DNA of 43,449 nucleotides from contig DUMW01000032.1 of NCBI GenBank assembly GCA_012839765.1, positions 1 through 43,449 of the forward strand. The letters run 5' to 3'. The position numbers and the translations under genes were made by a program. Positions 1 to 43,449 of this stretch are shown one piece after another (within the stretch, counting starts at the first letter, position 1; each line of letters opens with the position of its first letter). Source of the DNA: Bacillota bacterium. GTDB taxonomy: Bacteria; Bacillota; Limnochordia; DUMW01. The notes under the pieces were generated by a model. It did no database searches. It had not been told where the DNA came from and was given only the letters and a program-made list of their open reading frames with translations.

Positions 1-197
1 AACAGTCTCGTTTCGGATGCATATGATGATTGGGGTCTAAGGGTAGACCGCAGGGGAGGGAGGTGATGGCGGAAGCTTTGTTCTTTTAGGGGATATGTTT
101 GATAGGTTCGGGAAATAGGGATTGAGATGGATGAACTTTTCGGGAAGGAGGTTCTGAAGAGAGCTTTATCCGTCTTCTGAAAAGTGGAACCCTATTC
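1..197. other. Upstream stretch, no complete gene
   Basis: No convincing complete gene is visible. There is a short hairpin (GGTCTA, loop AGGG, TAGACC, about 35-50). A strong purine-rich SD-like run at about 52-63 is followed by ATG at 66, but that frame closes after seven codons, as does the frame from ATG 95. ATG 127 opens 17 codons (MDELFGKEVLKRALSVF) that stop at 180, just before the next open frame. These codons may be the true beginning of the small membrane protein that follows, separated from it by a frameshift. Confidence 0.4.
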
Positions 198-443
198 TTG
201 TGTGCCCTTGTCCTGGTTTACATAGGTTTGCTACGGGTACCGATGTACGAAGTGACCATAGGAAGTGATTACGCCGTGGGCTATGTTTCCAAGTCGATCT
301 TCAACCTAGTGGCTCCGAAGGTGCACGATGGTATTCGGGTGATTTATCAAGTGGATTTTCCTAGACTCTTTTACACCGAGGGCATCATCTTGGTTATCTT
401 TGCCTTGCTCTATACCGGTGTATCGGCCTTAGCCAAGGATTGA
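198..443 (+). CDS. Small putative membrane protein, start uncertain, possibly frameshifted
   Basis: I do not recognise this family. The 81-residue frame from TTG 198 has a hydrophobic N-terminal segment (about residues 2-15) and a second near the C-terminus (about 61-76), with a polar middle. This suggests a two-pass membrane protein with a short extracytoplasmic loop. No SD site sits at a good distance from TTG 198, and the frame is open upstream to 135 without an ATG or GTG. An ATG at 127 in the neighbouring frame, with AGGG upstream, reads MDELFGKEVLKRA. One extra T in the T-run at 165-167 would join it to this frame and give about 105 residues. The gene may therefore be broken, or the read may carry an indel. 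It ends before a long gene-free stretch. Confidence 0.45.
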   Translation: MCALVLVYIGLLRVPMYEVTIGSDYAVGYVSKSIFNLVAPKVHDGIRVIYQVDFPRLFYTEGIILVIFALLYTGVSALAKD

Positions 444-848
444 CACCGGAACCGGATGTTGGCACCAGGAAACCTGACTAGGGTGAAGGATTGCACCCCT
501 TGTGGGGCTGGGACAAAATTAAATCGAAGGATGGGAAGGGATGGAGAAAGGATTCATACTGCTACTGCCTTGGGCCATCCCTGTCCCAGGGTCGAGGGTG
601 GTCTTCCCATCAGTCACAGTGGGAAGATCCAAGAGGGATCACGTTAGCCCCCTTTACCCCCATGCCGATGGTGTAGAAATCATCCGTAGGGAGGGCAACC
701 TTGACGTTCGCCAAAAGGCCGAGCTGGTTCCTATGCACCATGTAGAGGCGGTTTGGCGGTGCAGGAAACCTGGGACTAGGTCCATGGGCCTGTTGGTTGA
801 AGCAACTTGACCTCGAATTCGGTGCCAATAGCCCAGGGGGCCTCGCCC
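444..848. other. Gene-free stretch between small membrane gene and hrcA
   Basis: No plus-strand reading frame here looks like a gene. It holds an inverted repeat of about 10 bp (GGTCTTCCCA near 600, TGGGAAGATCC near 620) without a T-run. A near-repeat of CAGGAAACCTG followed by ACTAGG occurs at 466-482 and 762-780. On the minus strand two overlapping frames (967-776 and 861-610) have protein-like composition and could be a decayed gene, but I cannot name it. Confidence 0.4.
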
Positions 849-877
849 TTGACAAAGCCACCGCCCGGTGGTATTTT
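849..877 (+). promoter_or_regulatory. SigA-type promoter of the hrcA-dnaK operon
   Basis: A perfect -35 box TTGACA (849-854) is followed after 17 bases by TATTTT (872-877), which matches four of six -10 positions. Transcription should start near 884, a few bases before the CIRCE operator. That is the usual arrangement for HrcA-controlled operons. Confidence 0.8.
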
Positions 878-891
878 TAACATGAATGCTG

Positions 892-918
892 TTAGCACTC
901 TTGTTCTATGAGTGCTAA
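892..918 (+). promoter_or_regulatory. CIRCE operator (HrcA binding site)
   Basis: The arms TTAGCACTC (892-900) and GAGTGCTAA (910-918) are perfect inverted repeats separated by nine bases, identical to the CIRCE consensus. HrcA bound here represses transcription until heat stress. The site lies between the promoter and hrcA, so the operon should be autoregulated and heat-inducible. Confidence 0.97.
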
Positions 919-947
919 ACCCAGGTGCTCGTGATGGGGGTGTGGTC

Positions 948-1973
948 ATGGACGATAGAAAGCGCAAGATACTAGAGGCAATTACCGATGATTATATCTC
1001 CACCGCAGAACCTGTCGGCTCCCGGACCATCGCCCGGCGGTACAACCTGGGGATTAGTGCCGCCACCATCCGCAATGAAATGTCGGATCTGGAGGAGCAT
1101 GGTTTCCTACATCAGCCCCATACTTCAGCGGGGCGGATTCCCTCGGATAAGGGTTATCGTTTTTACGTAGATGTGTTAGTACAACCGGATCCCATCACGC
1201 AGGCGGAACAGCTGCGGATTAGGAGAGAGATCAGTGCCAAACGGCGCGAGATTGAGGATACCATTGCCTATGCCACCCGGCTGTTGGCCGCATTGACCAA
1301 GTATACCTCCATCGCCGTAGCGCCTAACCTCGGTGCCAGCCGTTTCCGCCATGTACGTATCCTCCCTCTGCACGAGAAGAACGTGATGGTCATCTCCGTG
1401 ATCGATCCCGGTTTTGTCCAGAATCGGATTCTGGAGACTGGTCGGCGTATCACCGAGGAGGATGCGAATCTGATGTCGGAGCACCTAAGTGCCCTATTGG
1501 GAAGGTCGACCCTTACAGATCTGACCAGAAGCGTCATTGGAGAGATCCGGGACATAATTGATGACCAGAAGCTGTTCGAGGAGATCATGGACCTGTTGGA
1601 GCATGGACTTGACAGTAACCCCCAGGAGAGAATATATTTAGACGGTGCTACCAACCTGCTTGAACAGCCGGAGTTTACCGATGTGGAGAAGGCCAAGTCG
1701 CTGCTCAAAGTCCTGGAAGGACGTAGGCTGATGCTGGATCTTCTGGATCCCATTCGGATCCGGGGGGACCTGCGGGTGGTAATTGGCTCTGAGCATCCCT
1801 ACGAGGAGCTGCACCGTTGCAGTATTGTCATGTCCACGTATCATATCGGTGGTCAGGTCTTCGGAAGCATAGGGGTTTTGGGTCCGACCCGGATGAATTA
1901 TCGGCGATCTATGGCTTTCGTGCAGTTTATGGCCGAAAGCTTGAGTGAAATACTCACTGAGATTACCCGGTGA
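948..1973 (+). CDS. hrcA: Heat-inducible transcription repressor HrcA
   Basis: HrcA is the repressor that binds CIRCE; the GroEL chaperonin is known to assist its folding. The 341-residue product has the family's usual length. Residues about 1-75 form the winged helix-turn-helix, with the recognition segment SAATIRNEMSDLEE around 44-57 and the conserved PHTSAGRIPSDKGYRFYVD just after. The rest is the GAF-like dimerisation and insertion region. I place the start at ATG 948, preceded by the purine run GATGGGGGTG. A GTG at 912 in the same frame lies inside the CIRCE element and is unlikely to be used. It is the first gene of hrcA-grpE-dnaK-dnaJ, and the perfect CIRCE upstream implies autoregulation. 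Confidence 0.97.
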   Translation: MDDRKRKILEAITDDYISTAEPVGSRTIARRYNLGISAATIRNEMSDLEEHGFLHQPHTSAGRIPSDKGYRFYVDVLVQPDPITQAEQLRIRREISAKRREIEDTIAYATRLLAALTKYTSIAVAPNLGASRFRHVRILPLHEKNVMVISVIDPGFVQNRILETGRRITEEDANLMSEHLSALLGRSTLTDLTRSVIGEIRDIIDDQKLFEEIMDLLEHGLDSNPQERIYLDGATNLLEQPEFTDVEKAKSLLKVLEGRRLMLDLLDPIRIRGDLRVVIGSEHPYEELHRCSIVMSTYHIGGQVFGSIGVLGPTRMNYRRSMAFVQFMAESLSEILTEITR

Positions 1974-2033
1974 TTGGAGTTTTGCCATCCCACCGGGAAT
2001 CTGCGCGTGGAGAAGTCTTGAGAGGTGAATAGA

Positions 2034-2711
2034 TTGGATAAAGATCCTGCCGTGATCGGCGAGGAGCAAAATGTCGCGGAACAGGGTGAACACCGAGATC
2101 TAGAAGCGGACAACGGGGGACCCAACACTGAGGAACAGACTCAGTCTCCCGCGCCCGAGGAACTATTGGCAAAGATGCAAGCGGCGTTGGAGGAGACGAC
2201 GCAGAAGCTTGCAGAGGTTAGCGAAGAGAAGCAGCAACTGCAGGATCAGTACCTGCGTTTGCGGGCTGACTTTGAAAACTATCGGCGACGTACCCGTCAA
2301 GAAAAGGCAGAGGCCGGTGAACAGGCGATCGCTGCCTTCGTTTTGAAGCTGTTACCCGCACTGGATAACCTCCAACTGGCGGTCCAAAATCAAAGCAGCA
2401 GCGGTGAGGCCGAACAGAGCGTGGCCGCGGGTGTGCGCATGGTACTGGATCAGTTGGAACAAGTGTTCAAGGACCATGGGATCCAGGCAATCGCCGCGGT
2501 GGGACAGGAGTTTGACCCCAGATTCCATGAGGCCCTGATGATGGTGGAAACCGATGAGGTTTCTCCTGGCTGGGTCGTGGAAGAATTAAGACGGGGTTAT
2601 ATCTTTGATGACCGGGTGCTACGGCCGAGTCTAGTGACGGTGGCGGTAGCTTCCGAGCAACAAGCTAGGGAAGAAGAGCCCAATGACGGTGAACAGACCG
2701 AGAGTCTTTAA
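2034..2711 (+). CDS. grpE: Nucleotide exchange factor GrpE
   Basis: GrpE releases ADP from DnaK so that the chaperone can cycle. The product is about 225 residues: an acidic, disordered N-terminus, a long coiled coil (about residues 45-100, including FENYRRRTRQEKAEA), and the C-terminal beta-wing domain with FDPRFHEAL and VVEELRRGYIFDDRVLRPS, both typical of the family. TTG 2034 has AGAGGTG six bases upstream and is preferred. A GTG at 2025 in the same frame has no well-spaced SD. It lies between hrcA and dnaK, the classic order, and is presumably co-transcribed from the CIRCE promoter. Confidence 0.96.
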   Translation: MDKDPAVIGEEQNVAEQGEHRDLEADNGGPNTEEQTQSPAPEELLAKMQAALEETTQKLAEVSEEKQQLQDQYLRLRADFENYRRRTRQEKAEAGEQAIAAFVLKLLPALDNLQLAVQNQSSSGEAEQSVAAGVRMVLDQLEQVFKDHGIQAIAAVGQEFDPRFHEALMMVETDEVSPGWVVEELRRGYIFDDRVLRPSLVTVAVASEQQAREEEPNDGEQTESL

Positions 2712-2734
2712 TAGTAAGAAGGAGTGGGTTTTGA

Positions 2735-4546
2735 ATGGGAAAAATCGTTGGGATTGACTTGGGTACGACTAACTCGTGCATTGCGGTAATCGAAGGTGGT
2801 GAACCGGTCGTTATTCCCAACCGAGAGGGTAGCCGCACTACTCCTTCGGTTGTTGCTTTTACAAAGGACGGAGAACTTCTGGTGGGGGAAGCGGCCAAGC
2901 GTCAGGCCATTACCAATCCGGAACGCACCGTATTGTCCATTAAGCGAGACATGGGAACTAACCGTAAGGTGAAGATTGGAGATAGAGAATACACCCCCCA
3001 GGAGATCTCAGCGATGATCCTGCGTAAACTGAAGCAGGATGCGGAAGATTATCTGGGAGAAGAGATCACCGAGGCGGTCATTACCGTTCCGGCCTACTTT
3101 ACCGACTCCCAACGCCAAGCCACCAAGGATGCGGGGCGGATCGCTGGGCTGGATGTGAAGAGGATCATCAACGAGCCAACGGCAGCATCGTTGGCCTACG
3201 GTGTAGATAAGGAAGACAACCACACCATCCTGGTCTTTGACTTGGGCGGGGGGACCTTTGACGTCTCCATTCTGGAACTGGGAGATGGTGTCTTCGAAGT
3301 GATCGCTACCCGGGGGAATAACCGCCTGGGAGGAGATGATTTTGACCAGCGGATCATCAATTACATGGTGAATGATTTCAAGAACAAGCATGGTATCGAC
3401 TTGACCCAGGATCGGATGGCCATGCAGCGCCTCAAGGAAGCGGCGGAGAAGGCGAAGATTGAGTTGTCCGGGCGGCAGATTACCACCATCAATTTGCCCT
3501 TTATCTCCGCGGGCCCCAGTGGTCCGCTGCATCTGGAGTTGGAGCTTACCCGGAGCAAGTTTAACGAACTGACCGACGATTTGGTAGAGGCCACCATGGA
3601 ACCGGTCCGGGCTGCTTTGGCCGATGCCCAGCTGAAACCGGAACAGATCGACAAAATCATCCTCGTGGGTGGTTCCACCCGTATCCCGGCGGTCCAGGAA
3701 GCGATCCAGCGGTTGTTGGGCAAGGAGCCCAGCAAGGGAATCAATCCCGACGAGAGTGTGGCCATTGGTGCCGCCATTCAAGCGGGAGTCCTGGCCGGTG
3801 AAGTGAAGGATTTGGTGCTGCTTGATGTAACGCCCTTGTCTCTCGGGATTGAGACCCTAGGTGGTGTGATGACCACGCTCATCAAGCGGAATACCACCAT
3901 TCCCACCAAACACTCCCAGGTCTTCACCACCGCGGCCGATAACCAGACCACGGTGGATATCCACGTACTCCAGGGAGAACGGGCCATGGCGGCGGACAAC
4001 ATCACCCTCGGTCGTTTCCAGCTGACCGGGATCCCACCGGCCCCCCGGGGTGTGCCGCAGATCGAGGTTACCTTCGATATTGACGCCAATGGTATCGTCA
4101 ATGTTTCCGCGAAGGATCTGGGCACCGGTAAGGAGCAAAAGATTACCATTACCTCCAATACCGGCCTTACCGAGGAAGAGATTCAGCGCATGGTGAACGA
4201 AGCCAAGAATTACGAGGAAGAAGATAAGAAACGCCGTGAAATGGTTGAACTGCGTAACGAAGCGGAACAGTTAGGCTACTCCGTAGATAAGACCCTGAAG
4301 GAGCTGGGGGACAAGGTCACCGAGGCGGAAAAGAGTCGGGTGGAGGCGGCGAAAGCCGAGTTGAACAAGGCCCTCGAGGGCGAAGATAAAGACAGAATCA
4401 AAAACGCCATGGAGGCTTTGACCAAAGAACTCCATGAGCTTTCCACTAGACTATATCAGTCCAAGGGTGGGGGGCAGGAAGAGCACGGCAAATCGGCGGG
4501 AGATGACAACGTAGTAGACGCCGATTTCAAAGAAGTAGACAACTAG
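2735..4546 (+). CDS. dnaK: Chaperone DnaK (Hsp70)
   Basis: This is the cytosolic ATP-dependent Hsp70 that binds unfolded segments with DnaJ and GrpE. All signature segments are present in 603 residues: the phosphate loop [13 protein letters not shown] at the N-terminus, [13 protein letters not shown] near 170, [11 protein letters not shown] near 311, the interdomain linker [16 protein letters not shown] near 360, then the beta-sandwich substrate domain and helical lid. The C-terminus ends in [14 protein letters not shown], close to the usual conserved tail. The start ATG 2735 follows AAGGAG. A 257-codon antisense frame over this gene is a composition shadow. Confidence 0.99.
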
Positions 4547-4577
4547 ATTGTGTAGACAGTTACCGAGGTGGTAAGGT

Positions 4578-5741
4578 TTGGCCAAAAGAGATTATTATGA
4601 AGTTCTAGGTGTGGGGCGCGATGCAACGGAGGCAGAACTGAAAGCTGCCTTCCGTAAGTTGGCCCGTAAGTACCACCCGGATGTAAATAAAGAACCCGAT
4701 GCTGAGGAAAAATTCAAGGAGATTAACGAAGCCTACCGAGTTCTCAGTAACCCGGAAACCCGCGCCAAGTATGATCAGTTCGGACATGCGGCCTTTGAGG
4801 GTGCCGGGGGCGAGGGCGGGTTTGGCGGCTTCGATTTCGGGGACTTTAGCGATTTTGGCACTATCTTCGAAGATCTTTTCGGCGATATTTTCTCCCAGGG
4901 GAGAGGACCGGCCCGCGGGCCAGTCCGCGGTAGTGATTCGCAGACAGAGATCACGGTGGAATTCGAAGAGGCGGCCTTTGGTGTGGAGAAGGAGATCTCC
5001 ATTGACCGGGTGGAGACCTGTGACCACTGCCATGGCAATGGGGCAGAACCGGGTACGCCCATCAAACGGTGTCCCGAATGTGGGGGGACGGGTCAGGTGC
5101 GGCGGGTGCAGCAGACCTTCCTGGGTCAGATGGTCAATGTGCAGACCTGTCCCCGCTGCCACGGGGAGGGCGATGTTTACGAGACCCCCTGTGGACGCTG
5201 TAACGGGAAAAAGTTGGTGCGCAAAAGGAGTAAAGTCAAGGTTACGGTACCCGCCGGCATTGATTCTGGACAGCGCCTGCGGCTGGCCGGGCAGGGTAAT
5301 GCTGGAAGGCGGGGTGGCCCCGCGGGGGATTTATACGTCTATGTCCGCGTGAAGCCCCATAAGCTTTTCACCCGCCGGGGCAACGATGTGCAAGTGGAGA
5401 TGCCTATCAGTTTTGTCCAGGCCGCTTTAGGGACCGAGCTGGAGGTTCCCACGTTATACGGGCCGGTGAAGCTCCAGATTCCCGCTGGGACCCAGCCCGA
5501 TACCAGTTTTCGCCTTAAGGACAAGGGTATCTCCGATGTGCGGGGCTATGGCCGGGGGGATCAGTATGTGGTGGTCAAGGTGCAGGTACCCAAGCAATTG
5601 ACTGAGGCCCAAAGAGAGCTTCTTTTACAGTTTGCCGAGATTTCCGGCGAAAAGCTCGACAAGGGTCCCTCCAACCAACAGCAGAAGGGGTTTTTCGGTC
5701 GAGTAAAAGATGCTATCGATGGGATCGGTCGTCATGGATAA
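4578..5741 (+). CDS. dnaJ: Co-chaperone DnaJ (Hsp40, type I)
   Basis: DnaJ delivers substrates to DnaK and stimulates its ATPase. The order is canonical: J domain (1-70, HPD near 33-35), Gly/Phe-rich linker (about 73-115), cysteine-rich zinc domain (about 140-205), and C-terminal substrate-binding domains. The first three zinc repeats are perfect CxxCxGxG ([24 protein letters not shown]). The fourth reads CGRCNGKK: both cysteines are kept but the last Gly is lost, which should still bind zinc. TTG 4578 is preceded by GAGGTGG at good spacing and gives the usual [12 protein letters not shown]. The end overlaps the start of prmA by 8 bases. Confidence 0.98.
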
Positions 5742-6627
5742 AAGACAACAAGAGATATCTTGGGTGCAGTTAGAATTGATCGGGCCTATGGCCTATAGTG
5801 AACTGTTGGCCATTATCCTGCAGGATGCGGGCTGTGCCGGTACCTGGTTTGAGGAACGGGGGGAAGACGTGCTGGTCCGGGGCTACCTGGCCGGTGAGGA
5901 TATTGCCCCGAAGTTGGAGCAGGTGCAAGGGGCCCTGGCGCGTTTGGCTGCGGCTAACGGATTACCCAAAGGCGCCTTTTCCCTCCATAAAGAAGCCTAT
6001 GCCCCCACCAATTGGGCCCAGCGTTGGAAGGAGTATTACACTCTACAACCCATTGGTTCTCGCTTTGTGATTGTCCCCTCTTGGTTGAAGGACAAAGGGA
6101 TCCCTGAAGACAGGATCCCTATTTTCCTTGATCCGGGGATGGCCTTCGGGACCGGGTTACATCCCACCACCCAATTGACCTTGGAGTTTGTGGAACAGTG
6201 GACAATACCTCAGGATCGTGTTTTCGACATTGGTTGTGGCTCGGGGATTTTGGCCATTGGTGCCTGCAAGCTGGGGGCTGGCCCAGTGGTGGCGGTGGAT
6301 AACGACCCGGTGGCGGTGGCAGAAGCCCGGGAGAATCTGGCCCACAATGGTATTTCCGAAGTACAATGCATAGCCATGCACGGTGTTTTTCCTCAGGTGC
6401 CTGTGGGACAGGCGGATCTTTTGATTATGAACATCCTGGCCGAGGTGATCATTGCCCATGCCCGGGCGATCAAGGAAAAGGTGGTCCCTGGTGGTCGGTT
6501 TATTGCCGGCGGAATTACCCGGGGCAAAAAGGAGGATGTGATCACCGCTATCTGCAATGAAGGGTTTAAACTGTTGCAGGTAGGGGAAAGGGAAGAATGG
6601 ACGGGTATGGTTTACCAAAATGAGTAG
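5734..6627 (+). CDS. prmA: Ribosomal protein L11 methyltransferase PrmA
   Basis: PrmA methylates ribosomal protein L11 using S-adenosylmethionine. The 297-residue product has the small N-terminal substrate-recognition domain, [15 protein letters not shown] near 138, the SAM-binding loop [18 protein letters not shown] near 164, and MNILAEV near 231 in place of the NPPY-type motif, as in the family. ATG 5734 overlaps the end of dnaJ (ATGGATAA), suggesting translational coupling. An in-frame ATG at 5710 would add eight residues inside dnaJ and looks less likely. Its place directly after dnaJ is common in Firmicutes, so it probably shares heat-shock transcription. Confidence 0.95.
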
Positions 6628-7381
6628 ACATCGGTTTTTGGCAAGAGAGATCGACCCTGCCGCAGGTTTTGGGCTAGTCGCGGATCCAGACGAGATCCAT
6701 CACCTGACCAAAGTGCTACGCCTGCGGGAGGGTGATGAGATTGAAATCTTCGATGGGAAAGGTCAGCAGTACTTGGCCTGTATTTGGGAGTTTTCCGAGG
6801 GAGTCAAGGTGCGCATTGTTGACCGTTTACCCCACCGGGAGTCTTCCCTGCAGATCACCTTATTGCAAAGCATTGGCAAGGGGGACAAGATGGATACGGT
6901 GGTGCGGGAGGGTACCCAGCTGGGGGTTTGGCATTTTCTCCCTTGCATGACCGAATATGGGGTAGTACGTGTGGAAGGGAAGCGGGCTGCTGCCAAGGTA
7001 GAGCGGTGGCAGCGGCTTGCCCTCGAGGCGGTGAAACAATGCGGTCGGGCCTGGGTGCCGGTGGTTCACCCCGTGCAGGATTTCGCCGCCGGCTTGACCT
7101 TTGCCCAAGACCAGCTGGGCTGTGATTTGCTCCTTTGCTTTCATTACCCGGCCCCCCAGGGCCTAAGGGAAGTGTTGCAAGGGGAAGAGGGTCGCTCTAT
7201 CCTGGTGATAATCGGCCCCGAGGGGGGGTTTAGCCCCGGGGAGATCGCCCAAGTGGAAGCAATAGGCGGGCGGATTGTAGGCCTTGGTCCCCGGGTTTTA
7301 CGTACCGAGACCGCCGCGGTGGCGGCCTTGAGTGCGGTGGGCTATGCTTTGGGGGATCTGGGCGCTGAAGGAGAGTGCTAG
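6620..7381 (+). CDS. rsmE: 16S rRNA (uracil1498-N3)-methyltransferase RsmE
   Basis: RsmE is a SPOUT-class methyltransferase that modifies U1498 in the decoding region of 16S rRNA. The product has 253 residues, the normal length. An N-terminal PUA-like domain (DEIHHLTKVLRLREGDEIEI) is followed by the knotted SPOUT fold, whose cofactor-binding segments are GPEGGFSPGE near 198 and LGPRVLRTETA near 221. The ATG at 6620 lies inside the last codons of prmA, so the two genes overlap by 8 bases and are probably coupled. Confidence 0.96.
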   Translation: MSRHRFLAREIDPAAGFGLVADPDEIHHLTKVLRLREGDEIEIFDGKGQQYLACIWEFSEGVKVRIVDRLPHRESSLQITLLQSIGKGDKMDTVVREGTQLGVWHFLPCMTEYGVVRVEGKRAAAKVERWQRLALEAVKQCGRAWVPVVHPVQDFAAGLTFAQDQLGCDLLLCFHYPAPQGLREVLQGEEGRSILVIIGPEGGFSPGEIAQVEAIGGRIVGLGPRVLRTETAAVAALSAVGYALGDLGAEGEC

Positions 7382-7382
7382 T

Positions 7383-8684
7383 ATGGTGCAGGGCCAGAGG
7401 GTGGCCGGATTCACCTTAGGTTGCAAGGTAAACCAGTACGATACGGAAGCGGTCTTGGATCTGTTTGTCCAGGCGGGTTACCAAGTGGTAGACTTCGATG
7501 AGCCGGCAGATGTATATATCATCAACACCTGTACGGTGACGGTCATTGGGGATCGAAAAAGCCGCCAGGCGGTGCGCCGGGCGGTTCGCACCAATCCCGA
7601 GGCGGTGATCGTGGTTATGGGGTGCTATGCCCAGATGGAGCCCGAGGAGGTGGCTCAGATTCCCGGGGTGGATGTGGTGGTGGGGACCCGGCACCGCAGC
7701 AAGATCCCGGAGCTGGTGGCCCAGGTCCAAAGGACCAGGGAGAAGTATCAGCTGGTGGGAGAAGACGGGGACTGGGACTACGAAGCCTTGGGGGTCCGGG
7801 GTGCGGCCGGTGGGCGAACCCGGGCCACCTTGAAGGTGCAGGATGGTTGCGATCGCCGCTGCACCTATTGTCGGGTGTCTTTGGCCCGGGGACCGGCCCG
7901 CAGCCGTCGGCCCGATTCCATCTTTGAAGAGGTGCAGCTTCTGCAGGAGTCTGGCTACCAGGAGATCGTGGTTACCGGTGTGAACCTAGGGACCTATGGT
8001 AAGGACCTGGCCCAGGGACAGGATCTGCAATGGCTCTTGCAGCAAATCACCCAACGGTTTTCTGGAAGGGTGCGGGTCAGTTCCCTAGAACCCCAGGAGC
8101 TGGATGAGGGTTTGATCGAGTTCATGGCCACGACCCCCAGGATTTGTCGGCATCTACATATGCCATTGCAAAGTGGGGATCTGCCCATACTGCGCCGGAT
8201 GGGACGACTGTACACCCCAGAGGAATTTGCCCGGCTGGCTAGCCTGTGGCGGGATCTGGTCCCCTTGGGAGGACTGACCACCGATGTAATTGTGGGTTTT
8301 CCCGGGGAGGACGAGGAAAGCTTCCAGAGGACCTATGCTTTCATTGAGCGTATGGCTTTCTCTGGAATGCATATCTTCCGCTTTTCGCCCCGGAAGGGGA
8401 CAGTGGCCGCTAGCTTTTCCGATCAAGTCAGCGGTGCAGAGAAGACGGCCCGGGCCCAGAGGTTAGACGAGCTGGCTCAGAAGCTTCAAGAACAGTTTTG
8501 GCAGCAGCTTGTGGGCAGGGAACTTGAGGTTTTGTTTGAGGAAGAGGCCGATGGCTACTTAACCGGCTTAACAGACAACTACGTTTCGGTAAAAGTGTTA
8601 GCTTCCCCCTCTTTACTTGGACAACTCTGCCGGGTTATGATTACAGGGGTAAAAGATGGTCAAGTGTATGGAGAATTACACTAG
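7383..8684 (+). CDS. mtaB: tRNA (t6A37)-methylthiotransferase MtaB
   Basis: MtaB is a radical-SAM enzyme that adds a methylthio group to t6A at position 37 of ANN-decoding tRNAs. The N-terminal UPF0004 domain carries three cluster cysteines (LGCKVNQYDTEAV, NTCTVT, MGCYAQ). The radical-SAM cluster is CDRRCTYC near 156-163, and a TRAM-like domain closes the 433-residue protein. GCKVNQ with CDRRCTYCRV resembles the MtaB/YqeV branch more than MiaB or RimO; that assignment rests on motif recall, not on a tree. I chose ATG 7383 because GGAGAG precedes it at eight bases; upstream in-frame starts lie inside rsmE. Confidence 0.93.
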   Translation: MVQGQRVAGFTLGCKVNQYDTEAVLDLFVQAGYQVVDFDEPADVYIINTCTVTVIGDRKSRQAVRRAVRTNPEAVIVVMGCYAQMEPEEVAQIPGVDVVVGTRHRSKIPELVAQVQRTREKYQLVGEDGDWDYEALGVRGAAGGRTRATLKVQDGCDRRCTYCRVSLARGPARSRRPDSIFEEVQLLQESGYQEIVVTGVNLGTYGKDLAQGQDLQWLLQQITQRFSGRVRVSSLEPQELDEGLIEFMATTPRICRHLHMPLQSGDLPILRRMGRLYTPEEFARLASLWRDLVPLGGLTTDVIVGFPGEDEESFQRTYAFIERMAFSGMHIFRFSPRKGTVAASFSDQVSGAEKTARAQRLDELAQKLQEQFWQQLVGRELEVLFEEEADGYLTGLTDNYVSVKVLASPSLLGQLCRVMITGVKDGQVYGELH

Positions 8685-8767
8685 ATGAACACCGAAGCAA
8701 GCAGGAATCCCTTGACCACTGTCGAAATCTCTAGAAGATGGTGTAATGGGAGAGAGGGGGTGTAGAT

Positions 8768-9112
8768 TTGTCTGATTGTCTGTTTTGCAAAATCGCTGCT
8801 GGCCAGATCTCATCGGATATAGTTTATTCCGATGAGCAAGTGGTAGCCTTTAAAGACATCAACCCCCAGGCTCCGGTGCATCTGTTGATCATCCCTCGCA
8901 AGCACATCCCAAACGTCAACAGCATCGAGGAAGATGATCGGACCTTGATTGGCCATATCCATCACATAGCCGCCAAGCTGGCAAAAGAGCAAGGTTTCGC
9001 CGATGATGGATATCGGATCGTCGTCAATTGTGGTGAGCAGGGTGGACAGACTGTGATGCATTTGCACTTCCATCTGCTCGGAGGACGGTCACTCGGTTGG
9101 CCTCCCGGTTGA
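8768..9112 (+). CDS. HIT-family hydrolase (Hint-like)
   Basis: HIT proteins hydrolyse nucleoside phosphoramidates and related nucleotides. This 114-residue protein is a compact member: the N-terminal CLFCKI is typical of HinT/PKCI-type proteins, and the catalytic histidine triad HLHFHLL lies near 98-104. Start TTG 8768 follows GAGGGGGTG. It sits between mtaB and rpsU, a frequent position in Firmicutes. The physiological substrate is not evident. The 83-base gap before it may hold a weak promoter (TTGACC and TGTAAT are visible but badly spaced). Confidence 0.93.
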
Positions 9113-9180
9113 TGTTCGCAAAGCGGACCCACTGCCAGTGCTATCGTTGGTTGGCTTTTTACAGGAGGGGAGGGATACAA

Positions 9181-9366
9181 GTGACCGAAGTACGGGTTAG
9201 CGGTAACGAGTCCTTCGATAAGGTGTTACGGAGATTCAATAGAGAGTGCCGACGGGCCGGAATCTTCCAGGAGTCCCGCAAGCGGGAACACTACGAGAAG
9301 CCCAGTGTACGCCGGAAGAAGAAGTCTGAGGCGGCGCGAAAGAGAAATCGCCGAAGAGATTATTAA
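9181..9366 (+). CDS. rpsU: 30S ribosomal protein S21
   Basis: S21 is a small basic protein of the 30S subunit that helps translation start. The 61-residue product contains the conserved [20 protein letters not shown] and a very basic C-terminal tail, [21 protein letters not shown] 9181 is preceded by an almost perfect SD (AGGAGGGGAGG). A longer reading frame from 9097 would add residues encoded inside the HIT gene and is rejected. A terminator follows directly. Confidence 0.97.
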
Positions 9367-9378
9367 TTCTGATTAAGT

Positions 9379-9412
9379 GGTGCCCTGAGGTTGGGGCACC
9401 TCTTTGTTTTTT
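9379..9412 (+). terminator. Rho-independent terminator after rpsU
   Basis: GGTGCCC (9379-9385) pairs with GGGCACC (9394-9400) around an eight-base loop, followed by a T-rich tract to 9412. It should end the transcript that starts at the hrcA promoter. Confidence 0.9.
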
Positions 9413-9432
9413 GCAGAGAGAGGGGCGGTGCC

Positions 9433-10761
9433 GTGGTGAAACAACACAGCAAGATCATCCTGCCGGTGCTTCTGGTGCTACTGTGGTTTACGGGCATTGC
9501 ATCCGCCGAGGTGGTCCATGTGGTGCCGGTGAAGGGCGAGGTGCAGATGGGGATGGCCCGGTTTGTGGAAAGGGCCATCAAGAACGCGGAAGCCAAGGGC
9601 GCGAGTTTGATCATATTGGAAATCGACAGTGTCGGCGGTCGGGTCGATGCGGCCTTAGCCATTAAGGATGCCATTGCCCATAGTCAGGTGCCGGTTTGCG
9701 CCTATGTGCGAAGCAGGGCCCTTTCGGCTGCAGCGTTGATCGCCCTTGCCACGGAACAGATCTGCATGCATCCGGGAAGTACCATTGGGGCCGCAGAGCC
9801 CAGTCCCAGTGATGAGAAAACCGTCAGCGCCCTGCGGGAGGAGTTTGTGGCTGTGGCAACCTTAAGGGGCCGGGATCCGTCGATTGCCGCGGCCATGGTG
9901 GATCGCAGAATTGCCATCGATGGTTTAGTCCGTTCCGGCGAGATTCTGACCCTAGATGCGGCCAAGGCTGTGGAACACGGGATCGCCGATTTTCAAACCA
10001 CAAACCGCGGGCAGGTTTTTGCGGCCCTGGGGGTGACCAATCCAACGGTGGTGGAGGTGGCCCCGAGACTAGCCGAGCGCCTGGCGGGGTTTGTTACTTC
10101 ACCTGTGATCAGCTCTATCCTTTTAACCGTGGGCTTTTTGGGTTTGATCGTGGAGATTGTAACCCCTGGATTTGGCGTGGCCGGTGTCCTTGGTCTTACG
10201 GCTTTGGGCTTGTTTTTCGGCGGCCATATGTTTGCGGGGCTAGCAGGTTTTGAAGTGATTATTCTCTTCATTGCCGGTATCGTTCTGTTGATCCTGGAAG
10301 CGTTCGTGATCCCTGGCTTTGGTGTGTCGGGGGTTCTTGGCTTGCTCTCCGTCTTTTTCAGTATCTTTCTGGCCTTTGCGGACCCGGAAGTGGCCCTTTA
10401 TTCCATCATTGGATCCCTGGTTGCCAGTGTGGTTCTGTTCCTGCTAGTGTTTCGGCAATTGAAGCGGGCTGGGAAATTGCGGCCCCTGATTCTAAGCACC
10501 GCCGCGGTTAGGGAGGAGGGATATATCACCAGTGAGCCTCGCCGAGATTTGTTGGGAAAAGTGGGGATTACCACTTCTGTGTTGCGTCCGGCTGGTACCA
10601 TGGAGATCGATGGGGAACGGCTAGACGTGGTTTCCGGTGGGGAGTTCATTGAGAAAGGGGTCCCCGTGGAGGTGTTCGAGGTTTTCGCCAACCGCATCGT
10701 GGTCCGGCGGGTGGCCAACTACCCAAAGCAAGAAGAGGTTGAACCGCAGAAGAAGGAGTAA
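9433..10761 (+). CDS. NfeD-type membrane serine protease (YqeZ-like)
   Basis: This is a long-form NfeD protein: a ClpP-like serine protease domain joined to membrane helices and a C-terminal NfeD OB domain. After a signal peptide (IILPVLLVLLWFTGIASA) come the protease segments IDSVGGRVDAAL, then RALSAAALIALA with the likely nucleophile Ser, and DEKTVSAL with the likely catalytic Lys, as in the Ser-Lys dyad of the archaeal homologue. Four to five hydrophobic helices follow (about residues 200-350), then the soluble NfeD domain. Start GTG 9433 has GAGGGG upstream; GTG 9436 is equally possible. Members usually pair with stomatin/flotillin proteins, and floA follows here, so a joint role in membrane microdomain maintenance is likely. 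Confidence 0.92.
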   Translation: MVKQHSKIILPVLLVLLWFTGIASAEVVHVVPVKGEVQMGMARFVERAIKNAEAKGASLIILEIDSVGGRVDAALAIKDAIAHSQVPVCAYVRSRALSAAALIALATEQICMHPGSTIGAAEPSPSDEKTVSALREEFVAVATLRGRDPSIAAAMVDRRIAIDGLVRSGEILTLDAAKAVEHGIADFQTTNRGQVFAALGVTNPTVVEVAPRLAERLAGFVTSPVISSILLTVGFLGLIVEIVTPGFGVAGVLGLTALGLFFGGHMFAGLAGFEVIILFIAGIVLLILEAFVIPGFGVSGVLGLLSVFFSIFLAFADPEVALYSIIGSLVASVVLFLLVFRQLKRAGKLRPLILSTAAVREEGYITSEPRRDLLGKVGITTSVLRPAGTMEIDGERLDVVSGGEFIEKGVPVEVFEVFANRIVVRRVANYPKQEEVEPQKKE

Positions 10762-10864
10762 GAATAAGGCTGTCCCGTCCCTTTGCTTGAGATGCTTTTT
10801 TCTTGGAATCGGGAGGAGTAGGTCGGGTTTTATCAAGGAACAAGGAGGTTGCCCCGTAGGCCAG

Positions 10865-11279
10865 ATGGGATTTCTTGATCTGGTCGTATTGATTGTACCG
10901 TTGGGTTTGCCTATTTCCATTTTCCCTTTGTTAGTTTTGTGGGAGACTGCTCGGCGTGCCGGGGTGAAGCTCAAGTTGTCCAGGCTTGTCGCGACGCACA
11001 TGCAGCGGGTTCCACCGCGGAAGATCCTGTTGCCGTTGATTATGGCGGCAAAGGCGGGGGTATCAGTGACTTAAATCGAACTGGAAGCCTCATCCTAATG
11101 GGGGAATGGGGAAGTGGTGGTTCGCGGGCTGATTGCTGCCCAGCATCGGTGTTTTCCTTTCCTTTATGGAGGCGTGTGCCATATACCTTGCGGGCCGTTC
11201 GGTCCTGGAAGAAGTACGGCAAAGGGCCGGGGTACAGGAAAAGAGTAATCTTGTTGCTGATATTCTTGGGCAAGGATAA
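10865..11279 (+). pseudogene. Decayed tandem copy of floA (5' part)
   Basis: This stretch is a broken paralogue of the intact floA downstream. From ATG 10865 it reads a hydrophobic N-terminus, then RVPPRKILLPLIMAAKAGVSVT, matching [22 protein letters not shown] of FloA. A TAA at 11072 interrupts it. Reading on in frame gives IELEASS, a second stop (TAA 11096), then VVVRGLIAAQHR, parallel to [10 protein letters not shown]. After a frameshift near 11150 the next frame gives LSFMEACAIYLAGRSVLEEVR, parallel to [21 protein letters not shown]. The frame ends at 11279 and the remaining two thirds of the gene are missing. This shows duplication followed by decay. The 100 bases upstream (10762-10864) hold no gene. 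Confidence 0.85.
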
Positions 11280-11328
11280 AATGGGGGTTAGGTAAGAGAA
11301 ATAAAGAGGTTGGCAAGGAGGTTCATCG

Positions 11329-12354
11329 ATGGGTTCCGAAGCGTATGTTTTCCTTATACCAGTTGGTTTGATTGTCGTGTTGTTGTTGGTGATTCTCAGC
11401 TTTGTGCCCTTGGGGCTATGGATTTCAGCCCTGGCGGCAGGGGTCAGAGTCAGCATTTTTACCCTCGTGGGTATGCGTCTGCGCCGGGTTCCGCCGGGGA
11501 AGATTATCATGCCTCTGGTTAAGGCCGTGAAGGCAGGTTTACCTGTGACCATTGATAAACTAGAGGCCCATTACCTGGCCGGAGGAAATGTGGACCAGGT
11601 GATTGATGCCCTCATCGCCGCCCACAGGGCCGATATTCCCCTGACCTTTGAGCGGGCTGCGGCCATTGACCTGGCGGGTCGACAGGTGCTAGAAGCGGTG
11701 AAGATGAGTGTAAACCCCAAGGTGATCGAAACCCCCGTGATTTCCGCGGTGGCTAAGGACGGGATTGAACTGAAGTGCAAGGCCAGGGTGACTGTACGGG
11801 CGAACATCGATCGTTTGGTGGGAGGAGCGGGAGAACCGACGATCATCGCCCGGGTGGGCGAAGGGATCGTGACCACCGTAGGTTCGTCAGCGGATCACAA
11901 AGCTGTTTTGGAAAATCCGGATCTGATCTCCAAAACGGTCCTGGAGAAGGGCCTTGATGCGGGTACCGCCTTCGAAATTCTGTCCATTGATATAGCCGAC
12001 GTGGATGTGGGTAGGAACATTGGTGCCCAGTTGCAGATTGACCAGGCGGAAGCGGACAAAAACATTGCCCAAGCCAAGGCTGCAGAGCGCAGATTTGCGG
12101 CTCAGGCTTTGGAACAGGAAATGTTGGCCCGGGTTCAGGAAATGAGGGCGCGGGTAGTGGAAGCCGAAGCTCAAGTGCCCTTGGCTATCTCTGAAGCTCT
12201 GAAATCTGGAAACCTGGGAGTTTTGGACTATTACGCGATGCGCAATATCGTGGCCGACACCCAAATGCGGGAAAGCTTGGCCCGAAGCGAGGAGCCGGAG
12301 TTTGGGGATGAACCCAAGCAGCAAAAGAAGACTCCGCCTAAGGAGCAGAAATAG
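11329..12354 (+). CDS. floA: Flotillin-like protein FloA
   Basis: FloA is a membrane-anchored scaffold that forms foci in functional membrane microdomains. The 341-residue product has an N-terminal hydrophobic segment (about 8-45), the conserved [19 protein letters not shown], the PHB/SPFH-like core, and an Ala/Glu/Gln-rich coiled-coil region (about 230-290, [20 protein letters not shown]). The C-terminal tail is charged and rich in lysine and glutamine. Start ATG 11329 has a perfect AGGAGG. It follows the NfeD-type protease and a decayed copy of itself, matching the yqeZ-floA order of Bacillus. Confidence 0.96.
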
Positions 12355-12356
12355 GC

Positions 12357-12803
12357 ATGAGGTACGCGTTTTTTGCCTTCCTGTTGATCGCGGTTGTGAT
12401 TAACCTGCTTGAGCATCTGGCTGGGCAACGAAGGCCAAACAAGTCCGTTCCTCCACAGGCTCGGGGCCCCCAAAGACCACCGGAGGTGATTTTCCCTGCC
12501 CCGGAGCCGGCGGAAACTGTCTGGGCCCCTCCGGAAACGGTGATTGTCCCGTCGGTAGATGAACTGTCATCCGAAGAAGAGATGTCGTTTACGGTGGACG
12601 CGGCTTCATTTCAGGTCACGGAAGGGCCCGCTGAGTGTTCCGATGCCCAGCAATCCGATGAAGAGTGGTCGCTGGTGACGATGGTGTCCCCATCAAGCTT
12701 GCGACAAAAAAGGGTGAATTTGAGGCAGCTGCGCCAAGGGATCATCCTCAGCGAGATCCTGGGGCCACCTAGGGCCCTGCGGCCATGGCAGTTTAGGAAA
12801 TAG
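12357..12803 (+). CDS. Small membrane-anchored protein of unknown function
   Basis: I do not recognise the family with certainty. The 148-residue product starts with a membrane helix (about 2-20), continues with a proline- and glutamate-rich, probably disordered middle, and ends in a basic tail containing LRQGIILSEILGPPRALRPW. From memory, this C-terminal pattern recurs in short clostridial proteins, and it is the most conserved-looking part. The gene starts two bases after the floA stop and ends just before a terminator, so it is probably co-transcribed with floA and the NfeD-type protease. A YqfB-like position is filled, but I see no sequence basis for that name. Confidence 0.7.
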   Translation: MRYAFFAFLLIAVVINLLEHLAGQRRPNKSVPPQARGPQRPPEVIFPAPEPAETVWAPPETVIVPSVDELSSEEEMSFTVDAASFQVTEGPAECSDAQQSDEEWSLVTMVSPSSLRQKRVNLRQLRQGIILSEILGPPRALRPWQFRK

Positions 12804-12810
12804 ATAGGGA

Positions 12811-12845
12811 AAGAGCCCCGCATGGATGCGGGGCTCTTGTTCTAA
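12811..12845 (+). terminator. Rho-independent terminator after the floA operon
   Basis: AAGAGCCCCGCAT (12811-12823) pairs perfectly with ATGCGGGGCTCTT (12826-12838) across two bases, so the top pairs must open to form a loop. The following TGTTCT is only moderately T-rich. It separates the floA operon from yqfC. Confidence 0.85.
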
Positions 12846-12906
12846 AGCGGGGGGATCGGACATATAAAATATCTAGAATGCTGCCGGAGGAAAGGGGGGC
12901 TTTCCC

Positions 12907-13215
12907 CTGGTCAGACAAGGATATCTCAATTTCCTAAAACGTCTAATCCGCGCCTTCGAATTGCCCGAAGATGTGGTTTTGGATTTGCCCCGGCTGACCA
13001 TGATCGGTCAATACCAACTGTATATTGGCAACCATCGGGGAATTTTAGAATTTACCCAGTCAAAAATGAAAATTCAAAGCACACATGGACCCATCCTGGT
13101 GTTGGGGGAAAAACTCAGGATCATCAGCATCACCAGCCACGAGCTTTTGATCGCTGGCCTCATTGGACAAGTGATCCTGGAGGGTACGCAGTCGAACCGG
13201 GGAGGGACTGACTAG
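12907..13215 (+). CDS. yqfC: Sporulation protein YqfC, probable non-standard start
   Basis: YqfC is a small conserved protein of endospore formers, in Bacillus expressed in the mother cell. The core ELPEDVVLDLPRLTMIGQYQ, followed by LYIGNHRGILEF, is diagnostic. TTG 12961 would begin in the middle of this conserved block and has no SD. The frame is open upstream to 12877 and codes for a plausible family N-terminus (RQGYLNFLKRLIRAFELPED). The only codon there near an SD (AAAGGGGGG, 12891-12899) is CTG 12907, so I extend to it and give 102 residues. The start remains uncertain. It is the first gene of yqfC-yqfD-phoH-pgpH-ybeY-dgkA. A TATAAAAT-like box lies at 12863-12870, but I cannot assign a sigma factor. 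Confidence 0.85.
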   Translation: MVRQGYLNFLKRLIRAFELPEDVVLDLPRLTMIGQYQLYIGNHRGILEFTQSKMKIQSTHGPILVLGEKLRIISITSHELLIAGLIGQVILEGTQSNRGGTD

Positions 13216-13218
13216 GGG

Positions 13219-14424
13219 ATGCGCTGGTTATGGCTTTACATATGTGGGTATGTTATAATAACCCTAAAGGGCACAGACTTAGAGGCGGTCCTTACTGCCG
13301 CTAGTCTTGACGGTGTGGAATTCGGCCAAGTGCGGCGGATTCTCCCGGATACGATCTGTTGTCGGGTTTCGGTGGCAGATTGGCGAAGACTTAGGGATTA
13401 CATCCCCAAAGGACGGGTGCGTTGCACAGTACTGAAGAAGGTCGGCGTGCCCTTTTTGTTACAACGGATGGCTAGACGCAAGGTATTGGTCACGGGAGGA
13501 GTCCTGTTTTTATTTTTAGTCTACCTGTTATCTTCCTACGTCTGGTTCATCAAAGTGGTGGGATACGAAAGAATTGCCCCGGAGGAAATCCTTGCCATTG
13601 TAGGTCGGGCGGGATTGGTTCGGGGTGTGCGCAAGAGCGAGCTAGAACCCGATGACATCGAGAAGCGGCTGTTGCAAGAACTGCCCGGTTTGGCCTGGGC
13701 CAGTCTATCGGTTCGGGGAACCCTAGTGACCATTGAAGTGGCCGAGAAGACGGTGGTGGACAGTCACCTCCAGGAAAGTGGCGACCTGGTGGCCAGTGAT
13801 CCGGGGATCGTGCTGGATGTGATCCCTATTCGAGGTACGCCCCGGGTTTCCAGTGGCGAGACGGTGGTACGGGGACAGGTTTTGATCAGCGGAGAGCTGG
13901 CTTCTTACGATCCGCAGTATCAGGAGCTAGTACGAGCCGGCCAAAGGCCCTATTTGCGGGCCGACGGAATCGTCACCGCGTTGGTGTGGTATGAAGAGCG
14001 GGGGCGTACTCCTATGGTGCTTGAGGTCAGGGAGCTTACGGGCAACCGGGAACGTTCTTCGCAACTGTTGGTGGGGCCCTATGCCCTAGGCCGCTTTCGC
14101 ACCTCCTTTACGGAGTACGATGTGGAGACCGACCGTCGATACTGGGAAATTTGGGGATGGCGGCTGCCGGTTGGACGGCAGGAGCAGGTTTTTCATGAGG
14201 TAGAGATAGCACGGTATACACTAGATCATGAAGAGGCCAAGCGGCTGGCCAAAGAGCAGGCCCTAGCAGCATTGCAGGAGCGTATTCCCGGGGTCGAGGA
14301 TGGAGAGATCCTCTCGGTCACCTACGCGCTGGTGACCGAAGGGGGAGTGGAATACATGGAGGCCAACGTCCTGGTGGAAATGCGCAAGAACATTGCGGAA
14401 TTCGTTGCCAACACAGACGATTAA
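13219..14424 (+). CDS. yqfD: Sporulation protein YqfD
   Basis: YqfD is a membrane protein restricted to endospore formers and always paired with YqfC. In Bacillus it belongs to the sigma-E regulon; its biochemical role is not settled. The 401-residue product has a cytoplasmic N-terminal part, one strong membrane helix (about 93-112, VLVTGGVLFLFLVYLLSSYV), and a large extracytoplasmic domain with the family pattern GLVRGVRKSELEPDDIEKRL followed by LPGLAWASLSVRGTLVTIEV. ATG 13219 is four bases after the yqfC stop and has GGGGAGGG upstream. Confidence 0.94.
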   Translation: MRWLWLYICGYVIITLKGTDLEAVLTAASLDGVEFGQVRRILPDTICCRVSVADWRRLRDYIPKGRVRCTVLKKVGVPFLLQRMARRKVLVTGGVLFLFLVYLLSSYVWFIKVVGYERIAPEEILAIVGRAGLVRGVRKSELEPDDIEKRLLQELPGLAWASLSVRGTLVTIEVAEKTVVDSHLQESGDLVASDPGIVLDVIPIRGTPRVSSGETVVRGQVLISGELASYDPQYQELVRAGQRPYLRADGIVTALVWYEERGRTPMVLEVRELTGNRERSSQLLVGPYALGRFRTSFTEYDVETDRRYWEIWGWRLPVGRQEQVFHEVEIARYTLDHEEAKRLAKEQALAALQERIPGVEDGEILSVTYALVTEGGVEYMEANVLVEMRKNIAEFVANTDD

Positions 14425-14452
14425 TCTTCGGCGAGGGGGTAACAGAGCAATA

Positions 14453-15442
14453 TTGGAAAGTGGAGTGCAGCGGAGTCTTTTGATTGAAGATAACGCCGCG
14501 ATGGTTTCCCTTTGTGGCGTTGGTGATGAGCATATACAGATGTTGGAGCAGGAACTGGGCGTGAAGATCGTGGCCCGGGGGAATGAGTTCAAAATCACGG
14601 GGGCTCAGGAGCAGGTGGACAAGGCGGAACAGGCCCTGGAGGAGCTTGCCCAGATCGCCAAAAACTGGGGCGGGATTACCACCCAGCAGGTCCGTTATAC
14701 GTTGGATTTGGCCAAGAAGGGTGAAGCCAGCCAGCTACACGAAATGTCCAAGCTGGTCATTGAGGTGACCGCCCGGGGCAAACAGATCGTGCCCAAGACT
14801 AAAGGTCAATTGCGCTACGTGCAAGCCATTCAAGAAAACGGGGTCGTCTTTGCCATTGGACCCGCGGGAACGGGGAAGACCTATTTGGCCGTGGCCATGG
14901 CGGTGGCGGCTTTGAAGAGCAAAGGGGTCAGCCGTCTCATTTTGACGCGGCCAGCGGTGGAGGCCGGAGAAAGCCTCGGTTTTTTGCCGGGAGATTTGGT
15001 GACGAAGGTGGATCCTTATCTGCGTCCACTGTACGATGCACTTTTTGATATCCTTGGTCAAGAGGCTTACCGGCGGTATATGGAGCGGGGCATGATCGAA
15101 GTGGCACCCCTGGCCTACATGCGGGGCAGGACCTTGGACGATGCTTTCATCATCCTTGATGAGGCCCAAAATACTACCCCGGATCAGATGAAGATGTTCC
15201 TGACCAGGTTGGGCTTTGGTTCCCAGGCGGTGATCACCGGGGACATCACCCAGATCGACCTGCCCAAGGGGAAACGTTCTGGTTTGGTTGAGATCCAAAA
15301 GGTCCTCAAAGGGATCGAAGGGATCGCTTTTGTATATTTAGAGAAACGGGATGTTGTGCGCCATCAATTGGTGCAACGGATCATTCAAGCCTACGAAGAC
15401 TACGAGAAAAACCAGAGCGCCGACGAGGAGACGGAGCCTTAG
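14453..15442 (+). CDS. phoH: PhoH-family ATPase (PhoH-like, phosphate-starvation-type)
   Basis: PhoH proteins are cytosolic P-loop ATPases linked to RNA metabolism; in Firmicutes they sit next to ybeY as here. The 329-residue product has an N-terminal KH-like region (LEQELGVKIVARGNEFKITG), Walker A GPAGTGKTYLAVAMA near 136, and Walker B AFIILDEAQNTTPDQMKMFL near 231, with the sensor region TRLGFGSQAVITGDITQIDLP after it. I chose TTG 14453; the reading frame extends upstream into yqfD and no start has an ideal SD (GAGGGGG lies 13 bases upstream). Confidence 0.92.
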   Translation: MESGVQRSLLIEDNAAMVSLCGVGDEHIQMLEQELGVKIVARGNEFKITGAQEQVDKAEQALEELAQIAKNWGGITTQQVRYTLDLAKKGEASQLHEMSKLVIEVTARGKQIVPKTKGQLRYVQAIQENGVVFAIGPAGTGKTYLAVAMAVAALKSKGVSRLILTRPAVEAGESLGFLPGDLVTKVDPYLRPLYDALFDILGQEAYRRYMERGMIEVAPLAYMRGRTLDDAFIILDEAQNTTPDQMKMFLTRLGFGSQAVITGDITQIDLPKGKRSGLVEIQKVLKGIEGIAFVYLEKRDVVRHQLVQRIIQAYEDYEKNQSADEETEP

Positions 15443-15469
15443 GTTGCTTTGGATCAGAGGTGTTAATCG

Positions 15470-17671
15470 TTGAACCCCCGTAAAAAGCAGAAACAAAAAA
15501 AACAGGCCAAGTTCAAGTTGGCCCTGGATAACGGCCAGATTTATCAGTGGTTGATCGGTCTGGCCACCTTTGTTTTAATTTCAGTCATTGTGTTAATTGA
15601 TATGGTGCCCAAGTTAGACCTGACGGTGGGCTCGGTGGCTCCCGAGACTATTTACGCCCCCCGGACTATCCGGAATAACTACGCCACGAGCCTCCTGGAA
15701 AGGCAGGCCGCGGAGGAAGCGGCCCGGCAGGCTAGCCAGGATCCTAATAACTACGATATTAACACCGTGGTGGGGTTGGAGGCCACGGAGGATATCCTGG
15801 CCCTGCTTGAGCTGGTGAAGGACAAGCGACAAAGCTTGGGTTTGTGGACGGTGGAGACGGAAGAGACCGGGGAAGGTACCGAAGAAGCGATCCCGGAGAC
15901 TGTGCCCCAACTACCCACCGGGGCCGATGTGGATGAAGTGCAAAACAAGGCCTTGGAGCAGTTGGGTCTTCGGCTGACCGACCGGCTTACGGAAGTGTTG
16001 CTACTGTTGCCTGCCCAGACTTTGAGCGAGGGGATGACAGGGCTGGCCCAGATCGTGGGTGACTTTCTCCAAAGGGAACGGATTAGCGAAGCGGATGTGC
16101 CGGCTAAACGGAACCAACTGGTGGCATTGATTCTAGATAGCTCCCTGCCGGAGGAGTTCATCCCCGAAGCCCAGGAGATCGCGGCGAACCTGGTGCAGCC
16201 CAACCTAGTCCTCAACCTGGAAAAGGTGAAGGCAGCGGAACGGGAGGCCATCAGTAGGGTGGAACCGGTGATGGTGCCCCAGGACTCCCGGATCGTGGGT
16301 AAGGGTGAAGTGGTGAATGAAGAGCAGATCCAGATCCTAAACGATTTGGGGATGTTGAAGACCAGCAGTGTCTATCCCATTATGTTCGGGGCCCTAATTG
16401 TGCTCACCCTGATCTTTTGCGGTCTTTTTGTGTACCTGTATCAATATGAGCGCACTATTCTCAAGGAAATTCGGCAATTGGGTCTGTTGTGTCTGGTGAG
16501 CGTGTTGGTGGTCTTTCTTAGCAAGTTGATGAGTGTGTTGTCCTGGCCCTACGCGGCGTACCTGGCACCGGTGGCCATGGGTACAATGCTGTTGGCCATC
16601 TTGCTGGATTCGCGGCTTGCGGCCATCTGTGCCGTGGCCTACGCTATTATTGTAGGTTTGATCTCGGGCTTAGATTTCCGATATGCCATCGGAGCGGTGG
16701 TCAGTGGCCTCACGGGGGTATACAGTGTTTCCAAGGCCAGTCAGCGCTCAGATATCACCCGCGCTGGCTTCGTGGTGGGAGTGGTGCTCTTCCTCACCAT
16801 TGTGGGGATTGGGCTTGTGCAAACCGACGGGGAGCTTTTGAAGCATTCCTGGGTAGGATTGGTGAACGGTCTGTTGTGCGGCGTTTTAGCTATCGGGTCC
16901 CTTCCCTACCTGGAGACCCTCTTTGATGTTACTTCCTCCATTAAGCTGCTGGAGCTGTCCAATCCTAATCAGCCGCTATTGCGGCGGCTTTTGGTGGAGG
17001 CGCCGGGAACCTACCACCACAGTGTCATCGTGGGGAATTTAGCGGAATCGGCCGCCGATGCCATTGGTTGTGATTCCATCCTGGCCCGGGTGGGTGCCCA
17101 CTACCATGATATCGGTAAGCTGAAACGCCCCTATTTCTTCGGGGAGAACCAGTTCATTCCGGAAAACCCCCATGACAAGATTGCCCCCAGCCTCAGTACG
17201 TTGATTATTATCTCCCATACCAAGGACGGGGTGGAGTTAGGGAAGCAATATAAGTTGCCCCAGATGATCATTGATTTTACCCAGCAACATCACGGAACAG
17301 ATCTGGTCCGGTATTTCTATCACAAGGCCCTGGAGCAGAGCAGGGATGGAGAGGTGGACGAGGGCGATTACCGCTATCCCGGACCCAAGCCCCAGACTAA
17401 GGAAATCGCCATTGTGATGCTGGCGGATTCGGTGGAGGCGGCGATTCGGTCCTTGTCTAAGCCTACCGCCGGCCGGATCGATGGCTTGATTCGAAAGATC
17501 ATCAAGGATAAACTGGATGCGGGGCAGTTGGATGAATGCGATCTTACCCTGCGAGATTTGAATACCATCGCGCAGGCCTTCAGTCGGGTGCTCTCAGGGA
17601 TCTACCATAGCCGGGTCCAGTATCCCGAGACCGTGATGGAGGAACTGCAACAGAAGAAGGCGAAAAGCTAA
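15470..17671 (+). CDS. pgpH: Cyclic-di-AMP phosphodiesterase PgpH (7TM-HD)
   Basis: PgpH degrades c-di-AMP to pApA with its cytoplasmic HD domain. The 733-residue product follows the family order: basic N-terminus, first membrane helix (about 28-46), a long extracytoplasmic 7TMR-HD domain, six or so further helices (about 300-480), then the HD domain with YHHSVIVGNLAESAADAIG near 513, HYHDIGKLKRP near 543 and IIISHTKDGVELGK after it. The signature His and Asp residues are present. Start TTG 15470 has AGAGGTG seven bases upstream. It lies between phoH and ybeY, as in Bacillus (yqfF). Confidence 0.95.
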   Translation: MNPRKKQKQKKQAKFKLALDNGQIYQWLIGLATFVLISVIVLIDMVPKLDLTVGSVAPETIYAPRTIRNNYATSLLERQAAEEAARQASQDPNNYDINTVVGLEATEDILALLELVKDKRQSLGLWTVETEETGEGTEEAIPETVPQLPTGADVDEVQNKALEQLGLRLTDRLTEVLLLLPAQTLSEGMTGLAQIVGDFLQRERISEADVPAKRNQLVALILDSSLPEEFIPEAQEIAANLVQPNLVLNLEKVKAAEREAISRVEPVMVPQDSRIVGKGEVVNEEQIQILNDLGMLKTSSVYPIMFGALIVLTLIFCGLFVYLYQYERTILKEIRQLGLLCLVSVLVVFLSKLMSVLSWPYAAYLAPVAMGTMLLAILLDSRLAAICAVAYAIIVGLISGLDFRYAIGAVVSGLTGVYSVSKASQRSDITRAGFVVGVVLFLTIVGIGLVQTDGELLKHSWVGLVNGLLCGVLAIGSLPYLETLFDVTSSIKLLELSNPNQPLLRRLLVEAPGTYHHSVIVGNLAESAADAIGCDSILARVGAHYHDIGKLKRPYFFGENQFIPENPHDKIAPSLSTLIIISHTKDGVELGKQYKLPQMIIDFTQQHHGTDLVRYFYHKALEQSRDGEVDEGDYRYPGPKPQTKEIAIVMLADSVEAAIRSLSKPTAGRIDGLIRKIIKDKLDAGQLDECDLTLRDLNTIAQAFSRVLSGIYHSRVQYPETVMEELQQKKAKS

Positions 17672-18162
17672 TGGTGAACGTGATTATCCTTGAAAACCTG
17701 GATCAAAGGACTCTGGACGAAGACACCAGGCAGAAAATTACCGCGGTGGCCCAGACGGCCTTCCGGCTTTGTGACATCACAGCCGGTGAAGTCACGATCC
17801 TTTTCGTGGAAGCGGAGGAAGGGGCCTTGCTCAATAGGAATTATCGGGGCAAGGAAGGGCCCACCGACGTCTTGTCTTTCCCTGTGGACCCCGCAGAGGT
17901 CACCTTTTTGGATCCCGAAGAACGTCCCCTGGGGGATATTGTCATCTGCTATCCCCGGGCGCTGGAGCAGGCCCAAGAGTACGGCCATTCGATTCTCAGG
18001 GAGTTGTGCTTCCTTACCGTCCATGGCTGCCTGCATCTGGCCGGTTATGACCATCAGGACGAGATGGAAAGGCGCCGGATGCGGGCCATGGAGGAGACCG
18101 TCCTTAAGGAATTGGGCCTGGAACGCAGGTGGGATGCAGATGAGGAGATACCGGCACCGTAG
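17671..18162 (+). CDS. ybeY: Endoribonuclease / rRNA maturation factor YbeY
   Basis: YbeY is a zinc-dependent endoribonuclease needed for 16S rRNA 3'-end maturation and ribosome quality control. The three-histidine zinc motif HGCLHLAGYDH lies near 117-127, preceded by the conserved KEGPTDVLSFP (about 67-77). The product is 163 residues with a slightly extended acidic C-terminus. The ATG overlaps the pgpH stop by one base (TAATG), indicating translational coupling. Confidence 0.97.
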   Translation: MVNVIILENLDQRTLDEDTRQKITAVAQTAFRLCDITAGEVTILFVEAEEGALLNRNYRGKEGPTDVLSFPVDPAEVTFLDPEERPLGDIVICYPRALEQAQEYGHSILRELCFLTVHGCLHLAGYDHQDEMERRRMRAMEETVLKELGLERRWDADEEIPAP

Positions 18163-18853
18163 CCTTTTGGAAAGCTTCGAAGACGCCCTCAGGGGTGTTG
18201 CCCTGGCCCTACGCACCGAAAGGAATCTAAGGATCCACTTTGTCACGGCGGTTTTGGTCACCGCCGGCGGGCTACTTTTAGGGTTAAGCACCTTAGAGAT
18301 GGCGGTTTTGGTGTTGATTATCGGGATGGTAATCACCGCTGAGCTCATCAACACTGCCATTGAGTTCATGGTGGATCTTATCGAGCCCACAGAGCATCCC
18401 TTCGCGGCCATGGTGAAGGAAATCGCGGCGGGGGCGGTGTTGTTTGCCTCCTTGGTGGCAGTGATCATCGGCTTTTTCCTTTTCGGTCCCCGCCTGGCGC
18501 CTTTACAGTTGCGTTGGCGGGACCTTTTGCTGTCCAATCCCTTTTTCCTCATCGCCAGCTCCGTGCTCGTGGTGGCCTTCACGGTAATTACCATCAAAGC
18601 CCTGCGGGGCAAGGTAGTGCTTCAGGGAGGCATGCCCAGCTTTCATGCCGCGGTGTCCTTCGCCCTGGCTACTTTGGTTTTCTTTCTGTCGGTCCAGCCC
18701 TACATAGTATTCTTGGCCTATGCCCTGGCCCTGCTGGTGCTCCAAAGCCGGGTAGAGGCGAAGATCCACTCCCTTTTGGAAGTGGTGATCGGGGCAGTGT
18801 TGGGTAGTGCTATCGTGACCCTGCTGGTGGGCATTGCTCGCTGCCTGGGCTAG
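18140..18853 (+). CDS. dgkA: Fusion of DgkA-type lipid kinase and PAP2-like phosphatase
   Basis: The N-terminal part (about 1-115) is a DgkA-type kinase with three membrane helices and the catalytic motif AELINTAIEFMVDLIEP (66-82); in Gram-positive bacteria such enzymes phosphorylate undecaprenol or diacylglycerol. It is followed by a membrane domain that keeps PAP2-like motifs: GGMPSFHAAVSF (about 163-174) and SRVEAKIHSLLEVVIG (about 203-218), with Glu where Asp is usual. The 237-residue length is about twice a simple DgkA. ATG 18140 has GGTGGG six bases upstream and overlaps the end of ybeY by 23 bases. The two halves could catalyse opposite reactions on the same lipid; activity of the second half is inferred. 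Confidence 0.88.
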   Translation: MRRYRHRSLLESFEDALRGVALALRTERNLRIHFVTAVLVTAGGLLLGLSTLEMAVLVLIIGMVITAELINTAIEFMVDLIEPTEHPFAAMVKEIAAGAVLFASLVAVIIGFFLFGPRLAPLQLRWRDLLLSNPFFLIASSVLVVAFTVITIKALRGKVVLQGGMPSFHAAVSFALATLVFFLSVQPYIVFLAYALALLVLQSRVEAKIHSLLEVVIGAVLGSAIVTLLVGIARCLG

Positions 18854-18871
18854 AGAAGGGGAGGATTTAGG

Positions 18872-19909
18872 ATGTTCCGCAAGTTAAGAAGTTTGTTCGT
18901 CCTGTGGTTGCTTCTGGTCTTGACCTTACCCACCTGGGCCCTAGAGGTCCATTTTGTGGACGTGGGCCAGGGAGATGCTATTGTGGTACGTACCGATGTG
19001 GGGGCAGTGCTCCTCATCGACGGAGGAGAGACGGGTCCCGGCAGAAATGTGCTGGTCCCCTACTTGCGTCAACTGGGAGTAACGAAGATCGATCTAGTGG
19101 TGGCTACCCATCCCCATTACGATCATATCGGAGGACTTGTTCCAGTGTTGGAGGAGTTTCCCGTGGATCGGGTGGTGGCCTGTGGACAGATCCATACTAG
19201 CAGTACATATATCCGGTTCTTGGAACTAATCGATGAAAAGAACATCCCCTTCCGCACGCCCCGGCAAGGGGACCGACTTAGTTTGGCAGGGGTGGACGAA
19301 CTGGTGGTGCTCTCACCACCGGCGGAGATGTTCGGAACGGATCTTAACGAAAACTCCCTAGTTCTGCAGCTTAGATTCGGAGACATCTCTTTCCTCTTTA
19401 CAGGGGACATCGGGCATGTGGCGGAGCTTGCCCTGGTGGGGAGCAATTTCCTTACGCCGGTGACGGTCCTAAAGGTGGGACACCACGGCTCCCGCTATTC
19501 CAGCCATGGGGATTTTCTTGCGGTGGTGTTACCGGGGATCGCGGTGATCCAGTGTGGGCAGGACAACTCCTACGGTCATCCCCATGGGGAGGCCATAAGC
19601 CGCCTAAATGCAGTGGAAGCCAAGATCTACCGGACCGATACCCATGGTCATATCGTGGTCACCACCGATGGGACAAGCTACGGGATCACGGTACAGAAGG
19701 GGAGTGTTCCGGGGCTGATCGATTTGAACACCGCCACCAGGGAACAGCTGATGTCGCTGCCGGGAATAGGTGCTACCTTAGCCCAGCGGATTATCGAGTA
19801 CAGAGAACAGCATCCCTTTACCAACAAGGAAGAGCTAACCCAGGTGCGGGGTATTGGCGCCGGGATCTATGAACGGGTGAAGGATCTTGTCACGGTGGGG
19901 GGAGAGTAA
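18872..19909 (+). CDS. Exported ComEC-like metallo-beta-lactamase protein with C-terminal HhH
   Basis: The product has a signal peptide (residues 1-23, ending LPTWA), then a metallo-beta-lactamase fold like the soluble domain of the DNA-uptake protein ComEC (VHFVDVGQGDAIVVRT, ATHPHYDHIGG near 78-88, FLFTGDIG, VGHHGSRYSS). A C-terminal helix-hairpin-helix DNA-binding module like ComEA follows (LIDLNTATREQLMSLPGIG, then EELTQVRGIG). The metal ligands of the HxHxDH motif are all present. The fusion suggests an extracellular enzyme acting on, or held by, DNA. Such proteins are often called ComEC/Rec2-like hydrolases, but this one lacks the ComEC channel. ATG 18872 has GGGGAGG. It overlaps the next gene by one base. 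Confidence 0.88.
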   Translation: MFRKLRSLFVLWLLLVLTLPTWALEVHFVDVGQGDAIVVRTDVGAVLLIDGGETGPGRNVLVPYLRQLGVTKIDLVVATHPHYDHIGGLVPVLEEFPVDRVVACGQIHTSSTYIRFLELIDEKNIPFRTPRQGDRLSLAGVDELVVLSPPAEMFGTDLNENSLVLQLRFGDISFLFTGDIGHVAELALVGSNFLTPVTVLKVGHHGSRYSSHGDFLAVVLPGIAVIQCGQDNSYGHPHGEAISRLNAVEAKIYRTDTHGHIVVTTDGTSYGITVQKGSVPGLIDLNTATREQLMSLPGIGATLAQRIIEYREQHPFTNKEELTQVRGIGAGIYERVKDLVTVGGE

Positions 19910-20148
19910 TGGCGCGGACTTTCCGACTGGTGATCGATCAGCTCCATGACGATCTAGCCACGGTGTTGGTTGAGTGGGAGGGGCAGGAACACCGGATCGT
20001 GGTGCCGAGGACATTATTGTCTCCCCGTACCCGGGAGGGCCAGGTCTTTCGGCTGACCATCGAAGCCGACGAGGCCGAGGAGGCCCGTCGGCGGGCCCAT
20101 GTGGCGGCTTTATTGGAAAAATTAAAGTCCAAGGAGACCGCGGAGTAG
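19909..20148 (+). CDS. DUF3006-like small protein
   Basis: This 79-residue protein matches the DUF3006 pattern: an N-terminal FRLVIDQLHDDLATVLVEW, a middle with IVVPRTLLSPRTREG, and a charged helical tail (EAEEARRRAHVAALLEKLKS). Function is unknown. DUF3006 genes are frequently found next to ComEC-like hydrolases, as here, where ATG 19909 overlaps the hydrolase stop by one base. The two are therefore probably translated together. No signal peptide is seen. Its last 27 bases overlap the end of a minus-strand gene coding for a similar domain. Confidence 0.82.
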   Translation: MARTFRLVIDQLHDDLATVLVEWEGQEHRIVVPRTLLSPRTREGQVFRLTIEADEAEEARRRAHVAALLEKLKSKETAE

Positions 20149-20418
20149 TTTTCCGGCCTGCTCCCGGCGGGCTTGTTCCAAGTCCGGACGGGGGATAAAC
20201 AAAAGCTCCAGCACTGCCCCTTCGTGGGGGTCCGGTAGTTGCCAGACGGGCAGGGCCAGATGCAGGCTTTCGTCCTCGGCCCAGAGCAGTAGGGCGACAT
20301 CGGCTTCGATCTTGTCCACAATATAAATCTGGCCCGTGGAAGAGGTATCGGTGGGCTGGACCACCAAAAGACAGAGGAGAAATCCGACAAGAAGCATACT
20401 CAACTTCTGCTTAATCAT
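20122..20418 (-). CDS. Membrane-anchored DUF3006-like protein, convergent
   Basis: This is the only confident minus-strand gene. The 98-residue product starts with a hydrophobic export or anchor segment (about 6-22), followed by a domain that aligns by eye with its plus-strand neighbour: IYIVDKIEADVALLLWAE against FRLVIDQLHDDLATVLVEW, then LALPVWQLPDPHEGAVLEL, and a C-terminal charged helix (DLEQARREQAGKLLRGL). No lipobox is visible. ATG at 20418 has an excellent SD (AAAGGAGGT, six bases upstream on its strand), which supports a real gene. It converges on the plus-strand DUF3006-like gene and overlaps it by 27 bases. A perfect palindrome GGTATATACC lies upstream at 20450-20459. Function unknown. 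Confidence 0.78.
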   Translation of the reverse strand: MIKQKLSMLLVGFLLCLLVVQPTDTSSTGQIYIVDKIEADVALLLWAEDESLHLALPVWQLPDPHEGAVLELLFIPRPDLEQARREQAGKLLRGLLGL

Positions 20419-20656
20419 GTATTACCTCCTTTGTACATCTGATAAAGTGGGTATATACCTAGTTCGACCCTGAAGGAATCTTTCCTGCTTAAGCCCATGT
20501 ACTTCGGATAGAATAGTATCAAGCGCCCAATAACCCTGTAATTGAAAAGCCAGCACGGGCGAAGGGCGGAACCTGTGCGGAGTCTGCTGTTTCTGAGGTT
20601 CCAAGAAGGAAATTCTCGCCCCCTAGAGAATGCACAAGGATGGAGGTGTGTGTGGC

Positions 20657-21058
20657 TTGTGTAAACCCGATGAAACCATCCAGGAATTGATCAATAAAGC
20701 CCGACAGGTTCGCCAGTTTTCCTACGCCCCCTATTCTAACTACGCGGTGGGTGCCTGTATTCTCACCGAGGACGGTGAGTTCTTTGCGGGCTGCAATGTG
20801 GAGAATGCCGCCTTTCCCCTGGGAATCTGCGCTGAACAGGTGGCGGTGGGAAAAGCAATCAGCGCGGGAAAACGTGCCTTTCGGGCTATTGCTATCGTGG
20901 GAGAGCACCCAAGCCCACCCTGTGGCGGTTGCCGGCAGGTCCTCTTCGAGTTTGGCGCCCACACCCAGGTGATCATCGCGGACTTGGCAGGGAACTATGA
21001 GGTGACCACCGTCGGTGCTCTGTTGCCCAAAGCCTTTCTCCTGAAGGGAGAGGACTGA
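20657..21058 (+). CDS. cdd: Cytidine deaminase
   Basis: Cdd deaminates cytidine and deoxycytidine to uridine forms in pyrimidine salvage. The zinc site is complete: CAE at 58-60 (with the catalytic Glu) and PCGGC with Cys 89 and 92, plus the usual FSYAPYSNYAVGA near the N-terminus and CNVENAAFPLGIC. I start at TTG 20657, which has GGAGG ten bases upstream and gives 133 residues, the usual size. ATG 20630 in the same frame has no SD and adds residues atypical of the family. It lies close to era, as in Bacillus. Confidence 0.95.
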   Translation: MCKPDETIQELINKARQVRQFSYAPYSNYAVGACILTEDGEFFAGCNVENAAFPLGICAEQVAVGKAISAGKRAFRAIAIVGEHPSPPCGGCRQVLFEFGAHTQVIIADLAGNYEVTTVGALLPKAFLLKGED

Positions 21059-21059
21059 C

Positions 21060-21518
21060 TTGTCCCTGGTGGTCTTTCGACTGGAGGAGGTCACACCACA
21101 GATCATGGAACGCCTCACCCACCTGGAAAAAACTGCCTTCGGAGAAGGGGGCATGAATCACTGGCAGCTGGCCCCCCTGGTACGCTATGGTCGGGTGTTT
21201 TGTTTGGCCTATGGGGGGGAGATCATTGGGGTGATGGAGTTCATGCGCACTTGGGACCAGTACGCATGTTATTTAGTGGGGATCACCATTGTACCCCAGT
21301 ACCGCTCCTTGGGTTACGGTAAGTATTTTCTAAAACAGGCCCTAGACCAGATCCAAAGGGATGGCTTTAGGAAGGTCCTGCTTACGGTGGCTGAGGATAA
21401 CATACCCGCCCGCCGGCTGTATGCCTCCTTTGGTTTTCAGCAAGTGGGTTTCCTGAAGGATGAATACGGGCCTGGGGAGGATCGGTTGCTTCTGGAGCTG
21501 GAGCTAGACGAGGTTTAA
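21060..21518 (+). CDS. GNAT-family N-acetyltransferase
   Basis: This 152-residue protein has the GNAT fold: a segment for acetyl-CoA binding VPQYRSLGYGKYFLKQAL (the R-x-x-G-x-G type loop) and the C-terminal NIPARRLYASFGFQQVGF that marks these enzymes. The substrate is unknown; it is not an obvious RimI. TTG 21060 is two bases after the cdd stop with GGGAGAGG upstream, so the two genes are likely co-transcribed. Confidence 0.88.
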   Translation: MSLVVFRLEEVTPQIMERLTHLEKTAFGEGGMNHWQLAPLVRYGRVFCLAYGGEIIGVMEFMRTWDQYACYLVGITIVPQYRSLGYGKYFLKQALDQIQRDGFRKVLLTVAEDNIPARRLYASFGFQQVGFLKDEYGPGEDRLLLELELDEV

Positions 21519-21525
21519 ACTTCTG

Positions 21526-21534
21526 TGGTATTAT
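21526..21534 (+). promoter_or_regulatory. Possible extended -10 promoter for era
   Basis: TGGTATTAT is an extended -10 element (TG, one base, then five of six matches to TATAAT). No good -35 box lies upstream. It would leave a leader of about 70 bases before era and would support an internal promoter for era-queA-tgt. Confidence 0.4.
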
Positions 21535-21610
21535 ATGGTACATTGCCGGCCTGATCCTGTCTGGATACATAAGGCCGAAGCCGTGAACACTAGGCTAAGG
21601 GAGGGACAGT

Positions 21611-22489
21611 ATGGAGATTAGGTCAGGTTTTGTGGCTATTGTGGGCCGGCCCAATGTGGGCAAATCTACTTTATTGAACCAGATCGTGGGCTCGAAGGTG
21701 GCGATTGTCTCCAACAAACCCCAGACCACCCGGAACCAGATCCAGGGGGTCTTAACGCGGCCTGATGCCCAGGTGATCTTCATTGATACCCCGGGGTTGC
21801 ACAAACCCTTGCATGAATTGGGCGAGTACATGGTTCAACAGGCCCGATCCGCGATCCTGGAAGTGGATGTGGTGGTCTTTCTTTTTGACGGGGCTGCAGG
21901 GTTTACCGCCGCCGACGAGCGGATCCATCAAGAACTTGTAGATCTTGCCCAAGGAGGACCGGAGCTTTTGGTGGTGGCCAACAAAGCCGACCTGATGGAA
22001 AAGGATCAACGAGAAGAGCTCCTGACCCTGTTTCCCACCTTGCTTTTCGTTTCAGCGGTCACCGGTGAGGGAGTCGACGCCTTTGTGGAGCATTTGGTGA
22101 GCAAGCTTCCCCTGGGACCTCAGTATTATCCTTCGGATTGGGTGAGTAATCACCCAGAGCAGTTTATCGTGGCGGAGTTTATCCGGGAGAAGGTGCTGGA
22201 GTACACCGAGGAGGAGGTCCCCCATGCGGTGGCGGTGATGATCGATGATTTTTCCCAGCGGGAGGATCGGGACCTGATCGATATCCACGCGACGATTATC
22301 GTGGAGCGGGATTCCCAGAAGGGGATCATTATCGGTAAAGGGGGCCGCATGCTTAAGAGCATCGGCCAGGGGGCGCGGCAGGAGATCGAGGCGTTATTGG
22401 GTAGCCAGGTGAATCTGCAGCTGTGGGTGAAAGTGAAGAAGAACTGGCGGAAAAAGGAAGAAGAACTGCGCAGATTTGGATATGAATGA
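21611..22489 (+). CDS. era: GTPase Era
   Basis: Era is an essential GTPase that binds the 3' end of 16S rRNA and helps assemble the 30S subunit. G1 is GRPNVGKST near the N-terminus, switch region PQTTRNQIQG, G3 DTPGLHKP, G4 NKAD near 123, and the C-terminal KH domain with IIIGKGGRMLKSIGQGARQEIE. The 292-residue length is standard. Start ATG 21611 follows AAGGGAGGGACAGT. Its stop overlaps the start of queA. Confidence 0.97.
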   Translation: MEIRSGFVAIVGRPNVGKSTLLNQIVGSKVAIVSNKPQTTRNQIQGVLTRPDAQVIFIDTPGLHKPLHELGEYMVQQARSAILEVDVVVFLFDGAAGFTAADERIHQELVDLAQGGPELLVVANKADLMEKDQREELLTLFPTLLFVSAVTGEGVDAFVEHLVSKLPLGPQYYPSDWVSNHPEQFIVAEFIREKVLEYTEEEVPHAVAVMIDDFSQREDRDLIDIHATIIVERDSQKGIIIGKGGRMLKSIGQGARQEIEALLGSQVNLQLWVKVKKNWRKKEEELRRFGYE

Positions 22490-23520
22490 TGAGAACCGAC
22501 GATTTTTACTACGAATTGCCCAAAGAATTGATCGCCCAAGCACCCTCCTCGGAGCGGGACAAGGCGCGGCTGATGGTGGTAGAGCGCCAGGGAACAGGCA
22601 TTGAACATAGTTGTTTTGCCGCGCTGCCCAATTATCTGCGGCCGGGGGATTTATTGGTGCTCAATGATACCAAGGTCCTCCCCGCCCGTCTGCTGGGTCG
22701 GAGAAAACAGACCGGTGGCCGGGTGGAGATCCTGCTTCTTTCCCCGGTGGGGGAGGCCCGGTGGCGGGTCCTCATGAAACGGTCCAAGAGGCTCAAGGTG
22801 GGAGAAGAGTTGGTCTTTGGCCAAGGGGAACTGGTGGGGACCCTGGTAGCTAAGGAAGATGAGGGCAAGGGCCTTGTGGACTTTCATAGCGAGGCGGCCT
22901 TCCTGGAGGTGTTAGAAAGGGTGGGTCAGGTACCCCTACCGCCCTATATCTCCCGGGAGCCTACGGACTGGGATCGGGAAAGGTACCAGACGGTCTATGC
23001 CCAAAGACTAGGTTCGGCAGCTGCCCCCACCGCGGGCTTGCATTTCACCCCCCAGCTTCTGGAGACCCTCCGGGCCCAGGGGGTGGGAACCGCCTTCCTG
23101 ACCCTGCATATTGGCTTGGGGACCTTCCGTCCCGTGCAAACGGAGCGGATCGAAGATCACCGGATGCACAGCGAGTTTTTCCAAGTGGATGAGTCCTGTG
23201 CCCAGGCCATTGCCCGGGCCAAGGAGGAGGGCGGGCGGGTGATCGCGGTGGGCACCACGGTGGTCCGGGCCCTGGAGGCCACCGCCAAGATCCTAGGTGA
23301 AGTGAAGGCGTACAGCGGTTGGACTGATATCTTCATCTATCCTGGGTTTGAATTCCAGGTGATCGATGGTTTGATAACCAACTTTCATCTGCCCTGTTCT
23401 ACACTGTTGATGTTAGTCTGCGCCTTCGGTGGGCATCAGCGGATCCTGGAAGCCTACCGGGTGGCGGTAAGGGAGAAGTATGCCTTTTACAGCTACGGCG
23501 ACGGGATGTTGATCATCTAA
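22489..23520 (+). CDS. queA: S-adenosylmethionine:tRNA ribosyltransferase-isomerase QueA
   Basis: QueA makes epoxyqueuosine at the wobble base of GUN-anticodon tRNAs by transferring the ribose of SAM to preQ1. The 343-residue product contains FYYELPKELIAQAPSSERDKARL at its beginning, LVLNDTKVLPARLLGRR, QTVYAQRLGSAAAPTAGLHF, LHIGLGTFRPVQTE and the ending FYSYGDGMLI, all typical. ATG 22486 and 22489 adjoin each other and overlap the era stop. The tgt gene follows at once, so both queuosine steps are encoded together. Confidence 0.97.
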   Translation: MRTDDFYYELPKELIAQAPSSERDKARLMVVERQGTGIEHSCFAALPNYLRPGDLLVLNDTKVLPARLLGRRKQTGGRVEILLLSPVGEARWRVLMKRSKRLKVGEELVFGQGELVGTLVAKEDEGKGLVDFHSEAAFLEVLERVGQVPLPPYISREPTDWDRERYQTVYAQRLGSAAAPTAGLHFTPQLLETLRAQGVGTAFLTLHIGLGTFRPVQTERIEDHRMHSEFFQVDESCAQAIARAKEEGGRVIAVGTTVVRALEATAKILGEVKAYSGWTDIFIYPGFEFQVIDGLITNFHLPCSTLLMLVCAFGGHQRILEAYRVAVREKYAFYSYGDGMLII

Positions 23521-23535
23521 CGGAGGAGATTGGGA

Positions 23536-24642
23536 TTGAGTTTTCAAGTATTGGGTCGGTGCGGTACCACAAGGGCGCGGTTGGGGTTGCTGACTACGCC
23601 CCACAGCCAGATCCCCACACCGGTGTTTATGCCCGTGGGGACCCAGGCTACGGTGAAGACCATGGCCTCGCACGAATTGAAGGCCTTGGGGTTTCAGATT
23701 ATCTTGGCCAATACCTATCATTTGTATCTGCGACCTTCCGACGGACTAATCGCCCGCCTGGGGGGGCTGCACCGGTTTATGAATTGGTCGAGGAGCATCC
23801 TCACCGACAGTGGAGGTTTCCAGGTCTTCAGTCTGAGTGAACTGCGCACCATCACCGAGGAAGGGGTCACCTTCCGCTCACATCTGGATGGGAGTGAGCA
23901 TTTTATCGGTCCGGAGAAGTCCATCGCTATTCAGGAGAACCTCGGAGCGGATATCATCATGGCCTTTGACGAGTGTACTCCCTATCCCTGTACGGAAGAA
24001 TATGCCAGGGAGTCCCTGGAGCGCACCACCCGGTGGGCCATGCGATGTCTGCGTGCCAAAACCAGGGAGGATCAATTGCTATTCGGCATTGTGCAAGGGA
24101 GTACCTTCGCACACCTGCGGCGGGAGAGTGCTAAACAGATCGTGGACCTGGATTTCCCGGGGTACGCGATTGGCGGTCTGAGCGTGGGTGAGCCCAAGGA
24201 ACTGATGTACGAGATGCTGGATGTAACCGTTCCTGAGCTACCCGAGGAGCGGCCCCGTTACCTGATGGGGGTGGGTTCTCCCGATGATTTGGTGGAGGGG
24301 GTGGCCCGAGGCATTGACATGTTCGACTGCGTATTGCCCACCCGGCTTGGCCGCCACGGGACCGTTTACACCTCCACAGGCAAACTGGTGATCCGCAATG
24401 CCCAGTACAAGGAGGACCCCAAGCCCATGGATCCGGCCTGTGGGTGTTGGGCCTGCCAGAACTTCTCCCGGGCCTATGTGCGGCACTTGCTCCATGCCGA
24501 TGAGGTGTTGGGTATTCGGCTGACCACCTACCACAACCTGTATTTTCTGGGACAATTAATGGCAAGAATAAGGGAAAGTTTGGCCCAGGGATCATTTCCG
24601 GAGTTTTACCGGAGGTTTAAGGAACAATGGTCTTTGGCCTAA
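23536..24642 (+). CDS. tgt: tRNA-guanine transglycosylase Tgt
   Basis: Tgt exchanges guanine 34 for preQ1 in queuosine tRNAs. The 368-residue product shows the active-site region [28 protein letters not shown], the nucleophile Asp segment [17 protein letters not shown], and the zinc ligands in [25 protein letters not shown] 23536 is eight bases after CGGAGGAG; TTG 23530 is too close to that SD. It follows queA directly and should be in the same transcript. Confidence 0.97.
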
Positions 24643-24690
24643 GGGAGATTTAGGCTGAGGACCTTAAAGACAAGACGAGGGGGTAATACT

Positions 24691-25008
24691 TTGTTGCTAC
24701 CATTGTTGACAACAGAAGTGGCAGAAACGACGACGACTGGTGGAGCTCAGGGGCTAGTGAGCAGCCTGGTCTTCTTCGGGCTCATGTTGGGACTTTTTTA
24801 CCTCATGTTGATCCGGCCCCAGCAAAAGCAGCAAAAGCAACGGCAAGAGATGCTCGGCAACCTGAAAAAGGGCGATCGGGTGATTACCATCGGTGGTATC
24901 TATGGGGAAATTGTTAAGATCAGCGATGATGATGTGACCTTGAAGATTGCCGACAACGTAAACATCCGGGTCACCAAAGGCGGTGTCGGCCGGGTGCTTA
25001 GCGAATAG
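24691..25008 (+). CDS. yajC: Preprotein translocase subunit YajC
   Basis: YajC associates with SecD and SecF in the accessory complex that pulls exported proteins across the membrane. The 105-residue product has one membrane helix (about 25-43, LVFFGLMLGLFYLMLIRPQ), the characteristic IRPQQKQQKQRQEMLGNLKKGD, and a small cytoplasmic domain (VITIGGIYGEIVKI). TTG 24691 follows GAGGGGG. It stands between tgt and secD, the usual location. Confidence 0.94.
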   Translation: MLLPLLTTEVAETTTTGGAQGLVSSLVFFGLMLGLFYLMLIRPQQKQQKQRQEMLGNLKKGDRVITIGGIYGEIVKISDDDVTLKIADNVNIRVTKGGVGRVLSE

Positions 25009-25018
25009 AGGGATTGTC

Positions 25019-25681
25019 TTGCCGGTCACCCTTGCCACGATCAAGCAAAACCACACCATCAACACCTTTCTGCGTCAGGCGGACCGGAATCTAGCCATCT
25101 TGGGCTTGACGGAACACGGGTTCCGGCATGCCAATTTGGTGGCGCAGATCGCGGGGAACGTACTGGAACGCTTAGAGTATCCCCCGCGCGAGGTGGAGTT
25201 GGCACAGGTCGCCGGCTATTGCCATGACATCGGTAACCTGATTAGCCGGGCCAATCACGGGGGCTTTGGGGCCTGTTTGTTGTTTCCCATTCTGAAAGAG
25301 CTGGGGATGTCCGACGAAGAGAGCGCGATCATCATTTCCGCGGTGGGTAACCACGAGGAGGAAGTGGGTACTGCGGTTACGCCAGTGTCGGCGGCGTTGA
25401 TCCTCGCGGACAAAAGCGATGTGCACAGGACGCGGGTGCGTAACCCCGATCAGGCCACCTATGATATCCACGACCGGGTGAATTTCGCCGCGGTGCGCTC
25501 CTTTGTGAACGTAGACAAGGAAAAGAGGACCGTAGCTTTGGAGCTTACCATCGAGCGGGAGATCTGCCCGGTGATGGACTACTTTGAGATCTTTCTTTCC
25601 CGGATGGTGATGTGTCGACGCGCCGCGGAGCTTTTGGACTGTCAGTTTAAGTTGGAGATTAACGGCGCTAGTCTTCTGTAG
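25019..25681 (+). CDS. HD-domain phosphohydrolase, unknown substrate
   Basis: An HD superfamily protein of about 220 residues. The metal-binding signature is present: HGFRHANLVAQIA (first His), GYCHDIGN (His-Asp pair), and later AVGNHEEEVG and ILADKSDVHRTRVR. It resembles the HD proteins often located between yajC and secD in clostridia; their substrate is not known to me. Start TTG 25019 has GAGGG about seven bases upstream; an upstream in-frame start at 24983 lies inside yajC. A nucleotide or signalling role is only inference from the fold. Confidence 0.85.
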   Translation: MPVTLATIKQNHTINTFLRQADRNLAILGLTEHGFRHANLVAQIAGNVLERLEYPPREVELAQVAGYCHDIGNLISRANHGGFGACLLFPILKELGMSDEESAIIISAVGNHEEEVGTAVTPVSAALILADKSDVHRTRVRNPDQATYDIHDRVNFAAVRSFVNVDKEKRTVALELTIEREICPVMDYFEIFLSRMVMCRRAAELLDCQFKLEINGASLL

Positions 25682-25744
25682 CCGCATCTTCTTTGGTGTG
25701 GGTGAAATTGCCGGTGGGTTCCGTTATGAAACGGGGCATTGCTG

Positions 25745-25753
25745 TGCTACAAT
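25745..25753 (+). promoter_or_regulatory. Probable extended -10 promoter of secDF
   Basis: TGCTACAAT (25745-25753) has the TG extension and five of six -10 bases (TACAAT). The -35 region is weak (TTATGA near 25724). Transcription would begin near 25760, leaving a leader of about 77 bases before secD. Confidence 0.55.
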
Positions 25754-25836
25754 GCAGTGGAGGCTAAGGGTGGATGGTAGACCTAGAAGGTAGGCAGAGT
25801 GTTGCATTTTGCCAAAATGCTAGGAGGAAGCAAAAC

Positions 25837-27048
25837 ATGCACAAAGGAAACCGAATCAGACTGGTGGTGGTGTTAGCCTTGCTGGTCGCGGCCGGTGTTC
25901 TTCTGTACCGGATGCCCCTGCGACTGGGCCTAGACCTGCAAGGCGGTGTCCACGTGGTGCTGCAGGCGAAAGGCAGCGACGATGTGGAAGTGGATGAGGA
26001 TTTGATGCAGCGGGTGATTACAGTCATCGATCGCCGGATCAATGCCCTGGGGGTTACCGAGCCGGTGATTCAACCGGAGGGCGTGGATCGGGTGATTGTG
26101 GAATTACCGGGGGTCCATGATCATGAAGAGGCACTGCGGGTGATTGGTCGTCCTGCCCAATTGGAGTTTTGGGATCCCTATGGCAATACGGTGCTGACCG
26201 GGGCGGATCTGGCCGATGCACGACAGAGTTTTGACAACATGGGGCGGCCGGGGGTCGCGGTCACCTTCAACAGGGATGGGGCCCGGAAATTCGCCGAACT
26301 GACGGCCCGCTCCCTGGGGATGCAATTACCCATCGTCCTGGACGGAGAGATCATCAGTAGTCCTCGGGTAGAAACCATCATCCCCGACGGAAAAGCGATT
26401 ATCTCCGGGGCCTTCACCATTGAAGAGGCCCAGGAGTTGGCCCTTCAGTTGAGGGCCGGAGCCTTGCCGGTACCCCTGGAGGTCCTGGAAGTACGCAATG
26501 TGGGTCCCAGCCTGGGCCAAGAGTCCATTGATGCCAGCTTGAAGGCCGGAATCATTGGTGTTCTTTTAGTCTTTCTCTTCATGCTTCTTTATTACAAACT
26601 GCCCGGTGCTGTGGCGGACCTAGCGTTGGCCATCTATGTGGTCCTGGTGTTGGGTGTGTTCACTGCCTTGCGGGCCACCTTGACCCTGCCGGGAATCGCG
26701 GGTTTCATCCTGTCTATTGGGATGGCGGTGGATGCCAACGTTATCATCTTTGAACGGCTGAAGGAGGAACTGGCCGCAGGCAAGCGGCTGCGGGCGGCCA
26801 TTGATGCGGGATTCCATCGGGCCTTGCCCGCCATTGCCGATGCTAATATCACCACCCTCATTGCCGCGGTGGTATTGTTCATTTTCGGTAGTGGACCGAT
26901 ACGCGGCTTTGCGGTGACCTTGGGGATCGGTATTGTGGTCAGTATGTTTACCGCCATCGTGGTGACAAGACTATTCTTGCATCTGGTGGTGGATCGGAAT
27001 CCGGAGAAGTATGCCAAGTACTTCGGGGTGAGGGGGTTGAATCAATGA
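25837..27048 (+). CDS. secD: Protein translocase subunit SecD
   Basis: SecD is a membrane protein that, with SecF, uses the proton gradient to complete protein export. The 403-residue product has a first membrane helix, the conserved LGLDLQGGVHVVLQ near 30-43, the extracytoplasmic P1-like domain (VIDRRINALGVTEPVIQ), and five C-terminal helices with GMAVDANVIIFERLKEEL in the fourth region. It is shorter than the enterobacterial form, as expected for clostridia. ATG 25837 has AGGAGG nine bases upstream; an upstream frame start at 25774 lies close to the promoter and lacks an SD. Confidence 0.97.
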   Translation: MHKGNRIRLVVVLALLVAAGVLLYRMPLRLGLDLQGGVHVVLQAKGSDDVEVDEDLMQRVITVIDRRINALGVTEPVIQPEGVDRVIVELPGVHDHEEALRVIGRPAQLEFWDPYGNTVLTGADLADARQSFDNMGRPGVAVTFNRDGARKFAELTARSLGMQLPIVLDGEIISSPRVETIIPDGKAIISGAFTIEEAQELALQLRAGALPVPLEVLEVRNVGPSLGQESIDASLKAGIIGVLLVFLFMLLYYKLPGAVADLALAIYVVLVLGVFTALRATLTLPGIAGFILSIGMAVDANVIIFERLKEELAAGKRLRAAIDAGFHRALPAIADANITTLIAAVVLFIFGSGPIRGFAVTLGIGIVVSMFTAIVVTRLFLHLVVDRNPEKYAKYFGVRGLNQ

Positions 27049-27938
27049 AGCTTGCGGAAAGGAAAAAACTGTGGTTGGGGACTGCAGCCTGCCTCGTCCT
27101 GGTCAGCATACTTCTTCTGCTTACCAAGGGCCTGAACTTCGGAATTGACTTCACCGGTGGGACCCTCCTGGAACGGCGACTGCCCGTAGCCACCAATGGT
27201 ACCGAGATCATGGAGCAGTTGTCCCAGTTGGATCTGGATCTGGGGCAGCCGGTGATCCAGATGGCGGGAGACCGCGATGCCATCATCCGTACAGCGCCCC
27301 TGGATAGTACTGAGATCGATCTGGTGGATGCGAAGCTAGCAGAGGCCTATGGGGATGTGGAGGTCCGGCGCACCGAGATGGTGGGTCCTGTGATCGGCGG
27401 GGAGCTCATTAGAAAGGGCCTTTGGTCTTTGGGTCTGGCTGCCATTTTAATGCTGATTTATGTGGCCTTTCGCTTTGAGTGGACCTTCGGGGTGGCGGCG
27501 GTTTTGCCCTTGCTGCATAATGTGTTAGTGGTCTGTGGGCTCTTTGCCCTGTTGGGCATGGAGATCAACACGAACTTTATCGCGGCCATTCTTACGATCG
27601 TGGGCTATAGCATCAATGACACCATCGTGATCTTTGACCGCATCCGGGAAAACAGGCGGAATCAACCAAAGCTCGATCAGGATACGTTGGTGGATACTTC
27701 GGTGACCCAAAGTCTCACCCGGACTATCAATACCAGTGTGACCACCTTGTTGGTGTTGGTGGCCCTGCTGATTTTGGGCGGAAGCACCATTCGGGATCTG
27801 GTCATCGGGTTGATCGCGGGGATCGTGGTGGGAACCTTGTCTTCCCTTTTCCTGGCCAGCCCCTTGTGGCTGTGGCTTGAGGAGCGTAAGAAGACAGCAT
27901 ACTATGAAACGGGGACCAAATCCCCGAAAAGAGACTAG
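27045..27938 (+). CDS. secF: Protein translocase subunit SecF
   Basis: SecF is the partner of SecD. The 297-residue product has the N-terminal helix, GLNFGIDFTGGTLLE near 27-41, and five C-terminal helices with the conserved GYSINDTIVIFDRIRENRR. The start overlaps the secD stop by four bases (ATGA), so the pair is translationally coupled. secD and secF are separate here, unlike the fused secDF of Bacillus subtilis. Confidence 0.97.
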   Translation: MKLAERKKLWLGTAACLVLVSILLLLTKGLNFGIDFTGGTLLERRLPVATNGTEIMEQLSQLDLDLGQPVIQMAGDRDAIIRTAPLDSTEIDLVDAKLAEAYGDVEVRRTEMVGPVIGGELIRKGLWSLGLAAILMLIYVAFRFEWTFGVAAVLPLLHNVLVVCGLFALLGMEINTNFIAAILTIVGYSINDTIVIFDRIRENRRNQPKLDQDTLVDTSVTQSLTRTINTSVTTLLVLVALLILGGSTIRDLVIGLIAGIVVGTLSSLFLASPLWLWLEERKKTAYYETGTKSPKRD

Positions 27939-27945
27939 TGTTCCT

Positions 27946-27970
27946 GGGGGATGGCTGTGGGCCATCCCCC
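27946..27970 (+). other. Perfect 10-bp stem-loop after secF
   Basis: GGGGGATGGC (27946-27955) pairs perfectly with GCCATCCCCC (27961-27970) around TGTGG. No T-run follows, so it is not a standard terminator. It might stabilise the secDF message or act as an RNA-processing site before the AarF-type gene. Confidence 0.6.
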
Positions 27971-28036
27971 GGGTGTATCGGGGGAGGAAAACGAAAAAAG
28001 GGGGGGTGCCGAGGCAACACGTAAGGAAGGGATCCG

Positions 28037-29701
28037 ATGGGTTTACGACGCACATATAAACACTTTCGGCGGTATCGGCAGATTGCGGAGGTGCTCCTGC
28101 GGGAGGGGTTCGGCTACCTGGTGGATCAATTGGGGCTAAAGAGGTTTTTGCCCTGGCCGTTACGCCCCCTTGTCTTTCGCCAAACCTCCTTGGATCCGGT
28201 GACCTTTGCACAACGGGTGCGGCGCAGCTTAGAAGCCCTTGGTCCCACCTTTATCAAGTTGGGGCAGACCTTGAGCACACGGCCTGATCTTGTGCCGGCG
28301 GAGGTTATTGGAGAATTGGAGAGACTGCAGGATGCGGTGGAGCCGGTACCCTTTCCGGTGGTGCAGAGGATCCTGGAACAGGAGTTGGGCGGGGCCCTGT
28401 CGGAGCTTTTTCAGGAATTGGACCCTGTCCCCATGGCCTCCGCCTCTTTAGGCCAGGTCCATCGGGCGCAGTTGCCCGCGGGGGAGACGGTGGTGGTGAA
28501 GGTGCAGCGTCCCGGAATCCAAAGGCTAATTGACACCGATTTGGAGATCCTACGAACCTTAGCTCATTCTTACCGGGAACGCCTGGCACCCGAAGGTTTC
28601 GATCCGGTGGAACTGGTGGATGAATTCGGTCTGGTCTTGCAGAACGAACTGGATTACGTAATTGAGGCTGCCCAGATGGAACGGATGGCCCGGGATTTCA
28701 AATCGGATCCTAGGGTGCACATCCCTAAGGTCCACTGGTCATATACCACGTCCCGGGTGCTCACCATGGAAGAGGTCCGGGGGACGAAGATCGACAGGGT
28801 CTCCCTCTTAAGGGACCAGGGCATCCCCTTGGACCAAGTGGCCCGAAACCTCGTGACCCTCTATTTCGAACAGATCTTCCTTCATGGCTATTTCCACGGG
28901 GATCCCCACCCGGGAAACCTCTTTGTGGATGCCCAGGGGGTCATTTCCTTTGTGGATTTCGGGATGATGGGTTACCTGGATCCCGACACCTTGGAGCCTT
29001 TGCTGGGAGTGTTACGGGGGATCCGGACGGCACAGCCGCGGCAGATTGTCCGTGCCCTGGGGAAACTGGGTATTCTGCCCCGGGGGAAGGAGCCTGCCTT
29101 TCTCCAGCGGGATCTGCTGATCCTGATCCATCGTTACTCTGGGGTGCCCCTTAGGGACCTGTCCCTGGGTGATGTGTTGAATCGGATTGTGGGTTTGGTG
29201 AAGAAACATCACCTGCGGTTGCCTGCGGATTTGGCTTTGCTAGTGAAGACCGTGATCGGGGTGGAGGGCCTGGCTAGGAAACTGGATCCACAGATCAGTC
29301 CCTTGGAGATCCTAGAGACCTTGGGTTCGGAACCTTGGCGCTGGGCCGCCAAGGGCCTCGGAACCCGGACCCAGGAAAAGGTGACGGAACTGGCCAAAGC
29401 GGTGCCAAGGATTGTCCTTTCCACAGAACGGGTGTTGGGGAAGCTCAGTGGGGATGAACTGGGGATCAGGTTTTATCATGAAGGTTTGGAGGGGTTCTTG
29501 CATCGCCTGGAACTCATCAGCAACCGCCTTACCTCTGCCCTCATTGTCTCAGCCCTTGTCATTGCCTCCTCTTTAGTGCTACTATTTCACCAAGGACCAA
29601 CACTCTTCGGCTATCCAGTTTTAGGTCTTACCGGGTATCTCCTTGCCGGGTTTCTGGGGTTTTGGCTGTTGGTCTCCATTCTCCGTGCGGGAAAGCTTTA
29701 G
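28037..29701 (+). CDS. AarF/UbiB (ABC1/ADCK) family atypical kinase
   Basis: Members of this family are atypical protein-kinase-like ATPases linked to quinone or isoprenoid metabolism and membrane lipid handling. The 554-residue product has the family-specific LGPTFIKLGQTLSTRPDLVP (about 71-90), the Ala-rich loop MASASLGQVHRAQL replacing the Gly-rich loop, VVKVQRPG with the catalytic Lys, HGDPHPGNLF, and VDFGMMGYL (the DFG equivalent). Two hydrophobic helices end the protein (about 493-550), anchoring it in the membrane. ATG 28037 has AAGGAAGGG upstream. No quinone-biosynthesis genes are nearby, so the specific role is unknown. Confidence 0.92.
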   Translation: MGLRRTYKHFRRYRQIAEVLLREGFGYLVDQLGLKRFLPWPLRPLVFRQTSLDPVTFAQRVRRSLEALGPTFIKLGQTLSTRPDLVPAEVIGELERLQDAVEPVPFPVVQRILEQELGGALSELFQELDPVPMASASLGQVHRAQLPAGETVVVKVQRPGIQRLIDTDLEILRTLAHSYRERLAPEGFDPVELVDEFGLVLQNELDYVIEAAQMERMARDFKSDPRVHIPKVHWSYTTSRVLTMEEVRGTKIDRVSLLRDQGIPLDQVARNLVTLYFEQIFLHGYFHGDPHPGNLFVDAQGVISFVDFGMMGYLDPDTLEPLLGVLRGIRTAQPRQIVRALGKLGILPRGKEPAFLQRDLLILIHRYSGVPLRDLSLGDVLNRIVGLVKKHHLRLPADLALLVKTVIGVEGLARKLDPQISPLEILETLGSEPWRWAAKGLGTRTQEKVTELAKAVPRIVLSTERVLGKLSGDELGIRFYHEGLEGFLHRLELISNRLTSALIVSALVIASSLVLLFHQGPTLFGYPVLGLTGYLLAGFLGFWLLVSILRAGKL

Positions 29702-29731
29702 TGGTTTTGTCCATGGGAAAGGCAGGTGGAT

Positions 29732-29757
29732 CCTTCGGCACCAGAGGGTGCCGAAGG
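29732..29757 (+). promoter_or_regulatory. Perfect stem-loop overlapping the recJ ribosome-binding region
   Basis: CCTTCGGCACC (29732-29742) and GGTGCCGAAGG (29747-29757) form an 11-bp perfect stem with an AGAG loop. The 3' arm contains the only SD-like sequence (GAAGG) before the recJ ATG at 29768. No T-run follows. The hairpin could block or tune recJ translation, or be a terminator-like element with poor U-tail. Confidence 0.6.
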
Positions 29758-29767
29758 GCGTATATTG

Positions 29768-32320
29768 ATGAAGTGGGTTGTGCGGGAAACTGACCGGGCC
29801 CGAAGCCGGCAGCTGGCTGCGGAATTGGGGATCTCTCCCTTGCTTGCCCAGCTTTTGGTAAACCGAGGCCTGAGGGATGCGGTAGCGGCCCGGGCCTTCT
29901 TGCGGCCCCGGTTGGAAGCTCTCCATGATTACCACTTGCTGCCGGATTTGGAACCGGCGGTAACGCGGCTATGTCAGGCTTTGGAGAATAGGGAGAGGAT
30001 AGTGGTTTACGGGGATTATGACGTGGATGGTTTGACGGCCACTACCCTACTAGTGGAGGTTTTGAACCGCCTGGGCGCTACCGTGGATTACTATATCCCC
30101 GACCGCTTCACCGAAGGTTATGGACTCCATTGCGAGGCCATAGGGGCCCTACGGGAGCGGGGCTGTGACCTTTTGCTTACGGTGGACTGCGGGGCCGCCG
30201 CCGTTGTAGAGGCGGAATTGGCCGCTTCTTTAGGGATCGATTTGGTGATTACGGATCACCACGAAGTGGGGGAACAACTGCCCCAGGCCGTTGGGGTGGT
30301 GAACCCCAAGCGGAAGGACAGTGGGTATCCCTTCCGGGAGCTAGCGGGGGTGGGCGTAAGCTACAAGTTGGCCCAAGGGCTGTGGGAGCGTTGGACTGGG
30401 ACTTCCTTCCCCATCCAGGAGTACTTAGACTTGGTGGCCCTGGGGACCGTTGCCGATGTGGTTCCCCTGGTGGATGAGAACCGGATCTTGGTGAAGTTCG
30501 GGCTGGAACAGTTAGCCCGGACCAGACGTATTGGGTTACGGGCCCTGTTGGAGCTGACCCAACTAGAGGGGGAGCTGCTGGAGGCCTATCACGTGGGTTT
30601 TGTGTTGGCTCCCCGGCTCAATGCCGCAGGGCGCATGGATCACGCTCTGGGTGCCTTAGAGTTGCTGCTGACCACGGATCTCCACCGGGCCCGGGAGCTT
30701 GCCCAGCATCTGGACCGGATCAACCGGCAGCGCCAAGTGGACGAGGCCCGGATCGTGGAGGAGGCGGAAGGGATGATCCAGGACCGGGGTCTGCTAAAAG
30801 ACCGGGCTTTAGTCCTTGCCAGCCCCAACTGGTCTTCGGGGATCGTGGGCATTGCCGCCTCCCGGTTGGTGGAACGCTATCACCGGCCGACGATTCTAAT
30901 CGCCCTGGATGAGGGCTTGGGGAAGGGCTCGGGCAGAAGCATCCCCGGTTTCGACCTGTATGAAGCCTTGGGGGCTTGCCAGGGGAGCCTTGTTGGCTAC
31001 GGTGGCCATACCATGGCCGCAGGACTTTCGGTGCAGGAGGAATTGTGGAACCGATTTGCCCAGGAGTTTGTGGCCTATGCTAATCACCGGCTTACCCCGG
31101 AGGATATTGTACCCCGGTTGGAGATCGATACCTTGGTAGATCTAGATGAGCTGGATTTGGCTTTGGTGGATGAGGTGGCAGCTTTAGCCCCCTTTGGCCC
31201 GGGAAACCCTCGGCCCTTGTTCGGTTGTCGGGATGTGACGGTACAAAGTTACCGGCGGGTGGGCAATGGCGATGCCCATCTGCAGCTTTGGGTCCGGCAG
31301 GGGGATCGGCAACTGGCCTGTATTGGCTTTCGTATGGGTGACCGGGAAGAGGTGCTCACTGCCCAGGTGGATCTGGCCTTTCGGGTGGCGAAGAACCAGT
31401 GGCAGGGGGAGGTCTCCCTCCAAGGGCAACTGGTGGATGTGCGCCCCTCTGTCTTGCCCCAGGCCTACCACCGGGCCCGACAGGTGTATGATGGCAGGGC
31501 TTGCACGAACAAGGCCCAGTATTTGGCGGAACTTTTGCCCTGGGAGGGGAAGATCACCGTGTATGCGGGGGTGGTTCCCGCCACCGATGAAGAGCTTGCC
31601 CTGTGGCAGCGGGCCGGCTTTACCCTAAAGGAAGAACGGACCTTTACCGGGGAGGGAGGGCTTGTCCGGCTGGAGCATCCGGCGGGAACGGTCCGACTTG
31701 TCCACAGTCTGTACCTTGGGGAAGAGGTTCTTGCGAAGATGGGGGATGGGGCCCTGGGGGTGTGGGGAATGCCCTTGGGGTACGGGGAGTTGGTCCGGTT
31801 GCTGACCTTGGTGCCAGCGTCGCGGATCTATTTCCTGATCAGTGATGACCAGGTGAATAAGACCAAGGAACTGTTGCCCTTTTTGTGTCCCGACCGGAAG
31901 ACCTTGGGTCGGGCCTACCGACAGCTTCAGCCGGGGTGCACCCTAGAGGAGTTTACGGGATTTGTGCGGGACGAACTTTTGGGGTTAAAGGGCATCGAAC
32001 CGGGCAAGGCCCTGACGAATCTTGTGGTCCGGGGGATTCTGGAGATCTTTTGCGACCTGGGTTTGCTCCAGCAGGACGGGGGTTATCTGTCGGTAAGCCA
32101 TCCTGGACGCAAGCTAGACTTAACCTCATCGATTCGTTATAATGAGAATAAATTCCTTGTCAAGACCTTTCACCGGTTTTCCCGGTATGTGCTTACCCAA
32201 CCGGTGGAGAAGATTCTTGGGGATTTGAACAGCTTAGAGACTGGTGCAACTAGGAGGGTACTTGGTGGATCTCAAATCAATGATCAGGGAGGTTTTGGAC
32301 TTCCCCAAGGAGGGCGTTAG
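29768..32320 (+). CDS. recJ: Single-stranded-DNA-specific exonuclease RecJ
   Basis: RecJ is a 5'-3' exonuclease on single-stranded DNA used in recombination and mismatch or base-excision repair. The DHH-family motifs are complete: VVYGDYDVDGLTATTLL, LTVDCGAAAV, VITDHHEVGEQLP, LVALGTVADVVPL, and DHHA1-type GKGSGRSIPGFDLYEAL. An OB domain and the Firmicutes-type C-terminal extension (to about 830) follow. ATG 29768 gives the typical opening and about 850 residues. The last ~19 codons, after the apt SD and start, look non-homologous and read through the beginning of apt, overlapping it by 56 bases, as if the original stop had been lost. Confidence 0.95.
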   Translation: MKWVVRETDRARSRQLAAELGISPLLAQLLVNRGLRDAVAARAFLRPRLEALHDYHLLPDLEPAVTRLCQALENRERIVVYGDYDVDGLTATTLLVEVLNRLGATVDYYIPDRFTEGYGLHCEAIGALRERGCDLLLTVDCGAAAVVEAELAASLGIDLVITDHHEVGEQLPQAVGVVNPKRKDSGYPFRELAGVGVSYKLAQGLWERWTGTSFPIQEYLDLVALGTVADVVPLVDENRILVKFGLEQLARTRRIGLRALLELTQLEGELLEAYHVGFVLAPRLNAAGRMDHALGALELLLTTDLHRARELAQHLDRINRQRQVDEARIVEEAEGMIQDRGLLKDRALVLASPNWSSGIVGIAASRLVERYHRPTILIALDEGLGKGSGRSIPGFDLYEALGACQGSLVGYGGHTMAAGLSVQEELWNRFAQEFVAYANHRLTPEDIVPRLEIDTLVDLDELDLALVDEVAALAPFGPGNPRPLFGCRDVTVQSYRRVGNGDAHLQLWVRQGDRQLACIGFRMGDREEVLTAQVDLAFRVAKNQWQGEVSLQGQLVDVRPSVLPQAYHRARQVYDGRACTNKAQYLAELLPWEGKITVYAGVVPATDEELALWQRAGFTLKEERTFTGEGGLVRLEHPAGTVRLVHSLYLGEEVLAKMGDGALGVWGMPLGYGELVRLLTLVPASRIYFLISDDQVNKTKELLPFLCPDRKTLGRAYRQLQPGCTLEEFTGFVRDELLGLKGIEPGKALTNLVVRGILEIFCDLGLLQQDGGYLSVSHPGRKLDLTSSIRYNENKFLVKTFHRFSRYVLTQPVEKILGDLNSLETGATRRVLGGSQINDQGGFGLPQGGR

Positions 32321-32783
32321 TTTCAAGGACATCACCACGGTGATCCGGGACGGACAAGCCCTGCGCTATTGTATTCGAACTATGGCGGACTATTTCCGTC
32401 CCAAGAAGCCTGAGATCGTGGTGGGGGTGGAATCTAGAGGCTTTCTCTTGGGGGCTCCCTTAGCCTATGAGTTGGGAGTTGGATTTGTCTTGGTGCGCAA
32501 GCCCGGCAAATTGCCGGCGGCCACGGAGCGGATCCAGTATCAACTGGAGTATGGGACCGATGCATTGGAAATCCATCGGGATTCCTTTTCCCCGGGCACA
32601 CGGGTGCTGATGGTGGATGATCTATTGGCCACCGGCGGGACCATCAAGGCCGCCGCAGAACTGGTGGAGCGCCTGCAGGGCGAGATCGTCGGCTTCAGTT
32701 TCCTTATTGAGTTATTGTACCTGGGGGGCCGAAAGAAATTGGAAGGCTATGATGTCTTGTCGTTAGTACAATACGAAAGCTAG
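32265..32783 (+). CDS. apt: Adenine phosphoribosyltransferase
   Basis: Apt salvages adenine with PRPP to make AMP. The product is 172 residues: MDLKSMIREVLDFPKEGVSFKDIT is the normal family N-terminus, VVGVESRGFLLGAPLAYEL and VLVRKPGKLPAAT follow, and VLMVDDLLATGGTIKAA is the PRPP-binding loop. GTG 32265 has AGGAGGG six bases upstream; TTG 32262 is too close to that SD. It lies inside the end of recJ and is followed 22 bases later by rel. The apt-rel neighbourhood is common in Firmicutes and links purine salvage to (p)ppGpp. Confidence 0.97.
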   Translation: MDLKSMIREVLDFPKEGVSFKDITTVIRDGQALRYCIRTMADYFRPKKPEIVVGVESRGFLLGAPLAYELGVGFVLVRKPGKLPAATERIQYQLEYGTDALEIHRDSFSPGTRVLMVDDLLATGGTIKAAAELVERLQGEIVGFSFLIELLYLGGRKKLEGYDVLSLVQYES

Positions 32784-32805
32784 GCTTTCCGGGGGGTTGG
32801 GCAGC

Positions 32806-34962
32806 GTGTCTTTGGAGCAATTACTGGGGAGAATCCGTGAATATGCACCCGATGCAGATCTGTCCCCGGTGATCGATGCCTATCATTTCTCCAAAGAAGT
32901 CCATCAGGGGCAGTATCGGGACTCGGAAGAGCCCTATTTTTCTCACCCCTTCCAAGTGGCGATGATCCTGGCTGATTTGGAGATGGAGGCCACGATTATC
33001 GCCGGGGGGTTGCTCCATGATGTGGTGGAAGATACCGATGTCACCCTGACCCAAATCCGGGAACGCTTTGGCGATGAGATTGCCCTCTTTGTGGATGGAG
33101 TGACCAAGCTTAGCAAACTGCCCTTCCGGACCAAGAAGGAGCAGCAGGCGGAGTCTTTGCGCAAACTGTTTTTGGCCATGGCCCAGGACGTGCGGGTGGT
33201 TATCATCAAGTTGGCAGACCGGTTACACAACATGCGAACCCTCGATGTCCTGTCGGTGGAAAGACAGCAGAAGATCGCCCGGGAGACCCTCGAGATCTAC
33301 TGTCCCTTGGCTAACCGGCTGGGGATGTGGCAGATTAAGTGGGAGATGGAAGAGCTGGCCTTTCGTTACCTTTATCCCGAAGATTACTTTGCCCTCGTGG
33401 AACAGGTGGGCCGCAAGCGCTCTATGCGCGATGCGGACTTGGTCTATGTAATGGATCAGCTGAAGAAACGTTTGGATCAAATGGGGATCAAGGCGGAGCT
33501 TAGCGGCCGGACCAAGCATGTCTACAGTATCTACCAGAAGATGAAGACCCAAAACAAGACCATCGATGAGATCTACGATCTTCTGGGGGTGCGGGTAATC
33601 GTCAATTCGGTGAAGGACTGCTATGGTGTACTGGGGATCGTGCATAGTCTGTGGAAGCCGGTGCCGGGCCGATTCAAGGATTACATCGCCATGCCTAAGG
33701 CCAACATGTATCGGTCCTTGCATACCACCGTCATCGGTCCCGGGGGCGAGGCCTTCGAAGTTCAGATTCGTACCTGGGAGATGCATTGGGTGGCGGAACG
33801 GGGTATTGCCGCCCATTGGTTGTATAAAGAAGGCGGTTCCCAGGATAGCAAGTTTGAACTGAAGATGGCCTGGCTGCGGGAAGTGATGGATTGGCTCAAG
33901 GAAATGAAAGACCCCGACGAGTTCATAGAGATGTTGAAGACCGACCTCTTTGAGGATGAGGTCTTCGTCTTCACCCCCAAAGGCGATGTGAAGACTCTCC
34001 CCATGGGGGCCACCCCTGTGGATTTTGCCTTTAGCGTCCACACCGATGTGGGTCTGAAATGTGCAGGGGCTAAGGTGAATGGCCGGATCGTGCCGCTGGA
34101 TTATCAGCTGAAGAACGGAGAGTTCGTGGAGATTCTCACCGCCAACAACGCTTCCCCCAGTCGGGATTGGCTGAATTTTGTGAAAACTTCCAAGGCCCGT
34201 TCCAAGATCCGGGCTTTTCTGAAGGAAGAACGGCGGGAAGAGAATCTGCAGCGGGGCAAGGAGCTGTTGGAGCGGGAGGCCAAGAAGTTCGGGGTCGATC
34301 CCAGCCAAGTCTTAAAACCGGACAAATTGACCCAAGCAGCAGGCCGCTATGGGTTTGTCTCCGGGGACGATCTCCTTGCCGCCATTGGTTTTGGGAAGGT
34401 GCCGCCCCGGCAGGCCTTGGGTAAGATCATTGACCCCAAGGAGTTGGAAAAACGGCGGCAAGAGCTTAACCTGGCCAGGAAAAAACAGCAGATGCCCGAA
34501 CCCCTTCGCCGACAGATTCAGGGAGTACGCTGTCGGGGAGTGGACAATTTACTAGTGCGTTTTTCCCGCTGTTGCAACCCTGTGCCCGGCGATCCCATTG
34601 TGGGCTACATTACCCGGGGGCGGGGGGTGTCCATCCACCGGGAGGATTGCCCCAATGTGACCTACCTGGAAAATGAGCCGGAACGGCGCATCGAGGTGGA
34701 ATGGGTGGAGCAGACGGAGGTTTCCTACCCGGTGGAGATCCGGGTGGAGGCCATTGATCGGGTGAATCTCCTGGCCAATATTATGAACACAGTATCAGAA
34801 CAGAAGACGAATATTGAAGGAGTCAATGCCCGGGTGGACCGGGATAAGGCCATCATTGACCTGGTCCTGGACATTTACAACGTGGGGCATATGAACAGTA
34901 TCATTAACCAGTTGAAGCAGGTGTCCGGTGTCTTAGATGTGTACCGGGCCCATCCAACGTAG
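32806..34962 (+). CDS. rel: Bifunctional (p)ppGpp synthetase/hydrolase Rel
   Basis: Rel makes and degrades the stringent-response alarmones. The 718-residue product has the complete order: HD hydrolase (YFSHPFQVA, LLHDVVEDTD, KLADRLHNMRTL), synthetase (GRFKDYIAMPKANMYRSLHT, EVQIRTWEMH), TGS domain (VFVFTPKGDVKTLPMGATPVDFAF), a zinc-finger-like region with CCNPVPGD, and a C-terminal ACT domain. Both catalytic domains look intact, so it should be bifunctional. GTG 32806 follows GGGGGG by nine bases; TTG 32797 abuts that SD. A 361-codon antisense frame over it is a shadow. Confidence 0.97.
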   Translation: MSLEQLLGRIREYAPDADLSPVIDAYHFSKEVHQGQYRDSEEPYFSHPFQVAMILADLEMEATIIAGGLLHDVVEDTDVTLTQIRERFGDEIALFVDGVTKLSKLPFRTKKEQQAESLRKLFLAMAQDVRVVIIKLADRLHNMRTLDVLSVERQQKIARETLEIYCPLANRLGMWQIKWEMEELAFRYLYPEDYFALVEQVGRKRSMRDADLVYVMDQLKKRLDQMGIKAELSGRTKHVYSIYQKMKTQNKTIDEIYDLLGVRVIVNSVKDCYGVLGIVHSLWKPVPGRFKDYIAMPKANMYRSLHTTVIGPGGEAFEVQIRTWEMHWVAERGIAAHWLYKEGGSQDSKFELKMAWLREVMDWLKEMKDPDEFIEMLKTDLFEDEVFVFTPKGDVKTLPMGATPVDFAFSVHTDVGLKCAGAKVNGRIVPLDYQLKNGEFVEILTANNASPSRDWLNFVKTSKARSKIRAFLKEERREENLQRGKELLEREAKKFGVDPSQVLKPDKLTQAAGRYGFVSGDDLLAAIGFGKVPPRQALGKIIDPKELEKRRQELNLARKKQQMPEPLRRQIQGVRCRGVDNLLVRFSRCCNPVPGDPIVGYITRGRGVSIHREDCPNVTYLENEPERRIEVEWVEQTEVSYPVEIRVEAIDRVNLLANIMNTVSEQKTNIEGVNARVDRDKAIIDLVLDIYNVGHMNSIINQLKQVSGVLDVYRAHPT

Positions 34963-34978
34963 AAGGTAAGGGGATAGC

Positions 34979-35428
34979 GTGCGGTTAGTTGTGCAACGGG
35001 TAAAAAGGGCGGAAGTGCTGGTGGACGGTCAGTCGGTGGGGCGTATTGGTCCTGGGGCCTTGATGTATCTCGGTGTGGCCCATGACGACGAACCGGCTGA
35101 CTACATGTACTTGGCGGAGAAAGCGGCGCACCTGCGGATCTTTGCCGATGAGGCAGGTCGCATGAATCTTTCCCTTTTGCAGATGGGTTATCCCGCCTTG
35201 GTGGTATCCCAGTTCACTTTGTATGGGGATTGCCGGCGAGGGCGCCGTCCGGATTATACCGCGGCGGCGCCGGCGGAGAAGGCTTTGGAGCTTTATCATG
35301 GGTTTATTCACCGCCTTGGGGAACTGGGCGTTGCGGTGGAAACGGGCCAGTTCCAGGCGGACATGCAGGTGGTTTCGGTCAATGATGGACCGGTGACCCT
35401 GCTTTTGGACAGTAGACGCAACTTTTAG
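34979..35428 (+). CDS. dtd: D-aminoacyl-tRNA deacylase Dtd
   Basis: Dtd removes D-amino acids (and glycine from tRNA-Ala) from mischarged tRNAs. The 149-residue product has the N-terminal MRLVVQRVKRAEVLVDG, the active-site motif SQFTLYGD with catalytic Thr, and the C-terminal VNDGPVTLLLDS (the NxGPVT cross-subunit motif). GTG 34979 has AAGGGGA upstream. It follows rel, the usual pairing in Firmicutes. Confidence 0.97.
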   Translation: MRLVVQRVKRAEVLVDGQSVGRIGPGALMYLGVAHDDEPADYMYLAEKAAHLRIFADEAGRMNLSLLQMGYPALVVSQFTLYGDCRRGRRPDYTAAAPAEKALELYHGFIHRLGELGVAVETGQFQADMQVVSVNDGPVTLLLDSRRNF

Positions 35429-35439
35429 GGGGAAAGCCA

Positions 35440-35958
35440 ATGATGAAGATCAAGTGTTGTGCCGTCGGTGCCTTGGCCACCAACTGCTACCTGATCGAAA
35501 CTGACAGGAAGTGGGGGATCGCGGTGGATCCTGGGGCCGAGGCGGCAAGGCTACTGGCCACCATCCGGGAGATGGATCTGGACCTGCGGTACATATTGTT
35601 GACCCACGGCCATTTCGATCATATTGGTGCCGTTTCACAGCTTTGCCGAAGTACTGGAGCGAAGATCGTAATCCATGAGAAGGACGCGCCGATGTTGGTG
35701 GACCCGGCCGCAAATTTGTCCTTGTTTTTCCATGACCGCATTACGGCCCGGCCCGCGGATATCATTCTCAAGGGAGAGGAGGATCTGGTACTGGGGGACG
35801 GCACCAGGATTCAAGTCTTGGAGTCGCCGGGACACACTCCGGGCGGCGTGGTCTATGTTTTCGATGGGGTGGCATTTACCGGGGATACTCTCTTTGCAGG
35901 TTCCATCGGACGCTATGATTTTCCCGGCTCCTCATTCAAACAGTTGCAGAGCTCTTAG
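35440..35958 (+). CDS. Glyoxalase-II-like metallo-beta-lactamase hydrolase, truncated by an amber codon
   Basis: This gene belongs to the MBL-fold hydrolases found after rel-dtd in Firmicutes (hydroxyacylglutathione-hydrolase-like, YqgX type). Present are LLTHGHFDHIGA (the HxHxDH metal site), ESPGHTPGGVVY (third His), and FTGDTLFAGSIGRYDFPG (bridging Asp). The frame stops at TAG 35956 after 172 residues. It continues open for 41 more codons that encode the missing end of the family. If the stop is real, the last metal-ligand His is lost and the protein is probably inactive unless read through. Confidence 0.85.
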   Translation: MMKIKCCAVGALATNCYLIETDRKWGIAVDPGAEAARLLATIREMDLDLRYILLTHGHFDHIGAVSQLCRSTGAKIVIHEKDAPMLVDPAANLSLFFHDRITARPADIILKGEEDLVLGDGTRIQVLESPGHTPGGVVYVFDGVAFTGDTLFAGSIGRYDFPGSSFKQLQSS

Positions 35959-36084
35959 CAGAAGCTATGCGCCTTGCCGGAGGAGACCGCGGTCTACCCA
36001 GGACACGGCCCGGGGACGACCATTGGGAGGGAGAAAAAACTCAATCCTTTCATCAATGGACCTCTTACCGGAAGTACTTTGTAG
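35956..36084 (+). pseudogene. Detached 3' part of the MBL hydrolase gene
   Basis: Directly behind the amber codon, in the same frame, the sequence encodes QKLCALPEETAVYPGHGPG followed by TTIGREKKLNPFI before TAG TAG at 36082. This is the conserved C-terminal end of the family and carries the last metal ligand (PGHGP). Including it gives 214 residues plus the interrupted codon, the normal length. There is no other disruption, so the event is recent, a sequencing error, or read-through. The bases from 36085 to 36170 hold nothing I can identify. Confidence 0.85.
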
Positions 36085-36170
36085 TAGGGCTGGCTTGTTT
36101 TGGTGCCGGCTGGGAGTCAAAAACGCATAGGATCAATCTTTGTTTGCCTGACGCCTTGAAGGGACGAAAA

Positions 36171-36200
36171 TTGACAGGGCAGCGGCGAATCAAGTACAAT
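36171..36200 (+). promoter_or_regulatory. SigA-type promoter of the PpiC-TPR gene
   Basis: Perfect -35 TTGACA (36171-36176), an 18-base spacer, and TACAAT (36195-36200), a five-of-six -10 match. Transcription should begin near 36207, about 60 bases before the start codon. Confidence 0.8.
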
Positions 36201-36266
36201 GAGACAAGGTTATACGCCAGGCAATTGGTACTGCAATTCTTCTAGATAATTATTGGGGGTAGGGAC

Positions 36267-37724
36267 ATGGTATTTTCGAAAATGCGGAAGGCCAGCAAGG
36301 TGGTCTTGGTTATTGTAATCCTTGGGTTTGCCGCTTCGGGGCTTTATGCAGCCCTGCGCAGTCGATACAGTGGTAGTGGAGCGGAAGGTCGGGTGGTGGT
36401 TACGGTGAACGGTACCCCGATCTATGATCATATATTGACGCAGCAGTTCAATATGGAACTTATGTATGCGAACTACTACCAAAGCATGTTTGGCTATGGT
36501 GAAGTGAGCTGGTTGAGTTGGGAAGCGATGAAATATGATGTGCTGACACGACTCATTGCCGAGGAACTTCTGATGCAGAAGGCGAAGGCGGATAAGATTA
36601 AAGTGACCAATGCTGAAGTGGAAGCCGAACTCAGTGCTCTGAAGGCCCAGTACGGCGAGGACCTCGGGACTCCGGACAGTGTCGTCAAGGAGCATATCCG
36701 TGCATATCTCCCAGCGGAGAAGTTGTTACAGCAGATTGAAAGTAGCGTGGAAGTCACCGATGAAGATCTTGTTCGTGCCTATGAAGAGGTGAATGCCCGG
36801 CATATCCTAATTAGCACCGATGGGCGGGATGAGGATGAGGCTAGGGCCTTAGCGGAAGAGCTTTTGGCCCGGGCGCAGGCCGGTGAGGACTTTGCTGTCC
36901 TGGCAGAAGAGTACTCCGATGATCCCGGCAGCCGATTCTCCGGCGGTGAGCTGGGGTATTTCTCCCGGGGGATGATGGTCCCAGAGTTTGAGGAAGCAGC
37001 CTTTAGTACCGAGGTGGGCGGCTATGCTTTGGTACAGACCACCTACGGTTTCCACGTGATCAACGTCCTGAACCGCAAAGAGGCGGTCGGTCCTGAGTTC
37101 GAGGAGGCCAAGGAAGAACTTAAGCAGAGTCTTCTCAGTGAAAAGGTCGGAGCCAAGATCAATGAACTGATCGAGGAACTGTGGGAACAGGCGGAGATTG
37201 TCTATCAGGATCGCCAAATGGAAGGGCGGTATCTCTATCTAAAGGGTGACTTTGAAGGGGCCATCGAGGCCTACAATGCGGCTATGAAGGCCAATCCCCA
37301 GGAGTTCGGAATCTACCCATCGTTGGCCGAGGCCTATGCCCGCACCGAGAACCTGGAGAAGGCCGTGGAGATCATGCAGGCCTGTGTCGAACAGCTGAGT
37401 GGAAGCTCCATGGTTGCGGAAGCCTATGTATTACTGGGACAGTACCACATGCTGCAGGAAGAGGAAGATCTAGCGGCCCAGTCCTTCGTAAAGGCGTCGG
37501 ATGCCGACCAGTACGATCTGATGCTGCACTATACCCTCCAAGCCGTGCTGGCCCAGATGGGTCGCACCGAGGAGTTAGAGGTCATCAACCAACGGATCGA
37601 GGCGATCTACGCAGCCAATGAGCAAATGTATGAACAGCAGGAGGAACTGGCAGAAACCGAGGATGTTGATGCCGTAGAGGATATGGAAGTTGAGACCGAA
37701 GAAGAGGTCGTTGTGGAGGAGTAG
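36267..37724 (+). CDS. Membrane-anchored PpiC/SurA-type peptidyl-prolyl isomerase with TPR region
   Basis: The 485-residue product begins with a basic N-terminus and one membrane helix (about 11-29), without a lipobox, so it is a membrane-anchored extracytoplasmic protein rather than a PrsA-type lipoprotein. A SurA-N-like chaperone segment (about 50-170) leads to a parvulin domain (ARHILISTDGRDEDEARALA, FAVLAEEYSDDPGSRFSGGELGYFSRGMMVPEFEEAAF, YGFHVINVL). Then comes a TPR-like stretch (YLKGDFEGAIEAYNAAMKAN, LAEAYARTENLEKAVEIM, about 315-440). The C-terminal tail is very acidic. It probably folds exported proteins. It has its own promoter and terminator. Confidence 0.9.
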   Translation: MVFSKMRKASKVVLVIVILGFAASGLYAALRSRYSGSGAEGRVVVTVNGTPIYDHILTQQFNMELMYANYYQSMFGYGEVSWLSWEAMKYDVLTRLIAEELLMQKAKADKIKVTNAEVEAELSALKAQYGEDLGTPDSVVKEHIRAYLPAEKLLQQIESSVEVTDEDLVRAYEEVNARHILISTDGRDEDEARALAEELLARAQAGEDFAVLAEEYSDDPGSRFSGGELGYFSRGMMVPEFEEAAFSTEVGGYALVQTTYGFHVINVLNRKEAVGPEFEEAKEELKQSLLSEKVGAKINELIEELWEQAEIVYQDRQMEGRYLYLKGDFEGAIEAYNAAMKANPQEFGIYPSLAEAYARTENLEKAVEIMQACVEQLSGSSMVAEAYVLLGQYHMLQEEEDLAAQSFVKASDADQYDLMLHYTLQAVLAQMGRTEELEVINQRIEAIYAANEQMYEQQEELAETEDVDAVEDMEVETEEEVVVEE

Positions 37725-37741
37725 GTAAGGTATGCACTTCC

Positions 37742-37778
37742 GTCCGCTGTGCCCTACGGTACAGCGGACCTATTTTTG
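37742..37778 (+). terminator. Rho-independent terminator after the foldase gene
   Basis: GTCCGCTGT (37742-37750) pairs with ACAGCGGAC (37761-37769) around ten bases, followed by CTATTTTTG. It isolates the foldase transcript from hisS. Confidence 0.9.
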
Positions 37779-37807
37779 CTATGGTTGGGTCGACGCAAAT
37801 CCAGCTG

Positions 37808-37837
37808 TTGCCCCTTTCCTGGGGGAACCTACATAAT
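37808..37837 (+). promoter_or_regulatory. Probable promoter of hisS-aspS
   Basis: TTGCCC (37808-37813, four of six) and CATAAT (37832-37837, five of six) are separated by 18 bases. No T-box signature (GGTGG-ACCGCG type) is seen in the leader, although many Firmicutes synthetase operons have one. GTTGCCC near 37807 can pair with GGGCAAC near 37870, but no terminator pair is evident. Confidence 0.5.
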
Positions 37838-37918
37838 GAACAGTGATCCGGTTGGGGTTTCCTCTACCTGGGCAACGGGGTTTTGCGGACCTTTGTGAGT
37901 GGAAGGAGTAGTTGTTCT

Positions 37919-39181
37919 ATGGCACAGATTACAACCCCCCGGGGGACGCGGGATGTGTTACCGGGGGAAGTGGAACGATGGCAGTGGGTGGAACAGGTCT
38001 TCCGCCAGGTGGCCGGGAGTTACGGCTACCGGGAGCTGCGCACCCCCATTTTTGAACATACGGAGCTGTTTACCCGCGGTATCGGACAAGGCACCGACAT
38101 CGTGGAAAAGGAGATGTATACGTTCGTTGACAAGGGCAACCGGAGTCTGACCTTGCGGCCCGAGGGTACCGCACCGGTGGTCAGGGCCTTTCTGGAACAC
38201 CGCATGTATGGGAACCCGGAACCCAGCAAACTCTACTACATCGGGCCCATGTTCCGCTACGAGCGGCCCCAGACCGGTCGTTACCGGCAATTTCACCAGT
38301 TTGGTGCGGAGCTGCTGGGGGTGGGCGAACCCTTGGGGGATGTGGAATTGATCCTGATGGTCATGGACTTTTACCGTGCCCTGGGGTTGCAGGATTGCAC
38401 TTTGGTGATCAATTCCATTGGTTGTCCGGAGTGCCGGGCGGAATACATTCAGAAACTGTTGGCCTTTCTTGCGGATAAGCTTGATCTTTTCTGTGCAGAT
38501 TGCCAGAGACGCTATGAGCAAAACCCCCTGCGGGTTTTGGACTGCAAGGAAGCCAGTTGCAAGGAACAATTGGCCACGGCGCCACTGCTTAAGGACTATT
38601 TGTGCCAGGAGTGCAAAGACCATTTCCAAGAGGTATTGACCGGTCTTGATGATCTTGGGGAACCCTATAGGATAAACCCCTATTTAGTCCGTGGCTTCGA
38701 TTATTACACCAGGACCGTCTTTGAGATTACCTCGTCCCTTCTAGGTTCCCAAGATGCCTTGGGCGGTGGCGGACGTTATGACCGGCTGGTGGAGGAAAGC
38801 GGTGGACCCAGTACACCGGCGGTGGGTTTTGCCGCTGGGATGGAGCGGGTGCTTCTGGCTTTGGAGAAATCCCAGGGAGAGCAGGAGGCCCCTTTGGCCT
38901 GTCAGGTTTACCTAGTGGTCAGCGGAGAGCCGGTGCGCAGGGCCGCAATGCGGACCCTCTTTTACCTCAGGCGCCATGGGGTGGCCACCGAGATGTCCTA
39001 CGGTCCCCGGGGGATGAAGGGCCAGTTTAAGTCGGCCAATCGCCTTGGTGCTAGATTTGTCGTCGTCTATGGTGAGGCGGAGTACCAACAGGGCCAAGTG
39101 ATTCTCAAAGACATGCAGACCGGCCAGGAGACGCTGGTTTCGGAAGCACAGCTCCTGGAAGAATTGCAACAGCGGTTGTAG
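37919..39181 (+). CDS. hisS: Histidyl-tRNA synthetase
   Basis: HisRS is a class II synthetase. The 420-residue product has the N-terminal PRGTRDVLPGEVERWQ, motif 2 FRYERPQTGRYRQFHQFGAE, the histidine-specific loop LVRGFDYYTRTVFEI, GGGGRYDRLVEESGG, motif 3 GFAAGMERVLLAL, and a C-terminal anticodon-binding domain. ATG 37919 has GGAAGGAG ten bases upstream; an in-frame start at 37883 adds atypical residues. It forms a pair with aspS, the classic Firmicutes arrangement. Confidence 0.97.
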   Translation: MAQITTPRGTRDVLPGEVERWQWVEQVFRQVAGSYGYRELRTPIFEHTELFTRGIGQGTDIVEKEMYTFVDKGNRSLTLRPEGTAPVVRAFLEHRMYGNPEPSKLYYIGPMFRYERPQTGRYRQFHQFGAELLGVGEPLGDVELILMVMDFYRALGLQDCTLVINSIGCPECRAEYIQKLLAFLADKLDLFCADCQRRYEQNPLRVLDCKEASCKEQLATAPLLKDYLCQECKDHFQEVLTGLDDLGEPYRINPYLVRGFDYYTRTVFEITSSLLGSQDALGGGGRYDRLVEESGGPSTPAVGFAAGMERVLLALEKSQGEQEAPLACQVYLVVSGEPVRRAAMRTLFYLRRHGVATEMSYGPRGMKGQFKSANRLGARFVVVYGEAEYQQGQVILKDMQTGQETLVSEAQLLEELQQRL

Positions 39182-39200
39182 TCTAGGTGGAGGAATGAAT

Positions 39201-40982
39201 ATGTGGAAACGAACAGATAAGTGCGGAGAATTGAGAGAGCAGGATGTAGGTCGACAAGTGACCCTGTGTGGATGGGTCCACCGGCGGCGGGACCACGGTG
39301 GGGTCATCTTTGTGGATCTGCGGGATCGCTCGGGGCTAGTGCAGATCGTCTTCAATCCCGCGGATTGTTCCGAGGAGACCTTTGGTCTTGCGGAGACGTT
39401 GCGCAGTGAATTCGTGGTGGCCGTTTCCGGGGAGGTGCGCCGGCGGCTGGAAGGGATGGAGAATCCCCGGTTGGCCACCGGTAAGATCGAGGTCTTTGTG
39501 CAGGAATTAAACGTGCTGAGTGCGGCCGCCACTCCGCCTATCTCGGTGGAGGATGAGCGGATCGACGTAGATGAGGCCATGCGGCTGCGTTACCGATTCT
39601 TGGATCTGCGGCGTCCCCAAGTACAGCGGGTCTTCGCCCTGCGGCACCGGGTTGCCCAGTTGGTGCGCCGGTACTTGGACGAGCAGGGTTTTTGGGAAGT
39701 GGAGACTCCCATGCTGACCCGTTCTACCCCCGAGGGGGCGCGGGACTTCCTGGTGCCCAGCCGGTTGCAGCCGGGCGAGTTTTACGCCCTACCCCAATCG
39801 CCCCAGCTTTTCAAGCAGCTTTTGATGGTTTCAGGGTTCGAAAAGTATTTCCAAATCGTCCGGTGTTTCCGGGATGAGGATCTGCGGGCGGACCGGCAGC
39901 CGGAGTTTACCCAGATCGACTTGGAGCTTTCCTTTGTGACCAGGGAAGATGTCATCCAAGTGATCGAAGGGTTGGTGCGGGAAGTGGTGCGCCAAGTCAA
40001 GGGAGAGGAACTACCCGATCCCTTGCCCCGTCTGACCTACGCCGAGGCCATGGATCGGTATGGCAGCGACAAACCCGATCTCCGTTTTGGGATGGAATTG
40101 CGGAATGTGTCGGATCTGGTGAAGGATTCGGATTTCCAGGTCTTTTCCAAAGTGGTGTCCAGCGGCGGTGTGGTGAAAGGTCTTGCTGTTCCGACGGGGG
40201 CGTCCTTTGCTCGCAGTCGCATTGACGGGCTTACCAAGCGGGCTACGGAACTGGGGGCCAAAGGATTGGCTTGGATGCAATACACCGCGGAAGGAGAGAT
40301 CAAGTCTCCCATTGCGAAGTTCTTCTCTGCGGATGTGTTGCAGCAGATTATTGCCCGGATGGAGGCTAAACCAGGGGATCTGTTGATCTGGGTGGCCGAT
40401 ACACCGGCGGTGGCCAATCAGGTTCTGGGCCAGTTGCGGGTGGAGTTGGCCGGTGAGCTAGGCTTGCTGGAAGGTAAGGCCGATTATTACCTATGGGTTG
40501 TGGAATTCCCCTTGGTGGAATACGATGAGGAGGAGGGCCGCTATGTGGCGGTTCACCATCCCTTCACCGCTCCACTGGAGGAGGATACGGAGCTTTTGAC
40601 CACGGAACCTGGTCGGGTACGCTCTGCGGCCTATGACCTGGTGTGCAACGGTATGGAGGTGGGTGGCGGAAGTATCCGTATCCACGATCGCCAGCTCCAA
40701 CAGCAGATGTTTGAGCTGTTGGGGATTTCTCCCGAAGCCGCGGAGGAAAAATTCGGCTTCTTGTTGGAAGCATTTCGCTACGGAGTGCCTCCCCACGGTG
40801 GCTTTGCCTTCGGCTTTGATCGCTGGATCATGCTCTTGGCTGGTGTTGATTCCATCCGTGAATGCATCGCCTTCCCCAAGACCCAGAGGGGTACGTGTCT
40901 GCTGACCAAGGCACCCTCGGCAGTGGCGCCCAAGCAGCTGGAGGAAGTGGGGATTCGTATTGCTCCCCGGGTGAAATCTTAG
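39201..40982 (+). CDS. aspS: Aspartyl-tRNA synthetase (bacterial type)
   Basis: The 593-residue length indicates the bacterial type with the GAD insertion domain (about 290-420). The N-terminal OB anticodon-binding domain holds LCGWVHRRRDHGGVIFVDLR. Class II motifs are RYRFLDLRRPQVQR, motif 2 FRDEDLRADRQPEFTQIDLE, and motif 3 GFAFGFDRWIMLLAG. Whether it is discriminating or also charges tRNA-Asn cannot be told without gatCAB and asnS data. ATG 39201 is seven bases after GGAGG; ATG 39195 is only one base from it. A terminator follows. Confidence 0.97.
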   Translation: MWKRTDKCGELREQDVGRQVTLCGWVHRRRDHGGVIFVDLRDRSGLVQIVFNPADCSEETFGLAETLRSEFVVAVSGEVRRRLEGMENPRLATGKIEVFVQELNVLSAAATPPISVEDERIDVDEAMRLRYRFLDLRRPQVQRVFALRHRVAQLVRRYLDEQGFWEVETPMLTRSTPEGARDFLVPSRLQPGEFYALPQSPQLFKQLLMVSGFEKYFQIVRCFRDEDLRADRQPEFTQIDLELSFVTREDVIQVIEGLVREVVRQVKGEELPDPLPRLTYAEAMDRYGSDKPDLRFGMELRNVSDLVKDSDFQVFSKVVSSGGVVKGLAVPTGASFARSRIDGLTKRATELGAKGLAWMQYTAEGEIKSPIAKFFSADVLQQIIARMEAKPGDLLIWVADTPAVANQVLGQLRVELAGELGLLEGKADYYLWVVEFPLVEYDEEEGRYVAVHHPFTAPLEEDTELLTTEPGRVRSAAYDLVCNGMEVGGGSIRIHDRQLQQQMFELLGISPEAAEEKFGFLLEAFRYGVPPHGGFAFGFDRWIMLLAGVDSIRECIAFPKTQRGTCLLTKAPSAVAPKQLEEVGIRIAPRVKS

Positions 40983-41020
40983 GTTGATAGCGGTGTAGGA
41001 ATCCCTCTTGACAAAGAGAG

Positions 41021-41061
41021 CTCTGTGGCCCCTTGTTCTCGGGGACCGCGGAGCCTTTTTG
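41021..41061 (+). terminator. Rho-independent terminator after aspS
   Basis: CTCTGTGGCCCC (41021-41032) pairs, with G-U pairs and one bulge, with GGGGACCGCGGAG (41041-41053), followed by CCTTTTTG. It ends the hisS-aspS transcript. Confidence 0.85.
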
Positions 41062-41393
41062 ATTCCAGGATGTATGGGTGGAGGAGAGAGTGGGTTACGT
41101 GGCAATTTACCACGCATGTTCACTGTGGGGAGGGTTTCGGCGAGGGCGAAAAGCACCTGGGGTTTGTGTTCGCTCCGCTGGGTTTGTATCCAACAAAGGT
41201 GGGTTGGGGGTATTTCCCGCCTTCAGAGACTAGGATGTGGGTAGTAACTACTTGCGAAGATGGTTCCTGTCCTAGAAGAGAGCGAGAGGTGCCCACAGCG
41301 GCGGAAGGGGAAAGTAAGATGATGTATCGGCCCAGATCGTGATGATCCTACAAAATTCGGGCGCACTGCTTAGATTCTGGTAAGCTTCCTACC
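41062..41393. other. Gene-free stretch before the 6S RNA
   Basis: Two overlapping plus-strand frames (41008-41244 and 41025-41342) cover this part, but neither has an SD, plausible composition or a recognisable domain. A short hairpin CGTGG, loop CAATTTA, CCACG lies near 41098-41114. I see nothing else. Confidence 0.5.
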
Positions 41394-41422
41394 TTGCATT
41401 GGGAGCGAATCTGTGATAGTAT
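41394..41422 (+). promoter_or_regulatory. Promoter of the 6S RNA
   Basis: TTGCAT (41394-41399), a 17-base spacer and TAGTAT (41417-41422), with TGA making an extended -10. The predicted start is near 41429, overlapping the perfect dyad TTACCT-TG-AGGTAA at 41427-41440. Confidence 0.7.
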
Positions 41423-41447
41423 TTAGTTACCTTGAGGTAATCGATAT

Positions 41448-41668
41448 GGCCATTGGACGACAATCTTATCCCTGCTGTGTGCGTGGTTAAGCTGGTGGTG
41501 TTATTGACCCAACACCATGACAAAGGGAGCTTAGCTCTCTCTGTGGGAAGCAGGCCCGGCGCGAATCCGGGAAGCGGAAAGCAGAGAGGCGGGCACCCAC
41601 CTGCCGAGCGCGGGTTCAATGCAAACCAGTCGTAACGGCACAGCGGGGTCTTTTTGTATCCAATACCA
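41448..41668 (+). ncRNA. ssrS: Probable 6S RNA (SsrS)
   Basis: 6S RNA mimics an open promoter and binds the housekeeping RNA polymerase. The call rests on structure and place. ATTGGA (41452-41457) pairs with TCCAAT (41659-41664), CCCTGCTGTG (41470-41479) with CACAGCGGGG (41639-41648), and GCTGGT (41491-41496) with ACCAGT (41625-41630), forming a long interrupted closing stem. Inside are a small hairpin GGTGTT/AACACC (41497-41516), a long arm with CCCGG/CCGGG, and GGGTTCAA before AACGGCAC, as in known 6S RNAs. It sits between aspS and rarA, a known 6S location in Firmicutes. Ends are approximate. A short T-run (41651-41655) follows the stem. A cobalamin riboswitch was considered and rejected. 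Confidence 0.75.
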
Positions 41669-41709
41669 AGTGGTATTACATACCCCATTTAACTCAATAC
41701 AGAAGGGCG

Positions 41710-43026
41710 GTGTGGCGATTCCCATACCGACGGGTCGCCGACAGGATGGATGTTAGGAAGGATGCGCCGTTGGCTGTGCGGATGCGCCCGCGGACACTGG
41801 CGGAATTGGAAGGTCACGAAGAGGTCATTGGCGAAGGGACTCCCTTGTGGCGTGCTCTTCGGCGGGGTTACGTCCCTTCTTTGATCTTCTACGGACCACC
41901 CGGCAGTGGTAAGACGACCCTGGCCCGTCTCATTGCTACCGAGACCCAGACCCATTTTACTGAATTAAGTGCGGTGATGGCCGGGGTGAAGGATATCCGG
42001 GCGGTGGTGGAGGAGGCCCAGGAGCGAAAGGCCCGGGCCAATCAGCAGACCATCCTGTTTATTGATGAGGTCCATCGGTTCAACAGCACCCAACAGGACG
42101 CCCTGTTGCCCTATGTCGAAAACGGAATCGTCACCTTGGTTGGGGCCACCACCGAAAACCCTATGGTCAGTGTGCGGGGGGCGCTATTGTCCAGGTGTAT
42201 GGTCTTTGAACTGAAGAAGCTCTCCAAAGACTCGATGGCCAGGATCATCCACCGGGCGCTCACCGATGAGGAACGGGGACTGGGGATGTATAAAATCAGG
42301 CTTACTGAGGAGGCCCTGGAATACCTTTTGACTTTTTCCGACGGGGACAGCCGTACGGCGTTGAATATTCTGGAGTTTTTGACCGCGGGCTGGGGAGAGG
42401 ACGGGCAGGAGCTTGTCATTACCGAAGAGGATGTGGCCAGTGCTTCCCAACGGATGCTGCGCTTCGACCGTACGGGGGACTACCACTACGATTTGGCGTC
42501 GGCTTTCATCAAGAGTATCCGCGGTAGCGATCCCCAGGCCACTTTATATTGGCTGGCCAAGATGATCTATTCCGGAGAAGATCCGCGGTTTATTGCCCGG
42601 CGGATGGTCATTGCCGCCAGTGAGGATATTGGTTTGGCGGATCCGGTGGGCTTGATGCTGGCCACTGCTGCCTTTGACGCTGTCTCCAATGTGGGGATGC
42701 CCGAGGCACGGATCATCCTGGCCCATGTGGCCCTTTATCTTGCCACCGCGGAGAAGAGCAACAGCGCCTATTTGGGCATTGAACGGGCCTTGTCCTGCGT
42801 GGCCAAGGAAGAAGTGGGTGAGGTGCCCCTGCATCTACGGGATGCGTCATATAAAGGGGCAAAGGAGCTAGGCCATGGTGTAGGATACAAGTATCCCCAT
42901 GACTATCCCAACCACTGGGTAAAACAGCAGTACCTGCCGGATATTCACAGGGACAAAGTGTTCTATGAACCCACTGAGCAGGGAAGGGAACGGCGGGTGC
43001 TGGAACGATTTGGCAGAAAGAGCTAG
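41710..43026 (+). CDS. rarA: Replication-associated recombination ATPase RarA (MgsA)
   Basis: RarA is an AAA+ ATPase that acts at stalled replication forks. The 438-residue product has the N-terminal APLAVRMRPRTLAELEGHEEV, Walker A FYGPPGSGKTTLARLIA, Walker B TILFIDEVHRFNSTQQDALL, sensor VGATTENPMVSV with arginine finger LLSRCMVFEL, and the C-terminal tetramerisation region ending YKYPHDYPNHWVKQQYLPD. The start is uncertain: GTG 41710 is too close to its SD-like AGAAGGG, while ATG 41746 lacks an SD. It lies after the 6S RNA. Confidence 0.95.
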   Translation: MWRFPYRRVADRMDVRKDAPLAVRMRPRTLAELEGHEEVIGEGTPLWRALRRGYVPSLIFYGPPGSGKTTLARLIATETQTHFTELSAVMAGVKDIRAVVEEAQERKARANQQTILFIDEVHRFNSTQQDALLPYVENGIVTLVGATTENPMVSVRGALLSRCMVFELKKLSKDSMARIIHRALTDEERGLGMYKIRLTEEALEYLLTFSDGDSRTALNILEFLTAGWGEDGQELVITEEDVASASQRMLRFDRTGDYHYDLASAFIKSIRGSDPQATLYWLAKMIYSGEDPRFIARRMVIAASEDIGLADPVGLMLATAAFDAVSNVGMPEARIILAHVALYLATAEKSNSAYLGIERALSCVAKEEVGEVPLHLRDASYKGAKELGHGVGYKYPHDYPNHWVKQQYLPDIHRDKVFYEPTEQGRERRVLERFGRKS

Positions 43027-43291
43027 TAGCCTGTGGGTAGTCTTAAGCTGTCTTATCCACGGGCTGTGCCAAGGCGATGGACTGGCGTTTTGTTCAGAGT
43101 CAGGTGGGACGTTCCCACGAACCCCGGCTCTTGGGCCGGGCGCTGGTTTTCGTAAGGTATCGGGAAAAGCTTGTTCCCTTGCCCCTCGGGCACAGTGATC
43201 TGGGAAGGTCCCCTTTTATTCTGGTGAGAAACCATTGGCATTGCCAGAACATCTAGTTTCTGCATCTCTTTCAATTGTTTTGGACGGATGG
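43027..43291. other. Hairpin-rich gene-free region after rarA
   Basis: No gene is evident. There are five successive inverted repeats: GTGGGA/TCCCAC (43104-43118), CCCGGC/GCCGGG (43123-43140), GGGAA/TTCCC (43162-43178), TGCCC/GGGCA (43180-43192) and TTCTGG/CCAGAA (43219-43249), followed by a strong terminator. The pattern could be an untranslated structured RNA or a leader whose downstream gene lies beyond the intron. I match it to no known riboswitch. Confidence 0.4.
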
Positions 43292-43327
43292 AAAGCGATC
43301 CGGTGTGTCACTGCCGGATCGCTTTTT
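43292..43327 (+). terminator. Strong Rho-independent terminator, intron target
   Basis: AAAGCGATCCGG (43292-43303) and CCGGATCGCTTT (43314-43325) form a perfect 12-bp stem with a ten-base loop, ending in five Ts (43323-43327). The likely intron begins two bases later. Confidence 0.93.
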
Positions 43328-43328
43328 G

Positions 43329-43449
43329 GTGTGCCCAGCATGTCTGCTGAGCCGATGGGTTGAAAGAAACCCTGTCGCCTAACTAGCGGGAAGACAATCC
43401 GTAGGCAAGGGCGTCACTGGTAACGGTGGGGTCTGAAGGAAGCCGAAGG
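43329..43449 (+). mobile_element. 5' end of a class C group II intron (cut by window end)
   Basis: The sequence begins GTGTGCCCAGCATG, a group II intron 5' boundary (GTGYG), and contains AAGGGCGTC followed by GGTCTGAAGGAAGCCGAAGG, typical of domain I of class C introns such as the Oceanobacillus intron of known structure (from memory). Its place directly behind a perfect terminator hairpin fits class C introns, which insert after terminators. The maturase reading frame and 3' end lie outside the window. Confidence 0.82.

Follow-up and report, generated by a model that had tools for sequence, protein, structure and literature searches.

Remains of a second FloA-type gene between nfeD and an intact floA in a Limnochordia genome

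What occupies the space between nfeD and floA in a Bacillota contig (DUMW01000032.1), and what kind of gene was it before it decayed? In the window, by which we mean the whole stretch of 43,449 nucleotides analysed, nfeD is located at 9391-10761 on the forward strand (ORF boundaries with a predicted start) and represents the first gene of an nfeD-floA pair, while the intact floA of 341 aa follows at 11329-12354 on the same strand, matching Pfam FloA with 533.3 bits and NCBIfam NF010186 with 545 bits (cut-off 393). The gap of 567 bases between the two genes is filled by a floA remnant. At other loci the two genes were between −31 and 337 bases apart, the median being 19 (105 of 109 loci, 4 of 109 being unmeasurable, and some of the compared loci offering no more than a few hundred bases in front of floA). 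The nfeD gene is of the NfeD1b type, with a ClpP-like domain, a membrane domain and a C-terminal partner-binding domain, and its Pfam scores were 158.3 bits for NfeD1b_N, 89.8 for NfeD_membrane, 45.4 for NfeD and 31.4 for CLP_protease. According to PMC2636767, a floA-type gene behind an NfeD1b-type nfeD forms the operon of the SPFH5 group, with YqfA and YqeZ of B. subtilis as an example. The locus has this SPFH5-NfeD1b arrangement, as nfeD with its ClpP-like domain sits on the same strand 103 bases before the ATG of the remnant.

The first-pass annotation of this DNA had described a decayed FloA-type copy ahead of the intact floA and behind nfeD, and the homology searches (E 5e-14, Pfam 48.9 bits) bear it out. 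The remnant extends over 10865-11219 on the forward strand as three collinear FloA-similar pieces, which cover residues 8-125 and are interrupted by two in-frame TAA codons and one frame slip. Upstream of it, a ribosome-binding-site-like AAGGAGG (10842-10848, forward strand, a consensus match only) is separated by 16 bases from the ATG at 10865, compared with 7 bases between the motif at 11315-11321 and the start of the intact floA. Blocks 1 and 2 (10865-11143, forward strand; tblastn, Pfam, NCBIfam and alignment) are FloA-like from residue 8 to about 97, and similarity in the frame of this ATG runs past TAA at 11072-11074 and TAA at 11096-11098 to about 11143 (LIAAQ). The tblastn blocks then change frame, placing the slip from block 2 to block 3 at 11144-11156 on the forward strand, where a frameshift near 11150 had been annotated before; the previously listed motifs and both TAA codons were likewise recovered by translation and position check. 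Block 3 (11157-11219, forward strand), in the next frame, is translated as LSFMEACAIYLAGRSVLEEVR and corresponds to FloA residues 105-125 (Pfam FloA 15.5 bits, E 0.0097), and its frame closes at TAA 11277-11279. The earlier extent of 10865-11279 therefore stands for FloA similarity at 10865-11219 and for the closing TAA, but no convincing similarity was found past 11219, and the last 57 coding bases of this third frame form a tail (11220-11279, forward strand) in which shuffle tests of DNA and protein scores were applied to a possible trace of the 3' part at 11225-11245. These disabling changes are established, and with TAA 11072, TAA 11096 and the slip the remnant lacks the intact reading frame of the FloA family.

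How firmly the remnant belongs to this family can be judged from several searches. Compared with the intact FloA by tblastn, it showed 44% identity over residues 8-107 and 13 identical residues of 21 over residues 105-125. Genome-wide (121 contigs, 2.56 Mb), it was the second-best FloA match after the intact gene, with two TAA inside, and the third match, on contig C85, was weak (E 0.032). A single Band_7 match elsewhere in the genome (contig C9, L134) was absent from the genome's FloA matches. Against Pfam FloA (PF12127), codons 1-69 alone reached 34.2 bits and the read-through with stops set to X reached 48.9 bits, both exceeding the gathering cut-off of 34 bits. The NCBIfam FloA model (NF010186) gave 51.5 bits, which, as expected for a fragment, falls short of the full-length cut-off of 393. 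At the DNA level, 214 of 353 aligned positions (61%) were identical to the intact floA. Over 112 aligned columns, the remnant protein shared 45% of its residues with the neighbouring FloA and 38-49% with orthologues, while the 101 orthologues were 59-79% identical to the neighbouring FloA over the same columns (109 FloA stretches were taken from the loci and 101 different ones aligned, four of them with a stop, set to X). The remnant resembles FloA (YqfA; PF12127, NF010186; named SPFH5 in PMC2636767) in its similarity over residues 8-125 and in its place behind an NfeD1b-type gene, but differs in its broken frame, in the presence of the first third only, and in an identity to the intact copy below that of the orthologues. 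Homology and position are established by these data, and the stretch is an ordinary pseudogene from a family already known. Among the papers listed in a literature search for such pseudogenes, none dealt with a bacterial floA as judged by its title.

The earlier claim that only the first third of the gene remains agrees with recognisable similarity being confined to residues 8-125. As described in PMC11222466, S. aureus FloA combines a single membrane segment with a PHB domain, a coiled coil and a low-complexity tail; its PHB domain is divided into subdomain 1, which is helical, and the conserved alpha/beta subdomain 2. The same paper reports that lipid binding and microdomain placement were abolished in FloA without helices 1 and 2 of subdomain 1, that the coiled coil may drive multimer formation, and that NfeD is the partner. 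A structure model of the intact FloA of the window (27 sequences, mean pLDDT 77, pTM 0.51) has helices through residue 128, a first strand at 131 and a long helix from 231. With the modelled helices ending at 128 and the strand starting at 131, the remnant matches the anchor and PHB subdomain 1 and stops beside the domain boundary. For the beta-sheet and long-helix parts of FloA, no counterpart was found in the remnant beyond a 21-base hint at 11225-11245. Because it is without the beta-sheeted subdomain 2 and the coiled coil, the remnant should lack flotillin activity, and with these parts missing it is unlikely to be a functional flotillin in terms of expression, microdomain localisation and oligomerisation.

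We then considered whether the parent of the remnant ever diverged as a working gene, and for this purpose alignment columns were classed by their conservation among orthologues. Of 41 near-invariant FloA columns (at least 97% conserved), the remnant keeps 27 and has 14 changed, the number kept being possibly inflated by an alignment that favours conserved blocks. It agrees with the neighbour at 12 of 22 intermediate columns and at only 11 of 49 variable columns; at the latter, the 101 orthologues share a median of 20 residues with the neighbour (range 10-29). If the remnant had arisen by recent tandem duplication of the floA next to it, been dead from birth and drifted neutrally, as its adjacency, its same orientation, the AAGGAGG before both copies and a sister relation to the neighbour that is not rejected (p-AU 0.898) would allow, then loss of one third of the invariant residues should have left about 32-34 of the 49 variable columns equal to the neighbour, instead of the observed 11. 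In neutral simulations starting from the neighbour's own DNA (16 settings from 8 divergences and 2 mutation biases, 1000 runs each), not a single run in any of the settings combined at least 27 kept with at most 11 equal columns. The mismatch with decay from birth is established, and a recent neutral duplicate, which we regard as highly improbable, was rejected on these simulations. The kept invariant and changed variable columns, unmatched by neutral runs, are therefore most simply read as divergence under constraint first and decay later, in line with the earlier description of the copy as an old duplicate or a divergent second one. Moreover, a neutral phase keeping two thirds of the residues, multiplied by the 20 of an ordinary orthologue, gives about 13 variable columns, close to the observed 11, and the pre-decay copy therefore need not have been further off than FloA from a different lineage. 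Two stops are in keeping with a neutral phase during which about 0.2 changes per site accumulated (simulated mean 1.3-1.5 stops). Between remnant and neighbour, third codon positions differed at 73 of 120 and first and second positions at 88 of 240 (p 1.8e-5), and dN was 0.47 and dS 1.79 over 118 codons with dS near saturation, although this third-position excess and low dN/dS are owed in part to the intact gene's own lineage.

We consider it very probable that a second FloA stood between nfeD and floA, diverged while it was a working gene and then decayed, leaving its 5' third. By this account, a second FloA-type gene would have stood between the two genes in this lineage and would have been under protein-level constraint for part of its life, diverging about as far as the FloA of another lineage. 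It would then have become non-functional, picking up two stop codons and a frame slip, losing its other two thirds and changing neutrally at conserved sites. The anchor and helical PHB subdomain 1 that are left correspond to the portion that S. aureus FloA requires to recognise lipids (PMC11222466). Such a second copy would have been expressed and would have worked as a flotillin, its parent gene being presumably full-length, and it is plausible from the constraint test that two flotillins may have worked together here. The presence of a diverged second copy within the nfeD-floA unit, albeit in remnant form, shows that this site can hold a second FloA; the remnant itself is a minor episode in the history of the gene and has no direct bearing on function.

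Two further explanations were weighed. One is that an intact second gene was misread through an error of sequencing or assembly, a view for which the fragmentation of the assembly into 121 contigs might speak, the locus being known here from assembled sequence alone. However, two stops, a slip, the loss of two thirds of the gene and changes at 14 near-invariant residues are unlike single base errors, and we hold this explanation to be extremely improbable. The other is that translation of the 69-codon frame at 10865-11071 continues and yields a small membrane protein with a modulating effect on FloA, since the frame is open, carries AAGGAGG upstream, and has the predicted anchor and first helices inside. 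By contrast, codon positions 1 and 2 differed at 45 of 134 before the first stop and at 43 of 106 after it (p 0.28), the motif lies 16 bases from the ATG, and no other locus read carried such a second copy. A retained small peptide is thus very doubtful, and this candidate was set aside as the codon positions give it no support.

The point at which similarity ends raises another possibility, namely that the parent was a short flotillin-like protein with the anchor and PHB subdomain 1 only, which decayed in place. Recognisable similarity ends at residue 125, beside the subdomain boundary, and FloA-N genes without the rest exist in the phylum, including an intact 211-aa ORF in G428 (L123:1492-2127), whose FloA similarity extends up to about residue 117, as well as a 126-aa ORF in G464 (L127:1495-1872), which is similar to the G428 ORF over residues 5-148, carries a TAA and shows similarity past it. 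These ORFs share with the remnant the anchor and PHB subdomain 1 without the rest, but they belong to another family, neither nfeD nor floA was seen next to them on the stretches of about 3.4 kb read by eye, the G428 copy is intact with a C-terminal part of its own, and in a tree involving long branches they did not group with the remnant. Also against a short parent, the bases at 11225-11245 match floA nt 798-818 (codons 267-273) in the same codon phase with three mismatches, which gives a weak hint that the parent may have been full-length with its middle lost. This match was spotted in the hit list before testing; its DNA score was reached by 0.5% of 200 shuffles and that of a gapped version by 4 of 1000, while the protein scores of the 3' trace were reached under shuffling by 23% of 1000 for two segments and by 883 of 2000 for a single segment. 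Overall, a short parent appears unlikely. Still somewhat less likely is the extended proposal that a second flotillin in the nfeD-floA operon, possibly of short form, either mixed with FloA or competed for NfeD before it was lost; if it were true, the short FloA-N genes of the other family would be living examples of a short flotillin form. Regarding these genes themselves, the C-terminal part of the 211-aa ORF in G428 had no Pfam match over cut-off and was present in 2 of 19 genomes of the order, each of the L123 and L127 ORFs adjoins a similar small protein (by eye), and G454, of the same family as G428 and G464, has a further short match over 3-62 on a 73-aa open frame.

Returning to a second FloA that diverged under constraint before decaying, its origin would lie in duplication or acquisition. 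A tree of 64 rows and 125 columns, with about 112 residues from the remnant, did not place it: the remnant was drawn at the root on an end branch of 10 changes per column, and the five rows nearest to it were of the same class. A clade of remnant and neighbour gave the p-AU value mentioned above, and the constrained tree was 25 log units better than the free tree. The remnant is about equally similar to all FloA proteins, with the value for the neighbour (45%) falling inside the orthologue range (38-49%), and therefore nothing ties it to the neighbour. Likewise, its 11 of 49 variable columns lie inside the orthologue range of 10-29, and an acquired FloA of another lineage therefore fits as well as an old duplicate. 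The copy may have arisen by tandem duplication within this lineage, may descend from an older paralogue or may have been acquired.

Intact relatives of such a pair were sought in a class set (72 genomes including the window's own, 64 with a FloA match) and in a phylum sample (398 genomes including the window's own, 258 with a match), which overlap and consist of genomes of the same class as the window's genome or more distant from it. Neither the 71 other class genomes nor the 397 others of the phylum sample contained a tandem floA pair, so the intact two-gene arrangement that the first-pass annotation had suggested looking for was not recovered in the genomes searched. Two FloA matches were found in 2 of 63 other class genomes with a match (G060 and G062) and in 5 of 257 others of the phylum sample (G155, G257, G317, G393 and G428), where at most five candidates per genome were scored (11 in the N-terminal rerun) and weak second copies may be missed. 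With an N-terminal FloA profile, only the window's own genome and G060 gave two matches among the class genomes. The two matches lay on different contigs in G060, G155, G257, G393 and G428, those of G393 being complementary parts at contig ends; in G317 they were collinear parts of one gene, and in G062 two contigs carried parts that complement each other (residues 174-328 and 5-131). On re-examination of G060, G155, G257, G317, G393, G428 and G220, no tandem pair behind nfeD was seen, a pair split over contig ends remaining conceivable for genomes with two FloA matches. Among 112 loci searched, a second FloA match occurred only at the window's own locus (L001, L002); of 525 relatives, the contig scan retained the 80 best, among which close kin of the window may be missing. 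An intact second copy was thus seen in no genome examined, and the former pair therefore rests on one locus. Among the papers listed in literature searches, titles and beginnings of abstracts showed no report of tandem floA.

Across the class set and phylum sample, FloA is a very uniform family and usually single per genome. Among the matches listed, it was mostly 70-83% identical to the window's intact copy, with lower values of 68% (L110), 69% (L092) and 56% (G020). G060 of the class set carries two nearly full-length FloA on contigs C195 and C412, which are 78% and 80% identical to that of the window and represent real paralogues or contamination (6% listed). G257 of the phylum sample, listed as 99% complete with 1% contamination, likewise carries two nearly full-length FloA on contigs C61 and C35 (72% and 74% identical to that of the window). 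Finally, a 6S RNA gene was found at 41466-41653 of the window, with 103.8 bits against a gathering score of 46.4.
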